Positions 1 through 64,000 of a stretch of 64,000 nucleotides of DNA are shown here, one piece after another (position 1 is the stretch's first letter; each line of letters starts with the position of its first letter). The translations under genes were made by a program, and so were the position numbers. The notes under the pieces were generated by a model. It saw nothing but the letters and a program-made list of their open reading frames with translations, did no database searches and was not told the DNA's origin. Source of the stretch: Rhizobium leguminosarum bv. trifolii WSM1325 (GTDB lineage: Bacteria > Pseudomonadota > Alphaproteobacteria > Rhizobiales > Rhizobiaceae); the NCBI GenBank assembly GCA_000023185.1, contig CP001622.1:4254501-4318500 (forward strand), read 5' to 3'.

Positions 1-941
1 CCGGTGACGACTTCGGTCACCGTATGCTCGACCTGGATACGCGGATTGACTTCGATGAAGTAAAATTTGCCGGTATCGGCATCCATCAGATACTCGACGG
101 TACCGGCGCCGACATAATTGGTCGCGGCCGCGATCTTCAGCGAATAGGCGGCGAGTTCCTGGCGTTGCGCCTCCGAGAGATAGGGCGCTGGCGCGCGCTC
201 GACGACCTTCTGGTTGCGACGCTGGATCGAGCAGTCACGCTCGAAGAGATGCACGACATTGCCGTGCGTATCGCCGAGAACCTGGCTTTCGACATGGCGG
301 GCGCGCTCGACGAGCTTTTCCAGATAGACCTCGTCCTTGCCGAAGGCCGCCATCGCCTCGCGTTTGGCTTCCGTCACCTCGCGGGCGAGATCCTTTGGAT
401 CGCGGATCGCGCGCATGCCGCGCCCGCCGCCGCCCCAGGAGGCCTTCAGCATGACGGGGTAGCCAATCCCCTCCGCCATCTTCGCCACTTCGGCCATGTC
501 CTCCGGCAGCGGCCCGGTGGCCGGCACCACGGGAACGCCGACCGAGATCGCCAGGTTGCGCGCCGCAACCTTATTGCCAAGCTGGCGCATCGTATCGGCC
601 CTCGGGCCGATGAAGATGATGCCGGACTTGTTGCAGGCATCGACGAATTCGGGGCTTTCCGACAGCAGGCCGTAGCCGGGATGGATGGCATCGGCGCCGG
701 AGAGTTTCGCAACGCGGATCACCTCCTCGATCGACAGATAGCTCTCGATCGGGCCCATGTCCTTGGACAGATGCGGGCCGCGGCCGACCTGGTAGCTCTC
801 GTCCGCCTTGAAGCGGTGCAGCGCCAGCTTGTCCTCTTCCGCCCAGATCGCCACGGTTTTTATTCCAAGCTCGTTGGCCGCGCGGAACACGCGGATGGCA
901 ATTTCAGAGCGATTGGCAACGAGAATCTTGGAAATGGGCAA
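1..941 (-). CDS. pyc: Pyruvate carboxylase, N-terminal part (cut by window edge)
   Basis: Pyruvate carboxylase adds bicarbonate-derived CO2 to pyruvate through a biotin carrier, using ATP, to give oxaloacetate (anaplerosis, cytoplasm). Only about the first 313 residues are present; the family is about 1150 residues, so the rest lies left of base 1. The protein opens MPISKILVANRSEIAIRVFR, the biotin-carboxylase Rossmann start, and carries the ATP-grasp glycine-rich loop SWGGGGRGMR near residue 165. It ends inside PRIQVEHTVTEVVT, a biotin-carboxylase core motif. The start is a TTG at 941 with GGAGAC just upstream (about 945-951); no ATG fits the conserved N-terminus. As far as I recall, the sequence is nearly identical to the crystallised R. 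etli enzyme. It lies downstream of expR on the same strand, separated by 217 bases with a repeat and a likely terminator. Confidence 0.96.
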   Translation of the reverse strand, partial: MPISKILVANRSEIAIRVFRAANELGIKTVAIWAEEDKLALHRFKADESYQVGRGPHLSKDMGPIESYLSIEEVIRVAKLSGADAIHPGYGLLSESPEFVDACNKSGIIFIGPRADTMRQLGNKVAARNLAISVGVPVVPATGPLPEDMAEVAKMAEGIGYPVMLKASWGGGGRGMRAIRDPKDLAREVTEAKREAMAAFGKDEVYLEKLVERARHVESQVLGDTHGNVVHLFERDCSIQRRNQKVVERAPAPYLSEAQRQELAAYSLKIAAATNYVGAGTVEYLMDADTGKFYFIEVNPRIQVEHTVTEVVT

Positions 942-1060
942 AACGGTCTCCTCAGACGTTCAGACGCGGGATTGCTGCACCCGCGAAGGAAATTCTTAAC
1001 TTCTTGTCACAGAAAGTTCAATTTATCTTGCGACTGCGAAATGCAATTTTTCGACATGCT

Positions 1061-1110
1061 GGAGCAACTCCGCGAAAAGTGCGAAGCGGTTTTCCGTTCG
1101 GAGTTGCGCA
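1061..1110. repeat. Rhizobial palindromic intergenic repeat (GCAACTCCG arms)
   Basis: A 9-base perfect inverted repeat (GCAACTCCG at 1064-1072, CGGAGTTGC at 1099-1107) encloses the core CGAAAAGTG...GCGGTTTTCCG. The same core recurs in the palindrome at 36853-36900. Palindromes with this core are scattered through many Rhizobiales genomes, so this is probably a copy of a dispersed small repeat and not a gene-specific site. It lies between pyc and expR. Confidence 0.6.
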
Positions 1111-1151
1111 AAAATAAAAAACCAGAGCAATTCCGCTTCGATGAGAAGCGG
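1109..1151 (-). terminator. Probable Rho-independent terminator of expR
   Basis: On the minus strand, just after the expR stop, a 7-base stem (CCGCTTC / GAAGCGG, arms 1145-1151 and 1133-1139 on the plus strand) is followed after about nine bases by a run of T residues (GGTTTTTTATTTTTG read on the minus strand, about 1110-1125). The gap between stem and T run is longer than ideal, so termination may be partial. Confidence 0.45.
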
Positions 1152-1158
1152 AGTTTCT

Positions 1159-1914
1159 CTACCTTATCAGGCCATGACGGAAGGCAAGCGCCACCGCATG
1201 CTGCCTGTTTTTCGCCTTCAGCTTGTCCTGTAGGCCGTTCATATACCAGTCGACGGTGTGGTTTGAGATCTTCAGCATCTTGCTGATCTCCATCGAAGTC
1301 ATGCCTTCGGCGAGATAATGCAGGATTTCCATCTCGCGCCGTGTCAGCGGCGTATCGGCCGGCAGCACGGTTTCCAGTGCCTGCGCCTCACCTTTCAGAT
1401 CGAGCAACCGCCAGAAGGCCTTGCGCGCCACCGCCTCCAGCAATGCGATTTCCACCGGCGACAGCTCGATCGGCTTGCCGGCGAGACTAAGGCTGCCGAG
1501 AATGCCGCTGCGTCCGTGGATGGGAAAGATGTAGCCGTCCTCCAACCCGTGCCCGAAGGCATCGACCATCATCTGCTCCATGCGCCGATGATAGGCGTCC
1601 TTGCGGAAGGCCGCCATCGCCTCTCGCCAGCGGAAAGGCCGCTGCGCATGGGCGAGATAGCGCACCATCGGATCGATCAGCGCATATTTTTTCGCGGCAT
1701 ATATTTGCGGCCATTGTTCCGGCCAGCGGCCGGCAAGCGCCGCAGCCCAAGGCTCTGGATTCTGCTGCAGCGGGCTCTGCGGCAAATGGTGCGGCAAGCC
1801 GTAATATTCGAAGCCGCAACCGCGGAGGATCTGCTCCAGTTCGGTGATGACAGCTTCAGGATTTGAGCATTCTTCCAGAATTACAAGCAATTGAATTAAC
1901 GAATTAATATTCAC
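1159..1914 (-). CDS. expR: LuxR-type quorum-sensing regulator, ExpR-like
   Basis: Acyl-homoserine-lactone-type transcription factor of about 251 residues. The N-terminal half has the signal-pocket pattern of the family (WPQIYAAKKYALIDP, then FRW, and a glycine in HGRSGILGSLSL). The C-terminus is a GerE/LuxR helix-turn-helix (LTRREMEILHYLAEGMTSME to HAVALAFRHGLIR). I chose GTG at 1914 because AAGGGGC lies six bases upstream; an in-frame ATG at 1959 has no such site. Position supports the ExpR call: in Sinorhizobium meliloti expR lies between pyc and ndvA, exactly as here. ExpR orthologues control exopolysaccharide and motility genes, usually with AHLs made elsewhere; no luxI-type synthase occurs in this window. 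The AHL ligand and targets are not shown by the sequence. Confidence 0.85.
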   Translation of the reverse strand: MNINSLIQLLVILEECSNPEAVITELEQILRGCGFEYYGLPHHLPQSPLQQNPEPWAAALAGRWPEQWPQIYAAKKYALIDPMVRYLAHAQRPFRWREAMAAFRKDAYHRRMEQMMVDAFGHGLEDGYIFPIHGRSGILGSLSLAGKPIELSPVEIALLEAVARKAFWRLLDLKGEAQALETVLPADTPLTRREMEILHYLAEGMTSMEISKMLKISNHTVDWYMNGLQDKLKAKNRQHAVALAFRHGLIR

Positions 1915-2223
1915 AAAAATGCCCCTTGCCCGGACCTGATGCCGCTGGCGGCTGGTCAAACTGGTCGCGAAACGGTCTTATTCAATAAATGCAGTCTGTA
2001 ATTTAATGCTGCGCTAAACATTTAATAAAATGCAAGCGCAAATTGTTGCGAGATATAGTCAGGCGGCAATTTCGGCGTCATGGCCACTCGTCGGATCCTG
2101 CCATAATATGATCGCGGCAATCATCACATCGATCGAACCCTGAATACTCCGTTAATCGCCCGTTCAGGTAGCCTTTTGTAGCATCGCATCATCCCGTTTT
2201 CGCAGATGCACAAGAGGTTCGAC

Positions 2224-3987
2224 GTGACGCTATTCAAGGTCTATGCAAGGGCTCTGCGCTATCTTGGCGCCTACAAGCTGCGCGTATCCCTAGTCGTTGT
2301 CGCAAACATTGTTCTTGCGACGATCACCATCGCGGAGCCGATCCTGTTCGGTCGCATCATCGATGCGATTTCGGGCAAGGGTGAGGTCAAGCCCATCCTC
2401 TTCATGTGGGCGACTTTCGCCGTCTTCAACACCATTGCCTTCGTTCTGGTGGCCCGCGAGGCCGACAGGCTGGCCCATGGCCGGCGAGCGACGCTGTTGA
2501 CGGAAGCCTTCGGCCGCATCATTTCCATGCCGCTCGGCTGGCATCATCAGCGCGGCACCTCTAACGCGCTGCATACGTTGCTGCGCGCCTGCGAGACACT
2601 GTTCGGCCTCTGGCTGGAATTCATGCGCAACCACTTGTCGACGGTCATCGCGCTTGCCCTTCTGATACCGACCGCAATGTCGATGGATCTGCGCCTTTCC
2701 GCAGTACTCATGGTGCTCGCCATCGCCTATTGGCTGATCGGCCGCGTCGTCATGAGCCGCACCAAGGACGGCCAGGCTTCGGTCGAGAACCATTATCACA
2801 CCGTCTTCTCGCATGTCAGCGACTCGATTAGCAACGTTTCTGTCCTGCACAGCTACAACCGCATCGAGGCCGAAACCAGGGCGCTGAAATCCTTCGCCGA
2901 CCGTCTGCTCGAAGCCCAGTATCCGGTGCTCGACTGGTGGGCGATCGCCGGCGCACTGAACCGCATGGCGTCGACCATCGCGATGATGGTGGTTCTGATC
3001 ATCGGCACCATGCTCGTCCAGGCCGGCCAGCTGCGCGTCGGCGAAGTCATCGCCTTCATCGGCTTTGCCAACCTGTTGATCGGCCGTCTCGACCTGATGC
3101 GCCAGTTCGCTACGCAGATTTTCGAGGCCCGTTCCAAGCTTGAGGAATTCTATGCGCTGGAAGACTCGGTACGTGAACGTGAAGAGCCGGCCGGCAACGG
3201 CGAGATCAAGGACGTCAAGGGTGCGATCGAATTCCGCGACGTCTCCTTCGGCTTCGGCAACAGCTCACAGGGCCTGCACAACGTCTCCTTCTCGGTGAAG
3301 GCAGGCCAGACGGTCGCGATCGTCGGCCCGACCGGCGCCGGCAAGACGACCCTCGTCAACCTGCTGCAGCGTGTCTATGATGCCCAAGGCGGCAAGATCC
3401 TCGTCGACGGCACCGATATCACCAAGGTGACCCGCAAGTCGCTGCGTCGCCACATCGCCACCGTCTTCCAGGATGCGGGCCTGCTGAACCGTTCGATCAG
3501 CGACAATATCCGCCTTGGTCGCGAAGGCGCCAGCGAAGAGGAAATGCGCCGTGCGGCCGAAGCCGCCGCCGCCGCCGACTTCATCGAGACCCGTGAAGAT
3601 CGCTACGATACGCATGTCGGTGAACGCGGTAACAAGCTCTCCGGCGGCGAGCGCCAGCGCATCGCGATTGCCCGCGCCATCCTCAAGGACGCGCCGATCC
3701 TGGTGCTCGACGAGGCGACCTCGGCGCTCGACGTCGAAACCGAAAACCGCGTCAAGGCCGCAATCGACAATCTGCGCCAGAACCGCACCACCTTCATCAT
3801 CGCCCACCGCCTGTCGACGGTCCGCGAAGCCGATATGGTGCTCTTCCTGGATGACGGCCGTGTCGTCGAACAGGGCAGCTTCGACGAACTCAGCCACAGC
3901 AACGGCCGCTTCGCCGCCCTGCTGCGCGCCAGCGGCATCCTGACGGACGAAGAGGTCCGCAAGGCCCATACCACCGAAGCCGCCTGA
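2224..3987 (+). CDS. ndvA: Cyclic beta-1,2-glucan ABC exporter NdvA
   Basis: Inner-membrane ABC half-transporter (about 587 residues) that exports cyclic beta-1,2-glucan made by NdvB to the periplasm; needed for nodule invasion and hypo-osmotic growth in rhizobia (ChvA in Agrobacterium). An N-terminal six-helix exporter domain (roughly residues 15-290) is fused to an ATPase domain: Walker A GPTGAGKT near residue 368, signature LSGGERQR near 472, Walker B ILVLDEATSALD near 490, and the H-loop IIAHRLST. GTG at 2224 is chosen over ATG 2206 because AAGAGG sits seven bases before it and MTLFKVYARALRYLGAYKLR then aligns with known NdvA N-termini. It is divergent from expR and convergent with opgC-ndvB. 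A terminator follows at once. Confidence 0.97.
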   Translation: MTLFKVYARALRYLGAYKLRVSLVVVANIVLATITIAEPILFGRIIDAISGKGEVKPILFMWATFAVFNTIAFVLVAREADRLAHGRRATLLTEAFGRIISMPLGWHHQRGTSNALHTLLRACETLFGLWLEFMRNHLSTVIALALLIPTAMSMDLRLSAVLMVLAIAYWLIGRVVMSRTKDGQASVENHYHTVFSHVSDSISNVSVLHSYNRIEAETRALKSFADRLLEAQYPVLDWWAIAGALNRMASTIAMMVVLIIGTMLVQAGQLRVGEVIAFIGFANLLIGRLDLMRQFATQIFEARSKLEEFYALEDSVREREEPAGNGEIKDVKGAIEFRDVSFGFGNSSQGLHNVSFSVKAGQTVAIVGPTGAGKTTLVNLLQRVYDAQGGKILVDGTDITKVTRKSLRRHIATVFQDAGLLNRSISDNIRLGREGASEEEMRRAAEAAAAADFIETREDRYDTHVGERGNKLSGGERQRIAIARAILKDAPILVLDEATSALDVETENRVKAAIDNLRQNRTTFIIAHRLSTVREADMVLFLDDGRVVEQGSFDELSHSNGRFAALLRASGILTDEEVRKAHTTEAA

Positions 3988-4006
3988 TCGGTTTGGGTTC
4001 GAGATA

Positions 4007-4036
4007 GGCCGGAAGGGTAACTCCTTCTGGCCTTTT
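4007..4036 (+). terminator. Rho-independent terminator of ndvA
   Basis: A 10-base-pair stem (GGCCGGAAGG 4007-4016 with CCTTCTGGCC 4023-4032, one G-U pair) with a six-base loop is followed by TTTTCG. It lies 20 bases after the ndvA stop. Confidence 0.85.
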
Positions 4037-4132
4037 CGTTTGCTCTGGGGCTGAGGACCGATCGACATTCCGGATTCCCAAATCGGTTGATCACTGATTC
4101 ATAAGGTACCGTGTGCAGCACGGAGGCCTTTG

Positions 4133-4507
4133 ATGGGCGTGAAGCGATACGAGTTGAACGAGGCGCAATGGTCGAGAATTGCGCCTTTGTTGCCAGACAA
4201 ATCCAGCGATCCGGGTCGAACGGGAGTAGACAACCGGACGTTTGTGAACGGATGTTTGTGGATTCTGCGCTCGGGCGCACACTGGCAGGACCTGCCGGGG
4301 CGCTACGGCAAGCGGAAGACGGTCCATCGCCGGTTCAGTCGTTGGTGCCATGCCGGCGTATGGGAGCGGGTCTTTGATGCCCTCACTGCTGACCGGGACA
4401 ATCAGTACTTAATGATCGACAGTACCATCGTGCGTGCCCATCAACAGGCGGTGAGCGGAAAAGGGGGGCCAAGGATCAGGCGCTGGGGCGTTCCAGAGGT
4501 GGACTGA
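4133..4507 (+). pseudogene. IS5-family transposase, N-terminal fragment (frameshifted)
   Basis: This open frame of about 124 codons (MGVKRYELNEAQWSRIAPLL onward) has the N-terminal domain of IS5-type transposases: WILRSGAHWQDLPGRYGKRK, a typical RRFSRWCHAGVWERVF stretch, and the first DDE aspartate in YLMIDSTIVRAHQQA. After SGKGG the frame slips near the G run at about 4461-4468 and stops early; reading on in another frame recovers KDQALGRSRGGLT. The protein is therefore broken and should be inactive. Clear terminal inverted repeats and a target duplication were not found, which suggests the element is old. Confidence 0.85.
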
Positions 4508-4974
4508 CGGCCCAAGGCCCATATGCCGGTCGATACGCTCGAGCGCCCCTGCTCTTCATCACGATGGCCGGCCAGGTCGCGACATCACGCAAGCTCAATA
4601 ACCAGACAGCTCAAGCCATCTGGGCGATAAAGCCTATGACAGCAATGCCTTGCGCGCAACGATCGCAAAGATGGAAGCCGAGGCAGTCATAGCCTCAGAC
4701 CGTTCTCGAAAAACCGAGAGACGGGCGTCGCGCCCTGCCGCGCATCTCTCCGCCAAACCATGCCGAACCTCCCGACAAATCATCGCGGAAGTGTCAGGCA
4801 TGTCTCCGAACATCTGTCACGTATGCATCAAGACCGTACACCTGTCGGGGGAAATGCCCGGCAGGGCAGAGGGGGTAGTGCACGGCACAACATCTCCGCT
4901 CCAACCCACATGATTGATCACCCCGCCGATCTTCCCTATCCTTCGCCAGTCAACGGAGCATAGGGAGAAAACCC
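4508..4974 (+). mobile_element. Decayed 3' part of the IS5-type element, then featureless sequence
   Basis: Short pieces in shifting frames still resemble the rest of an IS5-type transposase: AHMPVDTLERP-like sequence around 4520-4545, ITMAGQV around 4560-4575, and ALRATIAKMEAEAVIASDRS around 4645-4700. Several insertions and deletions separate them. From about 4715 to 4970 I see no coding, RNA or repeat signal; it may hold the promoter of the VOC gene. Confidence 0.6.
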
Positions 4975-5328
4975 ATGAAGGTCCTGCGCATCGTCGCCAA
5001 TATCCAGGCAGCGGATATCACCCCGGCCCGGCGCTTCTATCAGGATATCCTCGGTCTTGACGTCATCATGGACCACGGCTGGATCACGACGTTCGGCGCC
5101 GCACGCTCAATGAATATTCAGCTCAGCATCGCCAGTGAAGGCGGTTCCGGAACGGAGGTGCCGGACCTCTCGATCGAGGTTGATGACCTCGATGACGCTT
5201 TCGAGGCGATGTCGGCTTCAGGCTTCCCGATCGAGTACGGCCCGGCCGATGAGCCTTGGGGCGTCAGACGCTTTTATGTCCGAGATCCCTTCGGCAAGTT
5301 GGTGAACATCCTCATGCATAAAAATTGA
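4975..5328 (+). CDS. VOC (glyoxalase/bleomycin-resistance-like) protein
   Basis: A single-domain protein of 117 residues with the vicinal-oxygen-chelate fold pattern: KVLRIVANIQAADITPARRF at the start, YQDILGLDV, a middle strand FGAARSMNIQLSI, and the C-terminal YVRDPFGKLVNILMHKN typical of the family. AGGGAGA lies seven bases before the ATG. Such small proteins act as dioxygenases, glyoxalase-like lyases or binding proteins; the substrate cannot be told. It stands alone between the IS remnant and the convergent opgC. Confidence 0.85.
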   Translation: MKVLRIVANIQAADITPARRFYQDILGLDVIMDHGWITTFGAARSMNIQLSIASEGGSGTEVPDLSIEVDDLDDAFEAMSASGFPIEYGPADEPWGVRRFYVRDPFGKLVNILMHKN

Positions 5329-5353
5329 GCCGGCGGCCATCGGCCACCGGCTC
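5327..5353 (-). terminator. Terminator of opgC (also overlaps the VOC stop)
   Basis: Perfect or near-perfect 12-base arms (GAGCCGGCGGCC 5327-5338, GGCCACCGGCTC 5342-5353) with a three-base loop. Read on the minus strand the hairpin is followed by AATTTTTAT, so it fits termination of the opgC transcript. The plus-strand side has no T run. Its first two bases are part of the VOC gene stop codon. Confidence 0.7.
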
Positions 5354-5378
5354 CTTCATGTCGAGCAAAATCCCAGCC

Positions 5379-6617
5379 CTATTTCCGATCATTCTGGCGA
5401 TAGGCATTTGCCGTTCCGCCAATGCGGACGGGAACGGGGATGGTGGCGGTATCGGTGACGAGTTTCCCCTTAACCTTGCCCTGCTGACGTTTGCGCTCGA
5501 GATAATAGGCATAGGCGAATTGTATCGCGATCCCTACAATCACGAAGAGCGGACCGACCAGTTGGTCCTTGTTGGTGATGTAGAGCACCACCTGGCCGAT
5601 CATGGCGAGGATCGTGCCGGCGACGAAGATGTTCAGCGAATGGCGGCCGAGGATCGTCAGCGGATGGCCCACAGGACGGCGCAGGATACGCGAGAGCGCG
5701 GGAATGCTGATAACGAGGTAGGTCAGCGCCAGAACGTGCAGCAGCCGCGGCAGCGACAGGAAGGTCTTGTCGAAACCGGTGATGACAGTCGGCAGGCCGA
5801 GTGCTGCCAGCGAGTTGCCGAAAATCCAGAGATGGCCGGTCACCCAGATGAAGGACAGCACGACGTAACCGGCAGCGACCGTCAGCAGCAGCGGGTGCTG
5901 CGGGATCGTGCCGCCGCGCTTGATATGCAGCATCGAGACGATGCCGATCGAAAACAGGAACTGCCAGGAGAGCGGATTGAGGAACCAGTAGCTCTCGATC
6001 AGCATGTTGTGCGGCGCCACTTCATAGATTCCCGCAAGCAGCCAGACCGTAGCCGAGACGCCGAGCGCCAGCCAAGGGCTGCGCGCATTCAACAGCAGGA
6101 TAATCGGCACCATCAGCATCAGCGCCCCGTACATCGGCAGGATATTGTTGTAGCCGATCTGGTGGCCGAGCAGGAGCAGCGCCGGAATGCCTTCCTTCAG
6201 GTTCATCAGAACCGCCAGGATATTAATCTCGACCAGCAAGCCCGGCCGATGGAACAGCCAGGCACCGCAGATGAAGAGCGCCAGCGTCATGAAGGTGGTG
6301 ATCATATGGGCGAGATAGAGCGTGAAGGCGCGCTTTACCGCCTTGATCGCCACCGTCAGCCGGTTGCCCGGCTGGAAGCGGGACCCATAGGCAAGGCCGA
6401 CGGCAATGCCCGAGATCAGCACGAAGGCTTCGGCGGCATCGGAAAAACCAAAATTCTTCGTCGTCACATATTCGAAGATCTGTCCGGGAACATGATTGAT
6501 GAAGATCATGATCAGCGCCACGCCGCGCAAGACGTCGAGCCTCGTGTCACGCACCGGCGCAGCTGCGGATAGGGAACTGCGCCCCGTGACGATGGCTTGG
6601 GTCGGCGTGCTTGCCAT
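5379..6617 (-). CDS. opgC: OpgC-type periplasmic glucan succinyltransferase
   Basis: Integral membrane protein of 412 residues with about ten hydrophobic segments, of the OpgC/acyltransferase-3-like family. The N-terminal signature RDTRLDVLRGVALIMIFINH and the later FVLISGIAVGLAYGSRF are characteristic. Family members transfer succinyl groups onto osmoregulated periplasmic glucans, giving them negative charge. The C-terminal tail is short, basic, then polar and probably cytoplasmic. ATG 6617 is preceded by AAGGAGAAACCC, an excellent ribosome site; the longer in-frame extension to 6899 would run into ndvB. It lies 100 bases downstream of ndvB on the same strand, so the glucan synthase and its decorating enzyme are probably co-transcribed, with a strong hairpin between them. 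Confidence 0.88.
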   Translation of the reverse strand: MASTPTQAIVTGRSSLSAAAPVRDTRLDVLRGVALIMIFINHVPGQIFEYVTTKNFGFSDAAEAFVLISGIAVGLAYGSRFQPGNRLTVAIKAVKRAFTLYLAHMITTFMTLALFICGAWLFHRPGLLVEINILAVLMNLKEGIPALLLLGHQIGYNNILPMYGALMLMVPIILLLNARSPWLALGVSATVWLLAGIYEVAPHNMLIESYWFLNPLSWQFLFSIGIVSMLHIKRGGTIPQHPLLLTVAAGYVVLSFIWVTGHLWIFGNSLAALGLPTVITGFDKTFLSLPRLLHVLALTYLVISIPALSRILRRPVGHPLTILGRHSLNIFVAGTILAMIGQVVLYITNKDQLVGPLFVIVGIAIQFAYAYYLERKRQQGKVKGKLVTDTATIPVPVRIGGTANAYRQNDRK

Positions 6618-6651
6618 GGGTTTCTCCTTATTATCCGATTTGCAAACGCGA

Positions 6652-6683
6652 CGACGGCCAAAAGGGTTCCCTTTTGGCCGTCG
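6652..6683 (-). other. Perfect 15-bp intercistronic hairpin between ndvB and opgC
   Basis: Arms CGACGGCCAAAAGGG (6652-6666) and CCCTTTTGGCCGTCG (6669-6683) are perfectly complementary with a nominal two-base loop. It lies 34 bases after the ndvB stop and 35 before the opgC ATG. No real T run follows on the minus strand (GCGTTTGCA), so it looks more like an mRNA-stability or attenuation element than a full terminator. Confidence 0.7.
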
Positions 6684-6717
6684 CGAATCGCCGTGTTTTT
6701 CAGCGTGGAGAACGCTG

Positions 6718-9700
6718 TTATCCGAGCGGATATCCCTCTTCGGGATCGGTGACTTCGCAGCCGTTGATTGCCAGAGTGTAGCCGCTGTCATTGGACGCTT
6801 TTGAGACCGAAATGCGGTATTTCCCGCCGCCTTGCTCCACCTCTGCCGCAAAACCGTCCCATTCCGACGGGAGCGACGGGCGCACATAGAGCCGACCATC
6901 CTTCAGCCGGATACCGAGGATGCCCTCGACGGCGGCGCGGTAGAGCCAGCCGGCTGACCCGGTATACCAGGTCCAGCCGCCGCGTGACGTATAAGGCTCG
7001 TTTCCGTAGACGTCGGCCGCCACGACATAGGGTTCGACGCGGTATTGCTCCGCTGAAGCCTTGTCGAGCGCATGGGTGATCGGATTGAGGATCTGGAAGC
7101 AGCGGAAGGCATCGTCGCCCCGCTTCAGCTCCGCCAGCGCCATCACCACCCAGGTCGCCGCATGGGTATATTGCCCGCCATTTTCACGCACACCCGGCGG
7201 ATAGGCCTTGATATAGCCAGGATCCCTGGCAGAATTGACGAAAGGCGGCGTGAACAGCCGGATGATGCGGGCATCCTCGTCGACCAGTTGGTCGAGCACA
7301 GCCTCCATCGCCGTGACGGCGCGGTCCGGATCGCCCTCGCCCGACAGCACGCTCCAGGACTGCGCGATCGAATCGATCCGGCATTCCGGGCTTTCCCTGG
7401 AGCCAAGCAGTGCACCGTCGTCGAACGTGCCGCGGCGATAATAGCCGCCGTCCCAGGCCGCAGTTTCGAGCGCCTTCTTGAGCTCAGTAAGATGCGCCGC
7501 CCAGCGCTCCATGCGGGCCGTGTCGCCACGCTCTTCGGCATAGGGAATGAAGGAGCGCAATGCGCCCGCCAGAAACCAGCCGAGCCAGACGCTGGTGCCG
7601 CGCCCGCCGATGCCGACGCGGTTCATCCCGTCGTTCCAGTCGCCGCCGAGGAACAGCGGCAGGCCGTTTGCCCCCTTGCGAGCGATGGCAAGATCAAGCG
7701 CCAGCGCCGCGTGTTCGTAGACGCTCGCCTTGTCCTCGGAAATTTCCGGCTTGTAGAACGAGTCGTGCTGGCCTTCGAGCAGTGCTGGCCCTTCCAGGAA
7801 GGCGATCTCCTCATCGAGGACGTTTTTGTCGCCGGTGACGCTGCAATAGTGATGGATCGCGTAAGCGAGCCAGACGACGTCGTCGGAGATCAGCGTGCGC
7901 ACGCCCGCACCCGTTCCCGGCAACCACCAATGCTGTACGTCGCCTTCACGGAATTGCCGCGAAGCGGCATTCAGGATCTGCCGGCGGGCAAGCGAGGGTT
8001 CGTGCAGCACGAAGGCCAGCGTGTCCTGCAGCTGGTCGCGGAAGCCGAAGGCGCCGCTTGCCTGGTAGAAGGCGGTGCGGGCCATGATGCGGCAGCCGAG
8101 GCTCTGATACGGCAGCCAGGTGTTGACGAGATTGTTCATCCCGCGATCCGGAGTCGATATCTGCAGCCTGCCGGTGAAATCCCGCCAGAAGGCGCGGTTT
8201 GCCTCGACGGTCTCGTCGAACGAAGCCTTGCGGATATCGGCGATAACAGTCCGCGCTTCTTCTTCCGTCGGGGTATCGCCGAGGAAGAAGGTGAAGTCGC
8301 GCTCCTCGCCGGCGCCGAGCTCGATGTCGATAGCAAGCGCCGCGGCCGGATCACCGTCGAGTTCGGTCGCGCCGGAAAGGGCGGCGGCGGAAATGACGGC
8401 CTGCGGTGCCTGGATCGTCCCCGCCTTGCCGATGAATTCGCGCCGGCTTGCCGAGAAACTCGAAAGCGTCTCGCTCGCCGCGAAGAAGGCAGTACGGTTG
8501 GAAAAATCGATGCTGTAGGGATTGGTGGCAAATAGCGCCCCCGTCTCCTCATCATGGCTCGACAGGATGAAAGGCACCGTGCGTCCCGGATTGCTGCCGA
8601 GGATCCATTCGACATAGCCGTAGAGACGCAGCTTGCGACTGGTCGAACCGGTGTTGCGCAGGCGCAGGCGTTGCAGTTTCACCGGCTTTTCGCGGTCGAT
8701 CGTCTGCGTCAGCTCGAGCGCGATATCGTGCTGAACGCTGGAGAAGACGGAATAGCCGAGCCCGTGGCGGGCTTCGAAACGGATGTCCGGACGGCGGGAA
8801 AGCGCTGCGAACGGCGTCATGACAGCACCGCTGTCCAGATCGGTGAGATAGAACGCCTCGCCCGAACGGTTGACCACTGCATCGTTCGACCAGGAGGTCA
8901 GCTGATAGTCGCGCGAATTGACGCTCCAGGTGAAGCCCGAGCCCTCGGCCGACACGTGGAAGCCGAAGCTGTCGTTGGAAATGACATTGATCCAGGGCTG
9001 CGGCGTCGCATGACCTCCAGGCAGCCGAACGACATATTCGCGTCCGTCGCGGGCAAAGCCGCCGATGCCGTTCCAGGAGTCGAGATCGCCTTCCTCCTCG
9101 ATGACGACGGCGGGCACGACAGGTGGCGGCACCGGCGCAATACGCTTGACGGGGGCCTTGTTGCGCTCGGCCCGTTCCATCTCCTGCAGTTCCTCCTTCG
9201 AGGGTGCAAACAGCGCGACGGCGCGGTTGATCTGGTCGACCACCTTGCCGTTCTTGGTGTGCAGCGTGACGCGGGAAGCCGCGATCAGCGCATGATAAGT
9301 GGCTTCCTCCATCAGGTCCTTGCGAACCGCAAAGATATGCTGGCGCAACCCGTCGGCCTGGCCCATGCGACGTACGTTTTCGCACATGGCGTCAAGCGCA
9401 TGCTGCATGTCCTGCGCATAGGACGAAGCGCGTTCGTTCATGATGACGAGATCGGCGGTGACGCCGCGCGAGCGCAGATATTCCTGCGCCAGCAGCGCCT
9501 CGCGGGCGATGTCGAGATCCATGTCGTCGTTAATGCGCAGCGTGAAGATCGGGAAGTCGCCGGAGATTGCCAGCGGCCAGAGCGCCGATTGCGACTGCAG
9601 GCCGGCCTCGACGGTCGCCTCGTCCTTGCGCAGTTGCATATCAGGATAGACGAGATAGCGTCCAAGATGCTGGAAGGCCGCCGCCTGCTGGGAGGTGACG

Positions 9701-12700
9701 CCGACATGGCGCATCTGCACCTGCGTGCGTGTCCAGGCCTGGACGAGCTCGTGGGTGAAGGCGTCGGGATGACGGTAGCGATTGACCGCCTTGTCGACTT
9801 CCTCGCGGCTTGGCGCCGCAATCGTCCAGAAGATCACGCTGACTTTCTTGCCGGCCGGTACGCGGACGGTGCGACGCAGCGACATCACGGCATCGAGCAT
9901 GAAGCCGTCGCTGCCGGAAAGCGTAGCGCCCGGGTCGAAGGCGGCCGCATCGGCAAGACTGCGGCCACGGCCGATGAACTTGCGCCGGTCGGTCTCGAAT
10001 TCGGTATGGCGGGTGTCGCCGGCATTGTCGACGATCAGATGTGCGATGCTGATGTTCGGCTCGTTCGGATCGCGCTTGTTGCGTTCGGCACGGATGACGT
10101 CGCCGCGCTTGCCGATCTCTGTCTTGACGAACATGCGGGCAAATGCCGGATGCGCATTGTCGGTATCGTCGGAGGTGATCACCGGCTCGAGATAGGAGGT
10201 GACCTCGATGAAACGGTCTTCCGTGCCCATGTTGAGCAGCGTAACACGACGGGCCTCGGCATCATGCTCGGTGGCGACGATGCACTCCACCTCGCTTGTG
10301 AGGTCGCCGACAATCTTGGTGAACTGCGCCTTCTCGTCGGCGAATTCGACCATGGTCTTTTCGCCTTCGACGCCCTTCGGCTCTGATGTCGCCGACCACC
10401 ATTCGTTGGTGGCGGTATCACGCAGGAAGATGAAACTGCCCCAGCGGTCTTCAGTCGGATCAGGCTTCCAACGGGAAACGGAAAGATTGTTCCAGCGGGA
10501 ATAACCGGCGCCCGTCGCCGTCAGCATCACCGAATAATGGCCGTTCGACAGGAAGACGAGTTCGCGGTCGCGCGAAGCCGGATCGCTGATCTTCCTGAGT
10601 TCCGGCCGCAGGAGATCGTCCTGGATGCTGGCGGGCGTATCGGATTCGTGCTTGCCGCTCATGACGGGAATGTCGCGCGGCGCCTTTTCCTGCAGCAGCA
10701 GTTCCGCCGCCTCGATGACAGGATCGGCGTGGAAGAGTTCGCGCAGATGACCGTTGAAGGCGACATTGGCAACCGCCGCGATCGACATGCCGTGATGGTG
10801 GGCATAATAATTGTAGACCACCGCGCATTTCTTGCCTTCCGGCACGCGCGTCGGCGTGAAGTCGACGGCGTCGTGGAAGCCGAACTTGCCGAGTGCGCCG
10901 AGCTTGCGCAGCCTCTGCAGGTTTTCCAGCGCAGCCGGCGGATCGTATTGGCTGGCAAGCAGCGAGGCATAGGGCGCGATAACGGCATTGTGGCCGAGAC
11001 CGCGCTTCAGGCCGAGCGTCGGCACGCCGAAATTCGTGTACTGATAATTGAGGTTATGGTCGCGGGCATTGAAGGCAGCTTCCGAAATGCCCCAGGGAAT
11101 ACCGAGCTTGCGGGCGTAATTCATCTGCTCGACGACGACCAGATTGTTGGTCTGGTTGAGAATACCCCCGCCGCGCTCCTGCATGACGAGCGGCGGCATC
11201 AGATATTCGAACATCGAGCCGGACCAGGACACCAGCGCACCGCGCGAGCCGACGGGCACGACCTGGCGGCCGAGGCGGTACCAGTGTTCCGTCGGCAGGT
11301 CGCCCTTGGCGATGCCGAAGAGGCTGGTCAGGCGGCATTCCGAGGCGAGAAGGTCATAGCAGGCCTGATCGAGTTCACCGCTTTCGACGCGATAGCCGAT
11401 CGACAGCAGACGCCGCTCCGGCCGGAACAGGAAGCCGAAATCCATCGAGAAGGCGAGGTCGCGCGCCTTGTCGCGCAGCGCCACCAGACGCGGCCTCAGT
11501 GCATCGACTTTGGAAAGGTCGAAGGTGCTGTCGGAAATATGCGCCTCGCAGACCTTCACCAGCGATGCCGCCCATTGGGTGACCTCTTCGCTCTGCTTCG
11601 ACTTGACCTCATGGTCGAGATTGGCGGCGAGCTTCTCGATATCGCGCGCGAGAACCGCGAGGTTGATGATGCGGATCGAGGCAAATTCGTGCTCGCGCTT
11701 GACGGCGGCAAGCGCGTTCTGGAAGCCGACGATGCGCTCCTCCAGGCGCCGGCGCAGCGGGCGCACGGTCTTGCGGTCATCGGGCAGGTCCGCCAGCACT
11801 TCGCGGAGAATGCCGGCCGTGTCGCCGACGCCGTCGAGATTGCCCTGCATATGAGCGGACGGCGCCTCGGCCCAGTTGCGGCAGGCCGACGAAATGGCGA
11901 TCAGATGGCCGGCGAGATTGCCGCTGTCGACGGCAGAGACGTAACGGGGCCCAAGCGTCTGCAGCGTATCGGTGTGGTACCAGTTGAACAGGTGACCGCG
12001 GAATTTCTCCATTTTGTCGATCGTCGCGATCGTCTGCTCCAGCCGCTCGAGCGTCTCCTCGAAGGAGAACCAGCCGAAATGCCGGCCGGAAACGACGGAA
12101 AGCAGATAGACGCCGATATTGGTCGGCGAGGTGCGCGCCGCGACGATCACATGCGGCGTTTCCTGGATATTGTCAGGCGGCAGATAGTTCTGCTCGGCGG
12201 TCGTGAAAGTTTCGAAATAACGCCAAGTGCGCCGGGCGATCTTGCGCAGTTCGCTCGACACGGAATCGGCGACCTCGAGCCGGTCCTCGGTCTCCGCCGA
12301 CTGGCTGACATACCAGGCGACAACAGGCGACAGGATCCACAGCAGCGCGAAGGGAATGCCGACGAGGAAGGCGTTGTCGCCGGGAAGAGCGGCAAAACCG
12401 AGCGCCAGCAGCGCCAGCGCCGGTGCATGCCACATCGCCTTGTAATAGGAAATCAGCGTGCCCTGGCCGCCGGCCTGAACGCTGGCGGCGGTCCGCCACT
12501 GCAGCATCAGCTTGCGGCTGACGAACAGGCGGTAGAGCGACCGGCCGATCGCATCCGCCATCATGCAAGCCGAATCGGCGATGAAGACGATGCGCAGCGC
12601 AACCTGCGCATTGGCAGCCGTGATATCGGCCCAGACCGTATAGAGATGGGCGCGGGCGATGATATCGCTGGTGCGCGGGATGATGCCGTTGATGAGCGAT

Positions 12701-15237
12701 AGCGTCGGCGCGACGAAGAGGCAGAAGATCAGCAGAATCTGCCAGATGAGCGCGCCGAGCGGACCCATGAAATACCAGCCGAGCACGGAGGCGAAGAACC
12801 AGGCGATCGGCGTCAGCGAGCGGCGCAGATTGTCGAACATCTTCCAGCGGCCGAGTGCCGTGACGCCATATTTTGGATTGAACATGTAGGGGAGAAGCTG
12901 CCAGTCGCCGCGCGCCCAGCGATGCTGGCGCGAGGTTTCCACCTCGTAGCGGATCGGGAAATCCTCCACCAGTTCGAGATCGGTAACGAGCGCGCAACGC
13001 GCCATCGAGCCTTCGAGAAGATCGTGGCTGAGCACGGAGTTCTCGTCAATCCGGCCCTTCAGCGACGCTTCGAAGGCATCGACATGGTAAAGGCCCTTGC
13101 CGGTGAAGGTGCCTTCGCCGGCGAGATCCTGATAGACGTCGGATACGGTGAAAACGTAAGGATCGAGGCCGCGGTTGATCGAAAAGACGCGCTGGAAGAC
13201 CGACGCGTCCTTGCCCGTCGTCAGCGACGGGGTGACGCGCGGCTGCAGCACGCCGTAGCCGCTTTCGACACGGCCGGTTTTCGGATTAATCACCGGACGG
13301 TTGATCGGATGATAGAGCTTGCCGACGAGCTTGGTGACGGCATCGCGCATCAGGCGCGTATCGGCATCGAGCGTCATGACATATTGTACATTGGCTGGCA
13401 CGGTATTGGCGCCCGGCAGGTAGGTCGTGTCGCGGTCGCCGCGCAGAAGCATGTTCAGCTCGTGCAGCTTGCCGCGCTTGCGCTCCCAGCCCATCCAGAC
13501 GCCTTCCGAGGGATTATAGAGGCGGCGGCGATGCAGCAGATAGAAACGCGTCTTGCCGTCATAGGCATAACGGGCGGAGAGATTGGCGATCTCGCGCCTG
13601 GCATAATCGAGAACCTCGAGATCGGCAGGCGTTTCTTCGACCTCGCTGTCCGGCCAGTCGCTGAGCATCGCGAAATAAATCTCGCCGCGCGGATTGGCGA
13701 GATAATGGACCTCGAGATTGCGCACGTGGTCGTCGACGCTGTCGCGGTTCGAGATCAGGCAGGGCACGACGAGCAGCGTGCGCGCATCTTCTGGAATGCC
13801 GTCCTTGAACTCGTAGCCGACGAGGCGCGCCGGTGTCACGAAGAAGGAAAGCAAGGTGTTGAAGAGACCCGTCGCCCCCTCCGACGCCGGCACTGAGAAC
13901 ATGATCAGCAGCAGGGCGATTTCGACCGCCCCCATGCCGGCATTCGCCATGAACTTGCCGACGATTGCCATGGCGATGACCGTCAGCAGCATGACGGGCA
14001 CGGCAATCGCCAGCCAGTTGAACCGGCGAACGGCGCGCACGAAATGCTGGGTGACCGTCGGACGATAGTTCGCCCGCGCCTCGAGCTTCGGCCGCTGCGC
14101 GCCTGACAGGAAGCCGCCGACATTCGGTTCATGCGGCTGCGGCTCGTCGGAGGCTTTGGCGGCATCGGTCATGTCGAGCGCCAGCTGGGCGATTTCCATT
14201 TCCGACAGCGGCGAGCGCTTGGCCAGCTTCTCGATCTGCTTGCGATATTTGTTGCGCGAGCCGGAATCGAGGATGCCGTAATCCGAATGCTCCCAGAGCA
14301 GCTTGTCGACATGGCTGACCTGCTCGACCCAGACCGACCATTCGGCATCATCGATCTCGCGAAGGCTGCGGATGATGTTGCCCATCGTCACATTGCCGGA
14401 CGAGAGCCGGCTGTGTTCGGCCGTCGTCGCCTCTTCGGTGTTGCGGCCGAGCTCTTCCAGCCGCTCGTCGAGCCAGGTGATCGCCAGGCTCGACGTCTGC
14501 GAGCCGTCGCGCAGGCGATAGAGGAACTGCGTCGAGAAGGTATTGTCCTCGGCAAGCGGTTCCAGCGTCTTCAGATAGGCGGCCGCCCCGGCCGGGTCGG
14601 TCAGGCGCACCAATTCGTCGGCCGCCTCGTTGGCGCGGCGGCGCAGCCGGCGGCTGGCTTCGACACGGCTCGAAATGCGGCGAAGGTTTTCCACGAGCAC
14701 GTAGCGCACCAGAGAGGGCAACGCCCAGAGTTCGCCGATCCTGAGCGTCTCGCTAGCCTGGAAGCCGTCGACCAGCGCCGTCAGACTTTCCTGCGAGATC
14801 GTGCTGTGGGTATGAGCGACATAGAGCCAGGCAAGCACGAGGGTGCGCGGTACCTCGACGCCGCCGACGACCATGGTCGGCAATTCGCGGTAGAAGCGGC
14901 GGGGGAAGTCGCGCCGCACCTCCTGGATCGCCTCTTCGACGATATAGTGATTGTCCAGCAGCCATTCTGCCGCCGGCGTGATCGTCTCGCCGGCCTCGAC
15001 GTCGGTCGCCGTTGTCCGGTAGACGCGCAGGATTTCCTTCTCGTTTTCCTTATGGCGCGCGAAGAAATCGAAGGGGGCGAAAGCCGGCAGCTGGTCGACG
15101 CCGTTGCGGGCGACCGCATCGCCCATCGCCTTGATGTCTTCGATCGACAGATAGGTCGAACGGATCGAACCATTGTGATCGATCTGCTTCATATCGGGTT
15201 CGCGCGGAAGGCTCGGAGAAAGATGAGAAATAGACAT
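6718..15237 (-). CDS. ndvB: Cyclic beta-1,2-glucan synthase NdvB
   Basis: Giant inner-membrane enzyme of 2839 residues (S. meliloti NdvB is about 2830) that makes, cyclises and sizes beta-1,2-glucan from UDP-glucose. Order of parts: an N-terminal cytosolic region; membrane segments near residues 405-470; a glycosyltransferase domain with DXD in TLDADTR near 625 and the RQHRWARGDWQL motif near 770; further membrane segments near 810-850 and 935-975; then a very long C-terminal half with GH94 phosphorylase-type sequence, including GDWNDGMNRVG near 2530, GGQYTHAATW near 2685 and YTGSAGWLYRAAVEG. In this family the C-terminal part controls chain length. ATG 15237 has only a weak ribosome site; ATG 15192 (MKQIDHNGS) is an alternative. 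opgC follows; the exporter ndvA is convergent. Confidence 0.97.
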   Translation of the reverse strand: MSISHLSPSLPREPDMKQIDHNGSIRSTYLSIEDIKAMGDAVARNGVDQLPAFAPFDFFARHKENEKEILRVYRTTATDVEAGETITPAAEWLLDNHYIVEEAIQEVRRDFPRRFYRELPTMVVGGVEVPRTLVLAWLYVAHTHSTISQESLTALVDGFQASETLRIGELWALPSLVRYVLVENLRRISSRVEASRRLRRRANEAADELVRLTDPAGAAAYLKTLEPLAEDNTFSTQFLYRLRDGSQTSSLAITWLDERLEELGRNTEEATTAEHSRLSSGNVTMGNIIRSLREIDDAEWSVWVEQVSHVDKLLWEHSDYGILDSGSRNKYRKQIEKLAKRSPLSEMEIAQLALDMTDAAKASDEPQPHEPNVGGFLSGAQRPKLEARANYRPTVTQHFVRAVRRFNWLAIAVPVMLLTVIAMAIVGKFMANAGMGAVEIALLLIMFSVPASEGATGLFNTLLSFFVTPARLVGYEFKDGIPEDARTLLVVPCLISNRDSVDDHVRNLEVHYLANPRGEIYFAMLSDWPDSEVEETPADLEVLDYARREIANLSARYAYDGKTRFYLLHRRRLYNPSEGVWMGWERKRGKLHELNMLLRGDRDTTYLPGANTVPANVQYVMTLDADTRLMRDAVTKLVGKLYHPINRPVINPKTGRVESGYGVLQPRVTPSLTTGKDASVFQRVFSINRGLDPYVFTVSDVYQDLAGEGTFTGKGLYHVDAFEASLKGRIDENSVLSHDLLEGSMARCALVTDLELVEDFPIRYEVETSRQHRWARGDWQLLPYMFNPKYGVTALGRWKMFDNLRRSLTPIAWFFASVLGWYFMGPLGALIWQILLIFCLFVAPTLSLINGIIPRTSDIIARAHLYTVWADITAANAQVALRIVFIADSACMMADAIGRSLYRLFVSRKLMLQWRTAASVQAGGQGTLISYYKAMWHAPALALLALGFAALPGDNAFLVGIPFALLWILSPVVAWYVSQSAETEDRLEVADSVSSELRKIARRTWRYFETFTTAEQNYLPPDNIQETPHVIVAARTSPTNIGVYLLSVVSGRHFGWFSFEETLERLEQTIATIDKMEKFRGHLFNWYHTDTLQTLGPRYVSAVDSGNLAGHLIAISSACRNWAEAPSAHMQGNLDGVGDTAGILREVLADLPDDRKTVRPLRRRLEERIVGFQNALAAVKREHEFASIRIINLAVLARDIEKLAANLDHEVKSKQSEEVTQWAASLVKVCEAHISDSTFDLSKVDALRPRLVALRDKARDLAFSMDFGFLFRPERRLLSIGYRVESGELDQACYDLLASECRLTSLFGIAKGDLPTEHWYRLGRQVVPVGSRGALVSWSGSMFEYLMPPLVMQERGGGILNQTNNLVVVEQMNYARKLGIPWGISEAAFNARDHNLNYQYTNFGVPTLGLKRGLGHNAVIAPYASLLASQYDPPAALENLQRLRKLGALGKFGFHDAVDFTPTRVPEGKKCAVVYNYYAHHHGMSIAAVANVAFNGHLRELFHADPVIEAAELLLQEKAPRDIPVMSGKHESDTPASIQDDLLRPELRKISDPASRDRELVFLSNGHYSVMLTATGAGYSRWNNLSVSRWKPDPTEDRWGSFIFLRDTATNEWWSATSEPKGVEGEKTMVEFADEKAQFTKIVGDLTSEVECIVATEHDAEARRVTLLNMGTEDRFIEVTSYLEPVITSDDTDNAHPAFARMFVKTEIGKRGDVIRAERNKRDPNEPNISIAHLIVDNAGDTRHTEFETDRRKFIGRGRSLADAAAFDPGATLSGSDGFMLDAVMSLRRTVRVPAGKKVSVIFWTIAAPSREEVDKAVNRYRHPDAFTHELVQAWTRTQVQMRHVGVTSQQAAAFQHLGRYLVYPDMQLRKDEATVEAGLQSQSALWPLAISGDFPIFTLRINDDMDLDIAREALLAQEYLRSRGVTADLVIMNERASSYAQDMQHALDAMCENVRRMGQADGLRQHIFAVRKDLMEEATYHALIAASRVTLHTKNGKVVDQINRAVALFAPSKEELQEMERAERNKAPVKRIAPVPPPVVPAVVIEEEGDLDSWNGIGGFARDGREYVVRLPGGHATPQPWINVISNDSFGFHVSAEGSGFTWSVNSRDYQLTSWSNDAVVNRSGEAFYLTDLDSGAVMTPFAALSRRPDIRFEARHGLGYSVFSSVQHDIALELTQTIDREKPVKLQRLRLRNTGSTSRKLRLYGYVEWILGSNPGRTVPFILSSHDEETGALFATNPYSIDFSNRTAFFAASETLSSFSASRREFIGKAGTIQAPQAVISAAALSGATELDGDPAAALAIDIELGAGEERDFTFFLGDTPTEEEARTVIADIRKASFDETVEANRAFWRDFTGRLQISTPDRGMNNLVNTWLPYQSLGCRIMARTAFYQASGAFGFRDQLQDTLAFVLHEPSLARRQILNAASRQFREGDVQHWWLPGTGAGVRTLISDDVVWLAYAIHHYCSVTGDKNVLDEEIAFLEGPALLEGQHDSFYKPEISEDKASVYEHAALALDLAIARKGANGLPLFLGGDWNDGMNRVGIGGRGTSVWLGWFLAGALRSFIPYAEERGDTARMERWAAHLTELKKALETAAWDGGYYRRGTFDDGALLGSRESPECRIDSIAQSWSVLSGEGDPDRAVTAMEAVLDQLVDEDARIIRLFTPPFVNSARDPGYIKAYPPGVRENGGQYTHAATWVVMALAELKRGDDAFRCFQILNPITHALDKASAEQYRVEPYVVAADVYGNEPYTSRGGWTWYTGSAGWLYRAAVEGILGIRLKDGRLYVRPSLPSEWDGFAAEVEQGGGKYRISVSKASNDSGYTLAINGCEVTDPEEGYPLG

Positions 15238-15811
15238 GGGTTCGGTTCTGGATCCAAACGAAGTTATGGCTGTTTTGCTCAGCCTTTTGCACTGCTTATC
15301 ATGACTGCTACATGAACGGAGCCCTATTCTTCAAAGATCGATGAAGCCGGGGTGAACGACACTCGGGCCAAGCGATGCAAACGGGCCAAGCCCTGGTTCA
15401 GGACGTGGCCCGAGGGGATCGAGACCATCGATACCCTCTCCGCGAAAGCTATGTCGGAAATTTGGACACTATCGGGATAATTCAAGTCAAGAGGCGTTCG
15501 CCACTCGCCCGGCGGGCTAGCGTGGGCGGTCGGAATGACGAAAGTGCCGGCACCTGGTCCCGGCGATCAACGGCTTCGATTTCAGAAAAAGGAAAGAAGA
15601 ATCGCCGGATCATGCGCCTGCCGGCGAATTGGGCCGGCTTGCGCGCCACGCATGAGCAAGTTCGCCGTGGCGCGCTTTGGATGGCGTGAAAAAGTACAGA
15701 AGAATGATGATGAAGAGTCTCGGAAAACCGAGACAAATTAATGTTCCGGAATTCAATAAAGGCGGAAACCGCCGCAGCGCCGGCACCTGCCGACGCTAGT
15801 CATCCGCCGGA
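15238..15811. other. Structured intergenic region upstream of ndvB
   Basis: No convincing gene is visible in these 574 bases; the open frames are not led by ribosome sites. Several inverted repeats stand out: CTCGGGCCA (15362-15370) with TGGCCCGAG (15406-15414); a perfect 10-base pair of arms at 15641-15650 and 15666-15675 (GCGCGCCACG / CGTGGCGCGC) followed by TTT on the plus strand; and GTCTCGG-aaaa-CCGAGAC at 15717-15734. The region holds the ndvB promoter and leader, and could also encode a small RNA. Confidence 0.4.
15761..15773 (-). terminator. Possible terminator of the 54-residue membrane protein gene
   Basis: On the minus strand GGCGG-TTT-CCGCC is followed by TTTATT. The stem is only five G/C pairs. 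It lies 38 bases after the stop codon of the small gene at 15812-15976. Confidence 0.4.
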
Positions 15812-15976
15812 TTACCCGACGACGCCGCAAACCATGGCTACGACGAACAGGAATGCTGCGGTGAAGATCGCGCCATGGAGCATCGTCTGAAGCCTGTGGC
15901 GCGTGGTGAGCGGCTTCTTGGTCGGTACGGAACCATATTGGTTCACGTGAGCATGCGAAATACCCAAATCTGCCAT
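15812..15976 (-). CDS. Small single-pass membrane protein (54 residues), unknown function
   Basis: Too short for usual gene calling, but well supported: ATG 15976 is preceded by CGGAGGCGACAT, a strong ribosome site, and the frame reads 54 codons to TAA. The protein starts MADLGISHAHVNQYGSVPTK, has a basic stretch (KKPLTTRHRLQ), then one hydrophobic helix of about 20 residues (residues 34-53, HGAIFTAAFLFVVAMVCGVV) ending in VVG. The layout predicts an N-in, C-out or tail-anchored inner-membrane peptide. I do not recognise a family. It is followed by a weak hairpin and lies upstream of ndvB on the same strand. Confidence 0.65.
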   Translation of the reverse strand: MADLGISHAHVNQYGSVPTKKPLTTRHRLQTMLHGAIFTAAFLFVVAMVCGVVG

Positions 15977-16103
15977 ATGTCGCCTCCGTTGTTCTCGTTC
16001 GGCCGGTTGTGCGGCTCGCGCTTATATTCGTATTTTGTCTATCAAGTAGGTAGAGATAAATTTCCGTCCAAGGCGAACGAAAGAGAAAATTCAACCAGAC
16101 CTT

Positions 16104-16292
16104 TTAGCAGAGCGTGCGCCATGCCCAGATCAACGAGCGCTCGACAGCGTTCTCGGTCTGGGGCGGGTTGGAGGAAGTCTCGATCAGCCGACGGTCCTTT
16201 TCCGCAGGAATGGATGCCGAAATCTGTTCCCGGCAATCGGCTTTAACAGGAGGATCGAGGTAACCCATGGTCATCCCACCGAGAAAGAACAT
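16104..16292 (-). CDS. Small hypothetical protein (62 residues)
   Basis: The frame starts at ATG 16292 with GGAGG eight bases upstream and reads MFFLGGMTMGYLDPPVKADC onward to a TGA at 16104. A TTGACA-N17-ATGATC promoter candidate lies 45 bases upstream, which strengthens the case. The product is hydrophilic apart from the first twelve residues, has two cysteines and no family I recognise. In the other reading the segment has no gene. Codon use is ordinary, so this is a moderately supported small gene. Confidence 0.45.
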   Translation of the reverse strand: MFFLGGMTMGYLDPPVKADCREQISASIPAEKDRRLIETSSNPPQTENAVERSLIWAWRTLC

Positions 16293-16336
16293 GCAATCAA
16301 CCTCCATCGATCACGAAAGCTAACAAACGTTAACAG

Positions 16337-16365
16337 GATCATGACAGAAGCAAGGCAGCTGTCAA
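16337..16365 (-). promoter_or_regulatory. Candidate sigma-70-type promoter for the 62-residue gene
   Basis: On the minus strand TTGACA (16360-16365) and ATGATC (16337-16342) are 17 bases apart. The -35 box is a perfect match; the -10 box is modest, as is common in rhizobia. Confidence 0.45.
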
Positions 16366-16426
16366 TAGTCTAGTTGAATGGTCGTCTTTTAGGAAACCAT
16401 TATCCTTAACACCGCCGCCGGTCTTT

Positions 16427-16448
16427 TCTTTTCAAAGGTTTGAAAAGA
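16427..16448 (-). terminator. AT-rich hairpin after the peptide ABC operon
   Basis: Perfect 10-base arms TCTTTTCAAA and TTTGAAAAGA with a two-base centre lie just after the stop of the last gene of the peptide transporter operon. There is no T run after it on the minus strand, so its terminator role is uncertain. Confidence 0.4.
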
Positions 16449-16455
16449 TTGGCTT

Positions 16456-17205
16456 TCACGCTTTGACGAAACCCTTGCTCGCGATCATCAAATTTCTCGT
16501 ATAGTCCTCGTGAACCGCGCCTTCTGCCAGTGCCTGTGAGCTCAGCCGCTCGACGACGGCGCCGTTGCGCATCACGGCGAGCCTTTCACACATATGGGTG
16601 ACGACACCGAGATCATGGCTCACCATAACAAAGGTAAGCTTGCGGTCGCGTCGGATCTCTTCCAGCAGGTTCAGCACCTCGGCCTGCACCGAGGCGTCGA
16701 GCGCCGATGTCGGCTCGTCGAGCAGCAGGATCGACGGTTCCACGATCAGCGCCCGGGCGATCGCCACGCGTTGGCGCTGGCCGCCGGAGAGCTGGTGCGG
16801 GTAGCGGAAACGGAAACCATTGCCGAGGCCGACCTCGTCGAGCGCTCGGGCGATGCGCTTCTCGCTGTCGGCGATGCCGTGGATTGCAAGCGGTTCGAGC
16901 AGAAGCCGATCGATCGTCTGGCGCGGATGTAGCGACCCGTAAGGATCCTGAAAGACCATTTGCACGCGCCGGTAGAAGGCCTTGCTGCGCTTCGAACCTT
17001 TCAGCGGCTCACCATCGATGTTGATCGCCCCGCCGCTGATCGGTGCAAGTCCGGCAACGGCTCGCAGCAAGGTCGATTTTCCCGAGCCGGACTCGCCGAC
17101 AAGACCAAAGGATTCGCCGCTTTCGATGGCGATACTGACATCCTTCAGCGCATGAAAATGGTCGTAGACGACGCTGAGATCGTCGATATCGAGAGCTGCG
17201 CTCAT
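16456..17205 (-). CDS. Peptide ABC transporter ATP-binding protein (DppF-like)
   Basis: Second ATPase subunit of the di/oligopeptide importer, 249 residues. Walker A GLVGESGSGKST near residue 40, Q-loop MVFQDPYGSLHPR, signature LSGGQRQRVAIARAL, Walker B ILLLDEPTSALD and switch VMVSHDLGVV are all intact. It lacks the usual 60-80-residue C-terminal oligopeptide extension, so it is shorter than typical DppF. ATG 17205 overlaps the previous stop (ATGA), indicating translational coupling. It is the last gene of a six-gene operon running from 22789 to 16456. Confidence 0.9.
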   Translation of the reverse strand: MSAALDIDDLSVVYDHFHALKDVSIAIESGESFGLVGESGSGKSTLLRAVAGLAPISGGAINIDGEPLKGSKRSKAFYRRVQMVFQDPYGSLHPRQTIDRLLLEPLAIHGIADSEKRIARALDEVGLGNGFRFRYPHQLSGGQRQRVAIARALIVEPSILLLDEPTSALDASVQAEVLNLLEEIRRDRKLTFVMVSHDLGVVTHMCERLAVMRNGAVVERLSSQALAEGAVHEDYTRNLMIASKGFVKA

Positions 17206-18035
17206 GCCGCCCACTCCGGCTTGCGGTCGAGCACCGGCAGCGGATGGCGGTTTGCACCGATCTCGGGCATGCAGTTCAGGAGCCCCTGCGTATAGGGATG
17301 CTGCGCATGTTTGAGATCGGCCGCCGCCAGCTCCTCGACGACCTTGCCGGCATACATGACGATGACGCGGTCGCAGAAGGACGAGACCAGCCTCAGATCA
17401 TGGGAGACGAAAATCAGCCCCATGCCGCGCTCGGACACCAGCCTGTCCATGATCCGCAGCACGTCGAGTTGCACCGTCACGTCAAGCGCCGAGGTCGGCT
17501 CGTCGGCAATCAGCAGTTCAGGCCCGGCAATCAGCATCATGGCGATCATCGCCCGCTGCCCCATGCCGCCCGAGACCTCGTGCGGATGCAGGTCGAAGAC
17601 ACGTTTCGGATCGCGGATCTGCACCGCTTCCAGCATGGCGAGCGCGCGCTCGCGCGCCTCCGCCTTGCCGACCTTCTCATGCGTGCGCAGCGTTTCGCAG
17701 ATCTGCCGTCCGATCGACATGACGGGATCGAGCGAATATTTCGGATCCTGCAGGATCATGGCGATACGCTTGCCGCGCAGCCTGCGCCTTTCGCCGGCAG
17801 ACGCATTGATGAGATCGATGCCGTTGAAATTAAGCCTGTCGGCCGTAACGATACCGTGTTTCGGCGTCAGGCCCATGATTGCCCGTCCGGTTTGAGACTT
17901 GCCGGAACCGGATTCGCCGACGATTCCGAGCCTTTCCTTGCCGAGCGTGAAGGAGACGCCGCGCACGGCCTCGATCACGCCGGTGCGCGTGGGGTAGCTG
18001 ACTTTGAGGTTATCGACCGTCAGAAGCGTCGTCAT
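17202..18035 (-). CDS. Peptide ABC transporter ATP-binding protein (DppD-like)
   Basis: First ATPase subunit of the importer, 277 residues. GIVGESGSGKSQTGRAIMGL is the Walker A region; MILQDPKYSLDPVMSIG is the Q-loop; the signature reads VSGGMGQRAMIAMML, a usual DppD variant; Walker B is LLIADEPTSALDVT; and the C-terminus has HPYTQGLLNCMP, the oligopeptide-family motif, ending near a proline-rich tail. ATG 18035 follows AAGGAGAGCGGCCA and overlaps the upstream stop as ATGA. Together with the next gene it forms the heterodimeric motor. Confidence 0.9.
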   Translation of the reverse strand: MTTLLTVDNLKVSYPTRTGVIEAVRGVSFTLGKERLGIVGESGSGKSQTGRAIMGLTPKHGIVTADRLNFNGIDLINASAGERRRLRGKRIAMILQDPKYSLDPVMSIGRQICETLRTHEKVGKAEARERALAMLEAVQIRDPKRVFDLHPHEVSGGMGQRAMIAMMLIAGPELLIADEPTSALDVTVQLDVLRIMDRLVSERGMGLIFVSHDLRLVSSFCDRVIVMYAGKVVEELAAADLKHAQHPYTQGLLNCMPEIGANRHPLPVLDRKPEWAA

Positions 18036-18967
18036 TGGCCGCTCTCCTTTGGATCGAGCGCGTCGCGCAAGCCGTCGCCGAGGAGATTGAAACCGAGGCT
18101 GACGATGAGGATGGCGATGCCGGGCATCGCTGCGACCCACCATTGATCGAGGATGAAGCGCCGTCCCGAGGCGATCATCGCACCCCATTCCGGCAGCGGC
18201 GGCTGCGCCCCCAGACCGAGGAAACCGAGACCGGCTGCCGTCAGGATGATGCCCGCCATGTCAAGCGTCACCCGCACGATCAGCGAGGAAATGCAGAGCG
18301 GCATGACATGACGCACAATAATGCGAAGCGGCGAGGCTCCCATCAGCCTCACCGCCGAAATATAGTCGGAACGCCGAACCGTCAGCGTCTCGGCGCGCGC
18401 GATGCGGGCATAGGGCGGCCAGGAGGTGATGGCGATGGCGATGATCGCGTTCTGGATGCCGGGACCGAGGGCTGCGACGAAGGCGAGCGCCAGCACCAGC
18501 TTCGGAAAGGCGAGGAAAATATCGGTGATGCGCATCAGCGTCGCATCCACCCAGCCTCCGGCATAACCGGAGACCGTGCCGACGATCAGCCCGACCGGCG
18601 CCGAGATGACGGCGACGAGCACGACGACGAGCAGCGTCAATCGCGATCCGTAGATCAGCCGCGAATAGATATCACGGCCCTGGTCATCCGAACCGAGCCA
18701 GAATTCCCCCGTGCCGGGCGGCAGCAGCCGAGCATTGCGCAGATCGCCGACAACGGGATTGTGCGTGGCGAGCACATCGGCAAAGGCGGCGATGAAAAGC
18801 AGCGCCACGATGATCAGCAGGCCGACGACGGCGAGCCTATTTGCCGTAAACTGCCGCCAGGTGACATAGGTGCGGCCGAGGCGGGCCTGCAGGCGCGATT
18901 GCGGCCGGTCGGAGAGCAGCCATTCGCGGCGGCTCATCGCAGGAGATGGGCTGGCATTGGCCGTCAT
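18032..18967 (-). CDS. Peptide ABC transporter permease (DppC-like)
   Basis: Inner-membrane permease of 311 residues with an N-terminal OppC-type segment (FTANRLAVVGLLIIVALLFI) and five further hydrophobic segments. The periplasmic loop has GTGEFWLGSDDQGRDIYSRL, the conserved DDQGRD motif, and the cytoplasmic EAA loop is AETLTVRRSDYISAVRLMGA. The start overlaps the upstream permease stop (ATGA). It pairs with the following DppB-like subunit to form the pore. Confidence 0.92.
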   Translation of the reverse strand: MTANASPSPAMSRREWLLSDRPQSRLQARLGRTYVTWRQFTANRLAVVGLLIIVALLFIAAFADVLATHNPVVGDLRNARLLPPGTGEFWLGSDDQGRDIYSRLIYGSRLTLLVVVLVAVISAPVGLIVGTVSGYAGGWVDATLMRITDIFLAFPKLVLALAFVAALGPGIQNAIIAIAITSWPPYARIARAETLTVRRSDYISAVRLMGASPLRIIVRHVMPLCISSLIVRVTLDMAGIILTAAGLGFLGLGAQPPLPEWGAMIASGRRFILDQWWVAAMPGIAILIVSLGFNLLGDGLRDALDPKESGQ

Positions 18968-20031
18968 CGGTTTCGCGTCCTCGGATCGAGCGTCCGGTAG
19001 AGAAGATCGGACAGAAGGTTGATGCCGATGAAGACCGTACCGATGACGATCGTGCCGCCGAGCACGGCGTTCATATCGGCGTTCTGCAGCGAATTGGTGA
19101 TGTAGAGCCCGATGCCCGGCCAGGAAAAGACGGTCTCGGTCAGCACCGATCCTTCAAGCAGGCCGGCATAGGAAAGCGCAATCACGGTGACGAGCGGCAC
19201 GGCGGCATTACGCAGCGCATGCCCCCAGATCACCCGCGTTTCCGAAAGCCCCTTGGCGCGCGCGGCAACGATATATTCCTGGGAAAGCTCGTTCAGCATG
19301 AAACTGCGCGTCATGCGGCTGATATAGGCGAGCGAGAAATAGCCGAGCAGCGAGGCAGGCAGGATGATGTGGCGGAAGACATCATAGAAGACGTCCCATT
19401 GCCCTTGCCAGGCGCTGTCGAGCAGGTAGAGGCCGGTGATCGGCGTGAACGTATATTCGAAGACGATGTCGATGCGGCCGGGAAAGGCCACCCAGCGCAG
19501 CCGCGCATAGAAGATGACGAGCGAGATCAGCGCCAGCCAGAAGATCGGCACCGAGTAGCCGACGAGGCCGACGACGCGCACCACCTGGTCGGCAATGCTG
19601 CCGCGGCGCACTGCGGCGAGAACGCCGAGCGGTACGCCGACGAGGGCGCCGATGAGCGTTCCGAGCGTTGCGAGCTCGATTGTCGCCGGCAGGACACGGC
19701 GGATATCGACCATGACAGGATTGGTCGTCAGCACCGAATTGCCGAAATCGCCGGACAGGATGCCTTTGATATAAAGGAAAAATTGCTGATAGAGCGGCAG
19801 GTTGAAGCCCATCTCCTGTCGTACCCGCTCGACGACGTGGTTGGGCGCGCGGTCGCCGAGAATGGCGAGCACGGGATCGATCGGCACGACGCGGCCGATG
19901 AAGAAGGTGACGGCCAGCAGGCCGAGATAGGTGGTGACGGCGGCAAACAGAAACCGCCCTAACGCCTTTGCAAAGGCCCTAGCACGGCCCTTTCGGGGCC
20001 GCGCCTCCTGCGTTGTTTCGACGGTGCTCAA
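18964..20031 (-). CDS. Peptide ABC transporter permease (DppB-like)
   Basis: Inner-membrane permease, 355 residues. It carries a slightly long basic N-terminus before the first helix, then the DppB hallmarks GDFGNSVLTTNPV, the EAA loop VAARAKGLSETRVIWGHALR and the terminal VLTETVFSWPGIGLYITNSL, ending DLLYRTLDPRTRNR. Translation runs directly into the DppC-like gene. It starts 18 bases after the binding-protein stop at 20050. Substrate preference cannot be read from the permease. Confidence 0.92.
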   Translation of the reverse strand: MSTVETTQEARPRKGRARAFAKALGRFLFAAVTTYLGLLAVTFFIGRVVPIDPVLAILGDRAPNHVVERVRQEMGFNLPLYQQFFLYIKGILSGDFGNSVLTTNPVMVDIRRVLPATIELATLGTLIGALVGVPLGVLAAVRRGSIADQVVRVVGLVGYSVPIFWLALISLVIFYARLRWVAFPGRIDIVFEYTFTPITGLYLLDSAWQGQWDVFYDVFRHIILPASLLGYFSLAYISRMTRSFMLNELSQEYIVAARAKGLSETRVIWGHALRNAAVPLVTVIALSYAGLLEGSVLTETVFSWPGIGLYITNSLQNADMNAVLGGTIVIGTVFIGINLLSDLLYRTLDPRTRNR

Positions 20032-20049
20032 GCGACCAATCCTGCCGGA

Positions 20050-21693
20050 CTATTCCTTGGCGATCGGACCGACGAAATTGGTGTCGAAGCTCGGACCCAG
20101 CTTGAAGTCCTTCACACTCTTGCGGTAGCCGGCCACCTCGGTCTGCTGGAAGATGAAGACGAAGGGGCTGTTTGCCAGATACTTCTTCTGGATGTCCTGA
20201 TATATGGCGGCGCGCTTGGCAGCGTCGCGTTCCAGAAGGGCTGCCTTGGCTTGCTTGTCGAGTTCCGGCGCTTCCCAGGTGTTGCGCCATGCGAGCGTCT
20301 TCACCGTGCCGGCATCGGAATTGTCAGGATTGCCGGTAAAGGTGTCGGCATTGGAATTCGGGTCGAAATAGTCCGAACCCCACTGGCCGATATACATGTC
20401 GTGCGTACGCGCGCGGTACTTGGTCAGCGTCTGCTTGCCGTCGCCGGGGATGATTTCCATCTTCACCCCGGCCTGCGCCAGCGTCTGCTGCATCGATTCG
20501 GCGATACCGGTCACCGGCTGGCTGTTGCGTACGTCCATGGTGATCGAGAAACCGTCGGGTACGCCGGCCTTGGCCAGCAGTTCCTTGGCCTTGGCGACAT
20601 CGAGCTTGTAGGGATTCTCATCGAGTGCGCCGAGCTGACCCTTTGGCAGGAAGGTCTGATGGATCTCGCCGATACCCTTGATCAGCGTTGCGCTGATCGC
20701 ATCGTAATCGACCAGATATTTGAAGGCTTCCTGGACTTCCGGCTTCTTCAGGTTCTCGTTCTTGTTGTTCAGGCTGACATAATAGATCGTGCCCTTCGGC
20801 GCACTGGTTGTCGCCAGATCCGCATTCTTCGAAACCGCGTCGATGTCGCCCGGCTCGAGGTTGCGGGCGATATCGATGTCGCCGGCTTCGAGCGCCAGCC
20901 GCTGGGCAGCGCTTTCCTTCATATAGCGGTAGATGACGCGGTTGAGCTTTGCCTTGTCACCATAATAATTGTCATTGCGCTCCAGCACGACGACTTCGTT
21001 GGCGCGCCATTCGCGCATCTTATAGGCGCCGGAGCCGGCATAGCCGGTCTTCAGCCATTCATTGCCGAAGTCGTTGTCGTATTTGTGGTCGGCATCGGGC
21101 GCCACCGCCTTCACATGCTCCAGCACCAGCTTCTTGTCGACGACGGAAGCGACGGTTGCCGTCAGGCAGTTGAGCACGAAGCTCGGCGCATAGGCCTTGT
21201 CGACCGTGAAGACGAAAGTGCCGGCATCGGCCGCCTTGGCTTTTTCCGCGACGTTATCGCCGGTCAGACCGAACTGGGTGAGGATGAAGGCTGGGCTCTT
21301 GTCGAGCTTGACGGCACGCTCGAACGACCAGGCGACGTCTTCGGCGGTGATCGGGTTGCCGGAGGCGAATTTCAGGCCTGACTTCAGCTTGAACGTATAG
21401 GTAAGGCCGTCATCGGAAACGCTCCAGCTCTCGGCCAGATCGCCCTTCACCTTGGACGTGTCGTCCATGTCGAGACGGACGAGCAGGCTGTAGCTGTTGG
21501 TGGTGATTTCGGCGGTCGAAAGCTCGAAAGCCTCACCCGGATCCATCGTGATGATATCGTCGATGGCGAAACCTTCGACCAGCGTATCCTTCGGTGTCTC
21601 GGCAAAGGCCGAGGGTGCCGCCATCATCAGGAGCGAAAGAGCGGCTCCCGCGGAAAGCAGGCGAAAATTGCGGCTGAGTTTGGTCATCATCAT
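20050..21693 (-). CDS. Peptide ABC transporter substrate-binding protein
   Basis: Periplasmic family-5 solute-binding protein (DppA/OppA-like), 547 residues. A Sec signal peptide (basic start, then LLSAGAALSLLMMAAPSAFA, cleavage before ETPK) precedes the mature domain. Family features: TYTFKLKSGLKFASGNPITA with EDVAWSFERAV, and the later DVRNSQPVTGIAESMQQTLA region. Three adjacent ATG codons occur (21693, 21690, 21687); the first has AGGGGAAC six bases upstream. The M19 dipeptidase encoded just before it suggests that imported or periplasm-entering dipeptides are the substrate; this is inference from context. Confidence 0.92.
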   Translation of the reverse strand: MMMTKLSRNFRLLSAGAALSLLMMAAPSAFAETPKDTLVEGFAIDDIITMDPGEAFELSTAEITTNSYSLLVRLDMDDTSKVKGDLAESWSVSDDGLTYTFKLKSGLKFASGNPITAEDVAWSFERAVKLDKSPAFILTQFGLTGDNVAEKAKAADAGTFVFTVDKAYAPSFVLNCLTATVASVVDKKLVLEHVKAVAPDADHKYDNDFGNEWLKTGYAGSGAYKMREWRANEVVVLERNDNYYGDKAKLNRVIYRYMKESAAQRLALEAGDIDIARNLEPGDIDAVSKNADLATTSAPKGTIYYVSLNNKNENLKKPEVQEAFKYLVDYDAISATLIKGIGEIHQTFLPKGQLGALDENPYKLDVAKAKELLAKAGVPDGFSITMDVRNSQPVTGIAESMQQTLAQAGVKMEIIPGDGKQTLTKYRARTHDMYIGQWGSDYFDPNSNADTFTGNPDNSDAGTVKTLAWRNTWEAPELDKQAKAALLERDAAKRAAIYQDIQKKYLANSPFVFIFQQTEVAGYRKSVKDFKLGPSFDTNFVGPIAKE

Positions 21694-21730
21694 GGTCTGT
21701 TCCCCTGTTTTTTGATTGAATACGAAAGGC

Positions 21731-22789
21731 TTAGGCGTGGTCCTCCCGCCAAGCCTGGGCCAGAATGCGAAGCCAGTTTTCACGGGCAAGTTTTGCCAGG
21801 TCGGCGTCAGCATAGCCAACCTCTCTGAGAGCGGCAATCAGCTTCTGATTACCGGCTGCATCACCGATTTCCTCCGGAATGGTGGCCCCGTCGAAGTCCG
21901 ATCCGAGCGCCACGCAGTCGATGCCGATGCGATTCACAAGATAGTCGATATGGCGGATCATGTCGGCAAGCGGCGTGTCGCTGTCTGAGCGGCCGTCGGC
22001 ACGCAACATGGCGGTGGCATAGTTGATGCCGACGAGCCCGCGGCTTTCGCGGATCGCATCGAGCTGCCTGTCCGTCAGGTTGCGCGCGACCGGCGTCAGG
22101 GCGTGGGCATTGGAATGGCTGGCGACCAGCGGCTGGTCCGTCTTCTTCGCCACGTCCCAGAAACCCTTCTCGGTGATATGGGCAAGGTCGATCAGGATGC
22201 CGAGGCGATTGCATTCCCTGACCAGCGCGAAGCCGGCATCGGTAAGGCCCGGCGCCGTGTCCGGCGACATCGGGAAGGCGAAGGGCACGCCGTGACCGAA
22301 GACATTGTGCCGGCTCCAGACCGGCCCGAGCGACCGCAGCCCTGCCGCGTAGAACACCTCGAGCGCCGAGAGATCGGCGCCGATCGCCTCGCAGCCTTCC
22401 ATATGCATGACGGCGGCGAAAATGTCGTCCGCCATGGCGCCGCGGATATCCTTCACCGTCCGGCAGAGCCGCCAGGCGCCGGCCTGGTCGAGCCGCAGCG
22501 CAATCGCCGCCATTTCATTGGCGATGGCAAGCGAAGGCAGCGGATCGAGAGGGGCCGCCATCGGCGTCATATAGCGGCCGTGGGCATCCGGATCGGCGAA
22601 GACGAGATCGCCCGAGGGAATATAGATGGCACAGAGGCCGCCTGAAAGACCGCCCTCTCTAGCCCGATGCGCATCGATATGGCCGACCGTCGTGCCGTCT
22701 GCGAATTCCGCGATCGGGTCGCTGCCGTCTTTTGAATGTGTCCAGAGTCGAAGGAGAACGTCGTTGTGACCGTCAAATACGAATTGCAT
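21731..22789 (-). CDS. Membrane-dipeptidase-like peptidase M19
   Basis: Zinc dipeptidase of 352 residues, of the renal-dipeptidase family. The N-terminal metal motif FDGHNDVLLRL, the bridging HMEGCEAIG region, LIDLAHITEKGFWDVAK, VASHSNAHALTP and the final GSDFDGATIPEEIG are all present, so the binuclear site looks complete. No signal peptide is visible, pointing to a cytoplasmic enzyme. ATG 22789 is preceded by AGGAAGAC. It is the first gene of the peptide-transport operon, 37 bases before the binding-protein gene; it probably splits the dipeptides the transporter brings in. Confidence 0.93.
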   Translation of the reverse strand: MQFVFDGHNDVLLRLWTHSKDGSDPIAEFADGTTVGHIDAHRAREGGLSGGLCAIYIPSGDLVFADPDAHGRYMTPMAAPLDPLPSLAIANEMAAIALRLDQAGAWRLCRTVKDIRGAMADDIFAAVMHMEGCEAIGADLSALEVFYAAGLRSLGPVWSRHNVFGHGVPFAFPMSPDTAPGLTDAGFALVRECNRLGILIDLAHITEKGFWDVAKKTDQPLVASHSNAHALTPVARNLTDRQLDAIRESRGLVGINYATAMLRADGRSDSDTPLADMIRHIDYLVNRIGIDCVALGSDFDGATIPEEIGDAAGNQKLIAALREVGYADADLAKLARENWLRILAQAWREDHA

Positions 22790-22892
22790 CTGTCTTCCTG
22801 CGCTGCCCGGGCGGGCGAATGAAGCGGCAGAATAGAAAAGCTGACGGAATTCGCCACCTCTTTTTTCAGAAATCCGTCGATGCTGAAATGAA

Positions 22893-22912
22893 ACGGGAGC
22901 CGAAGCTCCCGT
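22893..22912 (-). terminator. Terminator of the CUT2 sugar ABC operon
   Basis: On the minus strand ACGGGAGC-TTCG-GCTCCCGT forms a stem with the very stable UUCG tetraloop, followed by TTCATTT. It lies about 23 bases after the permease stop and ahead of the dipeptidase gene, separating the two operons. Confidence 0.75.
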
Positions 22913-22935
22913 AAAAAATCATTGCATGCCAGAAA

Positions 22936-23961
22936 TCAGTGCTTGCGGCGTTTCTTCTGTCTGTAGACGTCGATGACGACAGCCGCGATGATAATGAGGC
23001 CCTTGACGATCTCCTGGTAATAGGCGTCGATCCTGAGGAACGTGAAGCCCGAGGTCATGACGCCGAGAATGATCGTGCCGATGACGGTGCCGGTGATGCG
23101 CCCGACACCGCCGGTGAGCGAGGTGCCGCCGATGACGGTCGCGGCGATCGCGTCGAGTTCATATCCGACGCCCATGCTGGCCTGTGCGGTTTCAGCACGT
23201 GCCGCCGTGACGATACCGGCAAGGCCGGCGAGCAATCCAGCAATCACATAGACCTTGACGAGATGCGCCTCGATGTTGATGCCGGAAACGCGTGCGGCCT
23301 GCGGGTTCGCGCCGATGGCATAGGTGAACTTTCCATAACGGGTGTAGCGCAGCGCAATATGAAAGATCAGCGCAACCACCAGGAAGACGACAACCGGCCA
23401 GGCTTTCGTTCCGATGAAATGAAACTGCTCGGTGATCCCGGAAACCGGCTGCCCCTTCGTATACCACTTCGCCACGCCCCTGGCCGAAACGAACATGCCA
23501 AGCGTGGCAATGAACGGCGGGATCTTCGTGTAGGCGATGAGCGCGCCGTTCGCGAGACCGGCCGCCGCCCCGATCAGCAGACCAACGACGATCGGCACGA
23601 AAGCCGGCAGGTCGGTCAGCGAGGGAAAAACGGCTCGTCCCCAGGTGGAGGACTGAGCAAAGCTTGTTGCGATCATCGCCGTCATGCCGACGACCGACCC
23701 TGATGAAAGGTCGATGCCGCCGGTGATGATGACCTGCGTGACGCCGACGGCGATGATGCCGATGACGGAGACCTGCAGGATCATGATCGTCAGACGCTGC
23801 GAATTCATCAGGAAGCTTTGGCCGATGAACATCCAGCCGAGCACTTCGTAGATGAGCGCGATGCCGACGAGCACGAGGAAAATGCTGAGCTCCGTCGGTA
23901 TGCGCCGCCGCCTTTGCCGGGTTGCGAGCGGAGCCGCGCCCTCTGCTGCCTTGGTAGTCAT
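22936..23961 (-). CDS. CUT2-family sugar ABC transporter permease
   Basis: RbsC-type permease of 341 residues with about ten hydrophobic segments. Family hallmarks are [20 protein letters not shown], the SVVGMTA loop, [19 protein letters not shown] and [19 protein letters not shown] 23961 has a perfect GGGAGG seven bases upstream; the in-frame ATG 23991 does not. CUT2 systems import ribose, xylose, galactose, fructose or inositols; this sequence alone does not decide which. It is the last gene of the binding protein-ATPase-permease operon. Confidence 0.92.
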
Positions 23962-23995
23962 GTCAAACCTCCCTTGGGCAATCGCCGTCAACGCA

Positions 23996-25537
23996 TCACT
24001 GCGCAGCCAGCTCCATCACCTTGATCTGCGTTGCTTCGTCGCGATTGAGGAAACCGGTCACGCGTCCTTCGTGCATGACCATGATGCGATCGCTCATCCC
24101 GAGAACTTCGGGCATCTCGGATGAGATCATCACCACCGCCACGCCATCTCGCGCCATCTCCGTGACCAGCCGGTGGATTTCCGCCTTGGCGCCGACATCG
24201 ATGCCACGCGTCGGCTCGTCGAGGATGAGGATGCGCGGATTGGTGAGCAGCCAGCGCCCGATCAGCACCTTCTGCTGATTGCCGCCCGAAAGATTTTCCA
24301 CCCGCTCGTAAAGATTGGGCGTTTTCACGCGCAGCTTTTTTGCCATGTCTTCGCAGGTTGCCTCGACTGCGCCCTGCTGCACGAAGCCGCCCTTGACGTA
24401 TCTGTCCTGTAGAACGGCGATCTGCATATTCTCGAGAATATCGAGGATCAGCAGGCAGCCGGTATCTTTGCGGTCCTCAGTCAGGAACGCCATCCGATTG
24501 CGGATGGCCTCGGTCGGCGAAGAAATGGTCACCGGCTTGCCGTAGAGCTCGATCGAGCCGGAGCTTGCCGGCGTCACCCCAAACAGCGTTTCGGCGACAT
24601 TCGACCGGCCGGAGCCAACGAGGCCGGCCACACCGAGGATTTCGCCGGCCCTGACCTCGAAGGAGACGTTGTTGAAGACGCCCTTGAGACAAAGATCCTT
24701 GACGGAGAGCACGACCTCGCCGATCGGCACCTCTTCCTTGGGAAACATCTGGGTGATCTCGCGCCCGACCATCATGCGGATGATGTCGTCGCGGGTGACG
24801 TCGGTCGAGGCATGCGTGCCAATATATCGTCCGTCGCGGAAGACGGAGAACTCGTCGGCGATCTCGAAAAGCTCGTTCATCTTGTGGGTGATGTAGACGA
24901 TGCCGATGCCTTGGGCCCTGAGGTCGCGGATAATACGGAAAAGATGCTCGACTTCGCGCTCCGTCAGCGCCGAAGTCGGCTCGTCCATGATCAACACGTC
25001 GGAATTATAGGAAACCGCCTTGGCGATCTCGACCATCTGCCGGTTGGCGACCGAGAGGTGGCGGACCTCGATATCGGGGTCGATGGCGATATTGAGCCGA
25101 GTAAACAGTTCCTCGGTCATGCGATGCATCACGCCGTGATCGATGAAGCCGAGGCGGTTCTTCGGTTCGCGGCGAATCCAGATATTTTCGGCAACCGTCA
25201 TGAACGGCATCAGGTTCAGTTCCTGATGGATCATGGCAATGCCGTTCTCCAACGCGTCGAGTGGGGACTTCAGCTGGATCTCGATCCCTTTCAGCCGAAT
25301 ATCGCCCTTATCGGGCGTGTAGATGCCGGCGAGGATCTTCATCAATGTCGATTTGCCGGCGCCGTTTTCGCCCATCAGCGCATGCACGGAGGCGCGCTTC
25401 AGCCGGAACTGCACGTCATCGAGTGCGACGACACCAGGAAATTCCTTGCGGACACCCTCGGCGCTCAAGAGATATTCCGCATTCGGGACCGCGCCGCTCG
25501 CGCGCACGGCGGCCATGGTTGTCGGGCTGACGGCCAT
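23996..25537 (-). CDS. CUT2-family sugar ABC transporter ATP-binding protein
   Basis: Tandem ATPase (RbsA/MglA type), 513 residues. The first half has Walker [20 protein letters not shown] and Walker [21 protein letters not shown]; the second half has a degenerate Walker A ([16 protein letters not shown]) but an intact signature [15 protein letters not shown] and [20 protein letters not shown]. That asymmetry is normal for the family. ATG 25537 follows CGGAGGAGATGAT. It lies between the binding protein and permease genes, with a hairpin upstream that may lower its expression relative to the binding protein. Confidence 0.93.
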
Positions 25538-25567
25538 ATCATCTCCTCCGGATACGGGCAGGCGAAA

Positions 25568-25592
25568 AGGATGCGGACAAAGCCCGCATCCT
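25568..25592 (-). other. Hairpin between binding-protein and ATPase genes
   Basis: Arms AGGATGCGG (25568-25576) and CCGCATCCT (25584-25592) flank a seven-base loop and are followed on the minus strand by TTTTCGCC. Hairpins at this position commonly stabilise the abundant binding-protein mRNA and partly terminate transcription before the ATPase gene. Confidence 0.55.
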
Positions 25593-25605
25593 CTTAGCGT
25601 TCGCC

Positions 25606-26535
25606 TCAGTTCTTGGTGACGAAGTCCTTGACGTTGGCAGGCGTGACGAGCTGGAAGGGAATGTAGACCTTCTTCTCGATCTTTTCGCCCTTGGCGAGCT
25701 TGAGCGCTGCATCCAGCGAGCCTTTGCCCTGGCCGGCGGCATCCTGGAACACCGTGACGTCGAGATCGCCCGCCTGCATGGCGGCAAGTGCATCCTGCGT
25801 GGCGTCGACGCCGCCGACGACGACCTTGGTCATATCCTTGCCGGCCGCCTTCAGCGCCTGAATGGCGCCGATCGCCATTTCGTCGTTGTTGGCGATCACG
25901 GCGTCGAATTCGATGCCGCTCGAGAGCCAGTTGGTCATCAGGTCGGCGCCCTGGGTGCGGTCCCAGTTGGCCGTCTGCTCTTCGACGATCTCCAGGCCCT
26001 TGCATTCATCCGTCTTGATGACGTCGTGGATGTCTTGGGTGCGCATGCGCGCAGCCTGGTTGGAAAGCTCGCCCATGATGACGACGGCCTTGCCCTTGCC
26101 GCCGAGAATGCGGCAGATTTCCTTGGTTTCCAGCGTGCCGGATTCCTGTTCGTTGGATGCGACGAAGGCCTGCTTGTCCGGCAGCGTGTCGACGTTGACC
26201 GGCTGACGGTTGACGTAAACCAGCGGGATGCCGGCATCGGCCGCGAGCTTCGACATTGCCGTGGTCGCATCGGTATCGACAGGGTTGACGATGATCGCAT
26301 CGACCTTGGAGGCGATGAAATTCTGGATCTGGCTCTGCTGCTTGGAAACGTCGTTCTGTGCGTCTTCGACCTGCAGCGTCACACCGCTCAGTGTCTTTGC
26401 ATAATCGGTCATGCCGTTGCGCAGAACCGTCAGGAAATTGTCGTCGAATTTCGCCATCGAGACGCCGACAGTTTCCGCGTGAGCGGCCGTCGACATGACG
26501 AGCGCCATCGCAGTGCCCAGGATAAACTTTTTCAT
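25606..26535 (-). CDS. CUT2-family sugar-binding periplasmic protein
   Basis: Periplasmic-binding-protein-1-like receptor of 309 residues. Signal peptide [20 protein letters not shown] is cleaved before ETVGVSM. The mature part has the RbsB/IbpA pattern: [73 protein letters not shown] and [20 protein letters not shown]. It resembles inositol- and ribose-binding proteins of rhizobia, but the ligand is not certain. ATG 26535 is preceded by GGAGGAAGTGAAA. It is the promoter-proximal gene of the operon. Confidence 0.92.
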
Positions 26536-26910
26536 TTTCACTTCCTCCACAAAGCGGTGCCCGGCTGCACCCTCCTCACGCCGGAGCTCCAGGCATTTGC
26601 TCTGAAGCCGCAATTCCCCTGCGCCACCTCTCCCGCGGCGCTCCGCAAAACGGAACAAACAAACCGTTAAATCTGTTCTGCGGAATATTCATTCCATTTT
26701 CTGGGAACGGCGTCAAGTATCTTTAGCGGCGACGAGATATGGATGAGAACGAAATGCCGCGGGGCCTCACGACCGACGCCCACATTCCTCGTGTTGTGAA
26801 AGACCAAGCGAGCATCCATCTATGGGAGGATCGAAGGCAGGCTCACGGCCGCAGGCGCCTTCGACCTCTCGCCGCGACCCAATCATTTGAAGATTTTGGA
26901 GACAGGACAA
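26536..26910. promoter_or_regulatory. Intergenic region with candidate promoter of the sugar ABC operon
   Basis: This 375-base stretch separates the leftward sugar operon from the rightward DUF1993 gene and has no gene of its own. On the minus strand TTGACG (26711-26716) with AATGAA or TGAATA 17-19 bases downstream (about 26687-26693) is a fair promoter for the binding-protein gene. Nearby are GGAATATTCATTCC-like and GTTCT/GGAAC short symmetries (26652-26697) that might be a repressor site. No promoter for the DUF1993 gene stands out. Confidence 0.35.
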
Positions 26911-27408
26911 ATGTCCATTTCGATGTATCGCCTCACCGTTCCAATGTTCCAGCGCGGCCTCGCCAGTCTGAAAACCTACCTCGACAAGGCCGAAGCCTAT
27001 GCGAAGGAAAAGAATATCGATCCCGCCATATTAGCCGCCGCTCGCCTGGCGCCCGACATGCTGCCGCTCTCCGGCCAGTATCAGCGCGCCAGCGACAGCG
27101 CCAAATTTGCGCTCGCCCGCCTGACGGCGACCGACGCCCCGAAGTTCGAGGATAACGAAACGACGTTCGACGACCTGCGCGAGCGCCTGGCAAAGACCGA
27201 AGCCTATCTCGCCGGCTTCTCGGCGGAAGCATTGGAAGGCACGCAAACCCGCCAGATCACCCTGCCGGGAAAGAGTGGTATCGTACTGCCGGGTGACGAA
27301 TATATCGCCACCTTCGCCCTGCCGAATTTCTATTTCCATGTCGCGACGGCCCACGCCATCCTGCGCAACCAAGGCGCACCGATCGGCAAACGCGATTATC
27401 TCGGCTGA
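26911..27408 (+). CDS. DUF1993 family protein
   Basis: 165 residues, starting MSISMYRLTVPMFQRGLASL, the N-terminal hallmark of DUF1993, followed by LDKAEAYAKEKNIDPAILAA, the conserved ARLAPDMLPLSGQYQRASDS and a C-terminal FALPNFYFHVATAHAILRNQ with GKRDYLG. The family has a DinB-like four-helix fold of unknown role. ATG 26911 is preceded by GGAGACAGGACAA. The gene stands alone, and its stop codon is inside the first copy of a triple tandem repeat. Confidence 0.88.
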   Translation: MSISMYRLTVPMFQRGLASLKTYLDKAEAYAKEKNIDPAILAAARLAPDMLPLSGQYQRASDSAKFALARLTATDAPKFEDNETTFDDLRERLAKTEAYLAGFSAEALEGTQTRQITLPGKSGIVLPGDEYIATFALPNFYFHVATAHAILRNQGAPIGKRDYLG

Positions 27409-27468
27409 ACCCCCGGTTCGGCCCGGCTGAACCCCCGGTTCGGCCCGGCTGAACCCCCGGTTCGGCCC
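27403..27468 (+). repeat. Three exact tandem copies of a 22-base hairpin unit
   Basis: The unit at 27403-27424 is repeated without change at 27425-27446 and 27447-27468, and a partial fourth copy (GGCT) follows. Each unit is itself a palindrome: GGCTGAACC-CCC-GGTTCGGCC with one mismatch (a G-U pair in RNA). The first copy includes the last codon and TGA stop of the DUF1993 gene. The array would fold into three successive stems in the mRNA and may act as a terminator or 3' barrier. Confidence 0.95.
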
Positions 27469-27488
27469 GGCTAGACCACTGCATAATT

Positions 27489-27545
27489 CCTTAAATCGGA
27501 ATCGATTTAAGGATAAAATTATGGAGCGATTCAAAGTGTTACAGC
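27489..27545. repeat. Dispersed rhizobial repeat with CCTTAAATCG palindrome
   Basis: Perfect inverted repeat CCTTAAATCG (27489-27498) and CGATTTAAGG (27503-27512), followed by GATAAAATTATGGAGCGATT and CAAAGTGTTACAGCGTCCTT. This block, as I recall, is found intergenically at many places in Rhizobium genomes and is probably a repeat element; as a hairpin it may also terminate transcription from either side. Confidence 0.55.
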
Positions 27546-27585
27546 GTCCTTTGTGGATCTTAAAAAGACACGCGGCGCTATAATA

Positions 27586-29145
27586 TCAGGGCCGGTGCGT
27601 CACCGGCCCTCTTTCCGTCAGCTCAGTATAGGCGAGAGTCTGATCGAGATGGCGTGCGCGGAGCGACAGCAGCTTCTCGGCATAGTCGAGCCGTATCGCC
27701 GCATAGGCCGGATCCGCCGCGACATTGTCGAGTTCCATCGGGTCGTCGGCAAGATTGAAGAGCAGCGGCGGCAAGGCGGTGAAATGCACATATTTGAACC
27801 GCGCGTCGCGGATCACCGCGAGATTGCATTCGTTGGACCGCAGCCGGAAATGCTGCTCGGCCTCACCATGCGCAATGTCGCGGAAATCGAATTCCCAAAA
27901 TGCCGCGTCCCGCCAGCCCTTTCCGCTGCCACCCCTGACGAACGGCATGAGCGACCGGCCATCGAGCCCGTTCTTCGCGTCGATGCCAAACCTTTGGCAA
28001 AGTGTCGGAAAAATATCCGCAGCGCTGGTGAATTTGTCGACGACCCCACCCGCAGCACTGCTTGCGGGATCGCGGATCACCAGAGGAATATGATAGCTGC
28101 CGTCGAAGAAACCGCCCTTGCCGAGCATCCAGTGATCGCCCGCCATCTCGGCGTGATCAGAGGTGAAGACAACAAGCGTATCGTCCCAGGCGCCCGCATC
28201 CTTGAGGGCCTGCCAGATGCGGCCGAGCTGCGCATCGACCTCTGATATCATGCCGTAATAGATCGCCCGGATCGCGGCGAAATCCTCGGCGTTCCAGCCG
28301 CTGAGCGGCCCCGTTGCGCCGTGGATAAAGCTGCCCTTGTCAGCGCGCGGCATGGCATAGGCGAGGTAGGGATGGCTGACCGGTTCCGCTTCGCGGTTTG
28401 TCGCGCGGGCAAAAGCCGGTCCCTCGCCTGGCTTGACCATCCGGTTGAACGGCTCCGGCACGGAGAACGGCGGATGCGGACGTAAGAAAGAGACATGCGC
28501 AAACCACGGCCTGTCCTGTTCGCCCATCCAGCGGATGAACTCGCCGGCCAGGAAAGCCGTTTGGGTCTCGTCGCGCGAATAGGCCGGCGCCGCATTTGAA
28601 ATTTCTCCGGCTCCAGCACCAACAGGAATATGGATATCGCGGCTGACGGCATCGGCATGGCCGCGAGACCTGAGCCAGGAGAGCCACTGTCTTTCGTGCT
28701 CGGGCAGAAGCTGGCGGGCCGTAAAGCCCGGCAGCACGCCTTCGTAGCTCGTTAGATGCGGATCGCCGCCATCCATCCCGCGCGGATCGGGCGCCGTATC
28801 GGTGTAGCCGAACAGCGTCGGGTCGTATCCCGCCCGCCGGGCGGCCAGGGCCAGATTGTCGAAGCGGGCATCGAGCGGCGAACCGTTGCGGCAGACCCGG
28901 TGGTTCATCTGATAGAGACCGGTATAGAGCGTGGCCCGCGCCGGTGAGCAGGGCGCCGCGCCGGCATAGTGCCGCCGGAACAGGGTGCCTTCCCGCGCCA
29001 GAGCATCGACGCCAGGTGTCTTTACACAGGCATGACCGACAGCCGACAGGCAATCGCCGCGCCACTGATCCGCCGTGATCAGCAGGACGTTCGGCCGGCG
29101 CGCTTTCTCGATGCTGGTTGGCTCAATGCTGGTTGGATTTTGCAT
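27586..29145 (-). CDS. Sulfatase-family hydrolase, phosphonate-monoester-hydrolase-like
   Basis: Alkaline-phosphatase-superfamily enzyme of 519 residues. The formylglycine motif APCSPARATLYTG (Cys near residue 65, C-x-P-x-R) needs oxidation by a formylglycine-generating enzyme. Metal ligands are in LITADQWRGD and VFTSDHAEMAGDHWMLGKGG. Long stretches (EFDFRDI, VIRDARFKYVHFTALPPLLF, VSFLRPHPPFS) match R. leguminosarum phosphonate monoester hydrolase, so phosphate/phosphonate diesters are likelier substrates than simple sulfate esters; choline-sulfatase-like activity remains possible. There is no signal peptide. ATG 29145 overlaps the galE end by 23 bases; an in-frame ATG at 29184 would extend deeper into galE. 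galE and this gene are probably co-transcribed. Confidence 0.85.
   Translation of the reverse strand: MQNPTSIEPTSIEKARRPNVLLITADQWRGDCLSAVGHACVKTPGVDALAREGTLFRRHYAGAAPCSPARATLYTGLYQMNHRVCRNGSPLDARFDNLALAARRAGYDPTLFGYTDTAPDPRGMDGGDPHLTSYEGVLPGFTARQLLPEHERQWLSWLRSRGHADAVSRDIHIPVGAGAGEISNAAPAYSRDETQTAFLAGEFIRWMGEQDRPWFAHVSFLRPHPPFSVPEPFNRMVKPGEGPAFARATNREAEPVSHPYLAYAMPRADKGSFIHGATGPLSGWNAEDFAAIRAIYYGMISEVDAQLGRIWQALKDAGAWDDTLVVFTSDHAEMAGDHWMLGKGGFFDGSYHIPLVIRDPASSAAGGVVDKFTSAADIFPTLCQRFGIDAKNGLDGRSLMPFVRGGSGKGWRDAAFWEFDFRDIAHGEAEQHFRLRSNECNLAVIRDARFKYVHFTALPPLLFNLADDPMELDNVAADPAYAAIRLDYAEKLLSLRARHLDQTLAYTELTERGPVTHRP
29107..29136. repeat. 15-base direct duplication across the galE/sulfatase junction
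   Basis: CTCGATGCTGGTTGG (29107-29121) is repeated with one change as CTCAATGCTGGTTGG (29122-29136). The duplication encodes a doubled PTSIE in the sulfatase N-terminus and includes the galE stop codon. Confidence 0.85.
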
Positions 29146-30106
29146 GCCAGTCCCAGGCGGAGCGGATGATCTCGGACAGATCATATTGCGGCACCCAGCC
29201 GAGCACGTCGCGCGCCTTGTCGTTATTGGCGACCAGCGTATGCGAATCGCCTTCGCGACGGCCGATATATTCGACCGGGAAAGGCCGGTTCGATACGTCC
29301 TCGATCGCGCCGAGCAATTCCTTGACTGTCGTGCCGGTGCCGGTGCCGAGGTTGAGCGCGACGGAATCGCCGCCCTTCAGTAGATATTCGACGGCGCGCA
29401 CATGCGCATCGGCAAGATCCAGCACGTGGATATAGTCGCGCACACAGGTGCCGTCGCGTGTTTCGTAATCGCTGCCGAACACCTTGAAACCCTGACGGCG
29501 GCCGAGTGCCGCGTCGATCGCCAACGGTATTGCATGCGTTTCCGGTTGATGCCATTCGCCGATCCGGCCCTCGAAATCGGCGCCGGCCGCATTGAAATAG
29601 CGCAGTACCACCGAGCGCAGGCTCCTGTACTGGTCGTAATCGGCAAGCGCCTGTTCGACGATATATTTCGTCCGCCCATAGGGATTGATCGGCACCTGCC
29701 GGTGCGTCTCGTCGAGCGGCACGCTCTGCGGCAGGCCGTAGGTGGCGCAGGTGGAGGAGAATACGAAGGCGTTGATGCCGGCCGCCTGTGCCGCCGAAAG
29801 CAGTGTCAAAGTGCCGATCACATTGTTCTCGTAGAAGGAAACCGGATCCTTGACCGATTCGCCGACCTCGATCAGCGCCGCGAAATGCAGGATCGCCGCC
29901 GGCTTGTGTTTGGCCAGCACCTCGTCCAGCCGGGTGCGATCGCGAATATCGCCTTCCTCGGCCGGCCCCCATCTGACGAACTCGCGATGGCCGTTCGAAA
30001 AATTGTCGAAGACGACAGGCGTATAGCCCTTGTTCGCCAGGTCGAGGCACGTATGCGAGCCGATATAGCCGGCGCCGCCGACGACAAGAACCGTTTCACC
30101 TGCCAT
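29123..30106 (-). CDS. galE: UDP-glucose 4-epimerase (GalE/ExoB)
   Basis: 327-residue short-chain dehydrogenase-type enzyme that interconverts UDP-glucose and UDP-galactose with bound NAD, in the cytoplasm. NAD loop VVGGAGYIGSHTCLDL at the N-terminus, catalytic SSTCATYG and YGRTKYIVEQ, then the substrate-binding LRYFNAAGAD and RDGTCVRDYIHVLDLADAHV. It aligns along its full length with rhizobial ExoB, which supplies UDP-galactose for exopolysaccharide and lipopolysaccharide, so exoB is an equally valid name. The start ATG at 30106 has GGTGGTGC upstream, a modest site. The sulfatase gene overlaps its 3' end. Confidence 0.95.
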   Translation of the reverse strand: MAGETVLVVGGAGYIGSHTCLDLANKGYTPVVFDNFSNGHREFVRWGPAEEGDIRDRTRLDEVLAKHKPAAILHFAALIEVGESVKDPVSFYENNVIGTLTLLSAAQAAGINAFVFSSTCATYGLPQSVPLDETHRQVPINPYGRTKYIVEQALADYDQYRSLRSVVLRYFNAAGADFEGRIGEWHQPETHAIPLAIDAALGRRQGFKVFGSDYETRDGTCVRDYIHVLDLADAHVRAVEYLLKGGDSVALNLGTGTGTTVKELLGAIEDVSNRPFPVEYIGRREGDSHTLVANNDKARDVLGWVPQYDLSEIIRSAWDWHAKSNQH

Positions 30107-30370
30107 GCACCACCCTTATTTTTCGTTGAGAGATGGGAGAAACCTAGACGAGATACACGTCAATAAAAAGAAGGAACTGCGATCGGCGTCAACGGACAAT
30201 ACGTCAAATGCCGAAGCCACGTTCGACCGGGTGCGATCCGCCTGCGCAATATATGCCGGATCAGAAGGAAGCATAAATTATTCGCGTGATTTGCATAGCG
30301 GCCCGATCTAAGGCGCTTGCACCACCATGTGATGATCAACGGTCCGCAGCCATCAGACAGGAGAGCGCGA

Positions 30371-31015
30371 ATGAGGAAGGCATTGGTCGTTTGGGGCGGC
30401 TGGCAAGGCCATGAGCCGGAGCAATGTGCCGATATCGTCGCCGATCTCTTGCGCGAGGACGATTTTACCGTCGAGGTGACCGGCGATCTCGGCGTATTCG
30501 GATCTCCGACGCTGGCGAAAGCCGATCTGCTGGTGCCGATCATTACCGGCGAAAAGCTTGAGAAGGAGCATGCCATCGGCCTCGTCGAAGCGGTGCGCGG
30601 CGGGCTCGGACTTGCCGGCCATCACGGCGCGCTCGCCACATCCTTCAAGGAAAGCGCGCCTTTCCGCTATATCTCCGGCGTCACCTGGGTCGCCCATCCC
30701 GGCAATATCATCGACTTTCGCGTTGCCGTCACCCGCCAGGACGATCCCGTCATGGAGGGCATTCCCGATTTCGACTATCGTTCGGAGCAATATTATCTCC
30801 ATTACGATCCGACCGTCGAAATCCTCGCGACCACCACCTTCACCGGCGCCTACGATCCGGCGGCCCGCAATGTGGTGATGCCCGTCGTCTTCAAGCGCCA
30901 TTTCGGCGCCGGCCGCATCTTCTATTCCGCCCTCGGCCATGTCGCGGCCGAATTCGACCATCCCTACATGCCCCTCATCCTGCGCCGTGGCCTGAGCTGG
31001 GCCGCACGTCAGTAG
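30371..31015 (+). CDS. ThuA-like family protein
   Basis: 214-residue protein of the ThuA (trehalose-utilisation) family with a class-I glutamine-amidotransferase-like fold. Family features: MRKALVVWGGWQGHEPEQCA at the start, the loop LGLAGHHGALATSFKE, the beta stretch VTWVAHPGNIIDFRVAVT, and the end RIFYSALGHVAAEFDHPYMP LILRRGLSWA. ThuA in S. meliloti helps convert disaccharides; most homologues have no assigned reaction. ATG 30371 is preceded by AGGAGAGCGCGA. It is apparently monocistronic and divergent from galE; the 264 bases between them show no clear motif. Confidence 0.88.
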   Translation: MRKALVVWGGWQGHEPEQCADIVADLLREDDFTVEVTGDLGVFGSPTLAKADLLVPIITGEKLEKEHAIGLVEAVRGGLGLAGHHGALATSFKESAPFRYISGVTWVAHPGNIIDFRVAVTRQDDPVMEGIPDFDYRSEQYYLHYDPTVEILATTTFTGAYDPAARNVVMPVVFKRHFGAGRIFYSALGHVAAEFDHPYMPLILRRGLSWAARQ

Positions 31016-31171
31016 CGTCAGAACGATCGCCCGCGGATGAGGATCGGCAACGATATCCGGGCGACTTCGGCGGCTAAAGAACGCGCATTTCAGGCTGGAG
31101 GGCAGCCTCGGCTGATCGGCCGGCATGGGCGGCCGCTTGCCGATCGTCCGCCCGCGCCATAATTTCCCCGG

Positions 31172-31741
31172 ATGCAGGATCGCTTCTCTTTCTTCCCCGC
31201 CACCCCCGACCGCCTGGCCGACATAGAAGCGGTCTTCGACGATTGCGCCGACGGCCGGAATTGTCGCTGTGCCTACTGGTATCTTCCGAATGCCGACTAC
31301 AAGGCAGGATGGGGCGAGGGAAATCGCAACTGGTTCCGAAGCCTGCTCGCCGAATGGCGTCCGCCCGGCATTCTCGGCTATCACGACAATGAGCCGGCCG
31401 GATGGTGCGGGGTCGCACCGCGCGTCGTGTTCGACCGGCTGCGCCGTTCAAAGCCCTTTGCGCCGGTCGATGACAGGCCGGTCTGGTCGATCAATTGCTT
31501 CATCGTCCGCAAGCCGTTCCGGCGACAGGGATTATCGCAACTATTGCTGAAAAATGCGGTCGAATTTGCGACGGCAAACGGCGCCGAATGTCTCGAGGCC
31601 TATCCCGTCGACCAGGCAGCCCGTGCTTCGAACCGAGCCGAGCTTTATCCGGGAACGCTATCGATGTTTCTGGATGCCGGTTTCACCGAAGTGGCAAGAC
31701 GCCTGCCGGCCAGACCTGTGGTCCGTCTGGAATGCCGCTGA
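31172..31741 (+). CDS. GNAT-family N-acetyltransferase
   Basis: 189 residues with the GNAT acetyl-CoA motif: VWSINCFIVRKPFRRQGLSQ then LLLKNAVEFATANGAECLEA, where the RRQGLS stretch is the pyrophosphate loop. An N-terminal CRCAYWYLPNADY region with several cysteines is seen in a subgroup of these proteins. The substrate is unknown. The ribosome site before ATG 31172 is weak. It stands alone, 156 bases after the ThuA-like gene. Confidence 0.8.
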   Translation: MQDRFSFFPATPDRLADIEAVFDDCADGRNCRCAYWYLPNADYKAGWGEGNRNWFRSLLAEWRPPGILGYHDNEPAGWCGVAPRVVFDRLRRSKPFAPVDDRPVWSINCFIVRKPFRRQGLSQLLLKNAVEFATANGAECLEAYPVDQAARASNRAELYPGTLSMFLDAGFTEVARRLPARPVVRLECR

Positions 31742-31774
31742 ATATTTCGGCAACCCAGGGATTGATAATATGGC

Positions 31775-32029
31775 TTAGCGGGCCGCCTTGATCTGCCGGT
31801 CGTTCTCGACGGCGGGAGCCGCCTCGTCATAAATCCGCAGCAGCCGTCCGGCTGCCTTCAGCTTCTCGATGAGGTCGTTTCCATCAGGCGAGGCCTTCGT
31901 CAGCTCCAGCTGTTCGAACTCCCGCAGCGCCTGCGCCCAATGGCTTTCCCCACGCCCATCCGGCCTGCCTTCCGATTCCCATAGTGAATAAGCGCGCTGG
32001 CTGACCCAGGCGTCTTTATTATGACTCAT
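31775..32029 (-). CDS. DUF2934 family small protein
   Basis: 84-residue soluble protein. Its N-terminus, WVSQRAYSLWESEGRPDGRG followed by ESHWAQALREFE, is the complete DUF2934 motif found in many rhizobial small proteins; the rest is a helical tail. I take ATG 32029 (MSHNKDAW) as start, with GGGGTTGATT upstream; ATG 32059 adds ten residues without motif. Function unknown. It is convergent with the GNAT gene, with only 33 bases between the stops. Confidence 0.8.
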   Translation of the reverse strand: MSHNKDAWVSQRAYSLWESEGRPDGRGESHWAQALREFEQLELTKASPDGNDLIEKLKAAGRLLRIYDEAAPAVENDRQIKAAR

Positions 32030-32230
32030 AATCAACCCCAGCGAGAAATTTGGAAGCAATATTCGACAAGCAACAAGGTGCCAAAACCGGCTTTAGGAGT
32101 CGTTACGAGGCAGCGTTAGTTTTTAGCTAATCCGAGGTGCCCGAGGGATTATCCCGTGCACACATTCCGGGACCTTGGCCTCGTATCGCCTGCAGGGTAG
32201 GGTCAACCGCAGAAACGACAGCGATGACCG

Positions 32231-33667
32231 ATGGCAGCCAAGACAACACTTAATGCGAAGAATCTCGAATCCCTTGGTGCGCAGCGCCTTGCCGAGCTGC
32301 TGATCGAGATCAGCATGGGCAGTGCTGCCCACAAGCGACGGCTTCGAATGGAGCTTGCCGGCAATCACGGCAGCGCCGAGGTGGCGCGTGAGGTGCGAAA
32401 GCGACTTGTCAGCATTGCCCGCGCCCGCACCGTCATCAACTGGCGCAAAGTGAAAGCGCTGAAGAACGACCTGGAAACGCAGCGCAAGACGATCGCAGAG
32501 ACGGTTGCCGCCGATGATCCCCAGGAGGCGTTCGACCTAATTTGGCAGTTCCTCGCATTGGCGAATCCGATCTTTGAGAGATCCAGTGACAGCAGCAGTT
32601 CTCTCATCCAAAGTTTTCATCAGGCTTGCGAGGATGCTGCCGCAATCGCCGCCTCCGCCAAGATCGGCTCCAATGTCCTGGCCGACAAGGTGTTTAAAGC
32701 CGTCCAAGACGATGGTTACGGCCAGTACGACAACCTGATTGCGGCGATGGCGCCAGCTCTCGGCAAGGATGGTCTCGATTGCTTGAAAACCCTCTTCGTC
32801 CAATGGTCAAAGGAGCCGAAAGACAAGCCGGCTAATGACAAGCGCGAGATCATCGGCTGGGGCAGCGCAGGCCCCCTTTACGAAGATGAGATCTACGGCA
32901 CTCAGCGAGATCTGACGGTGCGCATAGCCTTGCAGGAAATTGCCGATGCCCAGGGCGATGTTGATGACTACATCGCTCTGCAACCCGAGAAAACGCGCAA
33001 GATGCCGATGATTGCGGCCGACATCGCCAATCGCCTGGTCTCGGCCGGCCGGTCCAAGGAGGCAATTGAGGTGCTGAATGAGGTCGATGCGACAGGCCAG
33101 GCCGGCATGCCATTCGAATGGCAGCGCGCGCGCGTCGAGACGCTCGAGGCCCTGGGGCGGCGAGAGGAAGCTCAAACCTATAGATGGACGTGCTTCGAGC
33201 AGTCGCTGCACGATCAGCATCTCCGCGCCTTCCTCAAGCGACTGCCGGACTTCGATGATCTGGAGGCAGAGGAGAAGGCATTCGCTTATGCCCAGGCTTT
33301 CCCGGAGGTCCACCAGGCGCTTACATTTTTCCTGAATTGGCCGGCACCCGCCGAGGCAGCGAAACTCGTGATGAGGCGGAAGGCGGAACTGGATGGCAAT
33401 CTCTATGAGCTGATGCCGGCGGCGGCCGAAGCTCTGGCGGAGAAACATCCGCTTGCGGCAACCATCCTCTTGCGCTCCATGATCGATTTCGCGCTCGATA
33501 GCGGCCGGTCCAGCCGCTATAAGCATGCGGCGAGGCATCTTGCGGACTGCGCATCGCTTGCGCCTCATATCAATGACTTCGGCGACACAAGACCCCATGA
33601 CATCTATGTCGCAGAACTTAAGCGTCGACACGGCAAGAGGCATGGCTTCTGGAGCCTGGTGACCTAA
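32231..33667 (+). CDS. DUF6880-like protein
   Basis: 478-residue soluble, mainly helical protein. The opening KNLESLGAQRLAELLIEISM, then RRLRMELAG and VAREVRKRLVSIARARTVIN, is the N-terminal signature of the family I know as DUF6880. The C-terminal half reads as helical hairpins (ADIANRLVSAGRSKEAIEVL, ARVETLEALGRREEAQTYRW) like TPR repeats, suggesting protein contacts. It ends with ASLAPHINDFGDTRPHDIYV before a basic tail. No catalytic motif is apparent. Start ATG 32231 has CGATGACCG upstream, a weak site. Function unknown. Confidence 0.75.
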   Translation: MAAKTTLNAKNLESLGAQRLAELLIEISMGSAAHKRRLRMELAGNHGSAEVAREVRKRLVSIARARTVINWRKVKALKNDLETQRKTIAETVAADDPQEAFDLIWQFLALANPIFERSSDSSSSLIQSFHQACEDAAAIAASAKIGSNVLADKVFKAVQDDGYGQYDNLIAAMAPALGKDGLDCLKTLFVQWSKEPKDKPANDKREIIGWGSAGPLYEDEIYGTQRDLTVRIALQEIADAQGDVDDYIALQPEKTRKMPMIAADIANRLVSAGRSKEAIEVLNEVDATGQAGMPFEWQRARVETLEALGRREEAQTYRWTCFEQSLHDQHLRAFLKRLPDFDDLEAEEKAFAYAQAFPEVHQALTFFLNWPAPAEAAKLVMRRKAELDGNLYELMPAAAEALAEKHPLAATILLRSMIDFALDSGRSSRYKHAARHLADCASLAPHINDFGDTRPHDIYVAELKRRHGKRHGFWSLVT

Positions 33668-33701
33668 GTCGCTTCAGATATATCACCTTCGGAGGAATTC
33701 C

Positions 33702-34262
33702 ATGACGACCACCGCCTGGCACGCCGATCCACTGACTTGGGGCACTGGACCCCGCATCTTCGAAGCCTTTCTGGAGCCGACTTGCCCCTATTCGGTCAAA
33801 ACGTTCAACAAGCTCGATGACCTGCTGAGCCAAGCCGGCGAAGACAAGATCACCGTGAAGATCCGCCTGCAGTCGCAACCCTGGCATATGTATTCGGGTG
33901 TCCTCGTCCGCTGCATCATCGCAGCCTCAACGTTGGAAGGCGGCAAGCAGACAGCAAAGAAAGTGATATCAGCCATTGCGGCCCATCGCGAGGAGTTCGA
34001 GTTTGAACGCCATGCCGGCGGCCCAAATATGGATGCGACGCCGAACCAGATCATCGAGCGCCTGGAAGGCTACAGCGGCGTCAAGTTGAAAGAGGCCTTC
34101 GCCACCCCGGATCTCGACCGGGAGATCAAGTGGCACTGCAAATATGCCCGGCAGAACGGCATCCACGTCTCGCCAACCTTCATGATCGACGGGCTGGTGC
34201 AGGCAGATATGAGCAGCGGCGATGAGGTTGTCGTCTGGGTGAAGAAGGCACTGGGCAACTGA
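33702..34262 (+). CDS. Thioredoxin-fold (DsbA-like) protein
   Basis: 186 residues; FLEPTCPYSVKTFNKLDDLL places a C-P-Y-S motif at the start of the first helix of a thioredoxin fold, and the C-terminal HVSPTFMIDGLVQADMSS contains the cis-proline loop (SPTF) of DsbA-type proteins. With a single active-site cysteine it is more like a monothiol or glutathione-S-transferase-kappa-like protein than a disulfide oxidase. No signal peptide, so probably cytoplasmic. ATG 33702 is preceded by GGAGGAATTCC. It follows the DUF6880-like gene by 34 bases and may share its transcript. Confidence 0.82.
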   Translation: MTTTAWHADPLTWGTGPRIFEAFLEPTCPYSVKTFNKLDDLLSQAGEDKITVKIRLQSQPWHMYSGVLVRCIIAASTLEGGKQTAKKVISAIAAHREEFEFERHAGGPNMDATPNQIIERLEGYSGVKLKEAFATPDLDREIKWHCKYARQNGIHVSPTFMIDGLVQADMSSGDEVVVWVKKALGN

Positions 34263-34468
34263 CGCTGGCCGAGTGCCAGAGACGGTCCCGCCCGCCTATT
34301 TGTCTCCTGCCATGAATACCATGCAGGAATCAGTGCAAGCAGCAGGGATTTTCCAACTTTGGACTTCAGGAAACACCGCGGGTGTGGCCCTGGGATGGAT
34401 GCGATCCTACCGGCCAGTCACGGAAGTATCCCGGCAATCACAAAGCGCTGATAATCCCGGGAAGCTTA

Positions 34469-34558
34469 TGGCGGAGAGGGTGGGATTTGAACCCACGATA
34501 CCCTTGCAGGTATGCCGCATTTCGAGTGCGGTGCATTCGACCACTCTGCCACCTCTCC
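34469..34558 (-). tRNA. tRNA-Ser (anticodon CGA)
   Basis: A 90-base tRNA on the minus strand. The acceptor stem GGAGAGG (34552-34558) pairs with CCTCTCC (34473-34479), discriminator G, and CCA is encoded (34469-34471). The anticodon loop ACTCGAAAT has anticodon CGA, reading UCG serine codons; the long variable arm (around ATACCTGCAAGGGTAT) is typical of tRNA-Ser. The T loop reads GGGTTCAAATCCC. Confidence 0.97.
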
Positions 34559-34862
34559 GCGGTCTGGTCGGCGCTTGTTCGGCGCGGGCGTTCTCATAAC
34601 GGGCAAATGACAGGCTGGCAAGCCGAAAAGTCGAAGCATTCCATCCTTTTGCCTTGACACCTTTTTGTCACTCGCGTATCCCGGCTGCGCAATAGGTTTG
34701 GAGAAATCCGCGCCTTGGCAATCCCGCGCTCGCGCGGGGCTTCACCGGCAGGACGAGTTCGAGGATTAGACCTCTGAAATCCCTGCTTAACTTCGACTGA
34801 TAAAAAGACAGCCACCTGCTCAATTAGCGGGGAGCGCTGGAACGAACATGAAAGGATAAAAA
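34559..34862 (+). promoter_or_regulatory. Promoter and leader region of rplU-rpmA
   Basis: TTGACA (34654-34659) and TATCCC (34677-34682) are 17 bases apart, a good match to housekeeping promoters of rhizobia. The predicted leader of about 170 bases contains a compact hairpin, CCCGCG-CTCG-CGCGGG (34723-34738), and may host autoregulation of the ribosomal-protein operon, as is known for other L21 leaders. No gene is visible in this interval. Confidence 0.55.
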
Positions 34863-35180
34863 ATGTTCGCAGTCATCAAGACCGGCGGTAAACAGTACCG
34901 TGTGGCAGCCAACGACGTGCTGACCATCGAAAAGCTGGAAGCCACCGCTGGCGACTCCATTGAATTCACCGAAGTGCTCGTGATCGGCGAAGGCGCCGAC
35001 GCTGCGATCGGTGCGCCCTTCGTAACCGGCGCCTCTGTCAAGGCAGAAGTCGTCGAACAGAACCGCGGCAGGAAGGTCATCGCCTTCAAGAAGCGCCGCC
35101 GTCAGAATTCGAAGCGTTCGCGCGGCCATCGTCAGCATCACACGGTCGTCCGTATCACGGACATCGTGGCTGCCAAGTAA
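34863..35180 (+). CDS. rplU: 50S ribosomal protein L21
   Basis: 105-residue large-subunit protein that binds 23S rRNA. It starts [20 protein letters not shown], the invariant L21 N-terminus, and has [24 protein letters not shown], the conserved basic C-terminal loop. AAAGGAT lies six bases before the ATG. It is followed 33 bases later by rpmA in the usual bacterial order; obgE, often the third gene of this operon, lies 2.4 kb farther on here. Confidence 0.98.
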
Positions 35181-35213
35181 GATCAACGGGACAAGGTTTA
35201 AAGGAGAACTCCA

Positions 35214-35483
35214 ATGGCACACAAAAAAGCTGGCGGTTCATCGCGCAACGGTCGCGATTCTCAGTCCAAGCGCCTTGGCGTGAAGAAGTTCGGCGGCGAA
35301 GCCGTCATCGCAGGCAACATCATCGTGCGTCAGCGCGGAACTGAGTGGCATCCGGGTTCCAACGTCGGCCTCGGCAAGGATCACACGATTTTTGCGCTTA
35401 CCGCCGGCAATGTGAACTACCGAACCAAGGCCAACGGTCGCGTCTACGTGTCTGTCATGCCGAAAGCGGAAGCAGCGGAATAA
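35214..35483 (+). CDS. rpmA: 50S ribosomal protein L27
   Basis: 89-residue protein near the peptidyl-transferase centre. The N-terminus [29 protein letters not shown] is diagnostic; the tail that reaches the P site is intact, with no Firmicute-type cleavable extension. It has [20 protein letters not shown] and ends in a short acidic tail. AAGGAGAACTCCA precedes the ATG. It is co-transcribed with rplU and followed by a strong terminator. Confidence 0.98.
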
Positions 35484-35554
35484 GCCGGTAGCGCTCAAAA
35501 ACAGCCGGCGTCTCATCGACCCGGCTGGCCGTATCAGGTTCAGTCTAGAAAACA

Positions 35555-35583
35555 GGGGAGATGGGGCGCCATCTCCCCTTTTT
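35555..35583 (+). terminator. Rho-independent terminator of rplU-rpmA
   Basis: Ten-base perfect stem GGGGAGATGG (35555-35564) and CCATCTCCCC (35569-35578), four-base loop, then TTTTTC. Very strong by eye. The GNAT gene begins 27 bases later, so that gene either has a promoter inside this hairpin region or depends on read-through. Confidence 0.92.
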
Positions 35584-35609
35584 CTTTACCCCTCAAGGAG
35601 GACTGAACC

Positions 35610-36266
35610 ATGCAAGGCGAATTGTTAAGGGTAGACCAATCACGGTCTCCCCAGGAAGACCAGCGGTCTTCCACGGAGCGGCTGAGGCCGGAACGGTTAA
35701 GGACCGATTGCCCTGTCTTGTTATCGGAAAGGCTCGTCATGCGCGCGCCCCACGAAGAAGACATCGACGCCCTTGCCCATCTCGCCAATAACGCCAAAGT
35801 CGCCACCATGGTATCGCGTATGCCGCACCCTTATACCGCCGATGATGCTGCCGACTTCGTGCGTCGCACGAAAAATGGCGAGATTGGCAAGTGCGTCTAT
35901 GCGATCACCAAAGCCGAAAACGGCGCCTTTATCGGCTGCTGCGGCGTGGAGCCGCAAACAGACGGCAAAACCGTCGAGATCGGTTACTGGCTGGGCGAGC
36001 CCTATTGGAACAAGGGTTATACCACCGAGGCCTGCCATGCCCTGGTCGATATGGTGTTCAGGACCCGTCAGGACGTCGATCAGATCGACGCCCGTTGCCG
36101 GGTCATGAACGTCGCCTCGCGCCGCGTCATCCAGAAGTGCGGCTTCCAGTTCCAGGGATCGGGGCTCGCCGCCTCGCTGGCGCTCGGCAGCAACGTGCCG
36201 GTCGAATGGTACAGGCTCGACCGCAAGACCTGGATGTCCCTCCGAAGCTGGGGGAACATCGCATGA
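35610..36266 (+). CDS. RimJ/RimL-type GNAT acetyltransferase (first of two)
   Basis: 218 residues with an N-terminal polar extension of about 38 residues before the domain start VLLSERLVMRAPHEEDIDAL. Domain features: YAITKAENGAFIGCCGVEP, the acetyl-CoA loop YWLGEPYWNKGYTTEACHAL and the C-terminal NVASRRVIQKCGFQFQGSGL. This architecture is that of RimJ/RimL-like enzymes that acetylate protein N-termini or small amines. ATG 35610 has a perfect AAGGAGG upstream. Its stop overlaps the next acetyltransferase start as ATGA, so the two are translationally coupled. Confidence 0.88.
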   Translation: MQGELLRVDQSRSPQEDQRSSTERLRPERLRTDCPVLLSERLVMRAPHEEDIDALAHLANNAKVATMVSRMPHPYTADDAADFVRRTKNGEIGKCVYAITKAENGAFIGCCGVEPQTDGKTVEIGYWLGEPYWNKGYTTEACHALVDMVFRTRQDVDQIDARCRVMNVASRRVIQKCGFQFQGSGLAASLALGSNVPVEWYRLDRKTWMSLRSWGNIA

Positions 36267-36850
36267 GCACGACTGCGCTGCAAAGGCCGGAGGTCAAGCC
36301 GATGATGCCCGGCCCCGCGCCGGTTATCTCGACCGCCCGGCTGACGCTCCGCCCCCACAGGCTGAGCGATGCGCCTGCGATCGCGGAATCGCTCTCGGAT
36401 TTCGCGGTCACGCGCATGTTGTCCCGCGTACCCGCGCCGTTCGACCGGCAGGATGCGCTGGACTGGCTGATCCCGGTCACCTCGGGCACCCTGCCCGACT
36501 GGCCGCTGGCGATCACCGATAAGGACGACGTCCATATCGGCAACGTCTCGATCGAGCTGCGCCACGGTCGCTGGCACCTCGGCTACTGGCTGAACCGCTA
36601 TTACTGGCGGCGCGGCTATATGAGTGAGGCGGTGGCGGCGATCATCGAGCGCTTCTCGCGCCGCATGCCGGAGACGCCGGTTCATTCCGGCGTTTTCGCC
36701 GACAACCCGGCTTCGCTGCGACTGCAGGAGAAGCTCGGTTTCCGCATGACGGGCTGCGGCGAAATCTATTGTTTCGCCCGCAATACCATGGTGTCGCACA
36801 TCGAGACCGTGCTGCAGCCTGGCATGCTGCAGCCGCGAAAGGTCGCCTGA
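36263..36850 (+). CDS. RimJ/RimL-type GNAT acetyltransferase (second of two)
   Basis: 195 residues starting at ATG 36263, which overlaps the upstream TGA. The domain begins VISTARLTLRPHRLSDAPAI; GYWLNRYYWRRGYMSEAVAA is the acetyl-CoA loop and FADNPASLRLQEKLGFRMTG the C-terminal motif. It is related to the preceding protein (same domain order, different N-terminus), so the pair probably arose by tandem duplication and divergence. Substrates unknown. A longer frame reading back to 35891 exists but only runs antisense to sense within the first acetyltransferase and should be ignored. Confidence 0.87.
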   Translation: MSTTALQRPEVKPMMPGPAPVISTARLTLRPHRLSDAPAIAESLSDFAVTRMLSRVPAPFDRQDALDWLIPVTSGTLPDWPLAITDKDDVHIGNVSIELRHGRWHLGYWLNRYYWRRGYMSEAVAAIIERFSRRMPETPVHSGVFADNPASLRLQEKLGFRMTGCGEIYCFARNTMVSHIETVLQPGMLQPRKVA

Positions 36851-36852
36851 TA

Positions 36853-36900
36853 GAGCATGGTGCCGAAAAGTGTACGCGGTTTTCGGACAACATCATGCTC
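36853..36900. repeat. Rhizobial palindromic intergenic repeat (GAGCATG arms)
   Basis: GAGCATG (36853-36859) and CATGCTC (36894-36900) bracket inner arms CCGAAAA (36863-36869) and TTTTCGG (36880-36886). Palindromes with these ends and the CGAAAAGTG core are very common between genes in Rhizobiales. It sits in the convergent gap between the acetyltransferase pair and the EEP-family gene. Confidence 0.75.
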
Positions 36901-36912
36901 CAGAACTAGAAA

Positions 36913-36941
36913 GGAGACGTCGCCGTACTGGCGGCGTCTCC
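36913..36941 (-). terminator. Terminator of the EEP-family gene
   Basis: Twelve-base arms GGAGACGTCGCC (36913-36924) and GGCGGCGTCTCC (36930-36941), one wobble pair, five-base loop. Read on the minus strand it comes immediately after the stop codon and is followed by TTTCTAG. Confidence 0.75.
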
Positions 36942-36942
36942 A

Positions 36943-37809
36943 TCAAACGCCGATCTCGACCCATAGAGGAAAGTGATCGGAAGCGACGGATTGCGTATCG
37001 ATCCGGGCGGATTTCAACCGGCTCTGCAGGCCGCAACTGACGAAGCAATAATCGAGATGCATGCGTTTGCCGTGATCTTCGGGATCCATCCAGCTGTAGC
37101 TCTCCGGAGAGTAAGCCTCCAGCGCCGCAAAAGCGTCGACCGGCGTGCCGATCCTCGCCACACGGCCGTAATATCCGCCGCCAGCACCGGCAAGCGCGCA
37201 ATATTCCGGCGATTCCGGCTCCATGTTGAAATCCCCCATGATGACATAATCCTCCGGCAGCGGCGGCTCCGGCAGGTCGAATTCACCACCCCCCGTCAGC
37301 GACCCACCCTCCTGGACGAAGGCATTGATATGCGCGTTCAAGAATTCCAATTGGCGGATGCGCTCGTCGGCAGAGACATGGTCGAGATGGACGGAGTAGA
37401 CGCGGATCGCAGCGCCGGGTGCGTCGATCACCGCCTCGGTCGCGCCACGCTGCAGGTTGATCTTGCCGATCGTCCGGCTGCGCGGCAGAAGCAGCGTCCG
37501 GGTCGAGACAACAGGCCAGCGCGACAGCACCATGTTGCCGAACTGGAAACGGGTCCCGCGCACCGGCTGGAACCCGCCTTCATCAGCTTCGACATGCATG
37601 TCGCAGGCTGGCCCATACACCCAGAAATAGTCGGGAAAGAAGGCTGCAACATCGGCTGCCATGTCGGCAAAACCGTTGCGGGAGAAGCCGCGGGTCACCT
37701 CCTGCAGCGCGATGACATCGGCACCCTCGAGGCTCCGGGCAATGCGCGCCAGATCGTATCTGCCGTCGAGACCGAAGCCGTACTGTATGTTATAGCTCGC
37801 AAAATTCAC
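36943..37809 (-). CDS. Endonuclease/exonuclease/phosphatase family protein
   Basis: 288-residue metal-dependent hydrolase with the EEP fold: ASYNIQYGFGLDGRYDLARI, IALQEVT (metal glutamate), VYSVHLDHVS, MGDFNMEPESPEY (catalytic D-x-N) and SDHFPLWVEIGV (final D-H pair). No signal peptide. Substrate may be DNA, a phosphoinositide-like lipid or sphingomyelin-like phosphodiester; nothing here decides. I take GTG 37809; GGAGG lies 12 bases upstream, nearer to a possible ATT start at 37815 (six bases). A much longer frame to 38280 would run through obgE and is not credible. It is divergent from obgE. Confidence 0.87.
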   Translation of the reverse strand: MNFASYNIQYGFGLDGRYDLARIARSLEGADVIALQEVTRGFSRNGFADMAADVAAFFPDYFWVYGPACDMHVEADEGGFQPVRGTRFQFGNMVLSRWPVVSTRTLLLPRSRTIGKINLQRGATEAVIDAPGAAIRVYSVHLDHVSADERIRQLEFLNAHINAFVQEGGSLTGGGEFDLPEPPLPEDYVIMGDFNMEPESPEYCALAGAGGGYYGRVARIGTPVDAFAALEAYSPESYSWMDPEDHGKRMHLDYCFVSCGLQSRLKSARIDTQSVASDHFPLWVEIGV

Positions 37810-37821
37810 GATAATCTTTGA

Positions 37822-40136
<2,315 letters not shown>

Positions 40137-40144
<8 letters not shown>

Positions 40145-41420
40145 TACCGTTGCGCCAAGCCCTGACATTGATGTGCTGATGAACGACATCGGCCGCAAGG
40201 CAAAGGCTGCCGCGCGACCGCTGAGCTTTGCGTCCACTGAGGCGAAGAACAGCGCGCTGAATTCCATGGCCGATGCGATCCTAGCGAACAAGGCGCATAT
40301 TCTTGCCGAGAACGCCAGGGACCTGAAGGATATCGAAGGCACCGAGACGCTCGCTTCCTTCGTCGACCGGCTGACGCTGAACGACAAGCGCGTCGCCGAG
40401 ATGGCCGAGGGAATCCGCGCCATCGCCGCCCTTGCAGATCCGGTCGGCGAAGTCATCGCTGCCTGGGACCGGCCGAACGGGCTGAAAATCGAGCGCGTCC
40501 GCACCCCGCTCGGCGTCATCGGCGTGATCTTCGAAAGCCGCCCGAACGTCACCGCGGATGCCGGCGCCCTCTGCCTCAAGGCGGGCAATGCCGTCATCCT
40601 ACGCTGCGGCTCGGACTCGCGCCGTTCATCGCAGGCTATCCATGCCTGCCTTGTCGAAGGATTGAAGGCGGCGGAACTTCCAGAGCATGCTATCCAGCTT
40701 GTGCCGGTCACCGACCGCGCTGCCGTCGGCGCTATGCTGCGCGGCCTCGACGGGGCGATCGACGTCATCGTGCCCCGCGGCGGCAAAAGCCTGGTTGCCC
40801 GCGTGCAGAGCGAGGCCCGCGTGCCTGTATTCGCCCATCTCGAAGGCCTTTGCCATATCTATGTCGATGCCTCGGCCGATATCGAGATGGCGAAGAGGAT
40901 CATCGTCAATGCCAAGATGCGCCGCACCGGCATCTGCGGCGCAGCCGAAACCCTGCTTGTCGATGGCGCCGCGATCGGTACGCATTTGACGCCGCTGCTC
41001 GAGGTTCTGACGGAGGCCGGCTGCGAGATCCGCGCTTCGCCAACAGTGCTGAAGGTCGCACCGGGTTTGAAGCCCGCGACCGAGGAGGACTGGTCGACCG
41101 AATATCTCGACGCGATCATTTCAGTTGCCGTCGTCGACGGCATATCGGGCGCTATCGCCCATATCCAGACATATTCCTCGAACCACACCGAGGCCGTCAT
41201 CGCCGAGGACCCCGACGTCGTGGCGCGTTTCTTCACCGAAGTCGATTCGGCGATCCTGCTCCACAATGCCTCGACACAGTTTGCCGATGGCGGCGAGTTC
41301 GGCATGGGTGCGGAAATCGGCATCGCCACCGGCAAGATGCATGCCCGTGGCCCCGTCGGCGTCGAACAGCTCACCTCTTTCAAATATCGGGTGCACGGTG
41401 CCGGACAGACGCGGCCCTGA
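40137..41420 (+). CDS. proA: Gamma-glutamyl phosphate reductase
   Basis: Second proline-synthesis enzyme: NADPH-dependent reduction of glutamyl-5-phosphate to the semialdehyde. 427 residues; [40 protein letters not shown], the aldehyde-dehydrogenase-like core, and the catalytic cysteine in [18 protein letters not shown]. The C-terminal end [32 protein letters not shown] is typical. Start overlaps proB by 8 bases; nadD begins one base after its stop. Confidence 0.97.
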
Positions 41421-41421
41421 C

Positions 41422-42075
41422 GTGACGACCGAGCCTGACGTAGCGATCGAGAATGTGGACCGGCACTATCTCCGCATGCCGCACAGCGAGCGCGGCATGG
41501 TCGTCGGTCTGTTCGGCGGCTCGTTCAATCCGCCGCATCAGGGCCACGCGCTCGTCGCCGAAATCGCTCTCAAGCGGCTCGGCCTCGACCAGCTCTGGTG
41601 GATGGTCACCCCGGGCAATCCGCTAAAGAGCCGCAACCAGCTCGCACCACTCGCCGAGCGCCTCGCCGAAAGCGAACGTGTTGCCGCCGATCCCCGCATC
41701 AAGGTCACCGCCTTCGAACAGGCGTTCGGCACCAGCTACACCGCCAACACGCTTGCCCGCGTCAAGGCGCGTAATCCACATGTGCATTTCATCTGGATCA
41801 TGGGCGCAGACAGCCTGCAGACCTTTCACAAATGGCAGAAATGGCAGGAAATTGCCCGCACCTTCCCGATCGCGGTGATCGATCGGCCGGGCGCGACGCT
41901 GTCCTTCCTGTCCTCGAAAATGGCCAGGACCTTCGATTTCGCCCGTGTCGACGAGGATGATGCCCGTGTTCTCTGGAAGAAACGTGCACCGGCCTGGACC
42001 TTCATCCACGGACCACGCTCCGGCCTGAGCTCGACGGCAATCCGCAACGGCTCGTCGCACGGCGACGTCGAATAG
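41422..42075 (+). CDS. nadD: Nicotinate-nucleotide adenylyltransferase
   Basis: Makes deamido-NAD from nicotinate mononucleotide and ATP. About 217 residues; the nucleotidyltransferase motif VVGLFGGSFNPPHQGHALVA (with GGSFNPPHxGH) is complete, as is FIWIMGADSLQTFHKW, and the C-terminal ISSTAIR-type motif reads GLSSTAIRNGSS. GTG 41422 is one base after the proA stop, which fits coupling; ATG 41477 (MPHSERGM) is an alternative and would still keep the domain. In many alphaproteobacteria rsfS follows nadD directly; here the sRNA and molybdate genes intervene. Confidence 0.94.
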   Translation: MTTEPDVAIENVDRHYLRMPHSERGMVVGLFGGSFNPPHQGHALVAEIALKRLGLDQLWWMVTPGNPLKSRNQLAPLAERLAESERVAADPRIKVTAFEQAFGTSYTANTLARVKARNPHVHFIWIMGADSLQTFHKWQKWQEIARTFPIAVIDRPGATLSFLSSKMARTFDFARVDEDDARVLWKKRAPAWTFIHGPRSGLSSTAIRNGSSHGDVE

Positions 42076-42129
42076 AGCGCCGCCGCCCAGCAAGACGCAT
42101 GCGCCGGCCTGATTTCAGAAGATCCCGAA

Positions 42130-42256
42130 AACGAGAAAGCCCGACGGGGGAGGATCCGTCGGGCTTATAAACTCGATCGACAACTGGGAGGAGGAGTGTT
42201 GTCGACCCTATCGAACGGCTATGGGAGGAGGAGAAGCCGTTCGATGAGTATGTTGT
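42130..42256 (-). ncRNA. Alpha-r14-like trans-acting small RNA (three anti-SD hairpins)
   Basis: On the minus strand three stem-loops follow each other: arms 42235-42245/42210-42220 (ATCGAACGGCT / AGCCGTTCGAT), 42198-42205/42177-42184 (TCGACAAC / GTTGTCGA) and 42156-42165/42138-42147 (AGCCCGACGG / CCGTCGGGCT). The first two loops carry CTCCTCCTCCC and the third ATCCTCCC, the anti-Shine-Dalgarno motif. The last hairpin is followed by TTCTCGTTTTC and so doubles as terminator. This architecture is that of the alpha-r14 family (NfeR1/Sm14 in Sinorhizobium), which base-pairs with ribosome sites of transport mRNAs. The 5' end is my estimate. Confidence 0.8.
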
Positions 42257-42512
42257 ACCATATTTCGCAGGAAGATGAACATCGATTGGTGCATTGCAGC
42301 AATGCATTGTGCGCAAATCTCGAGGCGGATTTGGCTTCATCATTGCCGCTTTTATTAGCAAAAATTAAGGAAACATCCCCCGCTGCCCGGAGTCCTTGCG
42401 GTTGGCAAACTGACTCTGGGTATTTTCGCCATGCTGATCTGACTTTCGCCGGAAGCCATGCACCTCACGAATGCGTGAACATTGCGCCGCTGCGAACGCG
42501 AGCACCCGATAC
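42257..42512. other. Intergenic stretch between the sRNA and the modA operator region
   Basis: No gene is supported here. It should hold the minus-strand promoter of the small RNA (AT-rich sequence around 42253-42275 and AATTTTTGC-type sequence around 42355-42370 on the minus strand). Nothing else stands out. Confidence 0.3.
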
Positions 42513-42579
42513 GGTTATATTTTCCTGGATATATCCCTAGCCAAGATGCCTCGCCCGTTATATTCGTCGCAATATTTCG
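42513..42579 (+). promoter_or_regulatory. Candidate ModE-type operators upstream of modA
   Basis: Two sites look like ModE boxes. The first is GGTTATAT (42513-42520) facing ATATATCC (42529-42536). The second, CGTTATATT (42556-42564) plus CGTCGCAATATTTCG, closely echoes the E. coli modA operator core CGTTATATT-GTCGC. They lie 19-85 bases before the modA ATG, where a molybdate-responsive repressor would act. A short ModE-like protein is encoded at the end of the cluster. Confidence 0.5.
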
Positions 42580-42597
42580 AACCCTGGGGAATAAGTC

Positions 42598-43389
42598 ATG
42601 CAAAACCGCCGCCAATGGATGAAACTGGCAACCGCTGCGATCGCCGGCCTCTGGCTTGGCGCGACAGCGCTGCCGGCGCCTGCCGCCGCAGCCGAAAAGC
42701 TCACCGTCTTTGCGGCGGCGAGCCTCAAGAATGCGCTCGACGCCGCCAATGCCGCCTGGGCAAAGGAAAGCGGCAAGGAAGCCGTCGCCTCCTATGCGGC
42801 GAGCGGCGCGCTGGCCAAGCAGATCGAAAGTGCCGCACCCGCCGATATCTTCATCTCGGCCGACCTCGACTGGATGGACTATGTCGCCAAGAAGAACCTG
42901 ATCAAGGCCGATACCCGCTCCAACCTGCTCGGCAACAAGATTGTGCTCGTTGCCGAAAAGGACAAGGCAAAGCCGGTTGAGATCAAACAGGGCTTCGATC
43001 TTGCCGGACTCCTCGGTGACGGCAAGCTTGCCATGGGTGAGCCGAAATCGGTTCCGGCCGGCAAATACGGCATGGCCGCGCTCGAAAAGCTCGGCGTCTG
43101 GAAATCGGTCGAAACCAAGGTTGCCGGCGCTGAAAGCGTGCGCGCCGCCCTGGCCCTCGTCTCCCGCGGCGAAGCGCCCTACGGCATCGTCTACCAGACG
43201 GATGCCGCAGCCGATAAGGGTGTCGCCATCGTCGGCACCTTCCCCGCCGAGTCCCATCCCCCGATCATCTATCCGATTGCAATCCTCGCCGAGAGCAAGA
43301 ACTCGGATGCATCAGCCTATCTCGATTTTCTGAAATCGGACAAGGCGGCCGCCTTCTTCACGGCGCAGGGTTTCACCATCCTGAAATGA
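42598..43389 (+). CDS. modA: Molybdate ABC transporter substrate-binding protein
   Basis: Periplasmic molybdate-binding protein of 263 residues. A signal peptide with a twin-arginine-looking start (MQNRRQWMKLATAAIAGLWL) and cleavage after APAAAA precedes EKLTVFAAASLKNALDAANA, the family's first oxyanion-binding segment (A-A-S-L). YAASGALAKQIESAAPADIF ISADLDWMDY and the late YGIVYQTDAAADKGV complete the signature. GGGGAATAAGTC precedes the ATG. It supplies molybdate to ModB/ModC for cofactor synthesis (nitrogenase, nitrate reductase). Confidence 0.96.
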   Translation: MQNRRQWMKLATAAIAGLWLGATALPAPAAAAEKLTVFAAASLKNALDAANAAWAKESGKEAVASYAASGALAKQIESAAPADIFISADLDWMDYVAKKNLIKADTRSNLLGNKIVLVAEKDKAKPVEIKQGFDLAGLLGDGKLAMGEPKSVPAGKYGMAALEKLGVWKSVETKVAGAESVRAALALVSRGEAPYGIVYQTDAAADKGVAIVGTFPAESHPPIIYPIAILAESKNSDASAYLDFLKSDKAAAFFTAQGFTILK

Positions 43390-43485
43390 TTGAGAAGTTG
43401 AGATGATTGCGGAATCGACAGTGACCGCTTAGCGTGAAGACTCAATAAGGCGAGCCGCAGATAGCAGTCTGGTTCGTGCCGATGT

Positions 43486-43625
43486 TGCCCCTCACCCTAA
43501 CCCTCTCCCCGTAAACGGGGCGAGGGGACGTGCCCAGCGAGACGTTAGCGAGGGACGGAGAGGTTGCGGCTATTCCCCTTCGCCCCGCGAGCGGGGAGAA
43601 GGTGCCGGCAGGCGGATGAGGGGCA
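43486..43625. repeat. 140-base palindromic repeat between modA and modB
   Basis: The ends are perfect 9-base inverted repeats (TGCCCCTCA 43486-43494, TGAGGGGCA 43617-43625). Inside are two further hairpins: CTCTCCCCG-taaa-CGGGGCGAG near 43502-43524 and CCCCTTCGCCCCGCGAGCGG near 43575-43600. This looks like a copy of a widespread Rhizobiales intergenic element beginning CCTCACCCTAACCCTCTCCC. It splits modA from modBC and could set their relative expression. Confidence 0.8.
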
Positions 43626-43665
43626 GGCATCGGGTGATGCCGGATTTCCAGGGAGACCATCGCAT

Positions 43666-44367
43666 TTGAACATATTGGGCTTGAGCAATGAGGAATGGAC
43701 GGCGATCCTGCTCAGCCTGCGCGTCTCGATTGTCGCCATGTTGGCGAGCCTGCCCTTCGGCATCCTCGTCGCCCTGCTGCTTGCCCGCGGCCGCTTCTGG
43801 GGCAAGTCGGTGCTGAATGGCGTCGTTCATCTGCCGTTGATCCTGCCCCCGGTCGTCACCGGTTTTCTTCTCCTCATCCTGTTCGGCCGCCGCGGTCCGA
43901 TCGGCAGCCTGCTCGACCAGTATTTCGGCATCGTCTTGTCTTTCCGCTGGACGGGTGCTGCACTGGCCTGCGCCATCATGGCCTTTCCGCTGATGGTGCG
44001 CAGCATCCGCCTGTCGATCGAGGCGGTCGACCGCAAGCTGGAAGAGGCGGCCGGAACGCTCGGCGCCGGCCCTGCCTGGATCTTCCTGACGATCACCCTG
44101 CCGCTGACCCTGCCCGGCATCATCGCCGGCATGATCCTTTCTTTTGCCAAGGCGATGGGCGAATTCGGCGCAACGATCACCTTCGTCTCCAACATTCCAG
44201 GCGAAACCCAGACGCTGTCGGCGGCGATCTATACCTTCACCCAGGTACCTGGCGGCGATGCCGGCGCGCTCCGCCTGACGTTCGTCGCCGTCGTCATTTC
44301 CATGGCCGCCCTGCTCGCCTCCGAATTCCTCGCCCATCTCGCAGGCCGGAGGATCGATCCGGAATGA
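43666..44367 (+). CDS. modB: Molybdate ABC transporter permease
   Basis: Inner-membrane permease of about 233 residues with five or six helices. It has [20 protein letters not shown], the [23 protein letters not shown] loop with GAGP, and [20 protein letters not shown], the hallmark ModB/CysTW segment. A TTG at 43666 is the likely start (GGGAG ten bases upstream); no ATG fits the conserved [20 protein letters not shown] beginning. The stop overlaps modC as ATGA. Confidence 0.94.
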
Positions 44368-45431
44368 CGCTGATCGTCGAGGCAAAACAGCGGCTCGGCG
44401 CCTTTTCGCTCGATGCCGCCTTCACCTCCGAACGTGGCGTCACCGCGCTGTTCGGCCGCTCCGGCTCCGGCAAGACCTCGATGATCCGCATCATCGCCGG
44501 CCTTGCCCGCCCGGACCAAGGCCGCGTCGTCCTCGACGGCGAGCCCCTGACCGAAACCGCAACCGGCATCTTCGTCCCGAAACATCGCCGCCGCTTCGGG
44601 TATGTCTTCCAGGAAGCGCGGCTTTTCCCACATCTCAGCGTTCGCGCCAATCTGTTCTACGGGCGATGGTTCGCGGCGAGAACGGCGCGCGGCGAGAGCT
44701 TCGACCACATCGTCGACCTGCTCGGCATCGAGGCGCTGCTGGAGCGCAGCCCCTCGAAACTCTCAGGCGGCGAGAAGCAGCGCGTCGCCATCGGCCGCGC
44801 GCTTCTCTCCTCGCCGCGCCTGCTGTTGATGGACGAGCCGCTCGCCGCCCTCGATGAGCTGCGTAAGGCCGAGATCCTGCCTCATCTCGAGCGGTTGCGC
44901 GACGAGACCGACATCCCGATCGTCTATGTCAGCCACTCGATCGCCGAGGTGGCGCGGCTGGCAAACCAGGTCGTCGTCATGCGTGACGGCAAGGTGGAAG
45001 CGACAGGCCCCGCCGTCGACATATTGAGCCGCCCCTCCACCATCTCCGACCGGCGCGAGGCCGGCGCACTGCTGGAAGGCACAGTGGAAAGCTTCGATGT
45101 GAGTCATCGTCTATCGACGGTGGCGCTGAAATCCTGTCAGCTCCATATTCCGGGCGCTGCCCTTGCGCCCGGCAAATCGGTCCGCATCCGCATTCCCTCC
45201 CGCGATGTCATGCTGGCGACCGCAAGACCCGAGGGGCTCAGCGCGCTGAATATCCTGGAAGCAAGGATAGAGGGGATCTCGTCGACCGAGGACGGAACGG
45301 TGGAAATCCGGCTCGATTGCGGCGGCGATATCATTCTTTCCCGGATCACGACGCTGTCCTGCGAGCGTCTGGATCTTCGACCGGGAAGGGCGGTCTTCGC
45401 CGTCATCAAGACAGTTGCCCTGGAGGCCTGA
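44364..45431 (+). CDS. modC: Molybdate ABC transporter ATP-binding protein
   Basis: 355-residue ATPase subunit. Walker [21 protein letters not shown] near residue 30, Q-loop [20 protein letters not shown], signature [20 protein letters not shown] near 133 and Walker [17 protein letters not shown]. Beyond residue 285 a TOBE (molybdate-binding) domain ([32 protein letters not shown]) can sense substrate. ATG 44364 overlaps the modB stop. It ends next to the convergent ModE-like gene, with no bases between the stop codons. Confidence 0.96.
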
Positions 45432-45809
45432 TCAGTTGCGCTCGCCCTGCTGCATGTTGCGCTTGGCCTCGAGCCAGGCGAGGTCCTCAGCAAGGCTGGT
45501 CCGCACCGTCTTTTCCATCCGACGGAAACGCTCGAGCAGTTCCTCGCCGAACGGCGTCAGCACCGCACCGCCGCCCTTCTGCCCGCCGCGCTGCGATTCC
45601 ACCACCTGTTCGTTAAACATCCGGTTCATCTCGCTGACCAGCAGCCATGCCCGCCGATAGGACATGTCCATCGCCCGCCCGGCCGCCGAGATCGATCCGG
45701 TCTGGCGGATATGCTCCAGCAGTTCCATCTTGCCATGGCCGAGACGATCCTCATCCGGGAAGCTGATTCGCAGAACGGGCACGAGTGTTTTTGCGGCTGA
45801 GTCGGTCAT
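45432..45809 (-). CDS. ModE-like winged-helix transcriptional regulator
   Basis: 125-residue protein corresponding to the N-terminal LysR-like winged helix of ModE: HGKMELLEHIRQTGSISAAG, RAMDMSYRRAWLLVSEMNRM and VESQRGGQKGGGAVLTPFGE. The C-terminal molybdate-binding TOBE domains of E. coli ModE are missing, as in several rhizobial homologues. It probably represses modABC when molybdenum is plentiful, but with no visible sensor domain how it responds is open. ATG 45809 is chosen; an ATG at 45854 would add 15 residues. It is convergent with modC and divergent from rsfS. Confidence 0.85.
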   Translation of the reverse strand: MTDSAAKTLVPVLRISFPDEDRLGHGKMELLEHIRQTGSISAAGRAMDMSYRRAWLLVSEMNRMFNEQVVESQRGGQKGGGAVLTPFGEELLERFRRMEKTVRTSLAEDLAWLEAKRNMQQGERN

Positions 45810-46049
45810 TGAATCTGGAGATCGTGGAATTTGCCGCACTTTACGCTGCGGCATGGAAACTGTACACCGCCCGCACGAGGCCGCCCCGAGCAGTCAAATA
45901 CTTCAATTCGAACGGCAGATCGGATTTTCGGCCGTTCTGTACCTTAGCATGTCTTGAAACATTAATGGTTTGATGCCTATCTTAACCATGATCCGGTCGC
46001 GATCGGATCTGTGTTGTGCATAGTTTGTCATTCCAGGAAAGGGAAAGCA

Positions 46050-46463
46050 CTGACAACAGTACACGCCAAGGGAAAAACGTTCGCCGTTATCCCGAAGAGT
46101 GCGGAACGTGGCGCCGATGCCGCCGCCCGTGCCCTAGAAACCGTCCTCGCCAGCCTCGAGGACTCCAAAGCTGAAGATATCGTCACCATCGACATTGCCG
46201 GAAAATCGGCGCTGGGAGACTACATGATCGTCGTCTCCGGCCGCTCGAACAGGCATGTCATGGCGATCTCGGATCACCTGCTCACCGACCTCAAGGACGA
46301 CGGCCTCGGTACGGCCCGCGTCGAAGGTCAGGAAGGCGGCGATTGGGTCCTGATCGACACCGGTGACATTATCGTGCATGTGTTCCGTCCCGAAATCCGC
46401 GAGTTCTACAACATCGAAAAGATGTGGGCGGCTCCGGATATGGATGAAGAAACACGGCACTGA
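46050..46463 (+). CDS. rsfS: Ribosome silencing factor RsfS
   Basis: Binds L14 on the 50S subunit and blocks subunit joining when nutrients are low. About 137 residues: ALETVLASLEDSKAEDIVTI DIAGKSALGDYMIVVSGRSN RHVMAISDHL and the C-terminal GDWVLIDTGDIIVHVFRPEI REFYNIEKMW, both diagnostic. The most likely start is a CTG at 46050 (LTTVHAKGKTFAV) with AAGGG six bases upstream; a GTG at 46011 would add 13 residues with no ribosome site of similar quality. It is followed after 118 bases by rlmH. Confidence 0.93.
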   Translation: MTTVHAKGKTFAVIPKSAERGADAAARALETVLASLEDSKAEDIVTIDIAGKSALGDYMIVVSGRSNRHVMAISDHLLTDLKDDGLGTARVEGQEGGDWVLIDTGDIIVHVFRPEIREFYNIEKMWAAPDMDEETRH

Positions 46464-46581
46464 CAGGCGGGCCGGCATTTTGTCCGGCGCCTGAGACGTG
46501 GCATTGGCTGGCCGGCAAACATCACAAGCCGGCCGGTGGCGTAACGTGCGCCCGATGTGCTGCATGAGCGGGAGCGGATGA

Positions 46582-47064
46582 ATGCGAATAGGTCTTTTTG
46601 CGGTGGGACGGCTGAAGTCCGGCCCAGAAAAGGATCTTGCCGCCCGTTATTTCGACCGTTTCGCCAAGGCCGGCCCTGCCGTCGGCCTCGAATTGACCCG
46701 CGTTGCCGAAGTTGCCGAAAGCCGGGCCTCCAATGCGGAGACCCGCAAGCGCGAAGAGGCGGCGATGCTTCTGAAATCGCTTGCCGATGGCAGCATCCTC
46801 ATTCTTCTCGATGAACGCGGCAAAGCGCTCGACAGCGAATCCTTTGCAAACCTGCTCGGCTCCTATCGCGACCAGGGCAAACGCGAGCTGACCATCGCGA
46901 TCGGCGGCGCCGACGGCCTCGATCCCTCGCTTTACGACCGTGCCGACGCGACGCTGTGCCTGGGTAAGATGACTTGGCCGCACCAACTCGTGCGCACGCT
47001 GATCGCCGAGCAGCTCTATCGTGCCGTCACCATCCTGTCCGGTCACCCCTATCACCGCGTCTGA
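46582..47064 (+). CDS. rlmH: 23S rRNA pseudouridine-1915 N3-methyltransferase
   Basis: SPOUT-family methyltransferase of 160 residues that uses S-adenosylmethionine. It begins MRIGLFAVGRLKSGPEKDLA ARYFDRFAK; AMLLKSLADGSILILLDERG K and AIGGADGLDPSLYDRADATL form the knotted cofactor site; the end is LVRTLIAEQLYRAVTILSGH PYHRV, with the invariant terminal HPYHR. GGAGCGGATGA precedes the ATG. It is commonly found next to rsfS. Confidence 0.97.
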   Translation: MRIGLFAVGRLKSGPEKDLAARYFDRFAKAGPAVGLELTRVAEVAESRASNAETRKREEAAMLLKSLADGSILILLDERGKALDSESFANLLGSYRDQGKRELTIAIGGADGLDPSLYDRADATLCLGKMTWPHQLVRTLIAEQLYRAVTILSGHPYHRV

Positions 47065-47222
47065 TGCCGCATCGGCCTGATGCGTCGGCCCGATACCCCG
47101 GCAATGCGTCGCAATGTCACGCAGCCGTGTTTGCTTGGCCACCCGTTCTCCTGCAAACCTTATGGCAAAGTGCACCAAATCAGCTTAGTCTCCGCGCGAT
47201 TTGAGAAAGTGCCCCAACACGC

Positions 47223-48656
47223 ATGTCGAGAGCATCCACCAGGCGACACCGCATGATCCTGCCGGCTATCGCGGCCGGCGTCGGTGTGGCGGTGATTGTC
47301 GTGTCGGCAAATCCGTTCATCGTCCGGGCGCAGGATGCCGCGCCCGAGGCGGCACAATCCGCACCGCAGCCGGCAGCCGAGCCGCCGCCGCCGCCCGATC
47401 CGGCGGCCGAACTTGCCGCCAAGCGTGATCAGACCCGTGCCGAACTCGAAACCCTGTCGAAGACGATCAGCCTCTCCACCGACAAGGTGAGCGCGCTTCA
47501 GCAGAGCATCGCCGATCTGGAAAAGAGCACGGAAAGCGTCCGCCAGGCACTGATCGATTCCGCTGCCCGCCGCAAGGCGCTCGAAAAGCAGATCCTCGAA
47601 AGCGAGAAGAAGCTTGCCGATCTCGGCGTCAAGGAGGATGGCATCCGCCGTTCCCTGCACGAGCGCCGCGGCTTGTTGGCCGAGGTGCTGGCAGCACTCC
47701 AGCGCATGGGCCGCAACCCGCCGCCCGCTTTGCTCGTCACCCCTGATGACGCGCTGGCCTCCGTGCGCAGCGCCATTCTGCTCGGCGCCGTCGTGCCCGG
47801 CATCCGCAAGGAGACCGATAAGCTTGCCGCAGACCTCGCAAGCCTTGCCGCATTGCAGACCGCAAGTGCTGCCGAGAAGGCCTCGCTGACCGGGACGATG
47901 ACTGATGGCATCGAGGAAGAGCGGCGCATGGACCTGCTGCTTGCCGAAAACGACAAGCTCAGCCGCAGCAACGCCGCCGAACTCGGGGCCGAAAGGAAAC
48001 GTTCCGAGGAACTGGCAGGCAAGGCGACCAGCCTCGAAGGCCTCGTCGCCTCGATGGAATCCGAGATCGCTTCGGTGCGGGATGCCGCCGCTGCCGCCCG
48101 CCTGGCCGAGGAGAACCGCAAGCTTATGACGGACGAGCAGCGCGCCCAGGCCAAGGCGCTTGCCGACAGCGGCGTGCCCGATAAAAACCGCATTGCGCCC
48201 GCATATCCCTTCGGAGAATTGAAGGCGAAATTGGAGGTGCCCGTTACGGGTGATATCCTGCGCCAGTTCGGCGACGCCGACGGCACCGGGCACGAGGCCA
48301 TGGGAATGACGGTCGCCACCAATCCAGAGACAGTGGTGACGGCGCCTGCGGATGGTCTGGTGGTTTTCGCCGGCGCATTCCGCAGTTACGGCCAGATGAT
48401 CATCCTCGACACGGGTGATGGATACCACCTGGTTCTCTCGGGAATGGATACGATCAATACCCGTCAGGGAAAATTCGTTTTCTCCGGCGAGCCGCTTGCC
48501 GTGATGGGCGCGAAAAGAGTGGCAAGCGCAACTGCATTGGCGCTGGAAACGAACCGGCCAACGCTTTACATTGAATTTCGAAAGGACGGTAAACCGGTCG
48601 ATTCCCGGCCGTGGTGGACCGCCAAAGACACTGGAAAGGCACGCAATGATTCGTAG
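47223..48656 (+). CDS. EnvC-like murein hydrolase activator (degenerate LytM domain)
   Basis: 477-residue exported protein. The N-terminal membrane segment MILPAIAAGVGVAVIVVSAN (signal-like) is followed by a proline-rich linker, then long coiled coils from about residue 60 to 310 (LETLSKTISLSTDKVSALQQ and beyond). The C-terminal LytM/M23 domain spans roughly residues 340-460. The zinc ligands are lost: the canonical H-x-x-x-D region reads GHEAMGMTVA and the final H-x-H is replaced in PTLYIEFRKDGKPVD. Catalytically dead LytM domains after coiled coils are the EnvC design, activating amidases during division. Its end overlaps ctpA by 11 bases, a common pairing. Confidence 0.85.
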   Translation: MSRASTRRHRMILPAIAAGVGVAVIVVSANPFIVRAQDAAPEAAQSAPQPAAEPPPPPDPAAELAAKRDQTRAELETLSKTISLSTDKVSALQQSIADLEKSTESVRQALIDSAARRKALEKQILESEKKLADLGVKEDGIRRSLHERRGLLAEVLAALQRMGRNPPPALLVTPDDALASVRSAILLGAVVPGIRKETDKLAADLASLAALQTASAAEKASLTGTMTDGIEEERRMDLLLAENDKLSRSNAAELGAERKRSEELAGKATSLEGLVASMESEIASVRDAAAAARLAEENRKLMTDEQRAQAKALADSGVPDKNRIAPAYPFGELKAKLEVPVTGDILRQFGDADGTGHEAMGMTVATNPETVVTAPADGLVVFAGAFRSYGQMIILDTGDGYHLVLSGMDTINTRQGKFVFSGEPLAVMGAKRVASATALALETNRPTLYIEFRKDGKPVDSRPWWTAKDTGKARNDS

Positions 48657-49968
48657 GGCTTCTCTTGTTCTGGTCGGCGCATTGGTGGGTGCGACCGCAA
48701 TGAGCGTCATTTACTCGGCGGGTGTGCCGGCAGAAGCGGCCGGATCCTCGACCTACAAGGAACTTTCGGTTTTCGGAGATGTCTTCGAGCGTGTGCGTGC
48801 GCAATATGTGACACCGCCTGCGGAAGACAAGCTGATCGAGAACGCCATCAACGGTATGCTCTCCTCGCTCGATCCGCATTCGAGCTACATGAATGCGAAG
48901 GACGCCGAGGACATGCGCACCCAGACCAAGGGTGAGTTCGGCGGCCTCGGCATCGAAGTCACGATGGAAGACGAACTCGTCAAGGTCATTACCCCGATTG
49001 ACGATACGCCCGCCGCCAAGGCCGGTGTTCTCGCCGGCGACTACATCTCCGAGATCGACGGCCAATCCGTGCGCGGCCTGAAGCTGGAAGACGCAGTCGA
49101 GAAGATGCGCGGCGCCGTCAACACGCCGATCAAGCTGACGCTGATCCGCAAGGGTGCCGACAAGCCGATCGAGCTGACGATCGTCCGTGACGTCGTCGCC
49201 GTCCAGGCAGTCAAGTCGCGTGTCGAGGACGATGTCGGTTATCTCCGCATCATCTCCTTCACCGAGAAGACCTATCCTGACATGGAAAAGGCGATCAAGA
49301 AGATCAAGGACACCGTTCCGGCCGACAAGCTGAAGGGTTATGTTCTCGACCTGCGCCTCAATCCGGGCGGTCTGCTCGACCAGGCGATCAACGTCTCCGA
49401 TGCCCTGCTGCAGCGCGGCGAAGTCGTTTCGACCCGCGGCCGCAATCCGGATGAAACCCGCCGCTTCAATGCCGGCCCGGGCGACCTGACGGATGGCAAG
49501 CCGGTGATCGTGCTGATCAACGGCGGTTCGGCTTCCGCATCGGAAATCGTCGCCGGCGCTCTTCAGGATCTGCGCCGTGCCACCGTTCTCGGTACGCGCT
49601 CCTTCGGCAAGGGCTCCGTCCAGACGATCATCCCGCTCGGCGAAAACGGCGCGCTGCGCCTGACCACAGCGCTCTACTACACGCCGTCGGGCCGCTCGAT
49701 CCAGGGCACCGGCATCACCCCCGACATCAAGGTCGAGGAGCCGCTGCCGCAGGAACTGCAGGGCAAGATGGTGACCGAAGGCGAATCCAGCCTGCGCGGC
49801 CACATCAAGGGCCAAAGCGAGACGGACGAAGGTTCGGGCTCCGTTGCCTACGTCCCGCCGGACCCGAAGGACGACGTTCAGCTGAATTACGCGCTCGACC
49901 TCCTGCGCGGCAAGAAGACCGATCCGGCCTTCCCGCCGAATCCTGACAAGGCCGTCGTCGCCAAGTAA
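48646..49968 (+). CDS. ctpA: Carboxy-terminal processing protease (S41)
   Basis: Periplasmic serine protease of 440 residues that trims envelope proteins at their C-termini. A signal peptide (LVLVGALVGATAMSVIYSAG) is followed by a PDZ domain (GLGIEVTMEDELVKVITPID through AAKAGVLAGDYISEIDGQSV) and the S41 catalytic domain. The Ser/Lys dyad is visible in INGGSASASEIVAGALQD and GTRSFGKGSVQTIIPLGENG. YYTPSGRSIQGTGITPDIKV is also characteristic. The ATG overlaps the EnvC-like gene by 11 bases. A strong terminator follows. Confidence 0.96.
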   Translation: MIRRASLVLVGALVGATAMSVIYSAGVPAEAAGSSTYKELSVFGDVFERVRAQYVTPPAEDKLIENAINGMLSSLDPHSSYMNAKDAEDMRTQTKGEFGGLGIEVTMEDELVKVITPIDDTPAAKAGVLAGDYISEIDGQSVRGLKLEDAVEKMRGAVNTPIKLTLIRKGADKPIELTIVRDVVAVQAVKSRVEDDVGYLRIISFTEKTYPDMEKAIKKIKDTVPADKLKGYVLDLRLNPGGLLDQAINVSDALLQRGEVVSTRGRNPDETRRFNAGPGDLTDGKPVIVLINGGSASASEIVAGALQDLRRATVLGTRSFGKGSVQTIIPLGENGALRLTTALYYTPSGRSIQGTGITPDIKVEEPLPQELQGKMVTEGESSLRGHIKGQSETDEGSGSVAYVPPDPKDDVQLNYALDLLRGKKTDPAFPPNPDKAVVAK

Positions 49969-49976
49969 TCGATCAC

Positions 49977-50014
49977 GTCAAGGCCGGGCACCTCGCCCGG
50001 CCTTGACCCTTTCT
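49977..50014 (+). terminator. Rho-independent terminator after ctpA
   Basis: Thirteen-base perfect arms GTCAAGGCCGGGC (49977-49989) and GCCCGGCCTTGAC (49995-50007), five-base loop, then CCTTTCT. It begins eight bases after the ctpA stop. Confidence 0.8.
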
Positions 50015-50045
50015 GCTGTTTCCCGGTTTTGGAGCGGGCGAAAAA

Positions 50046-51242
50046 TTGGGAACGGACCTGCATACGCCTCTGGGCCGCAACCGCAAAACCGGCCGCAAGC
50101 GTCCGGGTTTTCTGCGCCTTGGCCGCATCGCCGCCAGTCTTTGCCTTTTCGCCATAGGCGGCTTTTCCCTCTATACGGCGTTTCGCGGTGATGGGCTCGA
50201 ACGCACCAAACCGCCGGCGGCCGAACAAGCCGCACCCCCCCCTGCCAATACGCCTCAGCCGCCGACGGCCACCACGGGCCAAACTGCTGACGGCATGCCC
50301 CGCGCCGACCCGCGCTCGGGCGCCAATGTCGAGCAGATGGTCACCGGCGACGGCTCGGTCGTCACCAAATACAGTCCCCGCCCGCGTGACGGCGGCGGGC
50401 CGGTGCTGGTCGACGCCATGCAGATCGGCCAGGATCCGCGCATGGCAGCCCAACCCAATGATGCGCTGCTCGAAGAGACGCCTTTTGGCAGGCTGCCTAT
50501 CGTCGGCCCGGATGGCCGGCGGCCGATGGATCAATATGCGCGTCCTTCGTCCGGCGCGCGCGGCGTCCGCATCGCCATCGTCGTCAGCGGCCTCGGGCTC
50601 AGCCAGACCGGAACGCAGCGCGCCATCGCGGAGCTTCCGGAGGAGATCACCTTCGCTTTTGCTGCAAGCGGCAACAGCCTGCAGCGCTGGATGCAGGAAG
50701 CCCGCCGCGGCGGTCACGAAATCCTCCTCCAGGTGCCGCTCGAACCCTTTGATTACCCGGCGAACGATCCGGGCCCCGAAACGCTGCTGACCACGAAACC
50801 TGCCGCCCGCAACATCGAAAACCTGCACAAGGCGATGGGCGAGATCACCAACTATACCGGCGTCATGAATTATCTCGGCGGCCGTTTCCTGTCCGATCCC
50901 GCCGCCATGGAACCTGTCATGCGCGACATCGGCAAGCGCGGGTTGCTGTTTCTCGACGACGGCACTTCGGCGCAGTCGAAGACGGCGGCAATCGCCAAGG
51001 GAACCGAACTGCCCTATGCCTTCGCCGACCTGCAGCTCGACGGCCAGCTTGATATCAATGCCGTCCTGAAGAAGCTCGACGAACTCGAGCGCATCGCCCG
51101 CAAGAACGGTCAGGCGATCGGCGTCGCCTCGGCTTTCGATGAGAGCGTTGACGCCATCGCCAAATGGAGCGAGGAGGCCGCGATGCGCGGCATCGAGATT
51201 GTCGGCGTTGCCGCCCTTTCCAACGACCCCCGGAATCCTTGA
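50046..51242 (+). CDS. Divergent polysaccharide deacetylase family protein
   Basis: 398-residue protein with one N-terminal membrane segment (LGRIAASLCLFAIGGFSLYT), a long proline/alanine-rich linker (residues 55-150), and a C-terminal YibQ/divergent polysaccharide-deacetylase domain: IAIVVSGLGLSQTGTQRAIA ELPEEITFAF, GHEILLQVPLEPFDYPANDP GP, FLDDGTSAQSKTAAIAKGTE. The metal-binding D/H triad of true deacetylases is incomplete, as usual in this family; its reaction is unknown but it acts in the envelope. It starts at TTG 50046 with GGAGCGGG upstream. It follows ctpA across a terminator and precedes rppH by 34 bases. Confidence 0.87.
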   Translation: MGTDLHTPLGRNRKTGRKRPGFLRLGRIAASLCLFAIGGFSLYTAFRGDGLERTKPPAAEQAAPPPANTPQPPTATTGQTADGMPRADPRSGANVEQMVTGDGSVVTKYSPRPRDGGGPVLVDAMQIGQDPRMAAQPNDALLEETPFGRLPIVGPDGRRPMDQYARPSSGARGVRIAIVVSGLGLSQTGTQRAIAELPEEITFAFAASGNSLQRWMQEARRGGHEILLQVPLEPFDYPANDPGPETLLTTKPAARNIENLHKAMGEITNYTGVMNYLGGRFLSDPAAMEPVMRDIGKRGLLFLDDGTSAQSKTAAIAKGTELPYAFADLQLDGQLDINAVLKKLDELERIARKNGQAIGVASAFDESVDAIAKWSEEAAMRGIEIVGVAALSNDPRNP

Positions 51243-51276
51243 GAGTATCCTTGAGAAGAATTCCTGAACGGAGAAG

Positions 51277-51813
51277 ATGATGAGCCAGGCGACCGTGAAA
51301 GCCGAGGATCTGCCCTACCGCCCCTGCGTTGGCGTGATGATCCTGAACCGCGATGGCCTCGTCTGGGCAGGACGGCGCATCGCCGACGGCAATTCCGAAT
51401 ATGACGGCTCGCCGCAGCTCTGGCAGATGCCGCAGGGGGGCATCGACAAGGGCGAGGATCCATTGGACGCTGCCTACCGCGAGCTTTACGAGGAGACCGG
51501 TATGAAGACGGTGACCCTGCTTGCCGGAGCGAGAGACTGGATCAACTATGATTTGCCGCCGGCACTGATCGGCATCGGGCTCAGGGGGAAGTTCCGCGGC
51601 CAGACACAGCGCTGGTTCGCCTTCCGCTTCGATGGCGACGACAGCGAGATCGCCATCAATCCGCCGCCTGGCGGCCATGAGCCGGAATTCGATGCCTGGG
51701 AATGGAAGCCGATGCGGCAGCTGCCGGGGCTGATCGTGCCCTTCAAGCGCGCCGTCTATGACCAGGTGGTGGCCGAGTTCCAGCATCTGGCAGCACTACA
51801 ATCGGAAGACTGA
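51277..51813 (+). CDS. rppH: RNA pyrophosphohydrolase (Nudix)
   Basis: Removes pyrophosphate from 5' ends of mRNA and so begins decay. About 178 residues; [20 protein letters not shown] then [20 protein letters not shown] and [11 protein letters not shown] give a complete Nudix box (G-x5-E-x7-REUxEExGU). The end has [29 protein letters not shown], matching RppH/IalA. Two ATG codons (51277, 51280) follow GGAGAAG; either may be used. The gene is the third after ctpA, possibly co-transcribed with the deacetylase-like gene. Confidence 0.94.
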
Positions 51814-51944
51814 TCGATACAGCACGATCGCGATTGATCAGGTCCGTTTTTGATTTCAGCAGATGGAAATGAGGGCCACCGGTTTCGATCCGGTTTGATG
51901 CAGCCGATCGCGGAGGACGGCAGCTGATAATTCGAGAGGTAACA

Positions 51945-51965
51945 CCGGCCGCCATCGGCGGCCGG
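51945..51965 (-). terminator. Probable terminator of bfd-bfr
   Basis: Nine-base perfect arms CCGGCCGCC (51945-51953) and GGCGGCCGG (51957-51965) with a three-base loop lie 15 bases beyond the bfr stop. The T run after it on the minus strand is short (TGTTACC). Confidence 0.55.
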
Positions 51966-51980
51966 CATCTCTTTCGAGTA

Positions 51981-52466
51981 TTATTCGGCTTCGTTGGCGG
52001 AATCGGCGTTGAGCTGGCCGTATTTGCTCTCGCCGATTTTCCCGAGCAGGTCGATCTGTGTTTCGAGGAAGTCGATATGACCTTCCTCGTCCGCCAGCAG
52101 CTCCTCGAAAAGTTTCATGGAAACGTAGTCGCCGGCGTCATGACAGATATCGCGCGACTTTTTGTAGGCCGCGCGAGCGTCGTACTCGCCGGCAAGATCG
52201 GCTTCCAGAACTTCCTTGACGTTCTGGCCGATGCGCAGAGGTGCAAGGGTCTGCAGATTGGGATGGCCTTCGAGGAAGATGATGCGTGCAACAAGCCGGT
52301 CGGCATGGTGCATCTCTTCGATGGATTCGGCGCGCTCCTTCTTGGCGAGCTTGGTATAGCCCCAGTCCTCAAGAAGACGATAATGAACCCAGTATTGGTT
52401 GACCGCACCGAGTTCGAGGAACAATGCCTCGTTAAGCCGCTCGATGACCTTTTTGTCGCCTTTCAA
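51981..52466 (-). CDS. bfr: Bacterioferritin
   Basis: Iron-storage protein of 161 residues forming a 24-subunit shell. [36 protein letters not shown] has the first ferroxidase glutamate; [20 protein letters not shown] carries the E-x-x-H pair and the haem-ligand methionine; the second E and E-x-x-H are in [15 protein letters not shown] and [32 protein letters not shown] 52466 is the start, with AGGAGAGCGGACA upstream. It overlaps the bfd 3' end by 35 bases, so the two are co-expressed. Confidence 0.96.
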
Positions 52467-52743
52467 TGTCCGCTCTCCTGTTTTCCTCATGGAATTGTTT
52501 CAAGCGGGACATGAAATCAAATATTTCGGTCTCCGTCGAGTGGCGACGGGCGTGATATTCCTCGGTTGTCTGGATAATGATGTCGACGACGTTGGGGAAA
52601 CAGCCGCAGCAGCGGCCGCGTTTTTCCATGGCGTGGTAGACTTTCGCAGGCACGATGAGCTGCCAACAGTCTTCATCGAGAAGGTTGGTGATAACCTCCC
52701 GGATTTCCTTATCGGTTATATAATTGCAGCTGCAGACAAGCAC
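52432..52743 (-). CDS. bfd: Bacterioferritin-associated ferredoxin
   Basis: Small [2Fe-2S] protein (103 residues) that donates electrons to bacterioferritin to release iron. The N-terminus [20 protein letters not shown] holds C-x-C, and [17 protein letters not shown] holds the second cysteine pair. The C-terminal tail of about 40 residues ([20 protein letters not shown] onward) is longer and more basic than in E. coli Bfd. It starts at GTG 52743 with GGAATGAAGAC upstream. The first gene of the pair, it overlaps bfr. Confidence 0.9.
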
Positions 52744-52774
52744 GTCTTCATTCCAAACATGACACTGATCGTGT

Positions 52775-52803
52775 TTTCTGCTAAAGAAGATGGTGGCTGT
52801 CAA
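52775..52803 (-). promoter_or_regulatory. Candidate promoter of bfd-bfr
   Basis: On the minus strand TTGACA (52798-52803) is followed about 17 bases later by a weak -10 region (CTTTAGCAGAAA). The TTCTTTAGCAGAA symmetry overlapping it could be an operator; I cannot assign it to Fur, RirA or Irr with confidence. Confidence 0.35.
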
Positions 52804-52950
52804 GAAAAAATTCGAGTCCCACAGCGTCAAACAGCGATGTACGGTGAGGCCTCCATGCATGTTGTTCGGGATTATGCAGCGGTTTCAGGATGATGACGCC
52901 ATAAGCCAAATGAAGGTGCGCCGCATGGTCTCGATCGGTGCGATGCATTT

Positions 52951-55900
52951 TTAATGAAAGTTGCGTCCGCGCGGCATCACCTCAGCGGTTTCCGCCGCGC
53001 CCGCATGGCGGCCTGTGGCAACCATGCGTTTTTCCGGGTCCGCCGTTTCCTGCGCATTTACAAGCTTTTTCTGCCGCTGATCGGCACCCGGCCTCAGCAC
53101 CTCGTCTGCTCGCTCGCAGACTCCGAAACGCCGGACCTCGCGTTGCAGGATACCGAGTGCCGGCGTCATGTCCTCGATATGCTCGACGACGGTATGGATC
53201 ACCCCGCTCTGGCATTGCAGCCTGCCGCGGATTTTCACCAGCCGAGCGCCCATCACGACCGAGCGGTATTTGTCGAACATTTTCGACCAGACGATCGCAT
53301 TGGCCACGCCGGTCTCGTCTTCCAGCGTCATGAAGATCACGCCTTTGGCCGAACCAGGCCGTTGGCGCACCAGCACGAGGCCCGCGATCGTCACCCTCTT
53401 TCCGTTCGCGACCTTCAACAGATCGACATTGCGTGTGATGCCGGCCTTGCGCAATTCCTCACGCAGGAAGGAGACGGGGTGCGCCTTCAGCGACAGTGAG
53501 AGATAACGATAGTCCTCGATAACCTGCTCTCCGGGCAGCATTTCCGGCAACTTTGCCGCAGGCTCGGCCTGGAGGTCGACATGACGAACCTGCTCGAAAA
53601 GCGGCAGCTCCTCGGTCGCACTCCTCACATCCAGCGCCCGCACTGCCCAGAGCGCGTCGCGTCGTGACAGTTTGAGGGATCGGAACGCATCGGCATCCGC
53701 CAGTCGCTCGATGACCGATTTCTGCAGACCGGACCGCAGCCAGAGATCACGCACCGAGCTGTAGCCTTCGCCGCGATGGCTGACGAGCCGTTCCATATCG
53801 TCTGTCGAAAGGCCCTTGATCTGCCGGAAGCCGAGCCGCACCGCATGCCGGGTCTTGATGATCTCGCGCATCTCATGATGCCGAAAATCGATAGCATTCC
53901 GATCGAAAGCGGCCTCTTCCAGACCGCAATCCCAGTTCGAGTCATTGATATCGACCGGCAGGATCGCTACCCCGTGCTCGCGTGCATCCCGCACCAGCTG
54001 CGCCGGCGCATAAAAGCCCATCGGCTGGGAATTCAGCATCGCCGTGCAGAAGACGTCGGGATAATAGGCCTTGAGCCATGAGGAGGCATAGACGAGCAGT
54101 GCGAAGGAGGCGGCATGGCTTTCCGGGAAACCGTATTCGCCGAAGCCTTTGATCTGGTTGAAACATTGCTTCGCGAACTCCGGATCATAGTCCTTTGAAA
54201 CCATTCCCTCGATAAACCGCTTTTCGAAGTTGCCGATCGTACCCGTTCTCTTGAATGTCGCCATCGCTCTGCGAAGCTTGTCGGCTTCCGCCGGTTTGAA
54301 GCCTGCGGCGGTAATGGCGATCTGCATGGCCTGTTCCTGGAACAAGGGCACGCCGAGGGTTCTTTCCAGAACCGTTTCCAGCTCCTTGCTCGGATATTTG
54401 ATCGGAATGTTCTTGGCCCGCTGCTCCCGGCGCTTCAGATAGGGATGCACCATGTCGCCCTGGATCGGTCCTGGCCGCACGATCGCCACCTCGATGACGA
54501 GATCGTAGAACACCTTCGGCTTAAGACGCGGCAGCATGCTCATCTGCGCCCGGCTTTCGATCTGGAAGACGCCGAGCGTATCGGCCCGGCCCATCATCTC
54601 GTAAACCGGCTCGCCTTCATCCCCATGCTCCTTGTTGCCGAGGTCTGCGAGCGTCTTCTTCACGTCGTAATGCAATTCAAGCAGCGAGAAGGCCTTCCGC
54701 AGGCAGGTCAGCATGCCGAGCGCCAGCACATCCACCTTGAGGATCTTGACGTTATCGAGGTCGTCCTTGTCCCACTCAATCATGTAGCGATCCGGCATCG
54801 CCGTCTTCATGATCGGTACCACCTCGTCGAGCCTATCGCGCGTGATGACGAAGCCGCCGACATGCTGGGTGAGGTGGCGCGGGAAGCCGAGAAGTTCGGT
54901 CGCATACTGAAGAACGTTTCGGGTCACCGGATCCTTGATGTCGAGACCCGCCGCCTTCGCGTCCCGCTCCAAGAGATTATCCTCCGACCAGCCCCAGACG
55001 AGGCTGCTGATCGCCGACTGGACATCCTCCGACAGCCCAAAGGCCTTGGAGACCTCGCGGCCCGCCGAGCGCGTACGGTAGGTGGTCACCCCCGCCGTCA
55101 GCCCAGCATGTTCTATGCCGTATCTTTTATAGATGAACTGGATGACCTCTTCACGCCGGTCATGCTCGAAATCGACATCGATATCCGGCGGCTCGTCCCG
55201 GTCCATCGAAATGAAGCGATCGAAGAGAAGCGTACTCTTTTCAGGATTGACTTCCGTTATCTCGAGGCAATAGCAGATGACCGAATTTGCCGCCGATCCG
55301 CGCCCCTGACACAAGACCTTAAGTTCATAGCGGGCGTGCTGGATAATCCTGTGAACCGTCAGGAAATAAGAGGCATATTTCTTTTTTTTAATGAGATCGA
55401 GTTCATACTCGATCTGTGGCGCCACCTTGGGCGGGATACCCTTGGGATAGCGTCTTGCGGCTCCCGCTCTCGTCAGCCTTTCGAGAGTCTCCTGCGGCGT
55501 TTCACCAGGATCGTTTTCCGGCGGATAATTGTGCTCCAGTTCCTTCAGCGAAAAGGTCAGCCTGTCGAAGAATGTCTGCGTATTCTCGATCGCATTAGGA
55601 TACTCCCGGAAGATCCGGGCCATTTCACGTGAATCCTTGAGGTAACGTTCAGCATTCGGCGCCAGCAGGAACCCGGCTTGCGATATCTGCACATGCTCCC
55701 GGATCGCGATCACGACATCCGAAAGCGGCCGGCGTTCAGGATGATGGTAAAGCGGCTGGTTGGTTGCAATCAGCGGCACACGGTTTCGAGCGGCAAGCAT
55801 GGCAAGCACCGCAAAGACCTGCCTGTCGCGGCCATCATAGGCTGGCGCCAGCGCCATATAAAAAGCCTTGCGGAAGCGCCTGCGAAACCGTTCCAGGTAA

Positions 55901-56415
55901 TCTTCCAGCGTCGGCTGACCCGCCTGATGACCGACAAGGGTGCGATCGGGAACGAGAGCAAGCATCATCTCGTCCCCCCATTCCATGAGTTCCGCTTCCG
56001 TCAGAATGCAGCTTCCCTTGACCGCTTCCTCCTTCAGATTGCCGGCGCTCAGAAGACGGCAAAGGTTCGCCCAGCCTCGCCGGCTCCGGGGATAGGCGAG
56101 GATATCAGGCGTTCCATCGGAAAAGACGAGACGGGCGCCCGGCTGAATCCGGATAGGATCGAGGATCTCCTCCTTTTTTCCTTCCTTCTTCGCTTGGGCC
56201 AGAATCGCATCCTTGTTCTTGTATCTCTCCTCAAGCTGCTCCGCCTGCGCATGCGCCCGCACCACGCCGGCAACCGAATTCCGGTCCGCAATCCCGAGAC
56301 CGCCGAGCCGTAGACGAGCAGCCTGCACGACCATCTCCTCCGGGCCGGAGGCGCCTTCAAGAAACGAGAAATTCGTCCTTGTGCCGATCTCGAAGAGTGC
56401 GCGCGCGATTGTCAT
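52951..56415 (-). CDS. dnaE2: Error-prone DNA polymerase DnaE2
   Basis: C-family DNA polymerase of 1154 residues used for SOS translesion synthesis. N-terminal PHP domain ([20 protein letters not shown]), polymerase core with catalytic aspartates in [20 protein letters not shown] near residue 409 and [17 protein letters not shown] near 560, KRRQ-type [19 protein letters not shown], and an OB-fold near the C-terminus ([29 protein letters not shown]). It lacks the beta-clamp-binding tail of replicative DnaE and ends in a charged tail. ATG 56415 overlaps the imuB stop as ATGA. Expression should be under the LexA box at 58833-58847. Confidence 0.96.
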
Positions 56416-58022
56416 GCGAACACGCCATGCATGAACCAGCGAGGATCAAGCGCCTGACCATAAAAGCCCCGCCGATAGATCCAGAAGCGATGTCCGGTCT
56501 CATCCTCGATGCGGAAATAGTCGCGCGACTCGGCGTCATTCCCATCGATCCACCATTCCATGGCGATCCGTTCCGGCCCTTCGCTTCTTGCCACCTGATG
56601 CTGAATGCGCCGCCAGCGGAAGATCTGCGGCGGACCATCGGGCACTTCGGCAAGGATGGTCTCGACGGGCTCTGGCGTTGCAAAGAGCCGCAGCGGGCGC
56701 TCTTCGCGGAAAGGAAGCTGGATGTCCTGCGCTGCCTTCCGCCTGGGAAGGCTCTCCATCACAGGAACCGTGATGACGGCGCGTTCCGGAACATGGCTCT
56801 CGCGGAGCTGGAAGCTTTGCAGGCAATCCGCACCAAGTCGGGCCGAGACCCGGTCGACGAAGGCCGAAAGCGAGACCTCTCCCTGACGGTCGCCCTCGAA
56901 ATCACCCTGCGCCTCGTTGAAGGGATCGTGCCGCAACACATTCAACCGCAGGATCTCGAAACCATAGCCGGCATCGAGATCGTCATAGACCGCCTGCAAT
57001 CGCTCGGAAAAAAGTCCGGCGATGAACTTTGGTTCGCGAAGCGGCTGCGAAGCGCCGACGGAGATACGAAAGACCCTGCCGTCGACGCGGAACAAGACCA
57101 GTTCGAACACCCGCCCGCCAGCACCCCGCGCCTCCAGCGACGGCTGCAGCGATAAGGCGACCTGCCTGGTGACGGCAAGGATCTGTTCTTCCGTCCCGAT
57201 GGGCTCGATCAGCCGGCTTTCGGCCGAGAGGCTGGCAACAGGACGCCGGGGCGAGACCGGCTCCTCTTCACGTCCCAGCGCCTGGTCGAGACGCAGAAGC
57301 AGCTCCGGGCCGAACCGGCGGGTCAATGGCGCTCGCGGCGCATCGATGACGTCGCCGATATATTTCAGACCGAGCTTCTTCAGAGCATCGACGGTCCGTC
57401 CTTCCAGCCGCAAGGCTGCAACCGGCAAGGACACCAGCACATGTTCCGTCTCTTCGTCCTCGATCACGCCGCCTTGCCCGAAGCGGGACGCGGCCCAGGA
57501 AAGGCCGGGTGACGATGAGATCGCGCCGCGGGCATCGAACCCCATATGAAAAAGCCGCGACAGCACATCCCGAAGAAGCGCCTTTTCACCGCCGAAAAGA
57601 TGGGCGCAGCCGCTAATGTCGAGAAACAGGCCGTCCTTGCCGTCGAACGCCACCAGCGGCGTATAACGGTCGCACCAGTCGGCAATTGCCTCCAGCAACC
57701 GGCGGTCGGCCGCCGGATCCTCTTCCGCGACCTCGAGCATGGGGTACATGGCGCGCGCTTCGGCAACGCCGAGCTCCTTCCTCAACCCCAGCCTCTCGGC
57801 CAACTCGTCCAGTGCCGTTAGCCGCATGGCATTGTTGAGCTTGCCGGAACAGACGATAGGCGGCGTCTCAGGACGCCCTTTCGAACGCCAGGAGAGCCCC
57901 CATCGCTTGCGGGCGATGCGGTCCGTTGGCAGATGCGGGAAGCTGAGCGCCAGAATGCGCTGACTGTTCGCCTGGAGGACGAACGAGGTTTGGTTCGGCG
58001 ACAGGGAGAAATTCGCGTTCAT
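56412..58022 (-). CDS. imuB: ImuB, inactive Y-family polymerase-like SOS mutasome subunit
   Basis: About 536 residues with a Y-family polymerase fold whose catalytic acids are lost: the usual metal-binding start is replaced by [20 protein letters not shown] and the S-I-D-E motif by [19 protein letters not shown]. Family work shows ImuB as the scaffold binding the beta clamp, ImuA and DnaE2. The C-terminus is long ([26 protein letters not shown]), typical for ImuB. I kept ATG 58022, which overlaps imuA by 155 bases; the conserved domain starts around residue 22, so a start further inside cannot be excluded. It is coupled to dnaE2. Confidence 0.92.
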
Positions 58023-58812
58023 GGGGATTCCACTCCAGAAGAAAGGAGAGCGGGGCCGGATTTCGGCTCTTCTCCAGCGTCAGACGGAAAATCGGATTGC
58101 CGATGCTGCCGGAAAGTGTCGATCCATCCGGCAACGACCGCAGAGCGGACGGGGCCGGTTCGACATGCAGACGGAAGGCCGCACTGCTTGCCTCCTCCGC
58201 CCCGGCCTGACGGACAAGAAAGAGCGGACGGCGGGCAGCATGCGCCCTGAGACTGAGCCTGCGGCTTTCGGTCAGGCCGAAATGGGCGGGATTGCCCCGG
58301 ACTTCAAAGATGACGGCCGAGAAGGCAGCACTTTCCACCGCCACCTCCGCCAGCCAGAGCGCCTCGTCCAGCTTGCGCGGCGCGGCATGGAGAAACCGCT
58401 CCGGGCTCAGCCCGAAATCCCGAAGCCCGGGAGCATAGGGACGGCCGGCCTCCAGCGTGCCGACGGCATCGCCGATCCAGAGCAACGGCAGAAGGCGGCC
58501 GGCATCCGCCTCCTGTTTTTGCAGCCGCGCGGCAACAGCCATCGCCAGCCCGCTTGCAGCACCGGCATCGCGAGACAGAGCGGAACGGAATTCGGTGATC
58601 GCATCGAGCGGCAAGCCGCCTTCCAGGGCGCCGTCGAGCAACTCCACCCCAAACGCCAGGGGCGGCAGAATGCGCTCCTGGCGGGTCTTACGTCCTTCTG
58701 CCAGGGCTTCCCGCTCCGCTGCGGCAAGTGCCGGCGCGAGTCTTCCCTCCAGTCTGGCGATGGTTTCGCGGAGCGCAAAAAGCCGCTCGCGCGCCAGGGC
58801 GTGCTGCGCCAT
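57868..58812 (-). CDS. imuA: ImuA, SulA/RecA-like SOS mutasome protein
   Basis: 314 residues, first gene of the mutagenesis cassette. It begins AQHALARERLFALRETIARL EGRL and has the ImuA hallmark PLAFGVELLDGALEGGLPLD AITEFRS, LLWIGDAVGTLEAGRPYAPG LRDFGLSPERFL and the later RRLSLRAHAARRPLFLVRQA. ImuA is RecA-like but lacks a full Walker A; it works with ImuB and DnaE2. The ATG at 58812 is 20 bases from the LexA box. Its 3' end overlaps imuB by up to 155 bases. Confidence 0.92.
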   Translation of the reverse strand: MAQHALARERLFALRETIARLEGRLAPALAAAEREALAEGRKTRQERILPPLAFGVELLDGALEGGLPLDAITEFRSALSRDAGAASGLAMAVAARLQKQEADAGRLLPLLWIGDAVGTLEAGRPYAPGLRDFGLSPERFLHAAPRKLDEALWLAEVAVESAAFSAVIFEVRGNPAHFGLTESRRLSLRAHAARRPLFLVRQAGAEEASSAAFRLHVEPAPSALRSLPDGSTLSGSIGNPIFRLTLEKSRNPAPLSFLLEWNPHEREFLPVAEPNLVRPPGEQSAHSGAQLPASANGPHRPQAMGALLAFERAS

Positions 58813-58832
58813 GGCGTTCTCCGATCCGTCTT

Positions 58833-58847
58833 GTTCCTGTTATGTTC
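58833..58847 (-). promoter_or_regulatory. LexA (SOS) box upstream of imuA
   Basis: GTTC (58833-58836), seven bases, GTTC (58844-58847): an exact match to the alphaproteobacterial LexA operator GTTC-N7-GTTC, given in either orientation. It lies 20 bases before the imuA ATG and would repress the imuA-imuB-dnaE2 operon until DNA damage. Confidence 0.9.
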
Positions 58848-58973
58848 TTATAGATTCCAGAGAGCTAATGAAGAGTCAACGGCCATTTTCTATGAAAATA
58901 TTCCTGCCTTTGATTCCGCACTCGAAAATCGGCGATAAAGGTTCTATATGGGCCCGCAAAGGAAGGAATATTC

Positions 58974-59411
58974 ATGGCCCGCATAGACCAGAGCGATGAT
59001 TGGCGGGACCGCCATGCGCCGACGATCAGCGCCTTCGAGTCGCTGGCGATGGAGGCCTATAGCCATCTGCCGGATGAATTCCGCCAGCTGACGACCAACC
59101 TCACGATCGAGATCGAAGATTTCCCCGATGACGACGTTTTCGAGGACATGGCGCTGGAAACCCCTTTCGATCTGCTTGGCCTTTTCGAGGGCAGGGGCAT
59201 TTCCGAACGTTTCACGGTGGAAACCGGCGAGATGCCGAACCGCATCCGCCTCTACCGCCGCCCCATCCTCGATTACTGGGCTGAGAACGACGAGACGCTC
59301 GGCGATATCATCACCCACGTCCTGATCCACGAAATCGGCCACCATTTCGGGCTGAGCGACGATGACATGGAGCGGATCGAGGCAAGCGCCGAGGAAGCAG
59401 CCGAGCGATAG
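58974..59411 (+). CDS. Zincin-like metallopeptidase family protein
   Basis: 145 residues. HVLIHEIGHHFGLSDDDMER near residue 115 is the H-E-x-x-H zinc motif with the third ligand region of the small MtfA/metallopeptidase group known as PF06262. The N-terminal part (FPDDDVFEDMALETPFDLLG LFEG, RIRLYRRPILDYWAENDETL) is typical of the same family. AAGGAAGGAATATTC precedes the ATG. Substrate and role unknown; no signal peptide. Its stop is within a repeat element. Confidence 0.88.
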   Translation: MARIDQSDDWRDRHAPTISAFESLAMEAYSHLPDEFRQLTTNLTIEIEDFPDDDVFEDMALETPFDLLGLFEGRGISERFTVETGEMPNRIRLYRRPILDYWAENDETLGDIITHVLIHEIGHHFGLSDDDMERIEASAEEAAER

Positions 59412-59506
59412 AGCGCCGCGCGTCCAAGGACGCGCTAAGGACGCTCTATCACTTTCAATCACGCATAATCCTTTCCGAAAATCGATTACGATTTTCGGGG
59501 TTATGC
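59408..59506. repeat. Double-hairpin rhizobial intergenic repeat
   Basis: First hairpin: ATAGAGCG (59408-59415) with CGCTCTAT (59442-59449), enclosing GCGCGTCC-aa-GGACGCGC (59418-59435). Second: GCATAA (59463-59468) with TTATGC (59501-59506), enclosing CGAAAATCG-atta-CGATTTTCG (59476-59497). Composite elements of this kind recur between Rhizobium genes. It starts in the stop codon of the metallopeptidase gene and ends just before the DUF1737 stop; it may terminate both. Confidence 0.75.
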
Positions 59507-59515
59507 GCTAAAACC

Positions 59516-59722
59516 TCACTGCTCGGAGAGTTTCATCTCAGGATCGTAATCCTTGCCTTCGACATGTTTGACGACGGCCTGGCCGCACTGCATCGCGCCG
59601 ATTGCGGCATTGAAGGCATAGGTCGGGGAGCCCTCCAGCGACCAGCCCTTGTTGAGGGCGGCGGTGACCTTATGGCAGAAGGAAGCATCGTCAGGACCGG
59701 TCAGGAAGCGGTAGAGTTTCAT
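59516..59722 (-). CDS. DUF1737 family protein
   Basis: 68-residue protein: MKLYRFLTGPDDASFCHKVT AALNKGWSLEGSPTYAFNAA with the conserved N-x-G-W-x-L-x-G-x-P motif of DUF1737, then MQCGQAVVKHVEGKDYDPEM. Probably a small soluble protein; role unknown. ATG 59722 shares its first base with the stop of the CitE-like gene (TGATG), so it is likely translated by re-initiation after that gene. Confidence 0.88.
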   Translation of the reverse strand: MKLYRFLTGPDDASFCHKVTAALNKGWSLEGSPTYAFNAAIGAMQCGQAVVKHVEGKDYDPEMKLSEQ

Positions 59723-60657
59723 CACATCGTCTTTCGTGCTGCAGCCTGGCGGGCTGCGATCAGGCGGGCTGCGATCAGGCGGGCTTTATGGACCAGACTT
59801 TCCGCCTGGACAAGATGCAGCCGCTCGACCATCCGCCCGCCTGCATTGATGACGTTCAGCCCATCGGAAGCGGGGTCGGCAAAGGCTGACATGATCGCCT
59901 CCGCTTCCGCAATCGCTGCCGGATCCGGACCGAAATGGCGGTTGGCGGGCTCGATCTGCGCCGGATGGATCAGCATCTTGCCGGCAAAGCCCATGGCCCG
60001 GCCCTGCAGACATTCGGCATCAAAACCCTGTTCGTCCCTGAAATCGTTGAAGACGCTGTCGATCGCATCGAGCCCGTAGGCGCTGACAGCAAGGACGACC
60101 TGCATCAGCCACGGCACGAGATAGTTCCTCCCTGGCTGTGGAAGCACGCCGGTTTCCTTGCGCAGGTCGTTGAGCCCGACGACCAGGCAATCGAGCCGCG
60201 AGCCCGGCGTGCGCCCGGCTTCGGTGATAACAGCCGCATTGAGGATGCCGCGCGGCGTCTCGATCATCGCCCAGATGCGCAGATCTTCCGGCGCATCCGC
60301 CTCGGAGAGAAAGTCACTGAGCGCCATGACATCCTGCGGTTCGTCGACCTTCGGCAGCAGCACGGCATCAGGAGCAAGCGCCGTCACCAGCTCCATGTCC
60401 GCCAGGCCGAAATCGGTGGACAGGCTGTTGATACGGATGATCCGCTCCTTGCCTTCGAGCGGTCGAGCCGAAAAGAAATTCCTCAGGTTTTCCCGCGCTT
60501 CCGCCTTCTTTTCCGGCGCCACGGAATCCTCGAGATCGAAGATCACCGCATCGCAATCGACCGCATGGGTTTTTTCGAGGGCGCGGGGATTGATGGCAGG
60601 CACGCTCAGCACCGAACGGCGCAGGCGCATGGAGCGGGTCGTGGGGTTTCGGCTCAT
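59722..60657 (-). CDS. CitE-like CoA ester lyase (HpcH/HpaI family)
   Basis: 311 residues, TIM-barrel lyase related to malyl-CoA/citramalyl-CoA lyase and the CitE subunit. RRSVLSVPAINPRALEKTHA VDCDAVIFDLEDSVAPEKKA contains the first metal-binding acids; IWAMIETPRGILNAAVI has the catalytic glutamate; QGRAMGFAGKMLIHPAQIEP is the C-terminal family motif. The substrate is an acyl-CoA of uncertain identity. The end carries a tandem repeat (LIAAR twice) not expected in the family. Weak ribosome site before ATG 60657. Confidence 0.88.
   Translation of the reverse strand: MSRNPTTRSMRLRRSVLSVPAINPRALEKTHAVDCDAVIFDLEDSVAPEKKAEARENLRNFFSARPLEGKERIIRINSLSTDFGLADMELVTALAPDAVLLPKVDEPQDVMALSDFLSEADAPEDLRIWAMIETPRGILNAAVITEAGRTPGSRLDCLVVGLNDLRKETGVLPQPGRNYLVPWLMQVVLAVSAYGLDAIDSVFNDFRDEQGFDAECLQGRAMGFAGKMLIHPAQIEPANRHFGPDPAAIAEAEAIMSAFADPASDGLNVINAGGRMVERLHLVQAESLVHKARLIAARLIAARQAAARKTM
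59748..59785. repeat. 15-base tandem repeat in the CitE-like C-terminus
   Basis: GGCGGGCTGCGATCA at 59748-59762 is repeated at 59763-59777, and a partial third copy follows (GGCGGGCT). It is in frame and lengthens the C-terminal helix by a pentapeptide, so it has not disrupted the gene. Confidence 0.85.
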
Positions 60658-60795
60658 GGCGAATTAGTGCCAAGCTTTGAAAGCCGAAGCAAGCAGCCCA
60701 CCCCAGAACATCTAGCAGAACAACAAAAAGCCATGCTTGCCTTGCAGAGAGGAAGGAGAAGGACCACATTCCTTTCCGAAGAAAGGTCTCTAACC

Positions 60796-61029
60796 ATGCA
60801 GAACATTCGCTCCATCTTCCTCATGCTTGCCGGCGCCACCGTTTTCGTGGCCATGCTGCTTTTCACCTTTTCGGTGACGCTCGCCGTCGGCGGCATCCTG
60901 ACCGTGCTCATGGTCGGACGTGCGCTTTCGATGAAGATGAAGCCCGTTCCGGTCCGCGCCAAGGCAAACAACGGTAAGCGTGAGATGCGCGTGTGGAACG
61001 ACGGCCGCGGCACGATCATCGATCTCTGA
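60796..61029 (+). CDS. Small membrane protein (77 residues)
   Basis: MQNIRSIFLMLAGATVFVAM LLFTFSVTLAVGGILTVLMV GRALSMKMKPVPVRAKANNG gives two short hydrophobic helices or one long one (residues 5-42), followed by a basic cytoplasmic tail ending RVWNDGRGTIIDL. Such small inner-membrane proteins are common in rhizobia; I know no function. AAAGG lies about eleven bases before the ATG. It stands alone, divergent from the CitE-like gene with about 138 bases between. Confidence 0.75.
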   Translation: MQNIRSIFLMLAGATVFVAMLLFTFSVTLAVGGILTVLMVGRALSMKMKPVPVRAKANNGKREMRVWNDGRGTIIDL

Positions 61030-61141
61030 TCACCGGATTTTCCAAAAATTTTGACCGACACTGTCGGCTCCAGATTCCATCATGCGTCCTTGAAACAGCC
61101 AGGCATTCCGCCGGCTCGTGAAAAACGTATGGAGGACGAGC

Positions 61142-61564
61142 ATGGATACGACGACAGAGAGCAACTCGACCAAGATGCCGCCGGTCAAGAATGGCCTGCT
61201 GCCTTATCTGACGGTCGATGGCGCGGTGAAAGCTGCGGAATTCTACAAGAAGGCTTTCGGCGCCGAAGAGGCATATCTCGTGCCGGTCGACGAGAGCGGC
61301 AGAACGATGCATGTGCATCTCTACATCAACGGCAGTTCCCTGATGTTGTCGGACGCCTATCCCGAATACGGCCATGCCTTCAAAGGCCATGAAGGCTTTG
61401 CCATCCAACTGGTGATCGATGATATCGATTTCTGGTGGGATCGCGCGGTTGCCGCCGGCGCCGAAGTCGTCATGCCGGTCGAACTGATGTTCTGGGGCGA
61501 TCGCTATGGCCAGCTTCGTGATCCGTTCGGCGTCCTCTGGGGGTTGAACGCACCGTCCAAATAA
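61142..61564 (+). CDS. VOC family protein (PhnB/glyoxalase-like)
   Basis: 140 residues. LLPYLTVDGAVKAAEFYKKA FGAEEAYLV, then HVHLYINGSSLMLSDAYPEY, and the C-terminal VMPVELMFWGDRYGQLRDPF GVLWGLN is the PhnB-like VOC signature (E-x-x-F-W-G-x-R-Y-G). The reaction is unknown; PhnB proteins do not cleave C-P bonds despite the name. TATGGAGGACGAGC precedes ATG 61142. Neighbours are unrelated. Confidence 0.9.
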   Translation: MDTTTESNSTKMPPVKNGLLPYLTVDGAVKAAEFYKKAFGAEEAYLVPVDESGRTMHVHLYINGSSLMLSDAYPEYGHAFKGHEGFAIQLVIDDIDFWWDRAVAAGAEVVMPVELMFWGDRYGQLRDPFGVLWGLNAPSK

Positions 61565-61698
61565 GGGACAGGCCGCAATCGGCGGACCGCGCGAAACGTC
61601 GCGTGGCCGCCATCTGTGAAAGATTCTCCTTCATTTCGGCGAAAAACTGGACTAGATGCAAATTCAGAAAGTAGATTTGCTGAAATGGAGCATAGGTC

Positions 61699-62307
61699 AT
61701 GGATAAATTCGTGAAGCTCACGGGCGTTGCAGCGCCGCTGCCGGTTGTCAACGTCGACACCGACATGATCATTCCGAAGGATTATCTGAAGACGATCAAG
61801 CGCACCGGCCTCGGCACCGGCCTCTTCGCGGAGGCTCGTTATAACGAAGACGGCTCAGAAAACCCGGATTTCGTGCTGAACAAGCCGGCCTATCGTGATG
61901 CCAAGATCCTCGTTGCCGGCGACAATTTCGGCTGCGGCTCCTCGCGCGAGCACGCGCCCTGGGCGCTTCTCGATTTCGGCATCCGCTGCGTCATCTCGAC
62001 CAGCTTTGCCGATATTTTCTACAACAACTGTTTCAAGAACGGCATCCTGCCGATCAAGGTCAGCCAGGAAGATCTCGACAAGCTGATGGACGACGCCTCG
62101 CGCGGCTCCAACGCCGTCCTGACCGTCGATCTTGAGAATCTTGAGATCACCGGCCCCGATGGTGGTTTGATCAAGTTCGATCTCGACGAGTTCAAGCGTC
62201 ACTGCCTGCTGAACGGCCTCGATGACATCGGCCTGACGCTGGAAAAGGGCAAGGCGATCGACAGCTTCGAAAAGAAGAACGCTGCTTCGCACCCCTGGGC
62301 AGCCTGA
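61699..62307 (+). CDS. leuD: 3-isopropylmalate dehydratase, small subunit
   Basis: With LeuC, isomerises 2- to 3-isopropylmalate in leucine synthesis. 202 residues: [39 protein letters not shown] and the family signature [42 protein letters not shown]. The large subunit leuC is not in the window. GGAGCATAGGTC precedes the ATG. A terminator follows, so leuD appears monocistronic here; leuB is 1.2 kb away behind a minus-strand gene. Confidence 0.97.
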
Positions 62308-62330
62308 ACCTATCCAATCGGTTACCGATC

Positions 62331-62360
62331 AAGCCGGGCCTTTCGCCCGGCTTTTTCTTT
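62331..62360 (+). terminator. Rho-independent terminator of leuD
   Basis: Nine-base perfect stem AAGCCGGGC (62331-62339) and GCCCGGCTT (62345-62353), five-base loop, then TTTCTTT. Only seven bases remain before the convergent dehydratase-like gene stop. Confidence 0.9.
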
Positions 62361-62367
62361 GGTTGGG

Positions 62368-63300
62368 TCAAAGAAATTTTTCTTTCCAGCCCCTGAGTTT
62401 TTCGAGCGACACGCCGATGCCGCCGCAGACTTCGATAAGCGGATTATCGAAGCGCTGAAGCAGCCCGGCATGTACATCGGCAACCGCAAGGGCCGCACCG
62501 CAAGCCGGCTCGACCAGAATGCGCTGCGCATCAGCAAATTTCAGGCAGGCGGCAACGGCATCGGCGTCGCTGACGACAACACTTTCGATCGGATGCTGCT
62601 TCGGCAAGTCGAAGACATGCTGCGCCACCTGCCGCGCCCCGAGCGAATTGGCAATCGAAGTAATGGCGGGAAGGGTGATACGCTCATTCGCCTTGAGGCT
62701 GGCGTTCAGCGAGGCCGCCCCCTCCGTTTCGACGGCGATAACAGGCACATCGGAAAGCCCGTTGCGCTTCAATCCCTCGACAATGCCGGCAAGCAGCCCG
62801 CCGCCACCGACGCTGGTGATGACGCAATCGAATTTTGCCCCCTTCGCCACCACCTCGTCGATCAGCGTGGCATGGCCATCCCACAGAAGCGGATGGTCGA
62901 AGGGGTGAACATAGGTTGCCTTGCGGCTCCGGGCGAGTTCGACTGCATGAGCATTGGCCTCATCGAAAACCGAACCATGAACGAGGACATTCGCACCCGT
63001 TGCGGCAATCGTCTGCCGGACATCGGCCGCCGTCGTCTCCGGCACGACGATCGTGACCGGCACACCGAGCGCCCGGCCGGCATAAGCCGCGGCAATGCCG
63101 GCATTGCCGCCGGAAGCGCAGAAGATCTCGCGCGCCCCATTTTCCACCTCGTGCTGGCAAAGCCGGCCGACGCCGCGCAGCTTGAAGCTGCCGGAAGGCT
63201 GCAGAGCATCGAGCTTCAGCCAGAGAGGTTTGCCGCTGGCGCTATAGCCAGGTGCCGTCTGAACCAAGGGCGTGTCGAGATGGAGAGGTACGAAAGGCAT
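62368..63300 (-). CDS. PLP-dependent serine/threonine dehydratase-like protein
   Basis: About 310 residues, fold-type II PLP enzyme. The lysine that binds the cofactor is in QPSGSFKLRGVGRLCQ, the phosphate-binding loop in CASGGNAGIAAAYAGRALGV, and the second glycine loop is SVGGGGLLAGIVEGLKRNGL. The sequence is closest by eye to L-serine (threonine) dehydratases of the eukaryote-like SDH branch, making pyruvate or 2-oxobutyrate plus ammonia; other PLP lyases are possible. ATG 63300 is used; ATG 63309 is equally possible. It lies between leuD and leuB on the other strand. Confidence 0.88.
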   Translation of the reverse strand: MPFVPLHLDTPLVQTAPGYSASGKPLWLKLDALQPSGSFKLRGVGRLCQHEVENGAREIFCASGGNAGIAAAYAGRALGVPVTIVVPETTAADVRQTIAATGANVLVHGSVFDEANAHAVELARSRKATYVHPFDHPLLWDGHATLIDEVVAKGAKFDCVITSVGGGGLLAGIVEGLKRNGLSDVPVIAVETEGAASLNASLKANERITLPAITSIANSLGARQVAQHVFDLPKQHPIESVVVSDADAVAACLKFADAQRILVEPACGAALAVADVHAGLLQRFDNPLIEVCGGIGVSLEKLRGWKEKFL

Positions 63301-63465
63301 GGGAACCATCCAGGATAAAGATAGGGTAACCGTTTAATCCGTTTGCGGACGCAGGAGCAACCGTCACTGCTCAGAGCGAAGCGTACCGATTCACCGCTTC
63401 TGTCGCTTGAAATGCCCAATTCCGGGGTCTAAGAAACCGCAACTTGTTTTTCCCAGGAGGGTTTC

Positions 63466-64000
63466 ATGACAGCGCGCAATCTTTTCCTGCTGCCGGGTGA
63501 CGGCATCGGTCCCGAGGCCATGGGCGAGGTCCGCAAGATCATCGCCTATATGAACGAGGCGATGAATGCCGGTTTTGTCACCGACGAAGGCCTTGTCGGC
63601 GGTTGCGCCTATGATGCGCATGGCGCTGCGATCTCGGAAGCCGACATGCAGAAGGCGATTGCCGCCGATGCCGTTCTGTTCGGCGCCGTCGGCGGCCCGA
63701 AATGGGATAGCGTGCCTTATGAAGTGCGCCCGGAAGCCGGCCTGCTGCGCCTGCGCAAGGATCTGCAGCTCTTCGCAAACCTGCGCCCCGCCATTTGCTA
63801 TCCGGCCCTTGCTGCGGCATCGTCGCTGAAGCCGGAGCTGGTCGAAGGCCTCGATATCCTCATCATCCGCGAGCTGACGGGCGGCGTCTATTTCGGCGAG
63901 CCGAAGGAAATCATCGACCTCGGCAACGGCCAGAAGCGCGGCATCGACACGCAAGTCTACGATACCTACGAGATCGAGCGCATCGCCGGCGTCGCCTTCG
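63466..64000 (+). CDS. leuB: 3-isopropylmalate dehydrogenase, N-terminal part (cut by window edge)
   Basis: Oxidises and decarboxylates 3-isopropylmalate with NAD in leucine synthesis. The first 178 residues are present of about 370. MTARNLFLLPGDGIGPEAMG EVRKI is the nucleotide-binding start; GAVGGPKWDSVPYEVRPEAG LLRLRKDLQLFANLRPA is the LeuB-specific substrate region; IIRELTGGVYFGEPKE follows. CAGGAGGGTTTC precedes ATG 63466. Confidence 0.97.
   Translation, partial: MTARNLFLLPGDGIGPEAMGEVRKIIAYMNEAMNAGFVTDEGLVGGCAYDAHGAAISEADMQKAIAADAVLFGAVGGPKWDSVPYEVRPEAGLLRLRKDLQLFANLRPAICYPALAAASSLKPELVEGLDILIIRELTGGVYFGEPKEIIDLGNGQKRGIDTQVYDTYEIERIAGVAF

Follow-up and report, generated by a model that had tools for sequence, protein, structure and literature searches.

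Rhizobia hold several similar small RNAs (sRNAs) with anti-Shine–Dalgarno (anti-SD) loops, and the division of roles among the copies is the question addressed here for one copy that lies between nadD and modA in Rhizobium. The molybdate neighbourhood is a tempting clue to the function of this sRNA, a clue that is weakened by the results reported below. The alpha-r14 family, its anti-SD mechanism, the occurrence of multiple copies and the three- and four-hairpin forms are already published (PMC3927594, section 2.7), and the NtrBC loop with NfeR1 is described in PMC10746234. NfeR1 of Sinorhizobium meliloti (also Smr14C2 or SmelC397), the founder of alpha-r14, is an Hfq-independent transcript of 123 nt that is induced by nitrogen stress and in symbiosis and silences ntrB. 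The DNA analysed is a 64,000-nt stretch of Rhizobium leguminosarum bv. trifolii WSM1325 (CP001622.1, 4,254,501–4,318,500), hereafter the window, and positions are given in its own numbering.

The interval of interest (42130–42256) sits inside the 522-bp gap between nadD (41476–42075, plus strand; NF000845, 373.4 bits) and modA (42598–43389, plus strand; TIGR01256, 199.3 bits). The sRNA gene occupies 42132–42249 on the minus strand, convergent with nadD and divergent from modA, and its 5' end is predicted near 42245 from a −10-like element and the published geometry of NfeR1. According to protein family models, modA is followed by modB, a gene for a ModE-type protein (45432–45854, minus strand; 88.5 bits with TIGR00637, just below the cut-off of 98.5) and rsfS. 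Two imperfect TATAT-rich palindromes at 42514–42580, 5' of modA, resemble what we take to be ModE boxes.

The first-pass annotation had placed three hairpins of an RNA akin to alpha-r14 and NfeR1 on the minus strand of this interval, and a covariance-model search bore out the family link: RF02344 (ar14) matched 42132–42249 with 108.1 bits against a gathering cut-off of 58.8 (E 5e-19; positions 1–123 of the 123 in the model). The single other match in the window above an Rfam gathering score was a tRNA. The minus strand at 42110–42270 folded with −62.4 kcal/mol versus −38.0 ± 3.9 kcal/mol for 200 shuffles, none of which was as good (z −6.27), and the three hairpins with CU-rich loops were recovered as proposed. 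As defined by fold and alignment, hairpin 1 (42210–42245, minus strand) has 11 pairs and the loop UCUCCUCCUCCCAU, hairpin 2 (42175–42207, minus strand) has 10 pairs and the loop ACUCCUCCUCCCA, and hairpin 3, the putative terminator stem (42137–42166, minus strand), has 11 pairs and a shortened loop; among the stem lengths expected earlier (11, 8 and 10 bp), the first was right, but the other two needed correction. Loops 1 and 2 carry CUCCUCCUCCC and contain the full anti-SD 9-mer CCUCCUCCC, and the anti-SD sequence previously read in these two loops is indeed there (CTCCTCCTCCC); loop 3 is reduced to AUCCUCCC and keeps UCCUCCC alone. The tail 3' of hairpin 3 (42127–42136, minus strand) is T-rich, as had been said, but interrupted (TCTCGTTTTC). 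Three hairpins with variable stems, CU-rich anti-SD loops and a last hairpin that is a putative terminator are the layout of alpha-r14, here seen in both fold and covariation, and the multiple copies per genome that characterise the family in Rhizobiaceae were found as well. Membership of the AbcR family (ar15, RF02345) was rejected: ar14 alone matched at 42132–42249, and the RF02345 matches of the genome lie at three other places (C1:2981275, C1:2981499 and C3:36176). Open reading frames of 119 aa (minus strand) and 114 aa (plus strand) run across the interval, and a coding reading was rejected on account of single-base indels that aligned orthologues show within the interval.

Three anti-SD loops were found directly 3' of nadD, on the minus strand, in 79 of the 80 nearest nadD loci. 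These loci are the best 80 of at least 553 confirmed, labelled Rhizobium, Rhizobiales bacterium or Rhizobiaceae bacterium, with one Ciceribacter; because they were chosen as nearest relatives by NadD, the figure applies to Rhizobium and not to the family. The 9-mer was present in loops 1 and 2 of all 80 sequences (the window and 79 orthologues), and loop 3 held it in full in 27 of the 80, the window being outside those 27. In the alignment (80 rows, 78 distinct), 97.1% of cells were paired and 13 of 31 pairs had changed on both sides, and neither value was equalled in 500 shuffles; slid controls gave 16.7–47.4% paired cells. The count of further pair types, one of five covariation measures, was matched by 62 of the 500 shuffles. 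Hairpin 1 had 91.7% of cells paired and 7 of its 11 pairs altered on both sides, hairpin 2 had 100% and 4 of 10, and among the 10 pairs counted in hairpin 3, 8 were invariant and 2 altered on both sides. Conserved islands amid divergent DNA were seen 5' of the sRNA in the same 80 sequences.

One of these islands holds TACAAC (42252–42257, minus strand), which lies about 7 nt 5' of the predicted start and is the candidate −10 element. In S. meliloti, the NfeR1 promoter has TGCA-N6-GCAT as its LsrB site, spanning −72 to about −57, and TGC-N11-GCA as its NtrC site, which extends from −116 to about −100 (PMC10746234). Counterparts of both would stand at much the same distances from the start predicted here: an LsrB-type box TGCGCACAATGCAT (42302–42315, minus strand) at about −70, with one mismatch (TGCG), and an NtrC-type box TGC-N11-GCA (TGCTAATAAAAGCGGCA; 42344–42360, minus strand) at about −115. 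Their starts are 45 nt apart, and 44 nt in the published layout. The LsrB-type box overlaps a conserved palindromic core GCATTGCTGCAATGC (42291–42305, minus strand), which was found at a near-constant distance in 73 of 80 sequences and was absent from 7. The NtrC-type box was located 53–55 nt 5' of this core in 46 of the 80 and was missing by the strict pattern in 34. As a control, patterns of two triplets around N11 were counted at the offsets scanned 5' of a relaxed core: TGC-N11-GCA at −54 relative to that core was the commonest (48/80), and the next different pattern reached 24/80. Between the conserved ends of the box, 29 distinct A-rich spacers were present, with a mean pairwise identity of 58%.

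This promoter sets the nadD–modA copy apart within its genome. With a threshold of E 0.001, the 7.42 Mb of the six contigs gave nine ar14 matches, of which eight exceeded the cut-off; three strong matches and one weak lie on C1 and five on the other contigs. The core was seen in six of the nine and the LsrB-type pattern in five; both boxes at a spacing of 30–60 nt occurred in the window copy alone. Stem 1 also varies from copy to copy. More widely, ar14 matches were found in 46 of 61 genomes of relatives, among them this genome and every one of the 36 other members of the genus; at the level of the family the figure was 146 of 151 (137 above the cut-off), and none was found in 14 control genomes. 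Copies within the genus were compared, in part over a set of 20 stretches from which one (L224, without the loop triple) was dropped. All nine sequences of the L001-locus copy showed the LsrB-type pattern and lacked the NtrC-type box. In the copy at the L195 locus, none of seven sequences had an NtrC-type box or, close to hairpin 1, the LsrB-type pattern; in five of these seven the LsrB-type pattern lay at −159 to −161, where it could serve a more distant promoter. Among the eight nadD-locus copies analysed alongside, six carried both boxes, and L225 and L233 were without the NtrC-type box.

Predicted targets were ranked among 77 genes called from the window and three further stretches of the genome; the ranks are rough because the calls follow a home-made rule and some are surely false, and the pairing energies, computed from heuristic gene starts, take no account of mRNA structure. 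The start region of ntrB (CCGGGAGGCGGCAUG) was predicted to pair with the loops at −15.6 kcal/mol, third among the 77, and that of modA at −7.4 kcal/mol, 53rd among them. Random 50-mers from the window (n = 2000) had a mean of −6.9 kcal/mol; 1.65% reached the ntrB value and 40.5% the modA value. The ntrB gene lies in the order dusB–ntrB–ntrC, with dusB and ntrC above their model cut-offs and ntrB itself best matched by NR(II) at 192.8 bits, below the cut-off of 240. A match to ntrB was found in 33 of 37 genomes and loci were taken from 30, of which 23 were Rhizobium. In these 23, our strain included, the mean pairing energy was −13.0 kcal/mol, with 14 regions at −12 or better and 9 weaker; in the seven non-Rhizobium genomes, where starts are uncertain, values scattered from −15.8 to −3.2. 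The 78 orthologous regions at modA averaged −10.1 kcal/mol, and 8 of them reached −12 or better. The first-pass annotation had suggested a local or global role in transporter control. The local half of that proposal is not supported by modA pairing, and the values favour ntrB; that the sRNA acts more broadly on other mRNAs, and on ntrB in particular, is likely.

Promoter and target were further found to vary together. In the 13 Rhizobium genomes with the NtrC-type box, ntrB pairing was predicted at −12.3 to −16.4 kcal/mol (mean −14.9), and in the 10 without it at −9.7 to −12.3 (mean −10.6). Such a pattern would be expected of a feedback loop that keeps or loses both its arms at once. The association is nevertheless confounded by descent and may stem from one or two events, because the presence of the box and the strength of pairing each track the clades and the independent events are few. 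A natural set for comparison is provided by the genomes that lack the NtrC-type box. The nadD–modA copy is a further member of a known family, and this association in 23 genomes is the fresh point.

The neighbourhood could be read differently: the sRNA might repress modA, or its promoter and that of modABC might interfere, either of which would tune the supply of molybdate to nitrogenase. Adjacency lends this some weight. In 78 of the 79 sRNA-bearing loci modA also lies downstream in the stretch, and the 6 kb 3' of nadD contained neither the loop triple nor a modA match in 40 family genomes of other genera, which were hand-picked, mostly as closest by NadD, from 145 with a match; the gap between nadD and rsfS varies among them (7 without an rsfS match, 9 with more than 1 kb). 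The Ciceribacter locus (L088) likewise has neither sRNA nor mod genes, and nadD is followed by rsfS. At the nadD site, sRNA and mod operon thus seem to occur as a pair, in Rhizobium. One locus of another genus (L165) also has an ar14 copy just 5' of modA, on the same strand. Against local action, however, stand the modA pairing that two in five random 50-mers equal or better, the weaker pairing of modA orthologues compared with ntrB, and the other modA loci: among the best 27 of 102 other-genus matches (one, L177, ending at a contig edge), 26 were free of loop triples out to 1.5 kb, and when 20 of the 27 were scanned with Rfam, ar14 was recovered in L165 alone. We consider local action improbable, and the adjacency to modABC is an inherited Rhizobium neighbourhood that does not speak for local control of molybdate uptake. 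Along with these results, we observed about 0.8–3.3 kb of additional DNA between the sRNA and modA at L043, L045, L048 and L055, with the loop triple retained, and at L044 the loop triple was retained and modA was not seen in the stretch.

Somewhat less improbable, though still unlikely, is a silent or redundant paralogue with little or no function of its own, whose structure would persist through inheritance or through exchange between the nine copies of the genome. In S. meliloti only one of six copies is reliably detected by northern blot according to a review (PMC7143759), so the nadD–modA copy could be silent, and its shortened loop 3 would suit such a fate. The conserved promoter islands amid divergent flanks, the covarying stems and the retention of the copy in 79 of the 80 nearest loci argue the other way. 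A bidirectional terminator with additional stems 3' of nadD, devoid of sRNA function, is scarcely credible: hairpin 3 does sit 3' of nadD and, to judge from its position, could end nadD transcripts too, but two more conserved hairpins, invariant loops and a conserved promoter region would then be superfluous, and the RF02344 match is full-length.

We hold with good confidence that the nadD–modA sRNA is a trans-acting alpha-r14 RNA of about 112–118 nt, transcribed from its own leftward promoter, which represses the translation of multiple mRNAs in the manner of NfeR1. It is a known kind of regulator, because its control sites match those of the nitrogen-responsive NfeR1, and a vertically kept member of the family that most likely does the job of NfeR1 in Rhizobium. 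By analogy with NfeR1, LsrB would recruit RNA polymerase to the sRNA promoter and NtrC would block it under nitrogen surplus, and the sRNA would build up under nitrogen stress and in symbiosis. Its two full anti-SD loops and one shortened loop would then cover ribosome-binding sites rich in G, that of ntrB among them, and the translation of many mRNAs would be lowered, a mechanism that is known from S. meliloti NfeR1 and would be carried over to the Rhizobium RNA. With its NfeR1-type promoter and its tie to ntrB, the copy is a concrete candidate for a nitrogen-status sRNA in Rhizobium. More tentatively, the function of NfeR1 may have acquired a new address in this genus: an alpha-r14 gene with the complete NtrC/LsrB promoter unit would have entered the nadD–rsfS gap with the molybdate operon and become the NtrBC-controlled anti-SD RNA of Rhizobium, its NtrC box and its ntrB pairing being kept or lost together. 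We see this history as possible rather than probable.

The likeness to NfeR1 covers the three anti-SD-loop hairpins, the LsrB-type and NtrC-type boxes near their published distances (PMC10746234) and ntrB, a shown target of NfeR1 that is here a prediction and among the strongest predicted partners. The two RNAs differ in that the 9-mer occupies two loops and UCCUCCC the third, so that the three loops are not identical as in NfeR1, and in the mismatch of the LsrB-type box. A further, probable difference is the place: the nadD–modA copy lies away from the locus where other genera hold tandem copies, presumably the NfeR1 locus of S. meliloti. The layout is shared with the three-hairpin SmelA075 (PMC3927594, section 2.7); unlike four copies on other contigs, the nadD–modA sRNA lacks the fourth hairpin of SmelA099. 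AbcR1 and AbcR2 are likewise anti-SD sRNAs acting on transporter mRNAs, and AbcR1 is also activated by LsrB (PMC10746234). They nevertheless form a separate family, to which the three ar15 matches elsewhere in the genome belong. A further likeness is to RS0680a of Rhodobacter sphaeroides, presumably the RNA called cuckoo RNA. It has two hairpins rather than three, and their anti-SD loops are believed to pair with several ribosome sites (PMC3927594, section 2.7). Fig. S1 of PMC10746234 aligns NfeR1 promoters of Sinorhizobium and Rhizobium and may already include the nadD–modA copy. The main text of PMC2881028, an R. etli tiling-array study, does not mention nadD, modA or anything related to molybdenum, and no mention bearing on expression of the nadD–modA copy in Rhizobium was found in the accessible part of PMC3738593. 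No report of an sRNA next to modA in Rhizobium emerged from titles and abstract openings, and no literature joining Rhizobium leguminosarum, small RNA and ar14 was found.

Several observations were made on the remaining copies. The weak match on C1 (C1:4547727; L009 1501–1614; 36.8 bits, under the cut-off) carries CCCCTC in two loops, not CCTCCTCCC, and is perhaps a divergent or a different anti-SD RNA. Four copies (L004–L007; C6:2286, C3:28645, C5:119313 and C2:265945), on contigs that are probably plasmids, begin with one hairpin more, whose loop holds CCTCCTCCC, and resemble the four-hairpin SmelA099. The ar14 copy of L165 (2451–2620) is also four-hairpin, lies on the modA strand about 180 bp 5' of modA, and constitutes a second, separate ar14–mod neighbourhood. 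On C3, ar14 (28645–28767) and ar15 (36176–36286) are separated by 7.4 kb; proximity to AbcR was discarded as a guide to the NfeR1 orthologue, both ar15 matches on C1 being more than 1 Mb from every ar14.

The tandem locus, which is that of L195, was examined in nine stretches of other genera. Eight contained two or three tandem loop triples, and the ninth had a second ar14 match in the family-wide search. In one tandem member (L198, at 6945) the box starts are 44 nt apart, equal to the published distance. The tandem copies (L196–L203 and L209) differ in their upstream regions, and Rhizobium has one copy there. In our strain this copy is C1:1697038, not the nadD–modA copy. It has about 75 nt of GC-rich sequence just 5' of hairpin 1 and a promoter-like CATACTAT farther upstream, so it may give a longer transcript with a structured 5' leader. 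A similar GC-rich stretch before hairpin 1 was seen in L195 (6900–7250), L002, L215, L218, L222, L227, L231 and L232.
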